DNA from: Phaeodactylum tricornutum CCAP 1055/1
Taxonomy: Eukaryota; Bacillariophyta; Bacillariophyceae; Surirellales; Neidiaceae
Direction of reading: 5' to 3'
Assembly: GCF_000150955.2 (NCBI RefSeq)
Contig: NC_011700.1
Location: forward strand, 1 to 64,000
DNA: 64,000 nt
Shown piece after piece: positions 1 to 64,000 of the stretch. The position numbers and the translations under genes are program-made. The notes below the pieces were generated by a model that worked only from the letters and a program-made list of their open reading frames with translations, ran no database searches and was not told where the DNA came from. The stretch's first letter is position 1. The number at the start of each line of letters is the position of its first letter.

Positions 1-2005
1 TGAAGTCGCCGAATATGCCGTTGCTAACAAACTGCTTCATGAGCCAGCTTTTGCTTGGTGGGCACCAGACGTATTGCAGAAACGTGATTGTATTATTTCC
101 GCGGTAAAGACGAGATACCTTAAACGGACTCACAAGTTTGGTATTTGTATGCCAAAATCGGTCAAGCAAGCTCTCGAGATTGACCGAGGTACTAACACTT
201 CATTGTGGTCGGATGCAATCAAGAAGGAAATGACAAATGTTATGCCAGCATTTAAAATTCTTGATCAGGATGCTCCTAAACCAGTTGCTCATACATGGAT
301 ACCATGTCACATGATATTTGATATCAAAATGGATTTTACTCGCAAAGCCAGATTCGTCGCCGGGGGACATGTTACAGATCCGCCGAGTTCGATTACATAT
401 GCCAGTGTTGTTTCGCGCGATAGTGTTCGCATTGCTTTACTCATCGCATCTTTGAATTCTTTGGATATACTTGGTGCCGATGCGCAGAATGCATATTTGA
501 ATGCTCCAGTTCGCAAAAAGGTATATACAACATGTGGTCCAGAGTTCGGAAAGTCAGTGGAAGGTCATTATGCACTTATTGTTTGTGCGTTATATGGTTT
601 GAAGTCGAGTGGGGCAGCATGGCGTGCTCACTTAGCTGCGACAATGGAGGAGTTGCATTTTATCTCTTGTCTTGCAGATCCAGATGTTTGGCTTAGACCA
701 GCTCAGAAACAGCGATGGTCGATGAGTTCCAAGAATTATGTGAAACAAGCAGTTGCAAATGTTGAAAAGGATTTGGATGAAGTTGGAAAACGTTTATCTA
801 CAAAGATTACGTCACCTATGTCGTCAAATTATCGACCGGAGCTCGATGTTTCCCCTGTGTTGGATGCGGAACGTGCTAACTATTTCCAGTCACAGATAGG
901 AGTTTTGAGATGGGCAGTTGAAATTGGTCGCATTGATATAATGTGTGAGGTGTCTATGCTCTCATCTTTTCTCGCGATGCCGCGTGAAGGACATCTAGCT
1001 GCAGTTTTTCATATTTTCGGATATTTGAAGTCACATCACAAGTCTCGATTGGTATTTGATGATTCTTATCCGGTGATTGACAACAGCTTTAACGATGATG
1101 CGGATTGGACAGATTTTCACGGTGATGTTAAAGAGCCTATCCCACCGAATGCTCCAGAACCACGTGGTAAGGTGGTGGAAATTATAGCTTTTGTTGACGC
1201 TGACCATGCGGGAGACCGTGTTACTCGTCGTTCTCGAACAGGTGTTTTGATTTATATCAATCGTTCTCCGATTATGTGGTTCTCAAAGCGTCAGAATTCA
1301 GTTGAAACGTCTACTTTTGGTAGTGAGTTTGTTGCATTAAAGATTGCTACTGAAATGATACAAGGTCTACGATACAAGTTACGTATGATGGGTATTCCTA
1401 TTGATGGTCCGGCTAAAGTTCTTTGTGACAATATGTCGGTTGTATACAATACTACGGCACCAGAATCAGTGTTGAAAAAGAAAAGTAACGCGATAGCGTA
1501 TCATTTCGTACGTGAGAATGTTGCCATGAAAGTGATTAAGATTGCATATGAACCATCAGAATCAAATTTAGCGGATATACTTACGAAGGTTCAAACAGGT
1601 CCAGTGAGACAGGCTATCATACAAAGTATTTTATGGTGATTCAAGTTAGAAGAAGGGTTTGCCGACTTTCCCGTTCTCAACAAGTTCAGTGTTGGGACAA
1701 ATTGCATTTGCATTATATTTGTCATTGCATGCAGTGTCGAAGTTTTATTTTTATTTGGTTCCCTATTTTTCCCAATGTGGTTTTGATGGGATACATTTCG
1801 GCAAGATTATGTTCATGGTCTCAATGTGAGGGGACTAGAAAAACCCTACGACAGGCATATCGGGGTTCATTATCCCTTTATCTTGGGTTTATGCTTATAA
1901 GTCTTTGTTTTACGTCTTTTTATCGTATCTACAGTCCTTTGGTCCCTCTGACACGTTTTAGCCCGTTATCGTTGCAGTTTTCTAATATGTTCCAAATGTC
2001 TCAAC
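1..2005 (+). mobile_element. Ty1/copia LTR retrotransposon, 3' part
   Basis: The 3' portion of a Ty1/copia (Pseudoviridae-like) retrotransposon that enters the window from the left. An open frame running to 1639 carries the C-terminal half of a copia polyprotein. Reverse transcriptase is seen from the segment QNAYLNAP, followed by LYGLKSSG. RNase H is seen with VDADHAGD, RSRTG and the end motif LADILTK. A 3' LTR follows at about 1690-2005. Diatom genomes are known to be rich in copia elements. The copy is incomplete in this window and looks broken, with at least one break. The other LTR lies outside, so age cannot be judged from LTR divergence. Family assignment is confident; lineage within copia is not resolved. 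Confidence 0.9.
1690..2005 (+). repeat. 3' LTR of the copia element
   Basis: This stretch begins TGTTGGGACA shortly after the end of the polymerase frame and ends TGTCTCAAC. The two ends form the short inverted repeat typical of LTR termini. It contains no convincing gene; an open frame at 1633-2010 simply runs through it. The exact last base is uncertain by a few nucleotides. Confidence 0.65.
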
Positions 2006-2592
2006 CGTAGCGTCTCCAAATCCGGGTTAGCATGATTTGATAACTCCAAACGTAACGAAACAGTCAAGAAATGCGATGACTTTCTGGCAATGATACGGTC
2101 GAGCAGTCAAAAGCGCACACAGCCAATATCTCCTCAAAGACACAAGGATGGTATGGCGAACGACGAATAAAATGCTGTATTCACTGCCATAAACTGTACA
2201 TCACAAGCACGGAGCTCAGGACCCATAAGAGTTGACTGTGATGGCAGTGAATATGACAATGTCTCCTGGAGTGCGGTACCCACGAGCTCTTTCTAAAGCG
2301 CTGCCTTTCCTTGCCGCACCGTCGTACGCTAACGCCTGACGATGGCGCTTATGTTACGCAAGAACTTGAATGTACGCACGGGCCTAACAGTAAGCACATC
2401 CGGTTCATCCATGATCCTTGAGTGAAACAAAGGGTTCTGTTACAATCCTACGAGCTAGCCCCCAATCCTGCAACCAGCACGAAAAGGAATAACGGGTGAG
2501 GGACTGCTTTGCTGTTAGTAGTAGCAAAAGTCCTTATCGTCAAATTTTAGTCACAGTCCAACACTCCAATTGTGGAGATCGAACAACCAGCT
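2006..2592. other. Spacer between retrotransposon and oxygenase gene
   Basis: No gene is recognised. The stretch contains TGACTGTGA near 2232 and TCACAGTC near 2551, about 40 bases before the next ATG. Both are instances of a word that recurs in the spacers of this window. Confidence 0.5.
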
Positions 2593-3801
2593 ATGCTAGA
2601 ACAACTCGAAAATTCTACCGTATACAATCCTGCCGTTGAAGGCTCCAAAGATTCGGCTCAAATCGAAAGAGAAAGCGCTTCTTTTGACGCAGATGAAGAT
2701 CATCTGACCGCTGAAACTGGACTTTCGGATGAAGCATTGCAATTGCTGCTCCAGTTTCAGAGCCTCGGGTGCCGCTTCGCAGACGACATCAACGATGGCA
2801 CAAAGGACATTATCACGAGCAAAACCGTCTGCGTTTCCTACACGGCCAGAGACTCGCAAGTGATTGCCGAAACTTATCGGCGCCTGCAAGAAAAGGCAGA
2901 GAATGCTGCTCAAGACTATGCATCGCAATTGGAATCTCGAGTGATCCAGGATCTACAAGGATTTGACTGTATAAACTCCTGTGCTCCACAGCGTTTGAAA
3001 GAAGATATGTTTGGCGCTCTTCAAAGAGACGGAGTTGTCCGACTGAATCACGTTTTGGATGCGGATAGTTGCGAGCGATGTCTCGAAAGCATCAATCGAT
3101 CGTTGGAAGAGGTAGATTCCTCGGACACTATCGGTTTTGGCAATGTTTTCTCGCGCAAGTGTCGGTATGATATGTATTTGCGACCTCAAGGTGTCTACCG
3201 CGAAGCGCTGCAGACTCTCTTATCTTCCAAGCATTCCGCTTTGGGAGCTCTTCTCGACCGTTGCTTGTCCGTGTCAAACCAAGGGGAAGCCCACATTGGC
3301 CAAAATGTACCTTGCAATTTTGGTCGATTTCACGAACTGTCGACTTTGATTGCCGATCCGGGAGCCGCTCCCCAACCCATTCACCCGGACGCTGGATATG
3401 CGCCGCACGCTCCCATGTGGACTTGTTTTGTCGCTCTCCAAGATATAAGTCCGGAAATGGGTCCGACAGTTTTCTTGCCTGGCACACATACCGAGACGTC
3501 TCACGCACTCTTAAAAGATCCCGCGCGGAAAGATGCGTTTCTCAGTGGATGCACATACAAGCAAGGCCTTCTGAGAGCTGGTGACGTTGCTGTCATGGAT
3601 GCGCGAACGCTTCACTTTGGTAACGCCAATGAGAGCAAGCATCGACGAACTCTTTTTTACTTTACTATTCGAAATCCGGCTCACGGATCGGATCCTTCTG
3701 ACTTTCCACCTTGTGGCAGCCTGTTTGAAGATGTAGAAGGTCTTACAATCGAGAGTCTACGCAATGAAAATGGGGGAAAGTTGCTCCTTGACAAACAATA
3801 G
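2593..3801 (+). CDS. Phytanoyl-CoA dioxygenase (PhyH) family protein
   Basis: A single-exon gene of 402 codons. The open frame could begin at GTG 2572, but the first ATG is at 2593. The C-terminal half is a PhyH-type 2-oxoglutarate/Fe(II) dioxygenase fold. It has an iron-binding His-x-Asp near residues 264-266 (IHPDAGY), a distal His near 341 (TLHFGNAN), and a following Arg (HRRTLFY) suited to bind 2-oxoglutarate. Between them is the family stretch MGPTVFLPGTHT. Residues 1-110 are acidic and unassigned. Family members hydroxylate lipid-derived or small-molecule substrates; the substrate here cannot be read from sequence. No clear signal peptide or peroxisomal C-terminus is seen (it ends LLDKQ). 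The gene lies 0.6 kb downstream of a copia LTR, which could affect its promoter. Confidence 0.85.
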   Translation: MLEQLENSTVYNPAVEGSKDSAQIERESASFDADEDHLTAETGLSDEALQLLLQFQSLGCRFADDINDGTKDIITSKTVCVSYTARDSQVIAETYRRLQEKAENAAQDYASQLESRVIQDLQGFDCINSCAPQRLKEDMFGALQRDGVVRLNHVLDADSCERCLESINRSLEEVDSSDTIGFGNVFSRKCRYDMYLRPQGVYREALQTLLSSKHSALGALLDRCLSVSNQGEAHIGQNVPCNFGRFHELSTLIADPGAAPQPIHPDAGYAPHAPMWTCFVALQDISPEMGPTVFLPGTHTETSHALLKDPARKDAFLSGCTYKQGLLRAGDVAVMDARTLHFGNANESKHRRTLFYFTIRNPAHGSDPSDFPPCGSLFEDVEGLTIESLRNENGGKLLLDKQ

Positions 3802-4297
3802 CGTTGCGAACGATCTAATTGCATCAGATTCAATTGTTCTTACATATAAACAATGAAAATTATTGTCTGTCTTACATGCTTACCACAAAGGTCCTCTATA
3901 AATATGGATCTCGTACAATGGCAATAGGCTCATGTTGAAAGGATTGCCAAGAAGATGTCTATTGGAAAAGCGATACCAATTTGGAACAGGATGGCCATAC
4001 CAGACCACTGCCAGTCATTCTTTGCATCCCGTACACGTTGAAAAGAGTTTGATGCAGTATTTGTGCAATGGCTCTTCACCAGGTGCTGAGACAAAAACCA
4101 TTGCACCTACGTTCACAAAAGTCTGATACTGATAATTGTAAATGGTGGGTTTATTACAAAGTGGTACTCTTGCCGTTCCGTTTACAATGCATAAAGCTGT
4201 GGTTGATGCGATTAGCCTACCCTAATTGATCACGCGGTCACCATATAAAAAATTGAAATTCCATATAGGTCTGCCACAAGAAAGCATCGCCGCCTCG
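3802..4297. other. Spacer, no gene seen
   Basis: AT-rich spacer between the oxygenase (+) and the membrane protein (-). The genes converge here, so this probably holds both 3' untranslated regions. Confidence 0.4.
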
Positions 4298-5454
4298 TCA
4301 AACAAAACATGAATCGCTTTTAATATCATGGCTCTTTTTGACTCTACTGGCCATGACAAAATTGGATTGCAGGTATAAGCAGGCGTCAATCAGCCACAGC
4401 AGTGATGACACGATGGCCCATGTGTCGAAGTGCGCCGAAACGCGCACGTCGTCTAACATGGAGTCCATTAAGGATCCAATCAAAAAGGATAAATCACAGA
4501 GGTCCTCCAGTACCTCAGGATTGGCCCAAACCCGCAGAACATGATGGGATTTGTTTTCTGTTTGTTCACTTGTGACTCTCAACCTAGGATAAGTACTCCT
4601 CCCAGTCGTGGAAAACAAAGTTATGGTCAGAGCCAACGTTGAGCGCGCCCGTCCAGACGTGTTGGCCTGGTGGTACGAGAACTGCGACAAAGCCAAGAGG
4701 GCAGCGATATAAAACGTCGCGGCAGCAAGTATTGATCTACGGTGAGCTGTGTACTTGTGCAGATGCTGATGCCAAACAAGTGTCGAAAGTTGGGATGCGG
4801 ATGCTGTTGTTGATACATTTGAATCAGTTGACATGGATTGGTAGCTATTCCACTCCTTGACCATTTTTTTCTTGGATTTTTCACGCTCTCTAATTTGTTG
4901 AGCCCATTGCAGATCAGCAAGACCATTGAAATGATAGACAAGTGGAGCAAGGGCCTAACCATTCAACAATTAGTAGTTGTCAACTTTGGTCCGTGCAGCA
5001 AGCGCCTCCCAGATGGACTGTGCCATGTTCAGAACACCTCCCAGAATAAAAGACCATTGGAACAGAAGGACCATTGAAAATCCTCCTTGCATTGTTCCAT
5101 GTATTGTAAAACAAACAACACAAATGTGTCTTCCACCTTGGACAAGTGCAAATTGTGTAGATGCAGTGGTTTGTCAACAACTTGTTTGCAACGTCTACAA
5201 TTTGTTGACAGTCCATTGTCATTGTCAAATCCTCAAATAAGCTCACTGTAAGTGTGGATCTACAGCAGCAAAGTTTGAATGCTACAGTTGCCCCCCTCAC
5301 TGCAGGAGTTGCCTACCAGTATGTGCATTTTGCTCCAACATTGCCTGTAAAGGAACCCTAGCAACACTCAAAACAAAAGTATTTTTGAGCGTGTCAACAA
5401 AGTTCATTTCTTTGAGCAGCTTCATAATAGAAGATACAGAAGTGATACTGTGCT
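4298..5454 (-). CDS. Multi-exon putative membrane protein
   Basis: Coding on the minus strand in several short exons; the joins are partly inferred. The last exon runs from about 4954 to 4298. Its frame is open upstream of ATG 4864 and reads ALAPLVYHFNGLADLQ. It has hydrophobic segments around AAATFYIAALLALSQF and WAIVSSLLWLIDACLYL. A second coding patch at about 5096-4971 reads FQWSFILGGVLNMAQSIWEA, another membrane-like helix. Further upstream an exon at 5454-5317 (SIMKLLKEMNF, then VPLQAMLEQNAHT) ends at donor GTAGGC. It joins across a 71-base intron to 5245, giving VSLFEDLTMTMDCQQ. More exons may lie up to about 5850, for example LVKAARLGVIGG. I recognise no family. Function is unknown; probably multi-pass. 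The start is not located. Confidence 0.45.
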
Positions 5455-6251
5455 CTTGTGCAATGAAAACAATTGAATGTTTGCATTACCGGATTTGATT
5501 CTTACCAGCTGACCTTTACTGTCAGTAAACTTCTCCTCCTGACAAGGAAAATCCATTGAATAAGGATCTCAAATGGGACTGTTACAGGAAAGATAAAATT
5601 TTTGGCAATTTGGAAACTCCTCCACAGACGGTTTGCGGGTAGGTATAGCCACACAATGCTACAATTTGATACTACTATGTAGATAAAATTGTTTTGTTAT
5701 TTAGCATTGTTTGTTGGAATTCATCATTTATGCCAACAAAAGTTTGACATTTTCAACAAAACAAGGGTGGGCTCCATGAAAACTACCTGGGCATCCAACT
5801 GGCCCCCAATGACTCCAAGCCTGGCTGCCTTAACAAGCTAGAATTGTTGCAAAAGGAACCAAAGAATTGGAGATACTTTTGTAGGCAAAACCAAGAGGAC
5901 CAATTGACTAATTGTGATTGTCTGATTGATTTACATTAGGAATAACGAACCCCGTACAGATGCTTGACATAGGGTTTTTATAATGCAACTGACAGTCACT
6001 GTGACAGTGAAGTGACGGCAAAGACAGTGGGCGGGTGCGCTACTAATTTCCTCGCGCCGCCAAGACGGCGTTTGACTGTCGATCGACTACTGCTTCATAG
6101 GAGAAATTCTGTCTATAAACTGCAACAGAGAGCATATCCACTCAAAACAACACAGAATTGCATCGTACTAGTTGCTAAGCAAATACATGTTTAGTTGGCA
6201 TATTAACGCGGCTACGCAAAAGAGCAGCGTTTCTTGGTAAGCGAATAAAGA
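5455..6251. other. Divergent spacer, possible further exons
   Basis: This lies between the minus-strand membrane protein and the plus-strand gene starting at 6252. It may include 5' exons of the former, since short open stretches flanked by AG and GT occur near 5800 and 5560 on the minus strand. It also holds a compound palindromic word at 5990-6010. Confidence 0.35.
5990..6010. promoter_or_regulatory. Overlapping TGACAGT/ACTGTCA palindromes
   Basis: TGACAGT, ACTGTGACAGT and TGACAGTGA overlap in 21 bases, about 240 bases before the ATG at 6252. Related words recur in many non-coding spacers of this window, so this is a candidate promoter or initiator element. Function is inferred from recurrence only. 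Confidence 0.35.
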
Positions 6252-8585
6252 ATGTTTGAGGTGGTGCTCGGGTCCGGACCCTGGATCGAAGCGTGGCGTA
6301 ATCAGTCAGCAAGAACCCTCGAGCTGCTAGATCTTCCCTCTTGCGATGCGCTTTCTGTCGCATTTCGTGAAGCGTCAACGGATAGCTATCAAGCAATCCA
6401 AAGTGTCTACGTCTTTCTGTACTTGGCCTTGCGACCGATGCTTTTGCTTTTTCATTACGCTGCGAAAACGATATTTTTGTTCCTGTATAAGCACATAATT
6501 GTCCAAGGTTTGTATCGAAATGGTCTTTCACAAGCAAGGGAATGGTCAGTCCGATTGTTTTACTTCCAGAGGTCTTTGACTCGAAAGCAGGTACTAGGGG
6601 AAGCTTCTTTCATGGTGCTATTCGTCGGTCTGTACAAACTTCGCCGACACGTGCAGGACAAGCAGTATTACCAACGCATACTGGTTTGGTATGATCGAAG
6701 AAAACTTCAAATAGTAAAGGTAAGTTGTAATGATTGTTATACATGCATTGTGGGCAAGTGAAGATTTCCAATAGACCTGGAGAACCTGGCAGTGCCTGGC
6801 GCCGTTGCGAGTAGTCTTGTTGTTTCTCTTGGGAGGACTTTACCATAAAAACATTGTCGGAGTGACATTCCTCATTTAATTGGAATTTCGTCGGTAACGG
6901 ATATGCTTTGGATTGCCGCAATGCTCACAGTCAAGGATGTTCGTGGAGTGTTGAGTGTAGACTTGATGACCATGGAACACAATTTTTAACCTTGTCATTC
7001 CTATGTTTGCTTCTCACCGTCGCTTGCAACAACTGAACAGTCTTACGAGAGCGGAGTCGATCGAATAGCAACTGTATCGTTGGTGTTGGCTGCCATGACA
7101 CCGCATATGGTCTTCCTGACTTGTTGTGCCGGTATCAAGTTATTGTTTCCTTCTCTAATTACGGTTGTGGCGTGTAATTCGCCCCTCTCGGGCTTGCTAT
7201 CGCGCTGGATTCCATGGATTGCTACCGTGACCGTCATTCATGACCGTTTCACGAACCCTCTGGAAAAAGACTCGGTTGGATACACAGGCGAAGGAAAGGA
7301 GAATTCTCGAAAAACTGAAGCAATTTCTCCGCCTTCTTCGAGTAAGACAGCTCAGGACAAACAACGTCCTCGACATCCTTTGACACCCAAAACAAGTGGA
7401 TTCTTCCCTCGTACACCTCCCTCAAACAAGAAGCGCCCCCGAAGCCGTCGCTCGTCCGTAGGCAGTCCGTTACAAAGAATTCTTCGTCGCAATTCCGAAC
7501 CCCTAGACGAAGAAGAAATCTACTGGATCCAGTACTGGTCGGTGCATGCTACTCTCCAGCTCAGCAAAGCAATCGCTAGTTTTGTTCCTGTGCTTGTGAG
7601 CTTAGGGCGCTATACATGGATAACAGCCGGTCTCCAGCAGCTCGAATTGGCTTTCTATGTATGGATCTACATTTTACCATGGATTATACCCGAGACCGTC
7701 GGTGGTATGTCCCTTGCCGAAGCCCGACCCTTGCCGCTATTAGCAAAACTCGTTGGACCATTTTTCTCTACGACTCATGAGCAAATTTCGTCGGTTGTGA
7801 CGACGGACTTTTGGCAAGCCCAGATAGTCAGTCGGTTGGAGGGAATTCTCAAGGTATTTGTGTTTCTTCAATTGTTGTCCAAAGACAGCGCGGGCTCTCT
7901 TGTCCTCTGTCTGCAAGAGGGTCGCAGTCTTCTGGTTCCTGGCTTGACTCTATTCATGCCAGGTTTCATCACATCCTTTGGAGTGGCGTATGTCCAATTT
8001 GTTCTACCTCTTTCACGCACTGCTAGGGGCTCTACCATTCCGACAACTAGCCAACTTCAGTATTGGGTACTTCACGTCTTGCTGTCTTCGTTGTTCTGTA
8101 ACTTGGCAAGTATATTGTGGTGGATCCCATTCTCGTCTCACGCCATCTTTGTGGCGTGGGCTTACATCTCGATCCCTCAAAAAACAGTATCATGCTACGA
8201 AAGTGTGCGAGAAGAACTTCAATCCTTTGGAATTTTAGAAGGTGGCGATAAACCAAGTATAGAGCAAACCCGTACAGCGAAAGTGGTCCGCTGGGTGATT
8301 CATTCTTTGCCGGCTGCAGCTGAAGTTGATGGAGGAGGCATATCATCGATTGACAACACAGCACAGTCTGAAAGTGGCTCCGCCGACATTTCTCTGTTGG
8401 ACCGACCACACGAAGACCCTCCAACCCCTGAAAGCCCATTTTCCGCCCGTGGTGTTTCCAGAGACGACGAGGGCTACGTAGAAGGTGATGACTGTACTCT
8501 TGAGACCGCGCGCCAATTTAGGAGGCGTAATACAACCCGTCTATGTCGAGCAAGAGACACCACAAAAAATTCGAAGGCGGCATAG
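6252..8585 (+). CDS. Multi-pass membrane protein, HVA22/REEP-like segments
   Basis: At least three exons. Exon 1 is 6252-6719 (156 codons) and ends at donor GTAAGT. Exon 2 starts at 6775, reads a membrane helix (VVLLFLLGGLYHKN), and continues one frame over as IGISSVTDMLWIAAML. The frame changes at the TTT run 6875-6877, where one T appears to be missing. Exon 3 opens near 7041 and runs to 8585. The protein has many hydrophobic segments. Residues after the basic linker (RSRRSSVG) read EEEIYWIQYW and then LELAFYVWIYILPW. Near the end are LQYWVLHVLL and ILWWIPFSSHAIF. These resemble the TB2/DP1/HVA22 (REEP) hairpin that shapes the endoplasmic reticulum, but the match is by eye. The C-terminus is hydrophilic. 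The exon 2 donor is not fixed. Confidence 0.6.
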
Positions 8586-9220
8586 GTCAAACCGGTCATC
8601 ATCAAAAGAGAATGCGCGCAGCAGATGATACAAGAATTCATCTTCGAATGATTAGAATAGAAGAAACAACCATTGCAGTGATTTGAGTTACAGTTATTGC
8701 GGTGTACTTGCGGATTGTTGGCACCCAACTGCCTGAGCTAGCGCAAATAAGTACTTTATAAAAGATAGTCACTACCTTAAAAATATGTCTCTATTTCAGT
8801 TTATGGCAAGTTCGTCCAACCGAAACTCTCACTGCCAAACGGCAAAATACAAAGAGATTCAATGTATGATACTGGCACTTATATTATTATCTGCCAACAG
8901 CGTTGCCAAAGTCCGACAACATGAAAATAGCTGTAACTGTCAATTATGGAGAAAGACACCAGGATATGGACTACCATAGTCCCAAAACTAAAATGTCCCC
9001 ATCCCCAAAGCGGACGACGTCTGTCGGCTTACTCTTCTGCAGGTAGTGGAGCTACGACTACGGCACAGTCGAGTCGGTACGAGCATTTGTCCCCGATTCT
9101 CTCCACTATAACTCGAAACAACCTGCTGCATTTATAAAACCGGCGCTGGTAAAGAGAATCTTCTGAGCCTTTTCCAGTTTGCGGCAAAGTACTCAAGTCA
9201 GTTTTGCACTGGTTATTCCC
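8586..9220. other. Spacer, no gene seen
   Basis: AT-rich spacer between two plus-strand genes. It presumably contains the 3' end of the membrane-protein transcript and the promoter of the lipid kinase. No RNA gene or repeat recognised. Confidence 0.4.
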
Positions 9221-12200
9221 ATGTCGAATCAAAAGACACAGCACCAAGAACACGAAGCCTTCAAAAGTCGGTACGTTTCTGTTCACTGTCAGATGCGCCG
9301 TGATCAAAACTTGAAGCTTTGCGAAAAATTAGGGTCAATGAATCTCTATTTTACCCTGGAAGTTAAAGCTTTAGCTGACAGCGAATTGCCGTCTCTCCAT
9401 ACGCGTGATACTAACATTCTACGCGTTTTGCAAAAATAGTCTCGTCGATGATGTTCTTGGTCAAGAAACGGGCGACAAGGTGCCAATGGAAAAGGTTGTT
9501 ATGCTGATTTGGGCCTTTCGCGATGACCCGACTGTCGTCACTTTCATGGCTCGTTTCGTCGGAAAGGTACGCGTAGCAATGACTGGTTGGTCGTGAAAAC
9601 GAACACAAGCGACAGAACAATTGGATAATGTTTTCTCGACCACTATCTCTGTTGTTTCTCATCTGATGAACGTTTTTTGCACTTTCGCACAGTTTGCCGG
9701 TTCGCGACATGTGTTCGATGGTATAGAGTTTTACCTACCACAGTTGGCGCATATGATCATCCACTTGGAAGTTGATTGGGCTGACGCCATCCTGGAGCGC
9801 TTTGCTCTCGTGATCGCCCAACAGTCACTTCATTTTGCCCTCCAACTAAACTGGATATTGCAAGGAGCTCTACAGGACTATCAGCCCGAGTTGGAAGATG
9901 GAAGTGCCAATCCGACCTATGATTCCGTCTCTTACAAGCGATGTCTGCAGCTTTTGCGTAACGTCGAGCGGTGCGTAGTATATGGCAAGCCCAGGGCTCA
10001 AGAACTACAGAAACTCTACGAAACGGGGAAAATTAGCAAGGCCGAGCTGGTCATGCTCGATCAAGCAGATCGACGTTTTAACGCGCTGCAGATCACGCAG
10101 GATGAAGCGACCGACAATCTTTTGACGCTTGATGGGTGGCTGGGAGTCCAATTCCCCTACGATTCCATGAAAGGAACTACAGAGTCAAAGTTTTATCAAC
10201 GATTTTGCGTGTTAGAGGGACACGTTCTCAACTGTTACCGTCCCACCAGTGGCTGTAAGTCTACCTTGAAGTTCGATCGCGCCATGTCTCTGCAGCAAGC
10301 CCAAGTAACAGAAGGAACCAGCAATACGATTCGAGTAAAAACTCAGATATACGAATTCCGTTTACAACTGACGAGCGCTGAAGAAACCAAGCACTGGGCT
10401 CGACGTCTTATGGAAGAAGCCGAAACGTCGGCGCTGTTTCAAAATGGTGAGAGGGAAAAACGACTTGTTCAGGATCTGAGTCCAGCACAACGCGACCGCT
10501 ATCAATTTTACAAAGATGAGCGCCAATTCGTAAACGATGTTGTACAAGTTGCGGAAGACTTGCGGTTTAAGGACCGCGGCGAACGCAAAAAGCTAGCTCC
10601 GCTCCTAATGGCGAAGCTTTCTATTCCTGACCGATGTTACTTGCCGCTATGCAACTCGTCTGACATATGGCGACGAGTGTCGGGGTGCGTACCAAGCGAA
10701 ACCCGTGTCTTTAACACCAAAGAACGATGTCCAGTTGTCATGCAGTTTCTTGCTAAACGAGGGGAGACGCAACTTGATTCAAATTTGGATGTGGCGGACT
10801 ACATGCACGCATATTTGGAGGTCTCTGATGAAAACGCAGAGGTGATGGAGAGTGTGGCCGAAGATGGCGATGAATTGGATGAGGAAAAAGTAGAAGAGAA
10901 GAGCGAAACTAATTTGGAACTTGACGAGCTCAAAGGATCCAAGCACGACAGCGTATGGCTGGATGACGAGGAAGCTGAGCCACCAACAACCACGAACAAA
11001 GACGGCAAAGGAAATCGTCGTGTTCAGCGCTTGGTACGTGACTCCGTTGCATTACCCGCTATGCTGGCGAAACGGATGAAGCCCCATCGTCATGAAAGCC
11101 GAAGACGCATCAGTGTGGTCGACAAGCAAACGTCTATGCAACCTATGGTTCCTATCTTGGAAGGTACTCGTAGTGTCGAAATTCACCAATCCAGGGTGTC
11201 TCAAGGAGACGATAGCGACAATGGTTCTGTTGGTAGCATGTCACATGTTTCTGTTGAACGAAGTAGTGTTTTAATCAAGGATACCATTCTATTAGGTGAC
11301 TTGGACGAGGGAGATATTGGTGTCGAAAGCATCAATCGTGCTAAAGCTTTTGTTAGCGGTGGAGAGAGCTGGGCGGAAAAGACTGGTCGCATGCTCGAAA
11401 GCGCTAGGAAGCATTCGGTTGACTCAGAAGGTGTCCAGTTGGAGATTGCGAGCTGCCTTGCAAAGTCAAACGATGATTTGCGACAGGAGGTTTTTGTTAT
11501 GCAGATGATTCACTACTACAAGTCCGTTTTTGCTCAAGCGAAACTTCCTCTGTGGCTTAAAACGTACCGCATACTGAGTACAAGCAAAGATACTGGAATT
11601 CTGGAACTTTTGACCGATGCAACATCGATAGATGGTCTCAAAAAATCCGATGGCTTCCCTGTCGAAGGAGGTCTACGCAAGTACTTTGAAATTGTTTACG
11701 GCAATCCAAATGACAAAGCCTTCAAAGCTGCTCAGAATAACTTTATGCAAAGTCTTGCTGGCTATGCTCTTGTATCTTATCTCTTGGGTTTAAAAGACCG
11801 TCACAACGGAAACATCATGATTGATACTCGTGGGCACTTGATTTTCATTGATTTCGGATTTGCACTGGGGATGGCACCGGGTCATGAGTTCAGTATGGAG
11901 AGAGCCCCATTTAAACTCACTAGGGAGTACATTGATGTCATGGGTGGTGTTGGATCCGAGTGTTACAAAGAGTTTCAGCGCCTGTTTGTTTCCGGGTTTG
12001 AAGAGTGCCGGAGAAACTCACAGATTGCTTTAGGCCTGGTAGAGATTATGATGTTCAAAAGCAATTATCCATGCTTTACTGGGGGACGCTATGGAAATGG
12101 TAAAGCATTGACAAAACTTGAAAAACGTTTGATGCTGAGAGTGCCGGACAAAAAGGTAAAAAAGAAGGCTCTTAACTTGATCCGTCGATCAAAGCAACAT

Positions 12201-12257
12201 TTTGGAACCTACTTGTACGATGTGTTCCAACACGCCACTAATGGATACGCTCTTTAA
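9221..12257 (+). CDS. Type III phosphatidylinositol 4-kinase (beta-like) with PH domain
   Basis: Three exons: 9221-9270, 9440-9566 and 9694 (or 9693) to 12257. Intron 1 begins GTACGT and has a TACTAAC branch point at 9407; intron 2 also begins GTAC and ends CAG. The splices keep frame and give about 913 residues. Order: PIK helical domain (LIWAFRDDPTVVTFMARF, then FYLPQLAHMI); a PH domain near residues 205-300 (DGWLGVQF to HWARRL); the kinase N-lobe (DIWRRVSGCVPSETRVFNTK); an acidic, Ser-rich insert; then the C-lobe with catalytic loop KDRHNGNIM near 758 and IDFGFALG near 777. It phosphorylates phosphatidylinositol at the 4-position, expected at the Golgi and endosomes. The PH domain between helical and kinase domains is unusual for the beta class. 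All catalytic motifs are present. Confidence 0.9.
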
Positions 12258-13437
12258 AAGAGGAGCTGGGCCGAACGCACTAATGTAAAACCCCCTATTT
12301 TGCGTTTTTGAGCTCAAGCGTGAATCAAGCGTTCCTCAACATACATGTACGTTCTACGAACAAGCAATATTTTACCAGAACCGATTGATATATTGTTCTT
12401 TTATCGCTCGTCCAATGACTTTTGGACCGAAGGCCGCTACAAATTCCTTTTTCGGTGTCCCCCTTTGTTAAAAGTGATGTTTTTCAGAGGAAAAAGCGAA
12501 GGCAACATCAATAAAGGGAGGACTGAAGAAAAAGCCAATATCATAAGCCTATTTGAACCCACAGTCGTCTCCTTAGCTCAATGCGCACTCACTTGATCAA
12601 GCGAAAGTCAGTATAAGACTGGCCTCCAGCTATAGAATCCAATATTGACAACTTTGTTAGTGCGATTTTTTACGTCACTCGAAAGGCTAATGTTTACACG
12701 ACGAATTTGAAACTTATGAGAAAAAGTATGGAACCATGTCCTCTATCTTGTCGACGCTCGTCATCCCTCTCAGTCGCAAATGCTGATCTGTACTGCTGCG
12801 TATCCATGAGATGTCTGAGGCTACATCTCTTTTTTATGTTCCGCATCATTCTTTATTGACAACCTGAACATCGGAAGGCAAGTGTGACGAATATGAGAGG
12901 TGATGGCATTCTGATAATTTCAAATGCTTCCAAGACAGAGGATGCTTCGTTTCTTGTTACAAGCAAGCAATGCAGGCGAAGACCCTCTCTGAAAGTCAGA
13001 TTACAAGGCAATCGATGCTTTGTAACGGGTGATATACAAACCTTTTTTTCTTATGTAAATGATGAATGGACGTTTCTATATTTATTAGTACCGCCTAGTG
13101 CTCGTCCGTTGTGAGGTTTACCCACTGTCATCCAACCTACACTAACGTAACGGAAAGCAAATGGATAGATGGACAGGCGCTTTTGATGATTAACTGTAAA
13201 ACGTTATTTAAGCTGCATCAAATATGGATTTGCTTCCGACAATGGCATGGAAAACTAGTATTTCGTTTCGCATTTTGTCAAGCTGAGACAAAACCATTTG
13301 AAACGGAATTCTCAATTCGCTTCGCCAAAACTCGCGCGCTGAAATGCTGCTTCCCCATCCAGTTCTACGGACGCCTTGCATAAGACAATTGATTGCTCAA
13401 GATAGCTTGTATCTTCTGTCAATAATATTTGTTGGCA
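12258..13437. other. Spacer, no gene seen
   Basis: 1.2 kb of AT-rich sequence with short open frames that lack recognisable motifs or codon bias. It probably holds the 3' end of the lipid kinase transcript and the promoter of the next gene. Confidence 0.4.
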
Positions 13438-15166
13438 ATGAGGATTGGTTCTGTTTTCGCCCTGGTTTTGTATCTTCTACGAACTCAAATAGGAGCTTCT
13501 GACCTTGTTTACCTCGTCGAACCTTTGCTAAAATGGCAACGAACCCTTCCGGGCGGAGGTTCGATCAACGGTGCCTACATAGCGCCAAACAGGAACAACT
13601 TGTTTGTAATATCTAGTGTGTGTACGGTGCAAGCTTTGGATCCAAGAACGGGTGAGAGTGTCTGGACATACCAACCAGGCAATCCATCTACATGTTCAGG
13701 CGGAGTGACTTTCAGCGATGGCGTAGGTACACCTTACCTGACCTTCATAGAAAGCACAATAAATTTGGGGCCGACACCATTTTCAACGTAAGCACTGCTC
13801 AATGATAAATCTTTCGTCTCTGCTGCGCTTTTTCTTACCTCAACGCAAAACCATTTCGATTTTTTATCAGCCAAGTAGTCATTCTGGATCTTAACTCAGG
13901 CGTTCTATTGGCTAAATCAGCATTTCTGAGCGGGCAGGGGGCTGGAGAGCCACAAACTACAGAAGACGGACGGTACATTGTGGCAACATCGAACACGGCC
14001 AATATCGGGACTTTTGTCGTTATCGACACAAACGCTGTTGAAAACGGCATCGCTCCGATAGTTTTTGAAGAAAGCAATCCCAGCGGTCCTTTTTCGCCAG
14101 TCGGATTCTACCATAGGCCTACAACACCCATTTTTTTTGGTGGGAACACAAACGATGTTTTTGTTTGGGCCTTCGATCTGACTCAAATGCAGTTGGTAGG
14201 AACTGAGGCTATTGAAAACGGTCAGATTTTTTCTTTTCAATTTCCATCCAATTACGCAAACAACGGTGGCGGCCTTTCGGTAAAGACACTTGGGCCAAAA
14301 ACTTCGTGGAAAGCGTCTACACGCCCTCTTTTATCGAACGGTGGCAAGAGCAGTAAGTACCGAATCAATACTATCAAGATGCAAGGATTTCGATACTAAA
14401 AATTTTCCCGACCACTTTTTTAGTGCACTGGGCAAACAGCGACGGCCGTTATCGCGTGTGGATCAATCGCACCGTTGATGATTCTCCAACCACAGTGCTG
14501 TCACTGCCAAGAGGAATACCTACATCTGTGTCTGCACACGCAGCTCCCGTACTTGGTCAAGATGAAACAAACCCATTCGTGTACCTCCTCGGCCCCAATC
14601 CCAGTGTTTTTCGATCAAACACAAACTTAACCACTTCAGTTGGTCTTGGCGTAGACTCCTTATTCACAGGACAAATTTTACTCTCTCCAAAAGAGGAATA
14701 TATGTACATCGCAACTGAAGGTCGCCCGGAAACGTCGAGGGGCATTTTGTATCAAATCAAGAACGAAGAAAATAGTCTTACCGTCGACTGGTTGTTTCGT
14801 GCGGAGTCACCAATGTCCGGCGATCTTGCTCGTAGTACCGATGGTACAACAATCTTCTTCGGACAACGCGACGGGACTGTTTCGGCGCTTGAAGTCGCTG
14901 AAGCGGAGGAGGAGTTGCCGTCCTCAACTCCAGCAAGTGCTCCTGTTTTCGCCCCTGCAGTTTGTCGAGAAATTGGTGCAATTTGCGGTTCCACTACAAC
15001 TGAGCGGCCGTGCTGTTTCCCATGGCTATGTGACGCGGGAGTGTGTCGTGTACCGTCAAGTCGCACTGATCCGAAGACCGCATTGAAATCTGACCTCACG
15101 ACGGCTGGTAGCATCGGTATCCTCCGACCTCGAGGTACCATCAGGCGTGATCCTCTTCGAAATTAA
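13438..15166 (+). CDS. Secreted beta-propeller-like protein with six-Cys tail
   Basis: Three exons: 13438-13787, 13871-14352 and 14424-15166. Introns begin GTAAGC and GTAAGT and end CAG and TAG. All joins keep frame, for 524 residues. The first ATG is at 13438, and the N-terminus (SVFALVLYLLRTQIGAS) is a signal peptide. The body has PQQ/quinoprotein-like blades (VQALDPRTGESVWTYQ; VVILDLNSGVLLAKS; YMYIATEGR), suggesting an eight- or seven-bladed propeller. A Ser/Pro linker leads to a cysteine module at nt 14963-15046 with pattern C-x6-C-x8-CC-x4-C-x4-C (contains PCCFPWLCD), then a basic tail. The Cys module recurs in the gene at 17385. Probably extracellular; ligand unknown. Confidence 0.75.
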
Positions 15167-15330
15167 CTTTGCCGGAGCGCATGATCAAAGTGAATCACCT
15201 GAAGTTTATCTAATCATAGTCAGTAATCATTCTTAATGCACGTTATAGCCTTTACTTTTCATATAAATGCAAGACGCAGGCTTGATCACTCGGAGTAAAA
15301 CTAATTGCTAAAATAGACCATTTCTTTTAG

Positions 15331-16869
15331 CTACTGACTTAAAGCGTATAAAATTTGTTCAATAACATAATTGCTGGATGTTCCCGCCTTTAGGTATTTC
15401 ACATTCAAGTAGCCTTGATTGCTGTATAGTTCTTCGTCTCGTTTTTGCCCGTTTATTTGATAAAACAGTATCACTGTCGAGTCGCGAGCGCAAAACAAAG
15501 AGGATGCGGATCCCCCGCCATTGTTTGACAGGTACACGTGAGCTTGCGAAGCTTCCAATATTTGATCTTTCAAGGAAAGGCTAGCCATGTTTACAACGTG
15601 TACCGACGAGCGTCCGAAGGCATGTTGAATTGCGGGAATCATAGTGTCGAAAGACTCAATCCCGACGTGAGAATTACCGAAGGGTAAAGCAACCAGAATC
15701 CGTCCAGGTATTGCAGACTGCCGACTATATTGATTTCCAAGTTCAGGGCCAAATAAATTTGAAAAAACCCAGGCTCTCATGCAATATATACGCGATACCC
15801 GTTGGGCACCGCACGGACCAGTGCAACCGAAGTATGCCAGGTCACCGGTGCCGACAAGCACTACGGGAAGCTGGACAAAAATTCGAGGGTTCTCGTGATG
15901 GCTTTGCCGAAACAAATGCTTCATACTAAGGATGTCATCATTCTGTTCCTGAACGGGTTGAACACCCATTAAAGGAGCAACTCGTTTGTACATCTCGACA
16001 CATTCTTTCCACCGAGAATGGTGATTACAGCGGTAGAAGAAGTCGTGCTCTTCGTTTGGAAAGGTGACAGGTATGTGCTGATAATTGGTAGACAGCGACG
16101 GGTTTCCGACCTCATCGGATGCGTACCCAAATATATCCAGCAATGAGAACAATGACAATAGATCATCAAACACGAAATGGCCAAAATTAAATACATAGCT
16201 CAGTTTGTACAAAAGAAAGACGGGCATCTTTTGATTTCGCAAAGCCGCCACACTTACAACATTGCTGTGATCTATTTCTGATGAATTTGAGTCGAATAGA
16301 TGTAGCTTTGGGGTAAACGATGCGTTCCTACTCTCTGCAAAAACAAATTCGTGCCGTCGTTTTGGCTTGTTGTATAGACTGCGCGGCACATAGCCCTTAC
16401 TGGTCGTGATTTGTTTTAGAAGCGCAGTGGTGTTCTCTCCCACGAGGCGCGATTGCAATGGCGAAGCGTAGTAGTGAAAGGTGCAGTCGAACGGTCGAAA
16501 ATACAAGTTGCGAAACTGGCATGATCTTCCCACATAGTCAGGAATGCCAAACCGAGTTGGGTCTGGATGATCGGTAATACTGTGGTGCACACAGCGATGT
16601 GATGTATAGCGAGACTTGGAGCTGAAGTGCCGGGTCGCCAGTGGGCCTTCACCATGGTGAGTACTGTTCCTTAAAACAAGCTCATTCCACAAGTTGACTG
16701 TAGGCGTCCTAGCATGAACCGTCCGGTTCGCGACGGTTGGTACAGAGAATATCCGAAATGGAGACGACGAAGGCAGCCCGATGCGTGACACCGATGCTAC
16801 GAGGGAAATAGCTACGCTGGTCGCCGCCAAGAAGGCGACTAATCGAATGCGACGACGACTTAAATGCAT
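15331..16869 (-). CDS. Type II membrane glycosyltransferase, GT61 (DUF563)-like
   Basis: Single exon, 512 residues, starting at ATG 16869. After a basic stub comes one membrane anchor (VAFLAATSVAISLVASV), as in Golgi type II glycosyltransferases. The lumenal part has the GT61/DUF563 signs. FGHFVFDDLLS stands in the place of the usual FxHwhfd-type block. A later segment has GIESFDTM and DQILEASQAHVYLSNNGGG, where the family normally has hGaxlxn. Lumenal Cys residues are several. Expected to transfer a sugar such as xylose or arabinose onto glycoproteins or wall polysaccharide; donor and acceptor are unknown. It converges on the propeller gene and shares a divergent promoter region with the secreted protein at 17385. 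Confidence 0.65.
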   Translation of the reverse strand: MHLSRRRIRLVAFLAATSVAISLVASVSRIGLPSSSPFRIFSVPTVANRTVHARTPTVNLWNELVLRNSTHHGEGPLATRHFSSKSRYTSHRCVHHSITDHPDPTRFGIPDYVGRSCQFRNLYFRPFDCTFHYYASPLQSRLVGENTTALLKQITTSKGYVPRSLYNKPKRRHEFVFAESRNASFTPKLHLFDSNSSEIDHSNVVSVAALRNQKMPVFLLYKLSYVFNFGHFVFDDLLSLFSLLDIFGYASDEVGNPSLSTNYQHIPVTFPNEEHDFFYRCNHHSRWKECVEMYKRVAPLMGVQPVQEQNDDILSMKHLFRQSHHENPRIFVQLPVVLVGTGDLAYFGCTGPCGAQRVSRIYCMRAWVFSNLFGPELGNQYSRQSAIPGRILVALPFGNSHVGIESFDTMIPAIQHAFGRSSVHVVNMASLSLKDQILEASQAHVYLSNNGGGSASSLFCARDSTVILFYQINGQKRDEELYSNQGYLNVKYLKAGTSSNYVIEQILYALSQ

Positions 16870-17384
16870 TCCTTGCTTAGTGGAGGACTAAGCTTGTGTT
16901 TACACTCAATTGCCGATTGCTCGGAGACATTCTTTCGTTATTGGAAGAGGCATGGTGAGCAGTCATTCATGTTTGATTGCCCTGTCAAAATCGTACCGCT
17001 ATTTTATGCGTGTTGGCAGCTTCTACAAACTGTGTCGGTTGGGAAAGATTTAAAACTTCAAAATACAACTTACATATGGTATTCAACCTTTGAACTTTGA
17101 TTTTTTGACCTATACTTCTATGGTTGAAGGTGGGAACCTTCCGAGGTTCTCAAAATTTTTTACATACATCGCTATCCTTAAGTTTATATATGTGTGATAA
17201 ATGTGTATTGTACCAAATTTTGTAAGTGGTCACAAACCGGGAATAATCCCAGGATTGACAGTGAGTGTTCCAATCGCAGGCTAACTGTAAAGCTGCACGA
17301 GTTTGGAAATGAACGCTTCCAAAAAGTATACAAATCACACCTTGATAAAGCTGAACACCAATCACTTGATTGCGTTTCGGCAAA

Positions 17385-17894
17385 ATGGCGTTTGGTTCTG
17401 TCCTCAACTCAGCCCTCGTTTTAGTGCTGGCAGTGGCTGTCCTGGCCCAAATCGCTCTTGCTCAAGATGTCGAAGGTCTGCCAAGTGCCACACCCAGCCA
17501 ATCGCCTGCTTCCGCAATAACGGTGAGCGCCTTGCCGAGTACGGCGCCAACCATAGAACGCAGTGCAGCTCCTACTTCAATGCCTTCCTCTAGTCCTTTC
17601 GGCTCGCCGGCTGTCTGTAGCCGCGCAGGTGAGACTTGCAGTGGCGCGGGCGCCCTCCCCTGCTGCTTTCCCGCGTTGTGCGACCGCGCGAGCAGTGTTT
17701 GCGTGAAGACAACGGCCGCGGATTCGGCGGCCTTTAAAGATGGACTACGTAGGGACCTTCTGTGTGGACGCTCCGTTTCCCCTTCTGACTGTTCGCCTTT
17801 CGATCGTGTGCGTGGCGGAATTGTCACCCCCTCCACTCTCCGAGGCGGTCGAGGAGACGGTCGACGAGTACTTTTGAAAGGTTCATCGGAGTAA
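17385..17894 (+). CDS. Small secreted protein with knottin-like six-Cys module
   Basis: 169 residues. The open frame begins at TTG 17370 but the first ATG is at 17385. A strong signal peptide (LVLVLAVAVLAQIALA) precedes a Ser/Thr/Pro-rich linker suited to O-glycosylation. It is followed by a cysteine module at nt 17616-17702 with spacing C-x6-C-x7-CC-x4-C-x6-C (contains PCCFPALCD). This is the inhibitor-cystine-knot spacing and is nearly the same as the tail module of the gene ending at 15166. The remainder is Arg-rich with two more Cys and RxL-type sites (RRDL). Secreted or wall-bound; role unknown. Confidence 0.7.
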   Translation: MAFGSVLNSALVLVLAVAVLAQIALAQDVEGLPSATPSQSPASAITVSALPSTAPTIERSAAPTSMPSSSPFGSPAVCSRAGETCSGAGALPCCFPALCDRASSVCVKTTAADSAAFKDGLRRDLLCGRSVSPSDCSPFDRVRGGIVTPSTLRGGRGDGRRVLLKGSSE

Positions 17895-18533
17895 AAAAGG
17901 ACCTGGAGAATGCTTCACCGATACTGAGTCTGTGTACCAAACTCAATCCACTGAACGAATCGAGAGTCGACTTGAGCATATACCGACAATGCATCCATTA
18001 CGCTTAAAATTATGTTCCTTTGTAGTCTTCAGTGCTTTCTAGCGAGGCCGAACTATGGTGTTATTATGTGAAAAGAATCTGGGAAGCAACGAAGTTAGAA
18101 GCTGACCTCTAAAAGTGTTGGTTTTCTGGTGGAAACGATTTTTCTTACATCAGGGAGAGGTGCACGCTTGCTGACTGACTGACTGTGGGAACGACAACTC
18201 ATGCTTTACTGTTAGTGCCATTAAATCGGACAACAAAATGTCACGTTGAATGTCACATCGTTGGTCCGGATGCGTGTTCCGTGTCCGTGTCGGTGGACGT
18301 CTGTCCGCCTACCGTTTTGGCGAACTAGACCCTGTGAGATACCCGGAAGCCACAGCAGACACGGCAGCACCACACACTGCGGTGCTCCAGGGACAGCTCT
18401 CGAGGCGCGGGACGATGACAATGACCGCGAGCAAAGCTAGCCAACTAACGCTGCCAAACTACCCAAGGCCTTACATTAGTAACTTGACAACCTTTAGGAT
18501 TCGTTTTCATCTGCAACACTCCATCGAATCAAT
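17895..18533. other. Spacer upstream of UAP56
   Basis: No gene recognised. Contains GACTGACTGTGGG near 18175, a version of the recurrent spacer word, about 350 bases before the helicase ATG. Confidence 0.4.
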
Positions 18534-20148
18534 ATGGCGGACAATGATGACGATCTCGTTGACTACGATGAAGAAGAGGTTCGTAGAGAATGCGTGTACG
18601 AGTTAGTACGCATGCGTTGATCGGATGTGTTTCGAAACCTGCGCCGATCCTCGTTGTTCTCACGATTGGCTTTTTGCCTTTCGTATACTCACACATGCAT
18701 ACATACAAACAAACACACACTGACTTACTCATCCTATGTTCGTTGGCATCCAGGTCGTACCCGAAGTCGCCAAAGATGCCGCTGCAGTGGGAGGCGACGG
18801 CAAAGAAAGTAAAAAGGGTCACTACGTAGGAATTCACGCCTCCGGCTTTAAGGATTTCCTACTCAAACCCGAATTGCTTCGCGCCATTGTGGACGCTGGT
18901 TTCGAGCATCCCTCGGAAGTGCAGCACGAGAGTATTCCCCAAGCTGTACTAGGCGGAGATATTGTTTGTCAGGCAAAGTCGGGAATGGGAAAGACGGCAG
19001 GTACGTGAAGGAGCGTTAGGTGTGACTGTGAATACCATTGGATTTGGCTGGCGATTCCTCCCATCCGTCCGCCTTAAACGTACGAAATATCACGACAACA
19101 AGCCAAAAGCTAGAACTTTCGTCGCTCACCTCAATCGTTCCGGCTTTCATCAGTCTTTGTGCTCGCAACTCTGCATCAGTTGAATCCGTCCGCCGAATCG
19201 GAAGACGTCCAAGTCCTTGTGCTCTGTCACACGCGTGAACTCGCATTCCAGATCGCCCACGAGTACGAACGCTTTTCAAAGTACCTCCCATCCATCAAGA
19301 CTGCTGTTTTCTACGGTGGCGTCAATGTGACTCAGAATCGCGACATTCTGAAAAAGGAACATCCGCACATTGTCGTTGGAACTCCGGGGCGTATTCTCAA
19401 ATTGGCTCGTGACAAGGATCTGAAGCTTTCTTCTCTCAAGCATTTTGTACTCGACGAATGCGACCGCGTTCTCGAGTCACTAGATATGCGCCGGGACGTC
19501 CAAGAGATCTTCCGCATGACGCCACACGAAAAACAGGTCTTGTTGTTCAGCGCTACCTTGTCCAAGGAAATCCGTCCGGTTTGCAAAAAGTTTTGCCAGG
19601 ACCCGATGGAGATCTACGTTGATGACGAAACCAAACTGACCCTGCACGGATTGCAGCTTTATTACGCAAAACTGGCCGAGGCAGAAAAGAACAAGAAACT
19701 CAACGATCTGTTGGATGCCTTGGAGTTTAACCAGGTTGTCATCTTCGTCTCCAAAGTCGCCCGTGCGAAAGAGTTGAATCGTCTCTTAACGGAATGCAAC
19801 TTTCCTTCCATCTGCATCCACGCCGGTATGCGGCAAGAGGAACGCATCAGCAAATATAAATCCTTTAAAGATTTCAACGCCCGTATTCTTGTCGCGACTG
19901 ATCTGTTTGGTCGGGGTATTGATATTGAACGCGTCAACGTGGTCATCAATTACGACTTTCCGGATGATTCCGATCAGTTCTTACACCGTGTGGGCCGCGC
20001 GGGACGTTTTGGTACCAAAGGGATTGCCATTTCCTTCATTAGCTCCGAAGCGGATCAAACCATCCTTTCGCAGATTCAGTCGCGGTTTGAAGTTAACATT
20101 CCCACGTTGCCGGATGAAATTGATATGAGTACTTACATGAGCACCTAA
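18534..20148 (+). CDS. UAP56: DECD-box RNA helicase UAP56/Sub2
   Basis: Three exons: 18534-18578, 18754-19000 and 19154-20148. Joins at phases 0 and 1 give 428 residues, the usual length of UAP56/DDX39B. Exon 1 encodes the acidic start [15 protein letters not shown]. Motifs in order: Q-motif region ([15 protein letters not shown]); motif [10 protein letters not shown]; Ia HTRELAFQI; Ib GTPGRIL; motif II DECD near residue 198, the mark of this subfamily; III SAT; IV-V ([17 protein letters not shown]); [12 protein letters not shown]. It is an ATP-dependent helicase of spliceosome assembly and of the TREX mRNA-export complex in the nucleus. The first intron holds a CA/AT-rich short repeat. The second intron has donor GTACGT. 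Very confident. Confidence 0.96.
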
Positions 20149-20548
20149 AGCTCCGCATTGGGCATTGCAGGAGAAAAAATTGGAAGTTTCGATTGAAAAA
20201 GACTGCCTAACTGTAAGATTGCTTTTGCGGAGGGATTATAGGATAAGTGTTTTTGTGGTCAGGACAGGCAACTAGCGTTTTGGAACAAACCGAGATTTTT
20301 TTTTGGTTACAGAAAAGTTAAATTAGAGGTCTGCTTTGATGTGTTTGGGGAAACACAAAGGTTTAAAATATGTTGATCTGGCTTTTGATCGTAAGAAGGC
20401 CTCGAAGCTCGATAGAAACGTTTTCTTCTGGCTCTGTCCAGTTTTGATTTTCACTGTCAAACAGGCGACGCACCAACTCGTTTATTCGTTTTCACAAAAG
20501 TACGGTATTTTTTATCAAGATGGCATTTTTGATTTACCTCGACAGGAT

Positions 20549-22981
20549 TTAAAGCCTACGTTTGATTTGTTCCAAAGCATGCGCAAGCATTTCAGCCGTC
20601 GGCCTTTTACTTGGCAACGGACTCAAGCAAGACCCAACTATCCTGCTGAATACTTGCATGTCCTCGTTGGCAACTGGTCCGGCCCAGCGATCAGGTGTTA
20701 ATGCATGTTGCGGCAAAACGCAATCGTAGTAAACATCACGAGAGAGCCTAGTTTCGGCATTCGGGGTCAATTGCAACGTTCCGGTTAGAACTTCTGCAAG
20801 CACGATGCCGAAGGAAAAAATGTCACTCGCGACAGTATACGGACACGATCCTCGTTCGTAGCGCACACAACGGTAGCCTCGTGACCCAAATACTACATCA
20901 CCCGAGGCAAAAACAGATCGGTCAGTTGCAACAATTCGACTAAGGCCAGCATCCGATAACTGTGCCCTGTGGTCTTTCGAAATCCAGACGTTGCGGGGTT
21001 GAATATCACCGTGAAACAGAGATTTGCGTCCATGCCTACCTATGCTGGAATGTAAATAGTGGACGCCTTCAGCAAGTGATTGCAGAATTTGCAGTCTCGC
21101 TGGCCATGACAAGTCTCGTCGACTACTCTCGTCGTTTATCAAATCGTAGAGCATTACCCGGTCTCTAACATCGCAAAGAAAAGCGTACGACGAATTGCTC
21201 GGATGAGCCACTGCATAGGCTAATGTCGAAAGAAGCGAAGGATGCTGCAGTCGCGGTAATTCTTGTAAAATGTTCTCTCTTACCGCCTGCATTGGGCTAT
21301 TTGTCTCTAACTCGACACACCTTATCAAAAAACACGTCGACTTTTCTGACAGCGACTCGTCCGTGCCTATATAGGCCTTACCAAACGATCCGTGCCCTAG
21401 CAGAGCCTGAGGGCGGTGAATGAGCCAATGTATGTAATCGTATGGTACTGCTGCAAATTCATTTACGAAGTTGTCGTTGGGCTCGCGACATAGACTTGCC
21501 AGTATTCCACGTCCTTGCCGCATTCCTTCATCATGATTGGTAACGTTGTCTTTCAATGTCGGTGTGTCCGGTGTATAGTTATCAACAAAAAGCTCCCTCG
21601 TTAGCGAATTCTGGTCTGAAAAGGTCGACAACGGTTCAGAATTGGGACGCGAGGATCGCGCGGGCGTGAACACACCGCTTTCTCGATGTTTCAGTAGCAT
21701 GTCAAGAATGCGAGAACGAGCCAACGAAATCCCTTCATTGCCTTGTAAAAGCAGGGATACCAGGGTCGGAATCTCGTCTAAATGCTCCACAAACGCGCCG
21801 ACGCCTTCATCACCGATGCTATTGTAGGAAAGATCCAACGTATGCAAATGCGCTGACTTCTCTACCGCAAACTTTGTCTCGCCACCAGCATCAACATCTT
21901 CTTCTAGGCCTTCTTCTCGATACACTTTCTCTTTCAAACCTACATCCAAGGAAATGTGTACGTCTCTGTCCAAGAGTCCCTTGGCGATGGCGACACAGCC
22001 AGCATCTTCGATTTGATTGTAAGCTAGATTCAATGTTCGAAGTCCACACGAGCCGATCGCAGATGCTAAATACTGTGCGCCCGTGGCACTGATACGGTTG
22101 TGACTAAGGTCCAGCGTTTGCAGCGTAGAATGAGAGAGTGACTTGGCCATCGTTTCCATAGCAGTATCACCGATGTCGTTCATCGCTATGTCAAGGGTTT
22201 CAAGTTGCAGCAAACATGACAGATGCCTAGCCAGCTCGAGGCAACCGTCGTCAGCTATTTGATTATGACTTAGCAGCAGAGTTCGCAGTGATTTTAATGA
22301 GGACAATCTTCGGGATGCCAGTTTCCAGAGGCCATCATGTCCGAGTCCATTGTGCGACAAGTCCAACCATTTCAGCGTTGCCGGCAAAACTCCGCCAAGC
22401 GCGTGTGCACCAAAGTGACCCATACTGGTGTGCGACAGATTCAATGATTCTAGCGCGATGCCTTCGTCGATTGACGCGGCTGCTTCGATACCTTCTGACA
22501 ACGCCTTGACACCACGGGGTCCCAACTTGTTATGGGACAGGTCGAGCGAAATAAGTGTCTTCCAACTAGTGCGTTCCACCAGATTTCGACACGAATTCAC
22601 GTTCAGACCTGCCTCGCGCATCGTCAGCGTATTTAAGAAAACAAGCGAGGGCCATGCGTCCCATAAATCGGCTTCGATGGCACCGAGTTCCGATCCAAGC
22701 GTGCTGAAAGTCTCGATCTGCGGGTTTTGATGCAACACACGCACTATTGATGCCATAGCCTGTTCCGAGAGAAATTTTAAAGTAACACATCTCAGAGAAG
22801 GATCGCTCTTTTTAAGGCGATCCAATAAGAAATCTATGTCGGTTGAGGATGTGCTCCTTCTCGTCTCCATCGCAAAGTACAAAGAACGCCAGGGGAGATC
22901 AAGGCGATGATCGCTGGGTTGTTCAAAGTTGGTAACGTAATAGTCAAGCACATCATTTGCAGACAAATACATGACCTCCAT
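20549..22981 (-). CDS. Leucine-rich repeat protein kinase-like fusion, no membrane anchor
   Basis: The open frame runs from 23083, but that start is GTG. The first ATG is at 22981 and a stop lies just upstream, so either translation starts at 22981 or a 5' exon is missing. The N-terminal half has about eight ribonuclease-inhibitor-type LRRs (LDLSHNxIxxxGAxxLA). The C-terminal half is a protein-kinase fold: glycine loop GHGSFGKAYIG, then FHGDIQPRNVWIS, where HRD is HGD and the Asn is kept, SDAGLSR in place of DFG, and later SDIFSFGIVLAEVLTG. The usual lysine of VAIK is not evident (CFLIRCVELE). The enzyme may be weak or a pseudokinase; HGD loops do occur in active plant kinases. No signal peptide or transmembrane segment separates the halves, unlike plant LRR receptor kinases. 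Cytosolic signalling or scaffolding is inferred. Confidence 0.8.
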   Translation of the reverse strand: MEVMYLSANDVLDYYVTNFEQPSDHRLDLPWRSLYFAMETRRSTSSTDIDFLLDRLKKSDPSLRCVTLKFLSEQAMASIVRVLHQNPQIETFSTLGSELGAIEADLWDAWPSLVFLNTLTMREAGLNVNSCRNLVERTSWKTLISLDLSHNKLGPRGVKALSEGIEAAASIDEGIALESLNLSHTSMGHFGAHALGGVLPATLKWLDLSHNGLGHDGLWKLASRRLSSLKSLRTLLLSHNQIADDGCLELARHLSCLLQLETLDIAMNDIGDTAMETMAKSLSHSTLQTLDLSHNRISATGAQYLASAIGSCGLRTLNLAYNQIEDAGCVAIAKGLLDRDVHISLDVGLKEKVYREEGLEEDVDAGGETKFAVEKSAHLHTLDLSYNSIGDEGVGAFVEHLDEIPTLVSLLLQGNEGISLARSRILDMLLKHRESGVFTPARSSRPNSEPLSTFSDQNSLTRELFVDNYTPDTPTLKDNVTNHDEGMRQGRGILASLCREPNDNFVNEFAAVPYDYIHWLIHRPQALLGHGSFGKAYIGTDESLSEKSTCFLIRCVELETNSPMQAVRENILQELPRLQHPSLLSTLAYAVAHPSNSSYAFLCDVRDRVMLYDLINDESSRRDLSWPARLQILQSLAEGVHYLHSSIGRHGRKSLFHGDIQPRNVWISKDHRAQLSDAGLSRIVATDRSVFASGDVVFGSRGYRCVRYERGSCPYTVASDIFSFGIVLAEVLTGTLQLTPNAETRLSRDVYYDCVLPQHALTPDRWAGPVANEDMQVFSRIVGSCLSPLPSKRPTAEMLAHALEQIKRRL

Positions 22982-23083
22982 ACAGAATGGACCGGTTGTG
23001 AATCGAAAGCTCACTTGATGAATTCTAGATTCTAAGATACTGAAGCAACCTATGCATTTTTTTTCAAATTCATCCTTGCTCAC

Positions 23084-25000
23084 TGGGTCCCAATTTGAAA
23101 TTTTTTCTCACCGTCAAAATCGTAAATGCTTCTTTCTTTACTGTTACAACCAATTTCCCCTTATGGAAATGCGATAGCGTGCCAACGATAAATCGTCTAT
23201 CTTCGCCTGAACCCAGTGTCATAATTGTAACATAAATCAATAGTATTGTTATTCTCTGTCAGAGTCCGCGTTTGCACTGGGAACATAAATGTAAATGTCA
23301 ATGTAGGCTCAGTTTTCCGAATACAGTCAAAGTTCCACTGAATCTGATATAGACGTTGCAATACGGATAAACCGCTTTTAAACTCGAACGTAAACAGCAA
23401 GAATAGTATGATTCGTGCTTAGCATGCTGCTTTGGTGCCCCTATCCGTAGTGAGGCTCCTGGTTTCCCATGTGTTGAAAACTCCGGTTTCTTCTGATCTT
23501 TTGACTGTCTGAGTGACTAGTTGACAACAGAGACGTAATAAATAGATTCTCTCTTATTTCTCCTTTACGTTTGATCTACTCTTTCACACTGCTCTAGTGC
23601 TTGTTGTTGTTGTGATCTTTATTTTACTTTTCACTAGTTCTGTTTCCTCTCAAACCTCGCTGTTTGATCGCTAATCCTTCGCTATTTCAACGCTTACTCC
23701 GATGGTTACTTCCAACACTCTCTGTGTCTTACTTTCAATCCGTTGGCTTGTTTCATAGGATGATCATATCCCAAAATCCATCGAACATGTAATTTAGCTC
23801 GAGATGAGAGCTCGCTCTTTTTCAAATCTCTTCGTGTGACATGTCGCATTCTGCCGGACATGTCCCACTTGACTGCCAAACTTGACACCCATGGAAAGGT
23901 TAATGCACGTTCCATCCCGCTCAACGCGAGGATTCGTCGAGTGACTATCATCCAAAGCGACATTCCAGAAGCAAAAATCACGAAGCATTTGTATCCCGGT
24001 GTTGTCGTTTTCCAGAATCGTTTACATTTACTATCAATTTTCTGTAAGGCCTGTTTTCCTTTGGACAAAGACGAAGAAGAACACGCGCAAGCCAGAATAT
24101 CCGCTAACGTAAACGCTACGAGTATCTCTATTTTCCATTGCTTGCGTTGCGTGACATCAAGAAGTACTTCCTCGGTGTCACTTTCAGTTCAATCAGAGTC
24201 CGACGCAAACGCAGTTACAAGACGGTGCGGCATCTTTCTCTTCTGCACCTAGGCATCTGCCCTGAAGGATCCAGCGTACTGTCATATACTAATAGACGTA
24301 AAAATACTCCAATTTCTGTCTTTCACTGAATGGAAAAGCCCCTATAGAGATTTAGGGCACAACCCAAACCTACTTTGAATTGCGCATTAACTGTAATTTA
24401 TATTTAATGTGAGGAGACTATCACAAAAACAGACCTGGTGAATAGAATGAGACCTACTGTACTCCTGATTTTTTCGGGACTGGTCCTAGTCCTTGTACCA
24501 GCGAGACTGACTGTGAGACCCCTCCTCCACACATACACACACCAAAAAGTATTTTTTGCCGAGTTGACCGGATCCAAAATTATGTCTTTAGAGCACACCC
24601 GGAATTACTTGACAACTCTCTGCCCATGCGGTTTTGACTGGATGGATACCTACGACGGAGGATATAACAACAACCGCAATTATTCTTTGAATTGCTGGTA
24701 GGGAGCTCATCAATCAATGTCATGTTTTTCACCTATCGTAGCCTACCTTTGCTCGCGTACCAGTACCTCAATTGCCAGAAAGAAAATACTGTTTTACCCC
24801 AGAGCTGTTTTGCAGATTCTACGGAAAAATAGAAGAATATCAACATGATTTCGCTAGTAACTGCTTTCCTTTGTATGAATGTACCTCTGACCAAGTCCAT
24901 TCATGCTTAGCTTTTATTCACAATAAAGGAAACAGGTGCAAATCTTCATGGAAGATCGCAGATATACAAAAACCATTCGTCCTTTGTTATCAACTACACC
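23084..25000. other. 1.9 kb spacer, no supported gene
   Basis: Overlapping open frames on both strands near 23706-24252 lack an ATG start in context and recognisable motifs, so I do not call them genes. TGACTGTGAGA occurs near 24507, about 500 bases before the next gene. A 5' exon of the LRR-kinase could lie at 23110-23230 on the minus strand. Confidence 0.4.
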
Positions 25001-26257
25001 ATGAACTTAGCATTGTTCCTGTTTCTTTGTTGCGCTATTCTTGCCATGCGCGGCTTTGTTTTCTGTGATGCGTCTTCCGTATCTCTACCAGGGGAAGATA
25101 GTCCAAGGCTCGTCAACTACAGCATGGAGTTTGTTGAAGTAATCAACGAGAACAACAAAATGAACGTTAAGTTTGAGAACAGCCCTGGGGACGGGTCGCT
25201 GGAAGGTCGTTTCGAAATCTTCGTTCCGGATCAATCACAATCAACAAGAACAATCAGCGACATCAATAAATCTTGCTACAGCGATGGAGGCAAACTGTAT
25301 ATTGGTCCGGGTATCTCCATATTCGAATCTTCTATTGGTGAATCACAGTCTACCTTCTCATTTGCTTTTGACAAAAATGTCAATGAAAAGCTTCCCTTCT
25401 ACTATCGTGTATCTAGCGACAAGGCCAAATTCCAAGTCTGCGTGAAGTTCACGATGTCAAAAATAGTCAATGACAGGAAAACAGACATCTTGTTTCGTGA
25501 AGTTGCCATATCTGTTGATGTTCATCTTGATGGGCTTATTGTTAGCTCGCAACCAAGAGGCGAATCTAGCGCCCAAGCGACGGCGCAGATGGCACAGAGC
25601 AAAACAGTCTCCGTAGAACCAATTCCCATTCAGGCTAGCGTTTGTGATGGCTATAGCGATGCTACCATCGCGGGCGACGTTGTACCGCTATGTCTTTATT
25701 CGACGAACCCAGACAGCCGTATTCTTTCGGTGCTAGATGTCGAGATATTCAATGACAATCAAACGCAAATATTTGCGCAAGACGGATCCACATCTGCCAG
25801 AAGAGAGGCTCTGAATTCTTCTTTGGCTATCACAACTAGCAAAGTTCATTCGAAAAGCTATGCTCTTTGCCCTGAAGGGCCCTGCGTGCACCTCGACTTT
25901 GACGTTTTGCGATTCTTCCCTTCGCCTTATGGTTCCACTTTCTTGTTGATAGGCATAGTGATATTTTCTGTGGAAAGAGGCAGTCGCTCGGCCGGCGCTC
26001 TCGTACCTCAAGAGAGCCACAGTAATCTACTTAGGCAGGGAGCTATTCGTGAGGACAAGAGTGATTTGCTCAACCGGAAAGTATATCAGTACTTTGAAAC
26101 TTCCTTTGATATACCTTCGCTTGCTGTGCTGGGAGCACGAAACAGCAAAACCTCGGCGAGCTTCACGTCTGACACATCCGCAGCCGTGCGGGTAGGAGCA
26201 AACCTGTTATCTCTTGTCTTGACAGTGGTGGCCGGTCTTGCAATATTCATGGTGTAG
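25001..26257 (+). CDS. Secreted or surface-anchored protein, intact copy
   Basis: Single exon, 418 residues, starting at ATG 25001. An N-terminal signal peptide (LALFLFLCCAILAMRGFVFC) and a C-terminal hydrophobic end (LLSLVLTVVAGLAIFMV) preceded by small residues suggest a GPI anchor or a tail membrane segment. The body is rich in beta-type sequence with potential N-glycosylation sites (NYS, NKS, NQT, NSS) and paired Cys. I recognise no family. A degenerate paralogue lies at 29812-30860 in the same orientation. It shares YSMEFVEV-like and CYSDGGKLYIGPGIS segments, so the locus is a tandem duplication later separated by a 2.5 kb inverted-repeat element. Probably a diatom-specific cell-surface protein. 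Confidence 0.75.
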   Translation: MNLALFLFLCCAILAMRGFVFCDASSVSLPGEDSPRLVNYSMEFVEVINENNKMNVKFENSPGDGSLEGRFEIFVPDQSQSTRTISDINKSCYSDGGKLYIGPGISIFESSIGESQSTFSFAFDKNVNEKLPFYYRVSSDKAKFQVCVKFTMSKIVNDRKTDILFREVAISVDVHLDGLIVSSQPRGESSAQATAQMAQSKTVSVEPIPIQASVCDGYSDATIAGDVVPLCLYSTNPDSRILSVLDVEIFNDNQTQIFAQDGSTSARREALNSSLAITTSKVHSKSYALCPEGPCVHLDFDVLRFFPSPYGSTFLLIGIVIFSVERGSRSAGALVPQESHSNLLRQGAIREDKSDLLNRKVYQYFETSFDIPSLAVLGARNSKTSASFTSDTSAAVRVGANLLSLVLTVVAGLAIFMV

Positions 26258-26712
26258 ATATGGCTCCAACCCATTTTTTCGAAGACATGCTTGAAGTCAT
26301 TCTAATTGACTGTGAATGGCACTCACAAATGTAGCGTACCTAACATTTACTATAAGGTCCAGTCCAGCAAACTCTGATTTTCGCAAAAGTGGATTCGAGG
26401 CTGTTTCTTATCAGGGATTTGAAAATCGGGCTCCTGTAGGTAGTGTGTGTCAATGGATTGATTGACTGTGATCGAGTTGCAACTGTTTACCCATGTCTAG
26501 TTGTTCCTACCGAGCCATAGGCACGGGCCCACTCGAAGTAGCCGTAGGCAAGAGACCTGTCAGTCCACAGAAAAGGAATTCATATACACATAAAAAATCA
26601 ACAAATAAAGTGAGACAAATTGTAAGAAAATGATGGCGTTATATATATATCCGAGGCAGAAAGAGACAAGGTGATTCATATCCAAACAATGTAACAAGAC
26701 ATCTGACTGTGA
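26258..26712. other. Spacer between surface protein and inverted-repeat element
   Basis: No gene seen. Contains three TGACTGTGA-type words (near 26309, 26463 and 26704) and a short (AT)n tract near 26641. Confidence 0.4.
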
Positions 26713-26880
26713 TTTAAAAAAGAGGAAATCCACTAAAGGCGATGGGAAAAGGTGAAGAACTTCGAAAAGGTGAAAAACTTATCAGCCTAACTAATATCAT
26801 TATGCGCTAGTATTGCAATAAGTATTCAAACTATTTTGAATAAACGCCAATACTTTATGCCGGATGCCGACAATTACCGC
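26713..26880 (+). repeat. Left terminal inverted repeat
   Basis: Matches the reverse complement of 29076-29247 along its length with scattered mismatches and a few small gaps. Anchors are GATGGGAAAAGGT at 26741 and TATGCCGGATGCC at 26856. Confidence 0.8.
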
Positions 26881-27088
26881 CAAGATATTAATGGCAGGGT
26901 CTCCGATGAGCCGATGCAAGATCTCAGGCAACCCACCCGCGACCGTAAAGGAAGCACGTTTGTTTCGGTAGCAAACCTACTTGGTAACTTCGGACGATGA
27001 TCTGGAAGGCTGCAATGACAGCTGCTCTGAATTGGTTAGTCCTGGACCATCGTCGGAGTCGTAACGGAAGCGTTTTCATTGTACGGCG

Positions 27089-27595
27089 TTACTGCTGCTT
27101 TCGCGTCACCGAGTCTCTGTCGGAGGGTGACGAACCATTTGACTCGGTTTTGGATGGAGGTGGAGTCTTGTTGGTGCCATCGTTGTCATCCTTGTCTTGT
27201 ACCTGTCCCTGATCTTGATGCTGTTGGTGGTATAGTCAGAACCACCGACGCAATTGTACTCGTCTTCGTCGTCGAAAAAGAGTGCAACCACAGGGGGTAC
27301 CGATCGATCAACGTACCTCGCACTTGTACAACGGTGCGATTGCTGGAGATCGGACTACGTTGTGGCGGTCGCCGGAGAAATTATACATTGCTGGCGCGAG
27401 GTCAGAATCTGTTCCCAACGCCAAGCGACGTCCTCTTTCATTTGTCTTGCCCCGGAAGTGTTGGCCGCCAATCGGAATCGGCGGAAAAAGGCCATTTCGA
27501 GAGCGTTCTGGTCCACAAGTCTTGCTTGTCGTGGTCCTCGAGAAAGCTGACACTGTTGCCAAAGCCACCGCCGTCAGTGTTACAATACACACCAT
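27089..27595 (-). CDS. Small spliced gene with plastid-type (ASAF) presequence
   Basis: Two exons on the minus strand: 27595-27317 (93 codons) and 27220-27089 (43 codons plus stop). They are joined across a 96-base intron that begins GTACGT and ends with a CTGAC branch point followed by CAACAG. The join is phase 0. The 136-residue protein starts with ATG and a signal peptide (VCIVTLTAVALATVSA). It is cut just before Phe in SAF, followed by a Ser/Thr/Arg-rich stretch. This is the bipartite ASAFAP-type presequence that sends diatom proteins to the plastid. The middle has a conserved-looking patch (AMYNFSGDRHNVVRSPAIAP); the C-terminus is Gln/Asp/Lys/Ser-rich. I recognise no family. It lies inside the inverted-repeat element, so it may be cargo or a bystander. 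Confidence 0.55.
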
Positions 27596-28374
27596 TGTGA
27601 CATGTTGTTAGGACGAGTGTCACCTAACACTGTTAACGGAAGTGTGAATCAGGAAGAGAGGCATGATGGGATTGTATCTTTTATGTTGGCTTTATTGCAT
27701 GACTTGATGTATTTGCGGGATGATTGGTGTCATTCCTTGTTGGATGCCGCAAATACAGGACACATGCGTGGATAAGGCGTGACTCAGTCCCATGAATTAC
27801 AATGCAAGTAGTGGCTTTTTCCAATACTCGCGGAGGAATTCTGCTGCGGGATTTATACTTAGAGGAATACGTTCTATGTGAGAAGGGTATACTCCCAGTA
27901 CATGGTATGGAGTTGTTCAGTGGACTGGATGATCAAAATCTCATGAACTAGTCATAGGGTAAACACTTCTGACTGTTCTAGAAATTCATTTGATCCAAAC
28001 ATTGCATTAGCATAGGTCCTTGTATCCGCTGTCTAACCCGCCCGTGGGGAGCGTCATCAGCAAGTTGAGTATTACAGTCCCTAGGCTTGCTTAGGTGTAT
28101 TGCAGGTTGTTTGTCATAGCACCCAACCTTTGTTTACCAGACTTTGTCAACACAGCGTTTTCCTGTCCTACATACATACATTGGTTGTACTACATAACAG
28201 TCCGTGTGGCTGTGGCCAAATTAGAAGTGGGGTTGGTACTTTCCAAGTATCCACCGTACGGATTCAAGGCTTTGGGTTGAGCAGGTGAGGATGATTTGGT
28301 GATGGCAATTTGGGACTTGCTGACAACCTTGGAGGCCCAATTAAAAGCTTTATTGTATACATTTGTGCTTTGTT

Positions 28375-29051
28375 CTAAGCCATTTCTATTCCCTTCTCTC
28401 TGTTCTTCAAATTTCTTACTTCAGTACTTGGTTTTGGACATGTTTGCTGCCTGTGACAAGGTCCTCCACCGTCTCTGCACTTAATAGGGTCAGCTGCAGT
28501 CAACTCATATCTATGTATATTTGGCTTTCCTCCCCTGACCTTGTACTCTACTGGTAAGACTTCTATGGTCAGCTTCCCCAACAGTAAAATTTGATGGATT
28601 TGGCAACCGGTATATTTCAGCATTTGTTTGGGAATGGAACACAGGGTCATACCACCTCTGGTCATTTGGTGCTAGTTGGGCATGGATAGTCAGAGCCATA
28701 GCTTGAAAACAGGGTTGTCTATACTCCTCCTTGTACTTGCATGGGCATTGAATCTGGAAAGCTCCCCGACCTACCTGAAAATCTACTGTAGACCAAGCAC
28801 AACTGTTTTTAAGTGTGGAATGTGTGCTTTCCATTGAGTCCCTTCATGGTGAGCAACGAAAACAGGACATTGCATGGCAAAATGAATTTGATGTGGTGTG
28901 CTTGTTCAAATTCTATAAGCCTATACCTCAATTCAATCCATTTCTTGGACATCTCCCTGCGCTTGAAACTATTTCCAATTGTCCATCTAGAGAGACCAGC
29001 AAGTAGATCAAGGAATGGCTGATGCGGTAGATCTTCAATGACACTATTCAT
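28375..29051 (-). pseudogene. Decayed reading frame inside the inverted-repeat element
   Basis: Coding-like sequence on the minus strand begins just inside the right inverted repeat (NSVIEDLPHQPFLDLLAG; KKWIELRYRLIEFEQAHH). It shifts frame near 28820 to continue as LKNSCAWSTVDF and CPCKYKEEYRQPCFQ, and shifts again near 28550 to LPVEYKVRGGKPNIHRYEL. Frames overlap in register with each other, which suggests one ancestral protein with at least two frameshifts or unrecognised introns. It contains a CxC and further Cys/His, but no DDE/DDD signature that I can point to. A former transposase is inferred from position only. Confidence 0.4.
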
Positions 29052-29075
29052 TTGCTCAGCTGCTTACAATAGCTT

Positions 29076-29247
29076 TCGGCAACGGTTGGCATCCGGCATA
29101 AATTTTTGGCGTTTAGTCTAAATAGTTTGAATACTTATTGAAATATGAGCGCCAAATGATGCTCCTTAGAGTGAACACGTTCTGTCCCCACTTGGGAGTT
29201 TTTTACCTTTTCCCATCCCCTTTAGTGAATTTCCTCTTTTTAAAAAG
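29076..29247 (-). repeat. Right terminal inverted repeat
   Basis: Reverse-complement partner of 26713-26880. Its 17 bases at 29130-29146 also recur exactly at 35401-35417, outside the element. Confidence 0.8.
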
Positions 29248-29811
29248 TTGCTAGGGCAGCCACATTTCCATTGGAATTCATTTCATCTTTTCACTGTCAA
29301 TTGCAAAATGCTTACCAGTTATTAACATTAGCAACCCCGAAGGTTATTGTAAGTGTAAATTTAGTTTTGATACGAGGTCGCAGCACAACTAAAGACAATT
29401 AAACGAACATTCAGCAAACCCAAACAAGCTCTTATTAAAATAATTTCGTTTCTCATAGTCAATCCACCGTAGGAAAAAGATGGCATTCTCCGGATCCCAA
29501 GATTTGGAGGTAAGTATACCAATGAAACTAACTGTTCACGATATGGGAGTAAGTATCCTTCGTGGAGCTCGGTCAACTTTCCCTATACAATATCCGGTCA
29601 TCTCACTCCTTTCATAAACAGTCGCTAATGTACGTAGACCGGAGAAAGCTCTTTCTGTAGGATTCCATTTCCCCAGGACTCATACTTTTTGGTCGTCACA
29701 ATTCGGAGCAAGGTATCTTGAGGAAAATAATATGTTTTTAATTCCCATTTTTCACGGTCGCTGGACAATCAACACCATCTCTCCGTCTCCAAAACCCGAT
29801 ATATCCGCACC

Positions 29812-30860
29812 ATGAACACAACTCGAACGCTTCTGTTTTTAACCATACTTGCTGGCTTCGCTCTCACTGAGGCATCTTGCACATCTCTAAGACGTGGTGT
29901 CCAGCCCACGCTTGCCGACTATAGCATCAACTTTCTTGACGCAACCATCGACAGCAATCAAATAAGGGTCCATTTCAACAATGGCCCCAATGTCCCGTAG
30001 CTGGACGCCCGCTTCGAGGTCTTCGTTCAGGAGCCATCGCCGTCCACAGTGATCGACAATGTCAGCATGGCCTGCTACAGCGATGGGGGCAAGCTGTATA
30101 ATGGTCCAGGAATCTCCAATTGTACGTCTTCGATCGGCGCATTCCAGTCCAACTACTCCTTTGCATTTGATAAACATGTCAGCGAGAAGCTACCATTTTA
30201 CAATGTCAACCAACAGCAACGGCCAAGCCATGTTCCAGTTGTGTGTCAAGTTCACACTAACAACGGCGTAGGGATTGATTGACATTATTATTCGAGAAGC
30301 TGCCATAACGGTGAATATTCGTCTCGATGGCACCATTGGTGGCTTTTAACAAACATGCCTATCAGATACTGAAAGTACCAAACACATTGCCCATAGTGCT
30401 GCGGCCTCCTCGGAACCATCCCACACTAGGGCCGGTCTTTGCAACGGATACAAAGGTATCGCAATCCAAGTTGAACAAATACCGTCGTGTGTATATTTGA
30501 CAAACTCGGATCCCGGCAATCTTGCAATCCAAAACCTGGAGCTCGCTACTGGAAGACAGACTAAGAAACTCACACATCAGGGAGAAGCTCTGAACGACAC
30601 GGAGTCTTTTCTATTGTAACCAACAATCGGGAAGGCGTGTCGGACAGCACATTGAGTGGCTGGAAAGATCCTGCATACATTTAAATGTGAACATCTTCCG
30701 GTGTTTCTCGGCAGTGGAATAACGAGTACAAAACAAGGACGAGGCCGACCCTCCACCATTATTGGTCAACTATCATCAGCACCACGTCCCTCGTATTTCG
30801 AATACTGTAAGCGAGTGGGTTCGCAAAATAGTAAAGCAATTTGAATTGGGCGTGTTCACC
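29812..30860 (+). pseudogene. Degenerate paralogue of the 25001 surface protein
   Basis: Starts with a good ATG and signal peptide (TRTLLFLTILAGFALTEA). It matches the gene at 25001 through ADYSINFLDATI and FNNGPN, then hits a stop at 29998. The match resumes as LDARFEVFV, CYSDGGKLYNGPGIS and SNYSFAFDKHVSEKLPFY, then changes frame near 30200-30280 (FQLCVKFTL; IREAAITVNIRLDG). It continues in pieces (AGLCNGYKG, IPSCVYLTNSDPGNL, EALNDTES) to about 30700-30860. There are at least one stop and several frameshifts, so it is a host gene copy that has died. The right boundary is uncertain. Confidence 0.8.
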
Positions 30861-31487
30861 TCCTGGGAATGGGTGGCGCTTTCAAAGATTTCGGTACCAT
30901 GCAGTAAGGGTGACTGACTCGTCGGAACATTCACACACATTTTTCCACGATTGCATTGGTAGAAAGGATGTGTATCGTTGACGGTAAAAGAGGCCAACAG
31001 GAAGAGTTTGGACGCAAAAAGGCACCGATCCTCTCTCGGACTCCTCCTTGCTATTATTACCGAGCTTCGTCCATCCCAATAGTGCTTCTGACAATGAACC
31101 TGCCGGGTATGTTTGTCAGTTCTAGTAGAGAGATTGTTCGTTGGCAACCCCTCCATAGGGTTTTATCTCCGTTTGATTTTCCCGACCCACCATGACGAAC
31201 AGTGTGTCGAGCACCACCGTTCTCCCTTCCCCCGTCGTACCGGAGCCGTACGCGACAGGGTTGACAACAGACAGACACCAACGCCAAGTCTGCTGTCCCA
31301 CAGACAGTCAATCCTACTTTCACGCTCGCAGTCAGTTCCTCACTTCCTGTTTCGCCCTTGTTACCTAGGTCGGATAGTGTTACGTTGTACCATTGACTTT
31401 GAACAGTTATAGCGTGTACAGGTTAACAACAGTAACTAAGCTTTGCAACATTGTCACTGTAGCGTTTCACTGTCACTGTCACGGATC
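30861..31487. other. Spacer upstream of the insulysin gene
   Basis: No gene is supported. The open frame at 30776-31156 (minus) has no recognisable content and overlaps the dead gene copy. The last 25 bases before the next ATG are three overlapping TCACTGTCA-type words. Confidence 0.4.
31467..31482 (+). promoter_or_regulatory. Triple TCACTGTCAC word just before ATG
   Basis: TCACTGTCACTGTCAC ends six bases before the ATG at 31488. It is the densest example of the spacer word that recurs across this window. A role at the transcription start or in the 5' leader is inferred. Confidence 0.4.
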
Positions 31488-34400
31488 ATGTCTGATTCTC
31501 CGTCAACCAGGAACGCCGACGATCTGGAAGTTCCTTTGGTAGACGATCGTTCCTATCGCTACTGGACTCTTCCCGCGACGTCCACTGCCGACGTCGTCAC
31601 AACGGATCGTCCCGGACTCCGCGTCCTGTTGGTTCACGATGATTCCGTCGACAAGGGTGCTGCTGCGGTAGACGTGGCGGTCGGACAGTTCCAGGACGGT
31701 GACTTGCCGGGCCTCGCACACTTGACGGAACACATGCTCTTCCTCGGCACGCAACGCTTTCCGCAAGAAAACGCTCTGGACAGTTTCCTCGCCGCACACG
31801 GGGGACACTCCAACGCCTACACGGATCTGGAACACACCGTGTACTACATGGATGTGCAAGCGGCACAGTTGGAACCCGCACTCGATCGATTCGGTTCCTG
31901 CTTCGAAGCACCGCTCCTACTCGAGAACTGCGTCGCCCGTGAATTGCAAGCCGTCGACAGTGAACACGGCAAAAACAAACAGTCCGATTTCTGGCGGTAC
32001 CATCAACTCACCAAAACACTTCTGGGACAGCACAATAGTCACGTCTATCAACAATTCGGGACGGGCAATCTAGAGAGCTTGCAACCCCAAGGAACGGCCG
32101 TTTTGCGGCAAGCCGTACACGACTTTTATCAGCGTTACTACCACACCGCTCGTATGACCCTCTGTGTCCTTGGCAATCAGGATCTTGACGTGCTGCAAGG
32201 ATGGGTGGAAAAGTATTTTGGCAGCTTGCCCAGTCAGCCGAGTGACACCTTGGTGGAACCACCCGTGCCGCCGTTGACACCGGTCCTCCCACAACGCGTC
32301 CACGTCGTTCCGACACGAGAAACCAACGTACTCGAATTGCAATGGTGCCTCCGGGAAATACAATCTCTCTACCGGTCCAAGCCTACCCGAATACTATCGC
32401 ACTTGTTAGGGCATGAAGGCCCCGGCAGTTTATTGGCCGTCCTACGGGAACGACTCTGGGTGCAGGAATTGTACGCCGATGACTCCAGCAAAACTACCTC
32501 CGCCTTTAGTATATTCTGCGTACAACTCGAACTCACCGTGCTAGGATGGGAACACGTTAACGACGTCGTGGCCACGGTGTATCGGTATATTGGACTGTTG
32601 CAGAACGAGATTCCCGCCTGGGTTGCGGACGAATTGCAAACCACCGCGTCTACGCAGTTTCGATTCTTGTCCAAAAGCTCACCCTCCGACACCGTGTCCA
32701 GAGTTGCACACCAAATGCAAGAGTTTGCGATAGCGCACGTACTGTCGGGACCGTACCTAGTCTACGAGCACGACATGGCTGCCGTCCAATCCTGCCTCGC
32801 CAGTTTGCACGTCGACAATATGCTCGTACTTGTGGCCTCCAAGGAGTATACTGGACAGACCACCGCGACCGATCCGTGGTACGGTACCCAGTATGCCACG
32901 GTTGCGCTGGAACCAGACGCGTTGGAAGCGTGGCGTCAAGCGCGCAGCGCTGCGACGGATGGTAGCGGTGTCGATTTCATCGGTCTACATCTCCCTGATC
33001 GCAACGACATGCTTGCTACCGATTTTGAGCTCAAAACGTCTCCCTACGCCGTCTTTGCCAAAACGAACACGAACGACAGCAATGGCGACAACGGCAACGT
33101 TCCACCCCCGCCCCGTTGCTTATTGGACACAGATACGTGTCGCCTTTGGTACAAACCTGATACAGAATTCCGCATGCCCAAGGTCAACATCATGTGTGTC
33201 TTGCGTAGTGCTACGGCCTACGAAAGCGTGACACAGTCTGTCTTGGCATCGTTGTGGTCGGAAACTGCAGACGAACTTTGCAACGTGTTTTCGTACGCCG
33301 CGTCCATGGCTGGCCTGCATTGCAACTTTTCCAATACGCGGAATGGTATGGAACTCCACCTGTCCGGCTATCACGACAAAGCTCACGTTTTGCTGCAACG
33401 AATTGTGGACACGGTTCGGGACTTTCGGGTAACGCCGGATTTGTTTGAACGTATTCAATCAAAATTGGAACAGCAGTTTCAGGAATTCTTGGTAGCACAG
33501 CCGTATCAACACGCCATTTACGCTGGCGATTTGTGTTTGGAAACACCCAAATGGGACATTCACGACCGGTTGCAGTGTCTCGCTTCGCTGACTTTAAATG
33601 ACCTTCAGCACTTTGGTCGTCACATTCTGGCTCGGTTTCAACTCGAAATGCTGGTCCACGGGAACGTGACCGCGTCCGAAGCGGTTCAACTATCGGATAT
33701 TGTTTTGCTCGGTTGGCGACCTCAAGCACCACTCAATCAAATCGATGTCCGAGTAGTCCAGCTCCCTGCACAAGGTTCCGAGGGTACGTCGACTGTGCAT
33801 CGATTTTCCGGCTGGAACGAAGACGATGAAAATAGCTCGGTGTGCAACATTTATCAGGTAGGAACCATGGACACCAAGATGAATGCAACTCTGGGCCTTT
33901 TGCATCATTTGATTCGCGAGCCGGCTTTTGGTCAATTGCGCACGCAAGAACAATTGGGATATATTGTTCACACACAGGTCAAAACGAGCGGGGACAAAGT
34001 AAAGTCGTTGCTATTCTTGATTCAGAGTGACTCCTTCGATCCGATCCACATGGACCAACGGATCGAAGCGTTTTTGGTAGATTTTCGTCATAAACTGGTG
34101 CAAATGTCGGAGCCTGACTTTGCCGCCAATGTTGGCGCCTTGTGCCAAAGCTTTTTGGAGAAAAACAAGAACTTGAGTGAAGAATCGTCCCGATATTGGC
34201 ACGTGATCACCAACCAAACCTATCGATTCTACCGGATGTCCGAATTGGCGGCTGCTGCCCAAACCGTAACAAAATTGGATGTTTTGCGTTTCTTGGACCG
34301 TCACGTCCTGGCAACGTCCCCGTACCGCCGTAAGCTGTCTGTGCAAGTGTTTGGACAAAATCATATTGCGGATCTCTTAGACAAGACGGATGTTGCTGGG

Positions 34401-34514
34401 GATGGTATTGTTCTTGTCGAGAGCGCCAACGACTTCCGTCGGTCACAGGCGCTCTTTCCTATGCAAGCGTCCGCTTCGATTGAGGATTGGCGATTAGACG
34501 CGAAAGACGACTAA
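31488..34514 (+). CDS. Insulysin-type zinc metallopeptidase (M16A)
   Basis: Single exon, 1008 residues, from ATG 31488 (the open frame could start at TTG 31443). The inverted zinc motif HxxEH is at residues 78-82 (HLTEH). The third ligand is Glu159 and the second conserved acid Glu152, the same spacing as in human insulin-degrading enzyme. Later M16 repeats follow, including GHGGHSNAYTD-type contact residues and the C-terminal signature RTQEQLGYIV. The length matches whole IDE/nardilysin proteins with four M16 modules. It degrades short peptides; in other organisms it acts in cytosol, peroxisome or mitochondrion. No clear targeting sequence is seen. Frame is intact throughout. Confidence 0.95.
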   Translation: MSDSPSTRNADDLEVPLVDDRSYRYWTLPATSTADVVTTDRPGLRVLLVHDDSVDKGAAAVDVAVGQFQDGDLPGLAHLTEHMLFLGTQRFPQENALDSFLAAHGGHSNAYTDLEHTVYYMDVQAAQLEPALDRFGSCFEAPLLLENCVARELQAVDSEHGKNKQSDFWRYHQLTKTLLGQHNSHVYQQFGTGNLESLQPQGTAVLRQAVHDFYQRYYHTARMTLCVLGNQDLDVLQGWVEKYFGSLPSQPSDTLVEPPVPPLTPVLPQRVHVVPTRETNVLELQWCLREIQSLYRSKPTRILSHLLGHEGPGSLLAVLRERLWVQELYADDSSKTTSAFSIFCVQLELTVLGWEHVNDVVATVYRYIGLLQNEIPAWVADELQTTASTQFRFLSKSSPSDTVSRVAHQMQEFAIAHVLSGPYLVYEHDMAAVQSCLASLHVDNMLVLVASKEYTGQTTATDPWYGTQYATVALEPDALEAWRQARSAATDGSGVDFIGLHLPDRNDMLATDFELKTSPYAVFAKTNTNDSNGDNGNVPPPPRCLLDTDTCRLWYKPDTEFRMPKVNIMCVLRSATAYESVTQSVLASLWSETADELCNVFSYAASMAGLHCNFSNTRNGMELHLSGYHDKAHVLLQRIVDTVRDFRVTPDLFERIQSKLEQQFQEFLVAQPYQHAIYAGDLCLETPKWDIHDRLQCLASLTLNDLQHFGRHILARFQLEMLVHGNVTASEAVQLSDIVLLGWRPQAPLNQIDVRVVQLPAQGSEGTSTVHRFSGWNEDDENSSVCNIYQVGTMDTKMNATLGLLHHLIREPAFGQLRTQEQLGYIVHTQVKTSGDKVKSLLFLIQSDSFDPIHMDQRIEAFLVDFRHKLVQMSEPDFAANVGALCQSFLEKNKNLSEESSRYWHVITNQTYRFYRMSELAAAAQTVTKLDVLRFLDRHVLATSPYRRKLSVQVFGQNHIADLLDKTDVAGDGIVLVESANDFRRSQALFPMQASASIEDWRLDAKDD

Positions 34515-36184
34515 CGTACAATAGATCGAATGAGCATCTTAGATCCAGAATCAACAAATATGTTGCTTTGTTTATAGTTTTGTGTAAGCATCATGCACAA
34601 GTCCCGGTCCGTGAGCATACTACTGCTAGCGGTATGAAAATCTGGAATCCGGGCAAAGTGCTTGGCTTGTGAAAACTGTCGAGTTTTTCATCTCCCTCAA
34701 CGATGGGCTCGCATTTCGACAACGGAATCGGCGCGGGATGGGTCACGAAGCTACAAAGTGACGCTGGCTGACCGAAAGGACATTTTTGTAAGCTTCATTG
34801 CGACATGATTTATGGTACGCTCATTTTGCCCTGTCGGAACAGGCTGACCGATAAAAGTTTGTCCGCTTTGATCAATTCGTGGTTTCCACAATTTTTGATG
34901 CTATAGTTCGATGGAGATCTTTATCTTAATATCACGTATCTTTATTAGTTCATTGGACTTGTTATCTGGAATGTCAAGCAGAAGTGCTGGCCTTGAACAT
35001 CTAACGTCGATTGGTAGTCCTCGCTTCCCGTGCACACGTGTATTTACATTTCCATGTCCGTGCATACAAAAGCAGCTGGTCTTGGAAATGTGTAGCACGC
35101 ATGGTCCTCAGCCAAGGCCTTATTCATTCCTGAAAAAAATTTACAGGTACGTTAGATCGGTACTCCATACAAGAAACCATAATCTCGATATGCGTACTGC
35201 TGTACCAGCTGTCATTTTACAATTCGGAACGTCTGACTGGGAGCTCTGGGAAAGACATGATTCTACATATTATCCCCGCTTTTGCACGTGTTGCTTTACA
35301 GTCGGTGACAGCTGCCACGAGACTCATCATGATCTGCGGTCGTTCCATAGCTCTCTCCGAAAGCAATAAATAACAAGGGGCTATCCGAAAGTGATAACGT
35401 AATACTTATTGAAATATCCTTTCAAAGAGGAGAGGTAAATATCGTTCTTTCTAAATTTCGGGTATCTGTCGATAAGTAGAACAAAATTGTGAATAATAAG
35501 TACATAAGAGAAACCCACGACCAAGACTTTCCAATTTATATATTCTGTCATCCTGAGAATCAAATAAATTGCCTCTCTCTTACAGTGAGTCAAGCTGGGA
35601 CAGCTTGCAATTTTGCCCAGATTTCCCGAAGCCTGTGCACAAACAACGCAGGTTCTCGGATCGCGCAGAACACGCTCCTGTCCTGTGTGCAACAAGAACC
35701 ACTCACAGTCAACGAATGTCATCGAACTACAGTGCTCTACCGAGACAGATAGGTGTACACACATACAATCGTAGTGGTAGAGTCTGAGAGTGAGAAGGGA
35801 GAGGAGCACTAAAAGAGCTAGAAGAGCCGCAAGGCCTACTGCTCTTTATCCCAAAGCGAATTTTCGTCGATCAGTCTTGCTGGTCGTTCCAATCTGGCTT
35901 TATCATTCATTCGCTCCTTCCACAGCTTGGTTGAGTAGACGACTCTCCCGGGCTAGTAATTTACTCGACACTCATTGACGTTATCGAACAGACAAATACA
36001 TTTGAACATTAATTGCGAGGCGTTTGAAATACAAAGACGAGCACGCTTGGAAGCAATTCAGCTTTGAACAATCAAGCTGAAACAATATTATTGCTGACGC
36101 GACTAGGCAAACCATTCTTCCGTCTCGACAGCAAATCGATCATCTAAAACAACGATCCGGACATATTTCTCATTCAACGCCGCT
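34515..36184. other. 1.7 kb spacer, no supported gene
   Basis: Open frames at 34911-35369 (+) and 35381-35809 (-) have no motifs I recognise and are not called. The 17 bases at 35401-35417 repeat a piece of the right inverted repeat of the element at 26.7-29.2 kb. TCACAGTCA occurs near 35702. Confidence 0.4.
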
Positions 36185-39100
36185 ATGGACTCATCACATC
36201 CAACTGCTTTCAACAACTTCAATATAAACAACAATACGCCCATCAACATCGATGCTGAAGTCTACAAACGGATAGGTCACCGATTGAGTCTACAGGTCCA
36301 CGGCGAAAGTTTAACATCTATAGCAAGAAGCGATCGTGTACCAATAACACTACCAAAACCAGAAGTAAAGCTTCTGCAAGCGAGTCCGAGCTCTGGTTTC
36401 GAGACGTTTCACCCTTTGGCTCCAAAAGAAGCCAGAGTCAGCAGCAGCGCCACAAGAGAATCCGTCTTGGCTCAAAATATACCATCGACATTATTGTCGC
36501 AAGAACAGGGAAGATTTAGGACAAGTAAGGTTGCCAAAATGCGATACGGTGATCATGGAATGCACCATCAGCAATCAGATTCTTGGCTTTGGTCGTGCAG
36601 TTTGCTCAAGCATGTGACTGTTGGTGCTCAAGATTTATTCCAACGTTGTCAACAGCGAATTTTCACTCAAACCACGGAAGACTTGCCGACATCATCTTCT
36701 GTATCGCCTCAACGACTCGCATTTACTCGATTGGGCTTGGAAGGCACGAATGCCGACGGTGTACAATGTAGCACCAAATGTGTCGGCCATCAACAGGTAA
36801 AAGAGGATAGACGTGGCAAAACTCACATCGAAGATCAGTCCGGCATGGATCCTCCATCTAATGGACTGTTGAATGCAGTGTTGAAGGTGCACTCAGAGAT
36901 ACAACCATCGCTGCCGGCGGCAGTGTTTCAAAATAAGGCACGGCAGGCTTCGTTAAGGCCGACGATTGCTGAAAATGGAAATGTCAAGGATTGTAAGACG
37001 GAAAGTTCGTCGCTGAAAGATACCTCGGAGGCCGGGATGGCGAATGATGGAGGCGACTCAAAAGTTCCTCTTTTCAACTCCGAAACACGCGGGAAGTGCT
37101 TAACGGTACCGTCAGAAGCAGTCGCCAACGACGGCGTTGACAATGTGGAAGGCAATTTGATTATTTTTGAAAACGATACAATATCTGTACCACACCAAAA
37201 CATTCATGTGGTGGATCCGCCCCAAAATGTTTCAGCAAAAGAACCGGCAGACTACCAGATACAACGTCTGCTGGGCCAAGGAACCTTCGCACAAGTTTTT
37301 GGATGTCTCCACGTACAATCGGGTCGAAGTGTAGCAGTCAAAATTGTTAAGAATAAACCAGCCTACACACGACAAGCGACGGTCGAAATTGATGTGTTTC
37401 GGGCGCTACAAGAAGACATGACCACTGAAGGGGCTCAAGGGAGTGAATATATTCTGAGATTGTTGTGTTTTTTCATGTACCGGTCGCATCTCTGCCTCGT
37501 TTTCGAAATGCTTGGTTTGAACTTGTACGAAGTTCTGAAACGCAGACAGTTTCGGGGACTTCCACTTTCTCTTGTACATCAAATTGTCAAACAGTCTGTT
37601 GAGGGCATAAAAGAGTTCTCGCGAAAGAATATTGTTCATTGTGATTTGAAGCCAGAGAATGTATTGCTGATATCCAATGAGGTTGTCGAATCGGTGGTAG
37701 CCGCAGGAGAAAAACGACGAGAGGGAATAGTAACAGGTGCAGAGGGCTCGCCTTCGATTGAAGCAACTGTGGCCCTCGATACAGAATGTTTCAATGGAAC
37801 AGTCATCAGTACTGATGGCGGCGCGGTGAACGTGACGAAAGCGTTATCTACCAAGAAAACTTCGGCCAAGAAGATAAAACTGATCGATTTTGGTTCGGCA
37901 TGCTTTGAAGGGTATCCTTCCCACACCTACATTCAGTCTCGATTCTATCGAAGCCCAGAGGTACTCGTCGGTCTACCGTATGATTCAGCAATAGATATGT
38001 GGTCGCTCGGATGCGTGGCAGCCGAACTCTTTCTTGGCTTACCCATTCTTCCGGGTGTTCACGAACATGATCAGCTAGGCAGAATAGAAGAGATGATTTC
38101 TAGGGTTCCCGCTTGGATGCTGGAGCAAGGAGCTAAGACATCAAAGTTTTTCATTAAGTCTCCAGCGAGCGGCTTTTCCAGCCTCCATTTCAAAAGAAAC
38201 GTCAGTCCCGCAAGGACCTGTTTCGAACGGTCAATTGAGCAGCAGTCCACCAATGCAACAATGGAGAATTAAGACTCAGCAAGAGTACATTGCCTCTCTT
38301 TCTCGAGACGATATCCAAAAACAGGGAGGAATAGAGAAGCTTGAGAAGAAACCCGGAAACAAATATTTCAAGCGGAAACGCCTTTCTGATATATTGACAC
38401 TGCACGGTCAGAACACTCAGAAGGAAGACCAAGACTTGTTACCAGCATTCGTTCATTTCTTATACGGGCTCTTGGATCCAGATCCATGGAAACGGACGAC
38501 AGCCTTTCAAGCGTTGCATCATCCATTCTTAACCGAAAAATTTCGCGATTTGAAACCGAGGATAAGCACGACGGGCTTGGATGCGAACGAAGCAAGTGTC
38601 GCGAATTTAGAGCTCGATGTTGTTTGGCAACCGCCCTGGGATCCTGCGATCTGTAAGAGGAAATTGGCGTATGCTCAAAAAGCGAGGGAGAGACAGCATA
38701 CCGCCCGGCGCACGCTTTCCGTTCGGGATCAAATTTTTGCCGCTTCCCAAGTGGGGGGCCAACAATCAAACCCTCACATTCATTCAGAGTCGGAACATTT
38801 TGATGCCGGATTCGTTCATAGTCAGTCGTTTGCAAAGCCTATTTTCCCGGACCAAAACCCTTCAAAGGCACAAATTATGATGGCGTTGGGTCACGGTACA
38901 ACGTCGCCATCGAATGGATTTTTTGGTTCATCCAGCACTTTGATGCCGTCGCATTCTCTTTCCGCCTCGCATTTTCGAGCTCAAATCCGTGGCTTCCAGA
39001 ACGAAACGGGGTTTAGATCGTCTCCGGAGCCTCGAAGCTTTTCTGACTTTATGGATTTGGGCGCACCTGTACCGATGGTCTCTAGGAATTCATACGTAGC

Positions 39101-40067
39101 TAGCCATGGTTGCCTACAGCAAGAAATACAGTCTCACATTCCCTCCCAGGCACAAAGCTTTACTGAGTGGAGCTACGGTTGCCGAGGACCGCCTTTGTCG
39201 GTGGACTTCGCACGTGCGCTCCAGCGACCCGGCAATGTACCAGGCGCCGGATTCGACCCTCCGCCGAGATCGATTCCCTACGACACTGTTGGACCCTTCT
39301 CACAGTCTGGAAATGTTTCTGATCAACATGGTTGGCCTGCCCATGGTACACCTGGATCGGGTTTCGCCGTTGGCTCACTTTCAGCGACGTCGATGCAATT
39401 TCAGCCTGCTCAAGGCGGTCAACAAAAAAGAGCAGAGGGCATCAGCAATATGGGAGCATCGTCTTTAAGTTCTTCTTCCTTTCCGCATGGAGTGTGGCAT
39501 CGTGTGGATGTGCCAACGCGATCAGTAGAACCTTCGAATGACTGTATGCCACAATCTGCAGCTCCGACCTTTCGAAAGCAATTGCAGACGGATCAGCGAC
39601 AAACGTTTTTGCTACAGCAACAACAATTGGCCTTGCTTAATTCACAGCAGCAAGTCCGTTTAACAAACCAACATGAAAGAGGCAGTGTGCACCAACACTC
39701 ATATCAGCCCCTTTGGAGACCCGATGAGGGGCATCTGAGGACTCCTTTGGAGGCGAATCAACCAGAGCATTATCCTGAACAGAATCAGATCTTTGTGGCC
39801 GAACCTGAGGGCTGCAATGTACATCGCTCTTACATGGCAACGAACGGGAGTGGTCAGCCCACTTTGTCGCCAGCCGTTGGGACGTTCAATGAGATATCGC
39901 CTTCGATGGGTTGCTACTATCCTGGCCCTTTACAGCTGCACTTGCAGTCGTACACAACATCGAAATCCAGTACGAAGCAATCCGGACAAGATTCAAATAA
40001 TATACCGCAGTCACGTAGGATCTACAATGGACAGCACCATCCTTACTTAGGAGGAACGAGCATGTGA
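36185..40067 (+). CDS. DYRK-family protein kinase, YAK1-like
   Basis: ATG 36185. A disordered N-terminal region of about 355 residues precedes a DYRK kinase domain: GQGTFAQVFG, VAVKIVK, HCDLKPENVLL, an insert of about 65 residues, LIDFGSACF, and the activation loop TYIQSRFYRSPEV. The second Tyr of the YxY pair is present; the first position is His. Also present are DMWSLGCVAAELFLGLPILPG and PAWMLEQGAKTSKFF. The C-lobe end (QWRIKTQQEYIA; KYFKRKRLSDI; LLDPDPWKRTTAFQALHHPFL) lies one frame over. Frames overlap at 38100-38272, and dropping one T from TTTT at 38174-38177 joins them smoothly. A Gln/Ser-rich tail of over 450 residues ends the protein. YAK1 kinases link nutrient or stress signals to growth arrest; here that is by homology only. 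Confidence 0.85.
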
Positions 40068-40270
40068 AAACATGTATTAACGATCAACGATGCTTCCTTA
40101 CGCTAAGATAAACAACGCAGGTTGACGAAGAAATACGTTTGTTATCAAATCTGAGGATTTACGGGTGGAAGACAAATCAAATTCTTCGAATTCTGTTCGT
40201 ACCTGTATTGCTCTGATTTTGTGATTGTTCGCTCGACAAAGCGCTTTCACAAGGCCCGCATAGATGTCGA

Positions 40271-42261
40271 TCACTGCGTTTCCATCACTTCTACTTTTGG
40301 CGCCGAATCTTTTTTATTCCCATCGGTCGGATGGTCTACGCTCCCCGTCGTGACATTTCCCGTTCTGACTGTGAGCTCTTCTCCCTTGTCCATAGTCATC
40401 GTAACGTCTGCATTTTGTTTCGTATCCTTGGCGACCTTGATGGTCTGGTCTGTTGCAGTGGTTTGTGTAGGGGCAGCGTCAGTCGTATTCGTTGTTTGAC
40501 GTGCCTCGGACAATTCAGATGCCAGAGTCGTTGAAGGAGTGGAGATTGCTTGAGGCGGCTTGCAAGAAGCCGAGTTTAACGTTGTTCCGGCTGGTGTGCC
40601 TCCCGCTATAGCTTTGGGTGTGATGGAGGACACCGACGAATTGCTTTGGATACTCGACGTCGCTGGCTTGACGGTCGTGCCTTTCATTGACGACGTGATA
40701 CTACTTTTTGTCTTTGTTTTCTGCGGACCTGTTGAGGTTTTGCTACTGGACGCTGATGCCCTTGATCCCGTGTTCTTGCCACGCGAGCGTGCCGACGCGG
40801 AGTTGGTCTTGCTGCTGAAATTGTGGTCCAGACTAACTCCTCCCACATCCACGTGACAGTTTTTCAAAGCCATTAGATAGACGGGGTCGTATAGGATGTC
40901 TGGAAAATCTCGCAACAACTCCTGTAGAACAGCTCGGGCCGTCGTTTTCGAAGAATTCGTGTGTGGTGTGGCATTGGACGTCGACGGTTGTATCGACGAT
41001 GGCTGCAAGGCGGCCTGGAGAATTCGCGATCGCTGAACACTGGCTTCGATTTCCCGTTGCGTGCTTTGGATCTCATCCAGTATGCCTTGTGGTGTCAGCA
41101 CATCCGGTCGAGGGACTCCACCGCGACCCACTACGTACCGCGGAGGCGGAGTCGTCGTGGTGGGGCACCCACATTGTTTGGTAATACCGGCTCCTGGACT
41201 TGCTCCACAATGCCGATGCAGACGAGAACCTGTAAGACATCGTGCACGTGTTTTCCGTGTAAACTCTGTTGTTGTTCTTGCGTTGCCGGTGGCAAAGGGG
41301 GTAAATTGTATTCTAGCTGGGCCGCGGTGAGAGGACCGTAGAGTTGTAGCAGGGCCAACATGTCGGTGGTGGTCTGTTGAAGAATGGGATAATCCGCCAG
41401 TATTTGTGTCATGGCCAGGGTTGATTTGGAACACTTTGTGGATGGTGATGTCGTTGCGGTACTGTGACTACCATTGGCGCTGCTAGTGATGGCAGTACCA
41501 TTCGCATGGGAAAACGAAGAGGCGGGCAACTTGCGCTTTTTGTTTGTCGCCGATGGCACCAGGGAAGAAGGCATCGTTTCGCTAGGATGCGTCGATAGAG
41601 CCGTTGTTGTTTTTGTTATCATTGTTGTTGTGTCGGTAGTAGAAGCTGGTAGCGTCGAGTTTGTAGACGAAGGGACCGTCAACTGGCCGGAAGTAGTCAC
41701 CACCGTTGGTAAACTTTGGGTGCCATCGCCAACCGTCTTCAGGTTTGCGTGAGTTGTCGTTGCGGATGCTGTTGTTTGAGTGACAAGTGTCTTATCGGCG
41801 GAGGTCTGAAATATGGGCTTTGCAGCGGCTGTTTCCGGGGATGCACTGCCTGGAACGGTGCTGGCAGTGAGCGTCTCCGCTTTTGTAGACAATTCCGTGT
41901 CGGCTGGAGCTTCGCTGGAAGTGCTCGCTCCCATAGGAACAGTCGATCCGAGCGCTGCGTTGGATTCGGTCTGTGATTTACAATCACTGCTACTGATACC
42001 ACTGCTATTAGAGGTAGTGGTGTTCATTGGTGGTTTCTGCGACTGCTCCGTGGACTCTGTCCTCGGACGATCGTGGAAATCTGTGTCGAACGGAGTTGCT
42101 TCTCGCAGGGCTTTAGGAGGATGGCTGCAACTGCGAGCCGCGTCAATTGCTTTGGCCTCGACGGTAACGCTGACGGGCGTGATACTTTCGTTCCAAGTCT
42201 GCGTCGTCTTACCGTTGGTAGTGTTACTAGTGCTACTACTATTACTGCTACTCGTCACCAT
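40271..42261 (-). CDS. Thr/Ser-rich nuclear-type protein with possible winged helix
   Basis: The first in-frame ATG is 42261 (MVTSSSNSSSTSN); the open frame could begin at GTG 42279. The first 220 residues are low-complexity Thr/Ser with a basic patch KKRKLP, like a nuclear signal. A structured block follows (MTQILADYPILQQ; LLQLYGPLTAAQLEYNL; HDVLQVLVCIGIVEQV), which looks like a winged helix by eye. The frame then shifts by one base at the GGGG run 41162-41165 (minus-strand CCCC, one C apparently missing) and continues as PPPRYVVGRGGVPRPDVL, GILDEIQSTQREIE and AVLQELLRDFPDILYDP. A second Ser/Thr/Lys-rich tail ends at 40271. Family not recognised; a transcription or chromatin role is only a guess. 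Confidence 0.55.
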
Positions 42262-42636
42262 GGTGATCTCGGGACGCACAGACGTTCACGTACAATTACA
42301 GAGCAGTCACGCGACTATCACAAGTCACTCGTTTTGCACCGTACCATATCCGTCTGATCATTCGGTGAACAAACAAACCCCACAGAGAACCATTTACTCA
42401 TCGACACCTAGATTTCGGACAAGCTGACACAAGAAACTGTCAAATGCAAGGCAGTAGCACACGAGACGACTGGCGTCAGTTTACGGATCCTCCCTCGGTC
42501 TAGTAGAGAGACAGTCGGAACTATTCCTGCCAAAGCATCTATGGTTGGAATGAAGCCGACTGCCGTCGAATGGACAGTTTACACTGTTTGACGTAGGCCG
42601 GGTACTACTGACTTAAACCTAGAATTTCTGGACGTT

Positions 42637-43892
42637 TTAACCGTATTTGGGTGGATCTCGGGTCAGCTTGGGTGGTTTCGGCGTTCCTTCCTCGTGTCGT
42701 TCCCGCCAGACTACGCGCGAGGGGACGTCGTCCTTGATGATGGTTCCTTCTTCGTTACTCAACATCTTGGCGGCATCCTTCAAGTCACCAATAATGGCGT
42801 ACGCTGTCTGACGGTTTTTCGAATTCTCGACAAAATTCACGGCGGCTTCAATTTTCGGTCCCATGCTCCCGGGAAATTTCTTGCCAGCCTTGGACCCAAG
42901 CAAGTACTCGGGCGTGACTTGCGCCATTTCCTGGGCATCGACTTTCCCAAAGTTCTTCCAAATTCCGCCCCCGTCCGTCAGAATGATCAAGCCGTCAGCT
43001 TCCAATTCGAGCGCGAGCTTGGACGCGCACGCGTCCTTGTCAATGACGGCTTCCACTCCTTGGAGTGTTTCCGGCCGCGACGGCACGCGTGAGACGGGTA
43101 CACCGCCACCACCACAAGCAATCGGCAACACGTCCGGCGAGTGTTCGAGGAGTGTCCGCACGGCCTCGACCTGCAATATTTCCATCGGCGGAGGACTGGG
43201 CACCACGCGACGGAAGTACTCGCCGTCGGGCTTGACAATCCAACCGAGTGACTCCGCCAACGCGTGTGCCTCTTTCGGACCGTACACCGGGCCAACAAAT
43301 TTGGTGGGATTGCGAAAGGCCTCCGATTGTGGGTCAACCACTACTTGTGTGACGATGGGGACGGCGGTGCAACCCACCGACGACAAGGCTTGTGCCAGTA
43401 CGTAGCCAATCTGACCCGTACTTTCCGCACCCACTGCGAGTTTGTAGAGAGAGAGAAGGAACATGGTGTGAGAGGACTTGTGGGATGTGTCGCAGTCAGA
43501 TGTGTTTACTCGCTACAGCGGCTACTTTTTGCCGTCGTAGAGGCACCAAGTAGTGAGTAGGTATAAGACTCCTCGAACTTACAAACGTCAAAGGTTGCCG
43601 CCGATCGTTCCAACGCCAGCTCTCCTACTTGCGGTCCATTGCCGTGTACTAGAACCACTTCGTGTTCTTTCGCGAGCGCCGCAATGGTTGGTGCCATATC
43701 GGCACTGGCCTTGAGCATATTTTCAATCGTCAAACGCTCACCCCGACGCTGCAAGGCGTTACCCCCCACGGCGACGATCAAGCGATCCGCCAGCATCGGA
43801 GCCGCCGAGTACGTCCGCGACAGAGTCAGTCCCACGGCGGGCACTCGGGCACCGTGCGAAACGACTCGCCGAGAGAGAAAGGTTGGAATCAT
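42637..43892 (-). CDS. Carbamate kinase, mitochondrial-type presequence
   Basis: Two exons: 43892-43583 and 43433-42637. They are separated by a 149-base intron that begins GTAAGT and ends GCAG; the joined frame reads FDVLGAESTGQIGY. Total 368 residues. The Arg/Ser-rich start (FLSRRVVSHGARVP, SRTYSAAP) looks like a mitochondrial presequence. The rest is a full amino-acid-kinase fold of the carbamate kinase family: VAVGGNALQRRGE, LVHGNGPQVGELALE, PTKFVGPVYGPKEA, the substrate loop ACGGGGVPV, VIDKDACASKLALELEAD, LTDGGGIWKNFG, and PGSMGPKIEAAVNFVE. It makes ATP and carbamate from carbamoyl phosphate, or the reverse. Bacterial-type carbamate kinase is known in diatoms as part of their urea-cycle network. 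Confidence 0.93.
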
Positions 43893-45364
43893 TCTTGCCG
43901 TCTTTTCGCTGAATATGGCGGTTTATGCCAACGACGAGCAGAGAACAATCACGGTTCGATACGGTAGGCTAGTCTTTGTGACGCTGTTGCACTGCTGGAT
44001 ATTGCACGGGTGCCATGTAACCGTGTCCTACTAACAGGAACAGTACCAGTAACAGCAACAGTGAGCCCCTACCAATTGACAGGTACCCTACTTCCATTTA
44101 TCTCGCTAGTAGCTCTAGCTACTAGCAGCGGCGAGTAGATACAGAGATACGCCGACACCCAACTTCCTGGATGAAAGTGCGACCGAATGAGTGGCGGAAA
44201 CGAAGGCAAGGCCAGACTACATAAATAAAGCCAATCCGATAGATGTCAAAATGACAGGAAGGAGCTAAAATGTCACTGTGATAATCAATGATTTGTATAC
44301 GCACACACGACATACGACTCCATTACCTGTTGGGATGTAACATTGCCTCTGTGTGAACAATTCACTATAATGCTGGTTCCAAAAAAAAAAAATGGATTGT
44401 TTGGCCGCGCCGAGAACTAGAATCCCTTCATAACATCCGACCTGCAAGTTTTTATGGCTACACAAGTAGCTATTGTCAGTAAAGATAGTTTTAATGACTG
44501 CCAAAGCGTCGAAAGTCTCTCGGAGATGGAAGTTGAATGTCGGCCATAAAAACATTAGCCAATGAAGAACAGATCCAAAGGAAAGGATCCATAAACGGAG
44601 AGTAGACATGAATCTTAGAGCGTTTCTATGGAAGGCCCGGCTCTTTGTTTTATCCTTCTTTAATGTCGTTAGTCGTTTCATAGTCTCTTTTTATTCCAGT
44701 CGCGTTTTTGTATCTAGGCATCAATGTCCAGTTACTATATAGTCCCGGAAAGGCAATTGAACTGACACGTGAGCATTTTTGGGGCGGGCAACCCAACGAC
44801 AGTCCCGTTGTTTGTTTTGCGGGGGCAGCCCGAAAGAGTTTGGACCCCCAACACGACCGTGAACTATCAGTCCCCACAATACACATTCATGAACTACCTA
44901 GCCAATCTGATAATAGAATCTGCGCGGCGGTCCAGTTGTGCAATCTAGAATAGAGGTTTTTCCCAGGAGTGTCGTCTTTCCAAGTCGCACCGGCAAATAC
45001 TGTCTCGGCGCAGCCAGACTTTTCTGGAGCACCTTTGGTAAAATTAGTGAAGAACCGGTACGTGAGACTCGGAAGGCAGGAATGCGTATCCACGAGACTT
45101 AGTGTGTCTCGGTTGACTCCAACCGTGTGTGCAACGTTTCGATTCTCGGGTCAGTATCTCCGCATACACTATCTACCAGATCGATCGGCTGTCGTAGTAG
45201 TAGTTACCTCCACCGCTTGCCCTGCGGCTTACTCGCTGCGTTCCTGGAGAGCAGCCGCGGAACTGTGAGTCTCTACCTTATTGTGTTTGGCGTGTCTCAC
45301 CTAGCAAACAATTTTACTCAAGCATGTTCAGTCTCTTCTTTTGTTGACCCAGCGTAGCAACGCC
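43893..45364. other. Divergent spacer between carbamate kinase and STAND ATPase
   Basis: 1.5 kb without a supported gene. An open frame at 44265-44681 (minus) has no motifs. TCACTGTGA occurs near 44272 and AACTGTGAGTC near 45260, about 100 bases before the next ATG. A run of A occurs near 44381. It probably holds promoters for both flanking genes. Confidence 0.4.
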
Positions 45365-48300
45365 ATGTCTTCTGCTGAGCAGAAACTTTCATCCGACTCG
45401 TTTTCTGTCTCAAACTTGAGTCAGCTGACCGAAGAAGTTGATAGTCTGGATGGTAGCTATGAAACCAGCCGCTTTCTGAGAAAAATGCCCAGCCAATCTC
45501 GCTCGTATCCTGCCTCGTTTTCGAACAACCAACGGCACTCTCGCCTGCCCTTTTCGACTATTGGTCTTTACGGAAGGGATAGTCACAAAGAAACTCTGCA
45601 GGCTAGGTTTCGAGATCAAGCCTTGTCGGTCGAAGGAGGATCCACGTGTTTGGTTACATTGGCTGGTCCAGCGGGGGCGGGAAAATCTGCCCTTGCCTCG
45701 CAAATGGAGCCGTTCTGTGCCGACTATGGCGGCTTTTTCGTGTCAGGAAAATTCGACGCTCATCGTGTTGGCGAAACTGATCAGGATCCTTACGCTGCGA
45801 TCCGTGTGGCTTGTAATCAGCTAGCGGAAAAAATATTGCGCTGTGATCAGGACCTACTCTCTGAGCGTTGTGACACCGACTCTCAGCCGCTCTCTAGAAC
45901 ATCCTCCACGGTTGTTCAGCCATCGACACATTCTTCAAAAAGCATCAGCCAACAAGAGGAGCAGATAGCTGCCCGAAATTTTTCCTTTACAGATATTCAG
46001 TCCAAGCTTCAACAAGAATTAGGTGACGAAGACTTGACTTTGCTACTGCGTGTTGTTCCAGTGCTGGCTGAAGTGCTCGGACTGAATCGCAGCACCATTG
46101 TTGCGCTGGACCGCCCTTGGGACCAAGGAACTGTAGAAGCCACTGACGTCCAAGCGCAAAAACACCGCCTGTATAGTTCATTTCGCCATTTTTTTCGCAC
46201 TGTTGGAAGTTTTGGAACGGTCCTCTTGGTTTTGGACGATGTGCAGTGGGCCGATGCTGCCAGCTTGGAATTAATCGAATTTTTGGTCGCTACTGAAGGT
46301 CCCACGCGGGAAATGAGGCAGTCGACTCGGCTGATGCTCATAGTATCTTACCGAGACAACGAAGTTGACGAGGATCATCGTTTTGCACAAATGATGGATC
46401 GGTTGAAGAAACGGGATCTTGACGACGTAAATAAAAATGGCAAAGCAGTATCTCATATCGAAGAAATTTCAGTGGATAATCTGTCCGTCGCGGAAGTCAC
46501 AGAGTTCTTGGCGGATTTGATGTGGATTGAAGAGCATCGAGTTCGTCCATTGGCGGAGCTTGTCCACGGAAAGACTTTGGGCAACGCTTTTTATCTTATC
46601 CAGTTCTTGACCTCCCTTGTGGATGAAGACATTCTACAGGCAGCACCTGGAAGTCGCTCCTGGTCGTGGGATATGGAACGTGCTGCCATGCACATTGACG
46701 CTACAGCTAATGTTGTCGATCTCATGCGTGTGAAACTAAACAAAATGCCTCGCGATACTCGTTCCATCTTAAAGTTACTTTCATGTTTGGGATCCACCTT
46801 TGCACTCAGCATAGTTCGTATTATTATGGACGATCGTTTCAGGAACCAAATTCATTTGATTTGGGAGAGTCGGCTCCTCGAGAGGCCCCATCGACTGGTC
46901 GTAAAGCACTTGAATGTCTCGAACATTGCGTGATGGAAGGATGGATTGTGCGCTTACGACGGAATTTGTACCTTTGGGTGCACGATAAGATTCAGGAAGC
47001 TGTGCTCTCGCTGATTGAACCCGCATATTTGCCTACGTTGCAACGTCGGATTGGTGAATTATTACTGGACAAGCTTTCCGACTCGGAGCTCGAAGGCAAT
47101 GCATTTGTTGTGGCTAATCTGTTAAATGCTGGTATTCAAGGAATGGCTCTGTCAGCGGCCCGGCGTATTCAGACTGCAAAAACAAATCTTGCTGCTGCGA
47201 AAAGGGCCATAGCTTCGGCATCGCTTTCGTCGGCCGTGCGGTATCTAGAAAGAGGCATTATGGTAGTTCCCGAAGATCACTGGTCTACCCACTACAAGTT
47301 CAGCCTAGATTTGTTCTCGACTGCTGCTGAAGCCGAGTATTGTATTGGAAATTTCAATAGAGTCCAGAGGTATTCCGGTCAAATACTGGCTCAGACCCAA
47401 CGTCCATTGTTGGATCATAGACGAGCGTACAATGCACTGATGGATGCAATTGGTTCGCAAGATCAACATCTTGAGGCTGCGAATTTATGTTTGGAGGTAC
47501 TTGAAAAGCTTGGCTGCCCTTTCCCAAAACGTGGTGTCGGACTCAAGATCGCTTTTGGATTTTTAAAAGCAAAAGTTTCTGTCAAAACTATATCGTCCGA
47601 GCTTGTGTCGAAAATGCCTGTTATGACAAAAGATCTGGAGCTCTGGGTGATGTCATTGTTGGATAAATTATTTACGTTTTTGTACCTAGCCGGATCTGAG
47701 ATGTTACCGCTTTCGGTTTTGAAAAGCCTTCAATGGACTCGCAAAAAGGGTGTTAGTGAGTTTTCTCCTTCGGCTTTTGCTCGACTGGGCATGAGTTTTA
47801 CAGCTTTTCTTGGCGACCCCCAAACGGGAAAAGAGTTTGCGGAACATGCTTTGTCGTTGCTTAATAAAGTGAAGTCCGGCAAGGCTGAATCTCGAACACT
47901 TATGCTTGTCCATTCCTTCGTCATGCCATGGTCATGCCCATTGAAGAAAACACTTGAGCCTTTGTTTCGGGCTTACGAAACAGGAATGGCTACCGGATTT
48001 TCAGAAAATCCGATGTGGTGTATTTATTTTATGAAAGAGCACAGCATCCATTTAGGGATTCCGATTAGCAAGGTTTTAGCCGATTTTCCCAGTCTCATTT
48101 CTTGCATGGACAAATTTCAGCAATTAAGGCAGCGGGACTGCTGCAAAATTGTTGGACAGGCCCTGCTTAATCTGTCTGGACAAGGAAAAACACCGTATGT
48201 TCTGACGGGTGAACTCATGAATCAGGATCTGATGTGGAATGCGGCCATGGACGCCAATGATGTGGTAGCCATAGCCTCTCTTCAGCGCTGGCGATTGTAT

Positions 48301-48927
48301 GTAGCTTTCTACTTCGAAGAATATCAAATAATGATGCAGCTACTGGAAGACACAAATCTGGGGTCCACAATTGAGAAAGCGCAGCCTGGATTGTACGGGC
48401 TTTGTCCGATGATCTTCCATAACGGTCTTGCTTGTATATCAATGATGCGGGAAACAGGCAACAACAAATACACCGTATGGGCGAGAAGATTCGCCAATAC
48501 TATCAAGAAATGGGTAGACAAAGGCGTGAGTCAATGACAATAGCGACGTTTTGGCTACACTTCTGAATGGAGACTGATACTTGTTTCTTGCCTTTCGTAG
48601 AATCCTAACGTTAAGCACTATGACGCGTTGCTGAATGCAGAATTGGCCGCTCTCTTCGGGAAACATTCCTTGGCCATGAGATTCTTTGGTTCCGCCATTC
48701 TATTTTCCGGTAGCGGTGGCTTTAAAAACGACCAAGCCTTAGTATACGAACGTTTTGGTGAATACAATCTGAAGCAGGGCAACGTCAATGAAGCCAAGTA
48801 CGGACTCGAGCAGGCAATACAACTGTATGAAGCATGGGGCGCGCATGGCAAGGTCAATCTTATCAAACAGAAGCATATCTTGCTATTGGCTCCGCCAGTT
48901 GAAATTAATGTTTCGATCGATGAATAA
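45365..48927 (+). CDS. STAND-like AAA_16 ATPase with helical-repeat C-terminus
   Basis: ATG 45365. The N-terminus has LYGRDSHKETLQ, Walker A GPAGAGKSAL near residue 100, and Walker B VLLVLDDVQWAD near 285. This order is typical of the AAA_16/ORC-like ATPase found in STAND regulators and in large signalling ATPases of algae and bacteria. LKLLSCLGSTF is the usual start of the following helical region. The frame changes by one base at TTT 46837-46839 (one T apparently missing), after which the protein continues as QEPNSFDLGESAPRE and CVMEGWIVRLR, into TPR-like helices. An intron at 48526-48600 (GTGAGT to GTAG) joins in phase to NPNVKHYDALL and the end at 48927. About 1190 residues. No sensor or effector domain is recognised. 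Confidence 0.75.
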
Positions 48928-49729
48928 GGTGGTGATACCCATTTGCAATGAGGCTTGAGAAGCGCAGGAGGTGAATTAGCTGTTTGAATCACTGCCAGCT
49001 CTATTCTACCCTACCAGCAGAGCTTTATGCATTTACGTAGCCTCTACCTATAGAGCAATTGACACGGACGCTTAAGAGCGTTAGTCGTATCAAGCACCAA
49101 ACAATGCTACTTTGCTGATAGAATGAAGCCAGTCTGTTTTTGCAACCATTTACCCGACTACGATTGCTACTGTCAAAATTCTTGCTGTAAATGCAAGATT
49201 GCAAATTTTAAATTTTTTACTAACATTTCCGAGGTAAATTTTTAAATCTCATTCTCCACTGATCGACAAAAATACTCGTGGTCTTTCGTGACAAGGGATC
49301 CAGGGCAAAACTCAGTGTTGGCGTCAATATTAAAAGAATCCCTGTTGTTCACGGGAGGCAAATATAAGATTTTGCGCTTCGACTAGAGCAAGGCGATCCT
49401 TGTCATGGACCTTACATGCGGAAAAACCTTGAGCGTTGAAGTGGCGATGTAAAGCGAGGCACTCCATATATATGGGTTCCGGCGACAGGTGCAAAATTGA
49501 GATGCTCGGGATGCAAAATCAGAGGCTTGACCAATTAACGCAAATTACTTTAGCCATTTTGCTATGATAAAGCAACTCTTTACTGCATTGATCCTTTTTC
49601 TATTTTGAAATACATGGAATGTTGGTTTGAGTTCCCTCAGTAAACATCACACTTCAGCTAAATGTATTCCTACATTAGAGTTGGATTGAATCTACTACTC
49701 AAATTGTAACTGCATCAACCTTGATAAAG
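48928..49729. other. Spacer, no gene seen
   Basis: AT-rich convergent spacer between the ATPase (+) and the repeat protein (-). No repeats or RNA genes recognised. Confidence 0.4.
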
Positions 49730-50980
49730 TCAAATCCCCTTGCCTTTTCCTTTGCCTTTTCCTTTGCCTTTACCATTAGGTGATTTGTTGGAACCTTTGC
49801 CTTTAGAGGAGGCATCTAAGCCCTTGCCCTTTCCTTTGCCCTTTCCCGCCTCGCCGTTGCCAGAGCCCTTGCCCTTTGAGGAGGCGTCCAAGCCCTTACC
49901 CTTTCCTTTGCCCTTCCCGTGGTCGCTGCCCTTGCCGGATTTGCCACTGTCGCTGCCCTTGCCGGACTTGCCACTATCGCTGCCCTTGCCAGACTTGCCA
50001 CTGTCGCTGCCCTTGCCAGACTTGCCACTGTCGCTGCCCTTGCCGGATTTACCACTATCGCTTCCTTTACCGGACTTGCCACTGTCGCTGCCCTTGCCGG
50101 ACTTGCCACTGTCGCTGCCCTTGCCAGACTTGCCACTGTTGCTGCCTTTACCGGACTTGCCACTATCGCTACCCTTGCCTTTGGAGGATACACTTGAGCC
50201 TTTGCCGGACTTGCCGCTGTCGCTGCCCTTGCCGGATTTACCACTGTCGCTTCCTTTACCGGACTTGCCACTATCGCTGCCTTTACCGGACTTGCCACTA
50301 TCGCTGCCTTTACCGGACTTGCCACTGTTGCTGCCTTTACCGGACTTGCCACTATCGCTGCCCTTGCCTTTGGAGGATACACTTGAGCCTTTGCCGGACT
50401 TGCCGCTGTCGCTGCCCTTGCCGGATTTACCACTCTCGCTTCCTTTACCGGACTTGCCACTATCGCTGCCTTTACCGGATTTGCCACTATCGCTGCCTTT
50501 ACCGGACTTGCCACTGTTGCTGCCTTTACCGGACTTGCCACTATCGCTACCCTTGCCTTTGGAGGATACACTTGAGCCTTTGCCGGACTTGCCGCTGTCG
50601 CTGCCCTTGCCGGATTTACCACTGTCGCTTCCTTTACCGGACTTGCCACTATCGCTGCCTTTACCGGATTTGCCACTGTCGCCGCCTTTGCCCTTGGAGG
50701 ATACACTCGAACCTTTACCGGACTTGCCACTGTCGCCTCCTTTGCCCTTAGAGGAACTACCAAGGCGTCGGACAGCTTCGAATTGGTCAGCCTTTGGGGT
50801 GATTGCCGTGACTTTTGTCGCGGGAACCGCGAATGTATGTTCTTGAGTGTCTTGATACTTGTGAAGCGAAGCAGCGTTTTCCCTAGACGCATCGGTTTCC
50901 CTATTCCGCAAGATGGTGGTGGTACAGGAAAAGAATAGCAAAGCTGCTAGCCCACCACGGAACAAGGCATTATTGATCAT
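49730..50980 (-). CDS. Secreted Lys/Ser/Gly-repeat protein, silaffin-like
   Basis: The open frame begins at GTG 51004; the first ATG is 50980, giving 416 residues. A signal peptide (LFRGGLAALLFFSC) is followed by an ordinary stretch of about 60 residues ending RRLGSSSKGKGG. The rest is about 26 copies of the nine-residue unit DSGKSGKGS, broken at intervals by SVSSKGKG. It ends in pure GK-rich sequence (NGKGKGKGKG). Silaffins, the diatom proteins that precipitate silica, are secreted, Lys/Ser-rich, modified on Lys and Ser in KxxK or SK contexts, and processed at RxL sites; RRL here fits. No homology search was possible, so biosilica function is inference from composition. The antisense open frames are by-products of the repeat. 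Confidence 0.75.
   Translation of the reverse strand: MINNALFRGGLAALLFFSCTTTILRNRETDASRENAASLHKYQDTQEHTFAVPATKVTAITPKADQFEAVRRLGSSSKGKGGDSGKSGKGSSVSSKGKGGDSGKSGKGSDSGKSGKGSDSGKSGKGSDSGKSGKGSSVSSKGKGSDSGKSGKGSNSGKSGKGSDSGKSGKGSDSGKSGKGSESGKSGKGSDSGKSGKGSSVSSKGKGSDSGKSGKGSNSGKSGKGSDSGKSGKGSDSGKSGKGSDSGKSGKGSDSGKSGKGSSVSSKGKGSDSGKSGKGSNSGKSGKGSDSGKSGKGSDSGKSGKGSDSGKSGKGSDSGKSGKGSDSGKSGKGSDSGKSGKGSDSGKSGKGSDHGKGKGKGKGLDASSKGKGSGNGEAGKGKGKGKGLDASSKGKGSNKSPNGKGKGKGKGKGKGI
49905..50770 (-). repeat. 27-bp tandem repeats coding DSGKSGKGS
   Basis: About 26 units of 27 bp, with higher-order blocks marked by the SVSSKGKG spacer at roughly 50172, 50358, 50553 and 50691. Third-position variants (GCC/GCT, TTG/TTT) differ between units, so the array is not freshly amplified, but block copies look alike. 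Confidence 0.9.
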
Positions 50981-52067
50981 GATGTTAACTAGAAAACGAA
51001 TCACTCGGAAGCGATGAGCAATTTATGGTTGGAAGTTGTGAACGCGTTGATGCGAAAGACTGAATTGAGAGTTGTGCGATGGGTCGATGGATGCAAAATA
51101 AAAGTGAGGAGCGGGAGCTGCGAGGTTTGAAACGCACTCTTGTTTGATTTCCGTTGCGCTGCGAGGGTTCTTGCTCGATTTATGACCGTTTGCCCTTTCT
51201 CTTCTTAAGGAAACAATTTTCAATGACAATTTTCTCCAGTTTTATTTAACTCACTCTTATGATATAGTATTTGGGTAGCAGTTTCAGGTAGTCAACATCT
51301 TGGACGAAATTATCGGATCAGCGTCTCGAACGAGGAGCTTGTATCGTGGAGCGGAGGGCCTTTTGCCTCCAAATTTTCCACGGAGTCGCGTATTGGTTCT
51401 ATCAGACAAAATAGAGGATAGATTTTTGAACTGGACGAATATGAAATCTACGGTATGATATTTTGCATACATATGCACTAGTTGTTATCTTAACGTTGAA
51501 GTTTTCTCATCCGACTCCCAAAACTACAAAATACTATGAGACGAAAAGACACGATTGATAATCCGTGCCAAATTAGAGAAAAAATAAACACTTCAACGCT
51601 TTCGAAAGAAATTTCGAGTGACATTTTCAGTTTGTGGTGGTGGTGTGATGGATTGGATTTTACACTTATGGCGATGAGCCGTAAAATATGAGTATATATA
51701 TATTCCTACATATATCAATAAATCTCACAGTCACGAATCGGACGCAATGCCGATTCGGTTTGTAACTTTAAAGTGCAAATTTACGTTTCAAAGACCCAAT
51801 TTCAATCGCATGAGTTATTGGAGAACAGAGAATGGCCGTACCTTCCTATATACTAGGAAATGCATCCTGCTCAGAAAAACCAAGCCTCGTCAGGACCTTC
51901 GACGATCCACCAGTGTCGACCGCCAATCTCATCGTTCGGAGAGACGGACGAAGAGAACCTTGTAGAAGAATGCACTTCGCTGGGGAATCCCTTCTACCGC
52001 GTAAGGTCACGGGATGCGTGGACTGCGTACCTAGATTCGAATTGATTGTGCCTGATCTGTACTCATC
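50981..52067. other. Divergent spacer, no gene seen
   Basis: Between the repeat protein (-) and the Dus gene (+). TCACAGTCAC occurs near 51727. (AT)n-like sequence is near 51690. Open frames at 51747-52077 are not supported. Confidence 0.4.
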
Positions 52068-53723
52068 ATGTCGTTGACGAGTGATTTGGCAGCTACTAGT
52101 AACAACAAAGGCATTGCCGCTCGTAGTGTCAAGACACTACACGTGGCTCCCATGATCCGAGTCTCCACACCCGAATTTCGCGCTTTCGTCCGAATTCTGA
52201 CCAAGAAGGCAACTTTGTGGACGGAAATGGTCGTCGACGAAACGCTGTGGTACCATAGAAACGATCCCGGAGCCTTGCAGACTTACTTGGGAAGCTTGAA
52301 ACGAACCGATTCCAATGATCATGAGATAAGCGCTCAGCAGCGCAATCCCATTGTCTGTCAACTGGGCGGAATCACACCAAAGCACACAGCCAAAGCGACC
52401 CAAATTATCACTGCCTTTGGCTACGACGAAATTAATCTCAACATGGATTGTCCCAGTGCCCGTGTAGTTAACGATGGACTTGGCGGTACCAGCTGCTGCC
52501 AGACCGTCACCGAATCCAACACTGGATCGAACACGACAAATTCCCAATCTCAGTCTCCGCAACCGCGTCGACGACGGCAATTTGGTGCGATCCTAATGAA
52601 AGAAACGGATCGGGCGGTGGAGCTCGTTAAAACGATATGGGAGAATACGCACTTGCCCGTGTCCGTCAAGTGCCGGGTGGGAGTTGACAACGAGGATAGT
52701 TGGGAATTTTTGGAGGCTATCGTCCGATCGCTGCGTCCCTACTGCCAACGCTTTTATATACACGCACGGAAATGCCTACTCCAAGGTCTGAGCCCGGCCC
52801 AAAACCGTATCGTCCCACCCTTGAACTATCCCTGTGTCTATCGGCTATGTGAGTCATTTCCAGATTGCGAATTTTACTTAAATGGTGGCCTACCGGGCCT
52901 GGCAACAGCACGGGCTATTCTCTACGGCACTTCTTTCAGACCTCAGTCCTTTGGCAAAGAGGATGTGCATCGGGACTCGGCTACGCCCACGGTGCGTGGT
53001 GGCTGCTACCAAAATGCACACCAAACCATTCCCTGCAACATTTGCCAGTTGTCCAACGGATCCTGTGTCGCACCGCCTATATTGGCGCCAACCAATTTGC
53101 AGGGGGTCATGCTGGGTCGGGCCTGGATCGATCATCCAGCCCAGTTTTGGGACGTGGATCGTTTCATTTACGGTTGCGATTACAACAACAATTCCGAGAC
53201 TCCCTGTCGGACCCGTCGAGATGTATTGGAACAGTACCTGGCATATTTAGAACGCATTTATCCGAGACGGTGCTGTGACAACAATCCAACCGTGACTACA
53301 CGGTTACCATCACCAAAAATTCAACACACACGAGAGCATTGTTTCGTTTGTGTTCAACTGTACCAAAGGAATCAGGGAAAAGCCACATTAGCACAGATCG
53401 TACCGAGTAAATGGGCGCTGAAAGCACCGGATCAAATAAAAATTTCTTCGCGGGTAGTGGACCGATCTGTACAGCCTGTGTTGGGTATTTTCTTTCAACA
53501 GCCCGGTGCCAAGGCTTTTCGACGGGCGTGTGATGCTTGGAGTCGGGATCTGACGTGGAGAAATTGCGGTCCGGCCACTTTATTGCGAATGGTGTTGTAC
53601 GAGCAAGAGACCTTGATTGCGCCTGCCTTGGACCGCCCCTTGGTGCGCACCGAAGAGTTGCGCGAGACCGATGTTGTTGCACACGCGGCTCCTCCAACCG
53701 CTACTTTATGCAGGACCGGCTAG
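52068..53723 (+). CDS. tRNA-dihydrouridine synthase, DusA-type
   Basis: Single exon, 551 residues, from ATG 52068. FMN-dependent reductase of specific uridines in tRNA. Seen in order: APMIRVSTPEFRAFVRIL; PIVCQLGGITP; INLNMDCPSARVVNDG, where the Cys of the CPS loop is the expected catalytic acid; GAILMKE; LPVSVKCRVGVDNEDSWE; YIHARKCLLQGLSPAQNR and IVPPLNYPCVYRL, a block typical of DusA; FYLNGG; GVMLGRAWIDHPAQF. Compared with the bacterial enzyme there is a Ser/Gln/Arg-rich insert right after the CPS loop, another insert around 53000, and a C-terminal extension of about 120 residues. The closest class is DusA (positions 20/20a in bacteria). No obvious organelle signal, so the compartment is open. 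Confidence 0.9.
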   Translation: MSLTSDLAATSNNKGIAARSVKTLHVAPMIRVSTPEFRAFVRILTKKATLWTEMVVDETLWYHRNDPGALQTYLGSLKRTDSNDHEISAQQRNPIVCQLGGITPKHTAKATQIITAFGYDEINLNMDCPSARVVNDGLGGTSCCQTVTESNTGSNTTNSQSQSPQPRRRRQFGAILMKETDRAVELVKTIWENTHLPVSVKCRVGVDNEDSWEFLEAIVRSLRPYCQRFYIHARKCLLQGLSPAQNRIVPPLNYPCVYRLCESFPDCEFYLNGGLPGLATARAILYGTSFRPQSFGKEDVHRDSATPTVRGGCYQNAHQTIPCNICQLSNGSCVAPPILAPTNLQGVMLGRAWIDHPAQFWDVDRFIYGCDYNNNSETPCRTRRDVLEQYLAYLERIYPRRCCDNNPTVTTRLPSPKIQHTREHCFVCVQLYQRNQGKATLAQIVPSKWALKAPDQIKISSRVVDRSVQPVLGIFFQQPGAKAFRRACDAWSRDLTWRNCGPATLLRMVLYEQETLIAPALDRPLVRTEELRETDVVAHAAPPTATLCRTG

Positions 53724-54990
53724 CTAGTATTGCATACTTTTTCTATGGCAGGAATGGTCTTGGAATACCGTAAGCAGCCGTACACAATTGGATTGTATCC
53801 GTCCTGGCAATACAGGATATAATAGAATGCCATTTTGTTGACAGTTTAGAGCATCGCATCTATCTTCGGAAATGCTTCAATTGCCAATATGAACTGTTGT
53901 CCAGAGGCTTCGTAGCTACCACCCTCATACTCACACCCGACGTAAGAAGACTATTGTGGTCATGCAAGAGTACTCGACTCCGGAAGAGTGCAGCTCTTAC
54001 GATTGTGGGAGCCAATTTGATGTTTGTAGATGTGTCTCGTCCGGCATGTTCGTTTCGGTTCACTGTCAGTACCTTGACATCGTTCTTTTTCGTTAGTTGG
54101 TTGGTACATGCCGTTGGTGAATGATTCCGGTCCCGCCGGGACACGGTGGATTGATTCCGGACTGTGACTGAATGCACATGGCAATGAGAATCGCAAACAA
54201 GCAATCCACAACGTCCCATGACGGAGTGTCCGGAGGAACGCCCTCTGATTCGTGCAAAGCATAGGTGGCTGGATGGCTCAGGCTTCCAATTCCCTTTCGT
54301 TGGGTTTCTTCGACGTCCAATCGGACCGGCGTGCGTAGAAAGAAGGGTCGGCGTTTTTCGAACACGTGGTCGAGCTCTTCGCATCCGGCATATGATCGAA
54401 CACGCAACGGACATTATTGGAGAAAATAACTCCCAGAAAGATTGTGCTAAAATATTGACCCCCCGAACGGCGCTCTGCCTAGTTTCCGGAATCGAACGGC
54501 GTTCGACGCAGCAACAGAGCTATATTCTTTCCGTTGAGAATGTTTTGGTATCCATTGAAATTTTATTAATTACAGAAACATGTGTAATCATAGGATGGTG
54601 AAAATTGTCGATAAACTTCCCACGTCCGCGTTTGGGAATGTAGAATTTAGAGAAATATGAAGTGTATTTGCCCAACGTTCCGGATACGTCGGCCAGACGG
54701 TTGTTGTGGTCCCCGCATTCCTAGAGTGTCCTCTGTCCTCCTACACCAAGGAACTCCCAATCGGACGGCTCTTTCGTCTTTCTTCTTGCCCAACCGAATT
54801 TTGGATCTTCGTTGGACTCTGAAAAACGTGTCATTCGTTCCCAGTCGAAGGAAAAGCAACAACCTCTTCTTTTTCGCCAACTACACGAAACTAAACACCA
54901 AAGTATCAAAATACCTTACGAACTCTGCTAGACTGACTACTGTGAGTTCGATTTCCTTTCAACGCTGTTTTCGTTGCTCCGCATTTCCGT
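53724..54990. other. 1.3 kb spacer, no supported gene
   Basis: Open frames on both strands around 53860-54880 show no motifs. TCACTGTCAGT occurs near 54059 and ACTGTGAG near 54939, about 50 bases before the next ATG. Confidence 0.4.
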
Positions 54991-55884
54991 ATGACACGCT
55001 TGGTGGCTTCCGTTCTTTCGTTGCGCACGATTGCGCGTACCTTTCCCGACGTGGCACATCGACTCGCCCACCGCGCGATCGGCTCCAAAACGGGAAAGGT
55101 CAAGTTCTATCTCCGCGACAAGGGCTACGGCTTCATCACGGCCGACGGCGCCGGAGATGGCGACATTTTCCTGCACCGCACGGCGTTCGTGACGCACGTT
55201 CCCCCGGAGCACCTCCGCCATCCCTTTGCGCGGGAGCACGAACGCGTTAGTTTTGACACCCAGGTGGATGCTAGCAGCGGACAAACCCGGGCCGTCAACG
55301 TCACGTGGATCAATGGCGAGCCCATTCCTCCGCTGCGCCAGAATTTCTTGGGCACCGCGTGGGAACGTGTTCATCGTGATTTGGGAGAAGCCGTCTACCG
55401 GATCTTGTCCAATAAAGTCAGCGAGAATGCCTTGTCGGAAGCGGAACAGAACGAAAAGATTCGGGACGCTTATGCATTCCAACAGACGAAAATCGACGAG
55501 GCTCATCAACTTATTGTCAATTTGGGCATGGACGTTGCAGACTTTCCCGTCTACCGATCGGAAAACAACGGTCGAGTGCTTTTCAAGCATGTCAGGGACG
55601 AAGATGTCATCACACCCGACCGTGTGATCTTGGAAGGAGCTACTGAAGAAAAGGAGCCAAACATTGTACCCGACCAAGTGAGCTTTGGAGATGCTGCTGA
55701 CAGCGACGAGCCAGGCAACAATGTAGCCGACCAAGTGAGCTTTGGAGACGCTGCTGACAGCGACGAGCCAGACAACAATGTAGCCGACCAAGTGAGCTCT
55801 GGAGACGCTGCTGACAACGACGAGCCAGGCAACAATGTAGCCGATGCTGTGGAAAACGAGACGGGAGACGTCGAGGTGAAATAA
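54991..55884 (+). CDS. Cold-shock-domain protein with organelle-type presequence
   Basis: Single exon, 297 residues, from ATG 54991. The basic, Ser/Arg/Leu-rich start (TRLVASVLSLRTIARTF, then AHRLAHRAIGS) looks like a mitochondrial presequence. A cold-shock domain follows (TGKVKFYLRDKGYGFITADG, DIFLHRTAFV), with the RNP1-like KGYGFI and RNP2-like DIFLH motifs for single-stranded RNA or DNA binding. The middle is helical and unassigned. The C-terminus has three copies of a 19-residue acidic repeat (starts DQVSFGDAADSDEPG) and ends acidic. Role in organelle RNA metabolism is inferred from targeting and domain. Confidence 0.85.
   Translation: MTRLVASVLSLRTIARTFPDVAHRLAHRAIGSKTGKVKFYLRDKGYGFITADGAGDGDIFLHRTAFVTHVPPEHLRHPFAREHERVSFDTQVDASSGQTRAVNVTWINGEPIPPLRQNFLGTAWERVHRDLGEAVYRILSNKVSENALSEAEQNEKIRDAYAFQQTKIDEAHQLIVNLGMDVADFPVYRSENNGRVLFKHVRDEDVITPDRVILEGATEEKEPNIVPDQVSFGDAADSDEPGNNVADQVSFGDAADSDEPDNNVADQVSSGDAADNDEPGNNVADAVENETGDVEVK
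55672..55842 (+). repeat. Three 57-bp tandem repeats
   Basis: Three in-frame units starting at about 55672, 55729 and 55786, nearly identical and each coding a 19-residue acidic segment. The near identity indicates recent duplication or homogenisation. Confidence 0.9.
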
Positions 55885-56175
55885 AGTCTACTACCACATG
55901 AAAGGGAGGATGACCTAATAGAACAAGCATACAATGAATTTTGGCTTGATTAAGCTATTCTTATAAAACGATTAATTCATCTACTATCGTGTTGTGCATA
56001 TGAGTGTTGAAGGGTACTGACAGACATCACGGGCATTCAAATGTTTTCAACAGCTGATCACACTCATGAATTCAAAGAACTCGAGTATGAACGACAAAAA
56101 ATTTTGACGAAATGTGTAACCGTCCTCAACTACCACATTCGTCCATTCACAGTCAGTAACGGCTTCGAGCAGGAT
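55885..56175. other. Convergent spacer
   Basis: No gene seen between the cold-shock protein (+) and the repeat-rich secreted protein (-). TCACAGTCA occurs near 56149. Confidence 0.4.
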
Positions 56176-59100
56176 CTACTGGAGATCTCTTAGAAGACGG
56201 CCTCTTCGCCGCGTTCCGGAACCGACAGAATTCTAGAAAAAGGAAGAGAATGTCAGTGATGAAGTTTTACATTAGGGTCGTATTCGGGCGAGGTTGAAAC
56301 TTACTTCACCAGATTTGGGGTTGGGCATACCAGATTTGGGGTTGGGCATACCAGACTTTTCGGTGACGTCAATACCAGAAGTGGGTACATCTCCCTTAGA
56401 AGTTGGGACACCAGTCTTAGCCGAAGGGGTGGGAACGCTTCCCTTCGACGTTGGGACGCCTCCCTTAGAGGTAGGGGTGCTTCCCTTCGAAGAAGGTGAG
56501 GCTGAGGGAAGTTCAGCACCTCCAATAGGCGCAGTGGGTAAGCTTGTGGCCGGGACGACTGGTGCAGGTGTGGCAGGTACAACCGGCGCAGGAGTGGCCG
56601 GGACGACTGGACTACCCTTAGAAGAGGGCGCGACAGTGGGGACACCTCCCTTAGAGGTAGGGACGCTTCCCTTCGAAGAGGGTGAGGCTGAGGGAAGTTC
56701 AGCACCTCCAATAGGCGCAGTGGGTAAGCTTGTGGCCGGGACGACTGGTGCAGGTGTGGCCGGGACGACCGGTGCAGGTGTGGCAGGTACAACCGGTGCA
56801 GGTGTGGCAGGTACAACCGGTGCAGGTGTGGCAGGTACAACCGGTGCAGGAGTCGCTGGGACGACCGGTGCAGGTGTGGCCGGGACGACTGGACTACCCT
56901 TAGAAGAGGGCGCGACAGTGGGGACACCTCCCTTAGAGGTAGGGACGCTTCCCTTCGAAGAGGGTGAGGCTGAGGGAAGTTCAGCACCTCCAATAGGCGC
57001 AGTGGGTAAGCTTGTGGCCGGGACGACTGGTGCAGGTGTGGCCGGGACGACCGGTGCAGGTGTGGCAGGTACAACCGGTGCAGGTGTGGCAGGTACAACC
57101 GGTGCAGGAGTCGCTGGGACGACCGGCACCGCTGTGGGAATTTCTGCTTTGTCAATGCCCTTTGAAGGGGCCGATGTCGGTGTCTTGGTAGATCGGGCCT
57201 TGGTAGGGCGGAAAGTCGGAAGGCTCGTTGGGATCTCTGCGCCACCAATGGGTATGGTCGGGGAGGAAGTGGGAGCCGAGGTTGGGACATTGCCAATGAT
57301 AAACTCGTAAATATCATTGTCCTGGCAGAAAGGTCCATTTTCCGGTTCAGCTTCGGCGTCAAGAGTCACACGGTAAACGCGATTCGGAATACAGACGTCA
57401 ATAGTGAACGACTCTGAAATCGTCGTCATAACACCAGCAGCTAACGGGTTTGGAGTCAATTGATCAACGATATCGTTAGTCACAGTGTTGAATTTCCTGA
57501 ATATGGCGGTCACTGTAAAGGCGTTGGGACCCACGTTCTCGAAAGTATACACGAAGTCAAGGACAACTTCACAGATTCCACCGGACGATGCAACCAGGTC
57601 ACTGCAAGGCTGTCCTGTCCCATTCACCGTACACTCTATGTCAACTTCCACCAAGCACAGGGCGTTGGAGGGTCCGGCAGTAGGGGCGCCAGTTAAGGCA
57701 GGAGTGGGTAGAAGAACGGGCGCCCCAGTAGGCGCAGCGACCGGCTGGGCAGTAGGGACTTCAGCTCCTCCGATATCTTCGGTAGGTTGGGAGGTCGACG
57801 TCGGTGCCTTGGTGGAACGAGCCTTGGTGGGACGGAAGGTAGGCAAGCCGGTCGGGATTTCAGCGCTTACCAGCGTGGGTCCAGGGGTGGGAGTAACTGG
57901 AATGGATTCCGCAGTTGGCAAAATGGTAGCAACTGGTTGACTCGTGGTGGCCGGAACTGGCGCGGGCGTGATACTGCCGCCTTCTAGGGTTGGCAAAGTG
58001 GTCCCGACTCCAACAGGCCCCTTGGTGGAACGGGCCTTGGTGGGGCGGAAAGTTGGTATTTCTGCGACTTCCAAGGTAGGCAATACTGTGGGAGGTACTA
58101 CCGGAGCAGGTGTAGCGGGGACCACGGGAGCAGGAGTCGCGGGCACAACCGGAGCAGGAGTCGCGGGGACCACGGGAGCAGGAGTCGCGGGGACCACGGG
58201 GGCAGGAGTCGCGGGGACCACGGGGGCAGGAGTAGCGGGGACAACCGGTGCAGGTGTAGGTGCGCCGGTCGGGAGCTCAACGATCGCCAAGGTGGGTCCA
58301 GGGGTTGGCGTAACCGGAATGGATTCGGCAGTGGGCAAGGCCGTAGCACCCGGAACTGGTGCGGGTGTGATGCTGCCACCTTCCAAAGTGGGTAGAGAGG
58401 TCCCGACGTCAGACGGCGCCTTGGTGGAACGGGCCTTGGTGGGGCGGAAAGTCGGTGTTTCTGTAGGCAATGCGGTCGGGGATGCATCTGGTGCCGGAGA
58501 CGCGGGGACAGGAGCAGGAGTCGCAGGGACCGGGGCAGGGGTCGCAGGGACCGGGGCAGGAGTCGCAGGGACCGGGGCAGGAGTCGCAGGGACCGGGGCA
58601 GGGGTGGGAGCCACCGGGGCAGCAGTAGGGATTTCCGCAACAACAGTTGTAGGAGTGGTCGGACGCTCGTTGATACTGAACTCGATGACATCGTCCGCGA
58701 GACAAACGGGCCCGTTGGCTGGCTCTGCTTCTACCGCAATACTGATCCGAAAAAGTCCAGGAGTACAGACGTCAATGGTGAATTCTTCCGAAACGGAGGT
58801 GCTTTGTCCGGGGAGCAATGGGTTGGGAGTCACTTGTGAGACCAGATTCTCCGCCACTCCATTGAAGTCACGGAAGAGATCGAGGAAGGTCATGGAATCC
58901 GGTCCTACATTGCTGAGGTTGTAGACAAAGTTCAATTCTTCAATGCAGGTAACATCGTTGCACGAGACCAAAATGAGTGATCCGAAGGAATCCTTGAGGT
59001 CCAAACTGACATCTCCGGAAAGATCAAACGTGTTGGTTTGCAGGACAGCACCGGAGCCAGTGTCCGAAATCGTGCATACCATACTCAAGGGAAGCGGTCC

Positions 59101-59751
59101 TCCGTTCATTTCCTCGACGGTAAAGGTGTCTCCCGCTGTGATTCCAGAGCTGGGAGTCACCGTCAGTACAATGGCACTCATCTCAGCGTTGTCTTCACAG
59201 ACAATAGAGACGTCGGCACCCGAGGGTGGGACACCCGGACCGACATCCGAACAGACGGCGTCTGTCCCTTGATCGTTATCGCCTCCCGCGCACGGTGTGC
59301 TCTGAAACTCGAAGGTGACAATGGAAAGGTCCGATCCGTCCGCGGGGACGCAGATTCCCAAGGGAGGAGCCGTAAGCGACTCGCAGGGTAATCCAGAGCC
59401 TCCGAGAGTGCACGTAATGTCCACATCAACGATGCACTCCGAAGGAACGAGAGGAGCTTCGGTGGGAACTTCGGCCCCGGCGAGAGTGGGTCCGGGCGTG
59501 GGAACAAGACTGTTCTCGTCCGCAGTCGTCAACTGCAGGTAGCGGAGGAGTTCTTCGTTGTACGAACGGATCAAGTCGAGGCCGCGCTTCTCTTCGGAAC
59601 TCGCGTTGCTCTTACTGTCGCTGTTCGCACGACGCTTGCGAGAAGCGAGCTCGGGTCCCGTGATGCTCGAGGACCCTTGGGCCTGTGCTCCCGAGAACAT
59701 CGTAGGAGAAGCCAGCAGCAGAGCTGCGGCTGTGGGGAGGAAGAGTCTCAT
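56176..59751 (-). CDS. Large secreted PAPVVPAT-repeat protein
   Basis: Two exons: 59751-56305 (1149 codons) and 56232-56176. A 72-base intron (GTAAGT to CTAG) replaces the apparent end at 56272; the true tail reads NSVGSGTRRRGRLLRDLQ. About 1167 residues from ATG 59751. A signal peptide (LFLPTAAALLLASPTMF) is followed by a basic patch and LLRYLQL. Two related globular domains begin VDITCTLGGSGLPC and VDIECTVNGTGQPC. Each runs to a segment like NVGPDSMTFLDLF or NVGPNAFTVTAIF and ends in AEPANGPVC or AEPENGPFC. Between and after them lie long Pro/Thr/Ala tracts (PAPVVPAT, STKAPT, SSKGSVPT) suited to O-glycosylation. Probably a wall or adhesive glycoprotein; function inferred from composition only. 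Confidence 0.8.
56500..58660 (-). repeat. Pro/Thr/Ala coding repeats
   Basis: 24-bp units coding PAPVVPAT and 18-bp units coding PAPVPAT-like sequence are grouped in blocks separated by STKAP/FRPTKARSTK and SSKGSVPT segments. A block of roughly 300 bp near 56640-57010 repeats almost exactly, with different numbers of PAPVVPAT units. Confidence 0.85.
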
Positions 59752-61432
59752 TGTTAGCTACCAGGTATAGAATGTAAGTAATAGACCAGGATGGGGGGGA
59801 ATGGAGGAAGAACCGAATCGAATACGAGGTGTGTGTTTGTTAGAAACTTGCAATTTTGCAAAAACCAACGTTCGGCACGGATTATGGCAATTTGCACGCA
59901 CGAGAGTCACGGAGGCTTTCGTTTTTGTAAAGGTGCGCTCCTAAAAGGGGGACATTCTCCGATCTTCCACACGAGGTTTCCGTCGGCCGGACCACATGTT
60001 TGGGTTTGAATCTGGTACTGGACGGCTCCGTTTAGAAGCCACAACGAGAAGGACCCGTTGACTGTTTTGGCATTAGAAAAATTCAAATCATGTGAATCGT
60101 TCAACCGCTTTTTAGTTAGGCCAATACACACAAAAATCCGACGGTTGCAAACGTGTGGTTAACTGATCCCGACGGCTTCGCGGACCCGCAACATGTTTCT
60201 CCAAGATTCGCCTTAAATAGCTGTGACTGTATTGGATTAAAACAGAACAGCTGACGTTCAAGTCCCAGTACAAACTTTCGGGTTCGGACCGATTCTGCGC
60301 GGACCCAGTGTACCAATCTCTCCAAATTTGAATGAAGTGGTAACCCACGAGTTGCGAGCTACCTAATGTCCAATTTTACTTAAGCCTAGTCGGCCACCAC
60401 CGGAGCCAATCCGGGGCTGGGAAAAACCGGTTGGAGTATCACATTGTGGAATTCGAGTTGGGACCGTTGTATCTGGAGTTTCGCCCTCGGTCCATTGGCG
60501 CGCGGATTGGCACGTATGTGCTCTACGTCTTCTTTCCGGAGGCGAGGCGCGCGTGTGTGGTTGTAAAGCAAGCGGCGTTTGCTTGGCCTGTCCTAGGATT
60601 GCCTTGCCATTGTGACCGCGGGGCACCGATGGATGAGAACTCGACTCAGTAGTCGAGACTGCCTAATCCGCTGAAATTGCGGCATACGTAGACTGATTTC
60701 GAAATCTCTCACCACCACCATTCAAAAACCTATTCACAGTCCGTCGACCGTTTTGAAGGATCCATAGCCCGGACTGGTCGACGATCGACGTCGACTCTTG
60801 GTTCGTGTCGACGAATTAACCGACGATGCGAACACAGTAACGTTTCACCAACGGAAATTAATTGCCCGCGGGAATGAGAATGTTCCCTCATTCGTTCGAT
60901 AGCGTCTGGCCGACTATCGCGGGTACAACGGCAGGTGTCCGTTTGGGAGTCGCACAGCGCGTAACCTACCCACACACACTTCCACCTCCAGCCAAAGGGA
61001 GGGATCGTTGGTCCCACGAGCCTTTTTGAATTCGACAGGGACAATGACTTACGCTTCCACACGACTGTGATGGCGGGTACAGCTTGAAGAAAGCCTTGGA
61101 ACGAGCTAGGCCCACGACCCAAAGAGGCAGGCGGTAATGCCCCCTTGATACTCTTTGTCCTCTCCGGAAGAGCGAATTACTAGTAGTTGGAAAGCATCGG
61201 TGGAATCGAATTGGTAACGTGCTTACAGTCAATAACTCCGCCTCCAATTGACCGAAAGAGTTTACAGTGAACCAACGTCTCGATTCTACAGTAACGTCTG
61301 TTACTAGAGTAGGAGAGAATATACAGGGCAACAAGACGGTACGGATGCTCCGTAACATACGTGCCCTAGCAAGATGACTATTTGCGTGAGTATATCGTTG
61401 TTGAGTGTGTACAGATAAGTTCATCAAGTTAT
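59752..61432. other. 1.7 kb spacer, no supported gene
   Basis: Open frames here (for example 60363-60626 and 60730-61454, minus) have no recognisable motifs. ACTGTGATG occurs near 61064 and TTACAGTGAA near 61264. No RNA gene seen. Confidence 0.4.
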
Positions 61433-62797
61433 CTAGATCGTCTGCCGCAAGCATTGGCGTCGCGCTTCAATTAGCTGCTCTACCGCATCCACTACTTTGC
61501 CCACAGGAGGACACAAATCAAGTTTTCGGGCGTGAATTCGTCCCTTCAATGTTCGCTTCGCCTCCTTTGTTTCATGATCGCTCTTGCCGTCCGACAAGTA
61601 GATGTAGCCGTACTCCAGACCCGAATATAACGCCAAGGAACCAAAAAATTGAGGCAGGCAGTAGCCTTGAGGAAAGAGTTCCAGAAGACCCGCGCAGGTT
61701 GGCATAAATAACACACCGGTCACCTGCGCTCCGTGAGAACTAATCACGATATCCTGCATAGCGTAAAAAGAAACCTGGTCGGCAAAAGACGCCTTTTCAA
61801 AATCAGCTACTGTGACATCAGTGTGCCGTTGTAACACTCCTTGCAGGTCTTTCTCGTTGAGAATCCGTCGTCCTCCCCGCCGATTCAAAATTCCAATGCG
61901 CAACGGTCGCGCTCCTGTATCTTTCTCGTCCTTTTCCTTCTGGAGCAAAGCTGCCGCTTGCGGAGCAAAGTATGATATCACCGCATTTCGGAGTACTACC
62001 GCGTCCTCCAGCCGAGCAAAGGCGTACGCCGCTACACCATCTGCGATTTCCACAGACGGGTCAGTGTGATTCGACACGATTGACACGTTCAGCGCATTCG
62101 TCAATGCTTCCAACATTCCTTGTAGAAAGTTTTCTTGGCGCCGCTTCATCGAATCCAAAGTGGAAGGAACCAAGAGCACAGAAGGCTGAGGCAGCCGCCT
62201 TTGCCAGAAGGACCAACAACGTACAATCTGCTGCATAAAGTGCGGAAAATGGAGCGTTGATAACGTGTAGCGGCAAACTGCCGCTTTGCTAGTATCGTTC
62301 GCGGTCGACCAACCCTCTCCTTTAACCAACCGATGCAGCGAAACAGGAGGACTTGCAGACCCTGATGGACGATTTCTTCGTCTCGTGAAGTTACCGGCGG
62401 GAAAGTCACGGCAGGTTCTATCAGGTTTGTCTACGTACTCATCGGAAAAGAGGCGAAACCCAGGAGAGGACGACTCGTTAGTAGCGAGTTTTGCAGCTAT
62501 CGTCCTAGGATAGTCTGTATTCGACGCATTTGTTTCTCGAGCGTGTAATTCGATTGAGAGGCGATCTGACTTCAGAAGCTGCGTCAAAGGGCGGGTGTCC
62601 TCTGCAGCACTAGCGTTGCAGTCATTGCCCTCCGCTGTTAGCCTGATACAAGAATCCACTGCAACTGTTCCGTGAAACATAGTGAGACTGCTTTTTTTGC
62701 GTAGGCTCTCTATTTTGTGGATTTTTGTGCTGGAAGAAATAAGAGTAGCCAAGACTATCAAGAGCGAGCCGATTATCACAATTTTCACGCGATGCAT
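61433..62797 (-). CDS. Type II membrane glycosyltransferase, GT61-like
   Basis: The open frame begins at TTG 62827; the first ATG is 62797 (MHRVKIVIIGSLLIVLATL), giving 454 residues and an N-terminal membrane anchor as in Golgi transferases. The GT61 catalytic-type features are clearer than in the gene at 15331: LRIGILNRRGGRRILNEKDL, DVTVADFEKASFADQVSFY, and DIVISSHGAQVTGVLFMP followed by LLELFPQGY. The family includes protein O-GlcNAc, xylosyl and arabinosyl transferases; the sugar used here is unknown. The two GT61-like genes are not close copies of each other. Confidence 0.8.
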   Translation of the reverse strand: MHRVKIVIIGSLLIVLATLISSSTKIHKIESLRKKSSLTMFHGTVAVDSCIRLTAEGNDCNASAAEDTRPLTQLLKSDRLSIELHARETNASNTDYPRTIAAKLATNESSSPGFRLFSDEYVDKPDRTCRDFPAGNFTRRRNRPSGSASPPVSLHRLVKGEGWSTANDTSKAAVCRYTLSTLHFPHFMQQIVRCWSFWQRRLPQPSVLLVPSTLDSMKRRQENFLQGMLEALTNALNVSIVSNHTDPSVEIADGVAAYAFARLEDAVVLRNAVISYFAPQAAALLQKEKDEKDTGARPLRIGILNRRGGRRILNEKDLQGVLQRHTDVTVADFEKASFADQVSFYAMQDIVISSHGAQVTGVLFMPTCAGLLELFPQGYCLPQFFGSLALYSGLEYGYIYLSDGKSDHETKEAKRTLKGRIHARKLDLCPPVGKVVDAVEQLIEARRQCLRQTI

Positions 62798-64000
62798 GCT
62801 AGCGCTCTTTCTACGAGCAGAGCCCAATAATGCTTTCCAATAATGCTTGTTGTCCGTTGAAGACGATATATCTACTCCGACAATATTCGAACATGGCTAT
62901 CAATCTGCCGAGTCGTCTTTGTATTCTTCAATTCGAAATTCTCTCTCACCTCGTTTTCGCGATAAATTAGAAGCTCGCAAGGCAGAAAGTTTGTGGTATA
63001 GCCTGAGCCTCGTATAACAAGAAAGGTACCAAATCTGTTGTTTTTAAGATTACGTTGTTGTAGCCCGAAATGAATGAAGCGAAGAGCCTGCACAAGCCGT
63101 GTCTCTTGCTGAATTCTGAGATCGACACAGGATTTACTGTTCTGTTTTTCATTTTGGCTGTTTTGCCGCTTGGCGGATGTCGCGAAATGACCGTTAGTTA
63201 TATCTGTCCTCTCACTGTCAGACAGTTAACGTATGGAATGGCCGTAAGTGTGACTGACGTGGAGAGGAAAAGCTATGTATACTTATGTGATTCGAAATGC
63301 ATATTTAGGAAAGCAAATGTGATTATTTGGAGCATGAGCAAAAATGAACGATCCAACAAATCGAAGTCGTTTGTACGAAAAATACTCTACATCTCACAAT
63401 ATAAAGTAGGGAAGAGTTTTCATTAAAAGGAAGTTGACTGACTTTTTTCCAAATGGAGTAAACAGAGGAGTACGACAACTTGCGGGAAGATCCACATTTT
63501 GTGGCCCATTTAGAAATAGCTTGCTTTTTCAATGATGTTGAATCTTGTTTTTTTACGTGTGAGTTTTCTCGATCGTCAAGGAAATACCATTCAAATAAAA
63601 GCAAATAGTCATTGCATCCCTCGTTACAAACCCTCATCTTGCGCGATACAGCTGATTCTTGACTTATGTTTGTGAAATCTATGTGTCGTAGGGAAACACC
63701 TATTAAATTGTCCACGCCTCGTTATCCAATTTACAGATTAGCTAGTTCTCCAATGAATCAATGTGTTTCAGGTAATTATTTCCCTGTATTTTAGTCCTGA
63801 ACTGCGTCAACCTCTCCTCGAATCCTCTCGAACTAACTTTGAATGACCACACGAAAAAAACATTGAGACCTTCTATGTGAAGATTTGGTAAAAACTAACT
63901 TGTAAGGAACGCGACAAAAAATTCGAATTCTTCTTGGATCCTTAGAGGACCTGGCAAAGTAAGGAATTCCTTTCGATAGCATGAGACTGGTTGGCTAGCT
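62798..64000. other. Right-end spacer, no supported gene
   Basis: AT-rich. TCACTGTCAGACAG occurs near 63211. Open frames at 63070-63426 and 63323-63715 have no motifs. No repeat or RNA gene recognised. Confidence 0.4.

Follow-up and report, generated by a model that had tools for sequence, protein, structure and literature searches.

The window analysed was the whole 64,000-nucleotide stretch of DNA. It contained two genes with signal-peptide-like starts on the + strand and, between them, a third gene on the - strand. The features were as follows:

13438..13787, + strand, exon 1 of a propeller-like secreted protein: open frame with a GT donor at 13788 and a signal-peptide-like start, MRIGSVFALVLYLL
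13871..14352, + strand, exon 2 of the propeller-like protein, between GT-AG introns 13788-13870 and 14353-14423
14424..15166, + strand, exon 3 of the propeller-like protein: last propeller part, Pro/Ser linker, six-Cys module, 39-aa tail and stop
14963..15046, + strand, six-Cys module 1, residues 458-485 of the propeller-like protein, CREIGAICGSTTTERPCCFPWLCDAGVC
15331..16869, - strand, glycosyltransferase-61-like gene of 512 aa between both module genes (PF04577, E 8e-5, below the gathering cut-off)
17385..17894, + strand, small secreted protein of 169 aa: signal-peptide-like start, Pro/Ser/Thr linker, module, and Arg-rich tail with two more Cys
17616..17702, + strand, six-Cys module 2, residues 78-106 of the small protein, CSRAGETCSGAGALPCCFPALCDRASSVC

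The spliced frame of the propeller-like gene encoded 524 aa in three exons, and the small secreted protein gene was a single exon of 169 aa. In the protein collection, entry P0002 (524 aa) was 99% identical to the propeller-like protein, and P0001 was near-identical to the small secreted protein. The glycosyltransferase-61-like gene scored 23.3 against the 27 bits needed for PF04577 (Pfam), and had one other genome match at E ≤0.001 (25% identity). Both modules lay in open frames of the + strand in the two secreted-protein genes, at the coordinates listed. They stood on either side of a glycosyltransferase gene, as the first-pass annotation had described, and this gene was glycosyltransferase-61-like, on the - strand and below the Pfam cut-off. 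The modules had also been placed at the ends of the proteins; they do not reach the extreme ends, with 39 aa after module 1 and 63 aa after module 2.

Alignment of the two modules confirmed the common pattern C-x6-C-x7/8-CC-x4-C-x4/6-C with the core PCCFPxLCD, the spacing being x6, x8, CC, x4, x4 in module 1 and x6, x7, CC, x4, x6 in module 2. There were 14 invariant columns, the six Cys plus G, S, P, F, P, L, D, and V. BLASTP comparison of the propeller-like protein with the small protein gave E 2e-9 (single comparison), and in a whole-genome search each module gene retrieved the other (E 8.6e-5 and 1.5e-6). The score of the module alone was reached by 0 of 5000 plain shuffles and by 2 of 5000 shuffles with the Cys fixed. 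The homologous stretch was about 43 aa and consisted of the linker end plus the module, the common unit beginning before the module, in the Pro/Ser linker (PSSTPASAPVFAPAVC / PTSMPSSSPFGSPAVC). This unit is homologous between both genes. The tails behind the modules gave no alignment (2912 of 5000 shuffles scored as well). Third codon positions were identical at 7 of 27 sites, versus 32 of 54 for first and second positions; so few identical third positions indicate that the silent sites have been randomised and that the duplication is old. The two copies of the unit were neighbours with significant similarity, as in local duplicates, with an opposite-strand gene between them.

A propeller paralogue without the module and with an anchor-like tail, which is new here, was found on contig C4, at C4:716043-717882 (the C4 paralogue). 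It shared 175 identities over 487 aligned positions (36% identical) with the propeller-like protein, and its two introns coincided with those of the propeller-like gene in both alignment column (120 and 293) and phase (2 and 1, respectively). Both propeller cysteines were common to the two proteins. The C-terminus of the C4 paralogue consisted of a linker plus a hydrophobic, anchor-like stretch, which suggests that the module may be an alternative attachment or binding tail of the propeller. The name propeller is itself provisional, resting on sub-threshold Pfam matches: P0002 matched PQQ_2 with E 0.0023 (18.1 vs 27.6 bits gathering cut-off) and the ACSF4 propeller with E 3e-5 (24 vs 133 bits, below cut-off), and its NCBIfam matches were also weak. 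The weak profile matches are thus a point of likeness to PQQ/BamB-like beta-propellers, but all of them lie below curated cut-offs. A bacterial origin of the propeller was considered and dropped, as 0 of 18 pattern stretches encoded a relative in one bacterial/archaeal genome scan.

Queries of the organism's own genome revealed no copy beyond these two at E ≤0.01, a search that divergent copies lacking the core would escape. The core CCxPxLCD occurred at two sites in the genome, both in this locus, on one strand and 2.65 kb apart (reversed pattern: one site). All 22 of the 22 genome loci with CCxPxLC were scanned, and six spaced Cys were present only in the two modules; the reversed pattern had 30 loci. 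One other looser core gave 18 real versus 13 reversed matches, 8 of the 18 places coming without a locus and being distinct from the window sites; another gave 47 versus 37, with 30 of the 47 places examined and 15 likewise lacking a locus. The real and reversed counts were similar, so the looser-core matches are mostly due to chance. With strict spacing, a six-frame translation of 266,413 bases from 66 sources, some overlapping, yielded five matches, namely the two modules and three overlapping ones antisense to a repeat at 50.1 kb. Relaxing the spacing within the window added more overlapping frames, at 50.08-50.56 kb, and a Cys-rich one on the - strand at 39,599-39,697. Several candidates were rejected: another site in the window that encodes CCFP, the third, at 13345, lay in a frame with no cysteine behind it, the weak genome matches L011, L014, and L015 did not contain the module, and L016 and L017 (E 5.8 and 7.8) had no PCCFP frame.

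In the protein collection, a search at E ≤10 (869 candidates) returned one entry, the near-identical P0001, and the propeller-like query at E ≤0.01 (7993 candidates scored) also returned one near-identical entry. Residues 462-510, a query outside which the first Cys (residue 458) falls, gave a near-identical entry as one of three candidates at E ≤10. The 36% identical C4 paralogue was missed, so either the collection searches were insensitive or that gene is absent there. Among the literature matches listed, no title or abstract opening reported a diatom knottin.

The module is most likely an old local duplicate and not a widely spread mobile module. The first-pass annotation had proposed a mobile extracellular module spread by local exon or tail shuffling. 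The finding of only two neighbouring copies in the genome, at the search sensitivity used, leaves mobility unsupported, and exon shuffling was contradicted by the gene models, in which no intron borders either module: module 1 lay some 540 bp into the last exon of the propeller gene, and the small gene was intron-less. A mobile module would be expected in several unrelated proteins across the genome, with introns at its flanks. The first of the two outcomes that the first-pass annotation had named as refuting was seen, within the reach of the searches: the genome gave no other member, whether at E ≤0.01 or by the CCxPxLCD core, and none came from the insensitive searches of the protein collection. 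A shuffled extracellular domain, passed as a tail between unrelated neighbours and widespread in diatoms, is accordingly an unlikely explanation, with 2 of 22 CCxPxLC loci carrying six spaced Cys, even though the two host proteins otherwise differ, a different tail stands on the propeller of the C4 paralogue, and the silence of the collection on other diatoms counts for little when even that paralogue was missed. Convergence, the independent origin of two Cys-rich tails of like spacing, is very improbable. The module is short, and the order C-C-CC-C-C is known in other peptide families (excerpted text of PMC6042386), but eight residues other than Cys are identical and in matching order in the two modules, the linkers are similar too, Cys-fixed shuffles reach the score in 2 of 5000 cases, and the genes are neighbours on the same strand.

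The six-Cys order C-C-CC-C-C, compatible with a knot, was present in both modules, and the module loop lengths agree with the knot consensus, which makes a knotted fold plausible as a prediction. No Pfam family matched either module at E ≤10, and PDB sequence searches found no knottin: two of them gave weak matches (E 0.25 and E 0.59) that kept at most one cysteine, and a third gave none. Two single-sequence AlphaFold runs put the module at a pLDDT of about 55 in one and about 40 in the other, too low to decide on a fold. It is improbable that the module is a true inhibitor cystine knot serving in defence or inhibition (of proteases or amylase, or as an antifeedant), although its loop lengths fit and the cysteine order is on its side. 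This order is that of cystine-knot alpha-amylase inhibitors (excerpted text of PMC6042386), which resemble the modules also in small size and secreted context; in contrast, no similarity beyond the cysteines was found, and here the domain is appended within larger proteins. The same excerpts describe six-Cys peptides of other connectivities, so the cysteines alone are no proof of a knot.

A carbohydrate-binding tail of CBM1- or hevein-like layout, acting on wall polysaccharide, would likewise be an improbable identity for the module. Fungal and oomycete CBM1 and hevein-type proteins carry a small domain rich in Cys after a Pro/Ser/Thr linker, and the analogy lies in this shared layout of domain, linker, and small disulphide domain on a secreted protein; the glycosyltransferase-like gene between both genes also fits. 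However, no Pfam CBM or hevein match was found at E ≤10, where the HMMER filters drop most very weak matches, and the Cys spacings of hevein and CBM1 differ from those of the modules. Adhesive roles have been proposed for the vWD/GDPH proteins of S. robusta (excerpted text of PMC7335047). These diatom trail proteins are secreted, as here, but Pfam scans gave no vWD match in the present proteins, and the word "cysteine" is absent from the main text of that paper.

The preferred reading, to which we assign a probability of about 0.5, is that the linker end and the 28-29-residue six-Cys unit come from an old local duplication and form a predicted extracellular binding or attachment tail. An old duplication on this chromosome would have left a common linker end plus six-Cys mini-domain in two genes. 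In the secretory pathway, the six cysteines would form three disulphides and give a small stable domain, the Pro/Ser linker would hold this mini-domain off the propeller, and the mini-domain could work as a tail for binding or attachment within the cell wall or matrix. Where the module would stand, the C4 paralogue has a linker and a GPI-like hydrophobic C-terminus, so that the two kinds of tail seem to be alternative means of fixing one and the same propeller extracellularly. In this reading, the small protein would consist of the tail alone and most likely descends from a duplicate whose propeller was lost. It is conceivable, but unlikely, that a lineage-restricted six-Cys mini-domain replaces a membrane-anchor tail on a diatom surface propeller, that the gene next to it encodes this tail by itself, and that the soluble tail could compete with the propeller, or partner it, at one wall or matrix site.

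If true, the attachment-tail reading would provide a small testable case of how diatoms shift the place at which a secreted protein is retained: one propeller body, with a hydrophobic anchor in the copy on one chromosome and a disulphide-rich tail in that on another, and a neighbouring gene for the tail by itself. A further gain would be a small disulphide-rich domain with no Pfam family match in the scans made here. The searches made gave no support to the broader proposal that a knottin module has been shuffled through diatom secretomes.

Comparison of the gene starts showed an 18-nt stretch around the ATG that was 83% identical between the propeller and small genes; the ranking of start similarity was set up after this repeat had been noticed. 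In a 45-nt comparison of 365 ATG starts of signal-peptide-like type (self included), the propeller gene had the small gene as its 3rd-ranked match, and the small gene had the propeller gene as its 2nd; in the protein comparison, the partner's score was equalled or exceeded by 3 and 11 of 590 others. At 60 nt, the partner stood 42nd and 36th among 7657 starts, or 13th and 15th when the 498 signal-like starts were taken alone; at 75 nt, its ranks were 21st and 12th of 7651 starts. The start scores were 36.0 for propeller/small, 31.0 for C4/propeller, and 20.0 for small/C4, the start of the small gene thus not resembling that of the C4 paralogue. The weak likeness of the N-termini is a hint that the small gene may be a duplicate lacking the propeller. 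Both introns of the propeller gene lay within the part absent from the small gene.

Both six-cysteine modules placed by the first-pass annotation were confirmed at its coordinates. Module 1 (14963-15046) covered residues 458-485 of the propeller-like secreted protein and module 2 (17616-17702) covered residues 78-106 of the small secreted protein. The two genes and the gene between them were as follows.

13438-13787, 13871-14352, 14424-15166 (+): propeller gene, three exons, 524 aa product
15331-16869 (-): glycosyltransferase-61-like gene; one other genome match at E 0.001 or better, on contig C1 (25% identity)
17385-17894 (+): small gene, single exon, 169 aa

The propeller protein differed at four positions from a 524-aa protein-collection entry, one of which, residue 463, lies within the module, and all cysteines were the same; the small protein was 99% identical to its entry, with a single difference, by eye, in the signal peptide. 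A loose cysteine-spacing scan of the window in six frames returned modules 1 and 2, overlapping frames at 50.08-50.56 kb, which were the antisense of a repeat, and a minus-strand frame at 39,599-39,697. The last of these was a short Cys-rich frame that may be non-coding.

BLASTP of the last exon of the propeller gene against the small protein gave an E of 2e-9 (for this single comparison). For the module alone, none of 5000 plain shuffles scored as high, and with the cysteines kept fixed 2 of 5000 did. For the 25 residues preceding the module, 14 of 5000 shuffles scored as well, which was suggestive, but this stretch is of low complexity; the tails behind the modules had no similarity (2912/5000). 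These shuffle results indicate that the end of the Pro/Ser linker and the module form one homologous unit. In a codon alignment, the two copies were identical at 32 of the 54 first- and second-codon positions and at only 7 of 27 third positions; the copies are old, and it is the protein rather than the DNA that was conserved. The two modules are a real, old, local pair.

A mobile extracellular module spread by local exon or tail shuffling had also been proposed. The genome searched comprised 27,450,724 bases in 88 contigs, with the window as contig C32:1-64000. At E 0.01 or better, none of four queries (86-aa tail, whole small protein, 41-aa unit, 29-aa module) returned anything beyond the window copies; at E up to 10, the 29-aa query matched itself alone. 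The core CCxPxLCD had two genome matches, both window sites (reversed control, 1). The looser CCxPxLC had 22 matches (control, 30), and a six-frame scan of all 22 loci revealed six spaced cysteines only at the two window sites. CCFxxLC had 47 matches (control, 37) and PCCFP had 18 (control, 13); no module was found in the 30 and 8 of these loci scanned, respectively, two further places in each case being the window sites. Copies keeping the cysteines but lacking the core would be missed by these patterns. The protein collection (about 5.8 billion proteins) returned only near-identical entries for the query sequences; however, the search also missed a 36% identical paralogue from the same genome, so absence there says little about other diatoms. 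The probability of a widespread mobile module was raised slightly for this reason, but such a module is still unlikely, and the proposal was not borne out on the present evidence.

This paralogue, the one clear relative of the propeller protein in the genome, was located on contig C4 (C4:716043-717882, L026), with 175 identities in 487 aligned positions. The positions of its introns 1 and 3 coincided with those in the window gene in both alignment column and phase, at 120 (phase 2) and 293 (phase 1); one further intron was present, and two propeller cysteines were common to both proteins. The C4 protein had no six-cysteine module; after the shared "..VAE" end, a Pro/Ser/Thr/Ala linker led to a hydrophobic last 13 residues, which we take to be a candidate C-terminus of the GPI-anchoring kind. 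The two paralogues thus have a constant body with differing tails.

This tail exchange is of interest. From it and from the domain layout, the unit is most likely an extracellular fixing or targeting mini-domain, which would be disulphide-bonded, carried on a linker, and would fix or target its protein outside the cell. An inhibitor, defence or carbohydrate-binding role may apply instead. The cysteine spacing is compatible with a cystine knot, a possible fold of the modules. Their C-C-CC-C-C order is the one quoted for knot amylase inhibitors in PMC6042386, where six-cysteine peptides with other connectivities are also described. AlphaFold, run twice without relatives, gave mean pLDDT values of 46.8 and 40.8, with the modules themselves at about 55 and about 40, respectively. 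Neither module matched a Pfam family, and sequence searches of the PDB gave two weak matches, each keeping at most one cysteine, and none in a third search. Titles and abstract beginnings among the literature matches listed reported no diatom cystine-knot module. For mating diatoms, PMC8027222 suggests that a beta-propeller protein, not known to be related to the window protein, may serve as a receptor or in adhesion.

A repeat scan showed that the propeller and small genes both start with a similar 18-nt stretch. The two starts were then scored against ATG starts taken from the window and from most of the genome loci examined, a test chosen after the repeat was seen. Over 45 nt, the best non-self match of the small gene was the propeller gene (33.5 versus 30.0 for the next), and the small gene was second-best from the propeller side. 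The partner ranked 42nd and 36th of 7657 starts over 60 nt, and 21st and 12th of 7651 over 75 nt, self included. The 75-nt scores were 36.0 (propeller/small), 31.0 (C4/propeller) and 20.0 (C4/small). When protein sequences were compared, 3 and 11 of the 590 signal-like starts matched or exceeded the partner's score; the fractions among signal-like starts were about 0.003 to 0.03 in a comparison chosen after the fact. The similarity is suggestive, though no proof. It fits an origin of the small gene by local duplication, with loss of all sequence between signal peptide and linker, including both introns.

Other open frames in the window were as follows.

25001-26257 (+): 418-aa frame with a signal-like start and, by eye, an anchor-like hydrophobic C-terminus
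49730-51004 (-): 424-aa frame in which a 27-bp unit recurs about 28 times (KGSDSGKSGKG repeats), with a higher period of 189 bp; Ser/Lys-rich, resembling silica-associated diatom proteins
54991-55884 (+): 297-aa frame with a start that is cold-shock-domain-like by eye, and 3.2 copies of a 57-bp repeat at its end
56272-59751 (-): 1159-aa frame with a start resembling a signal peptide and with long repeats of PAPVVPAT and FRPTKARSTK
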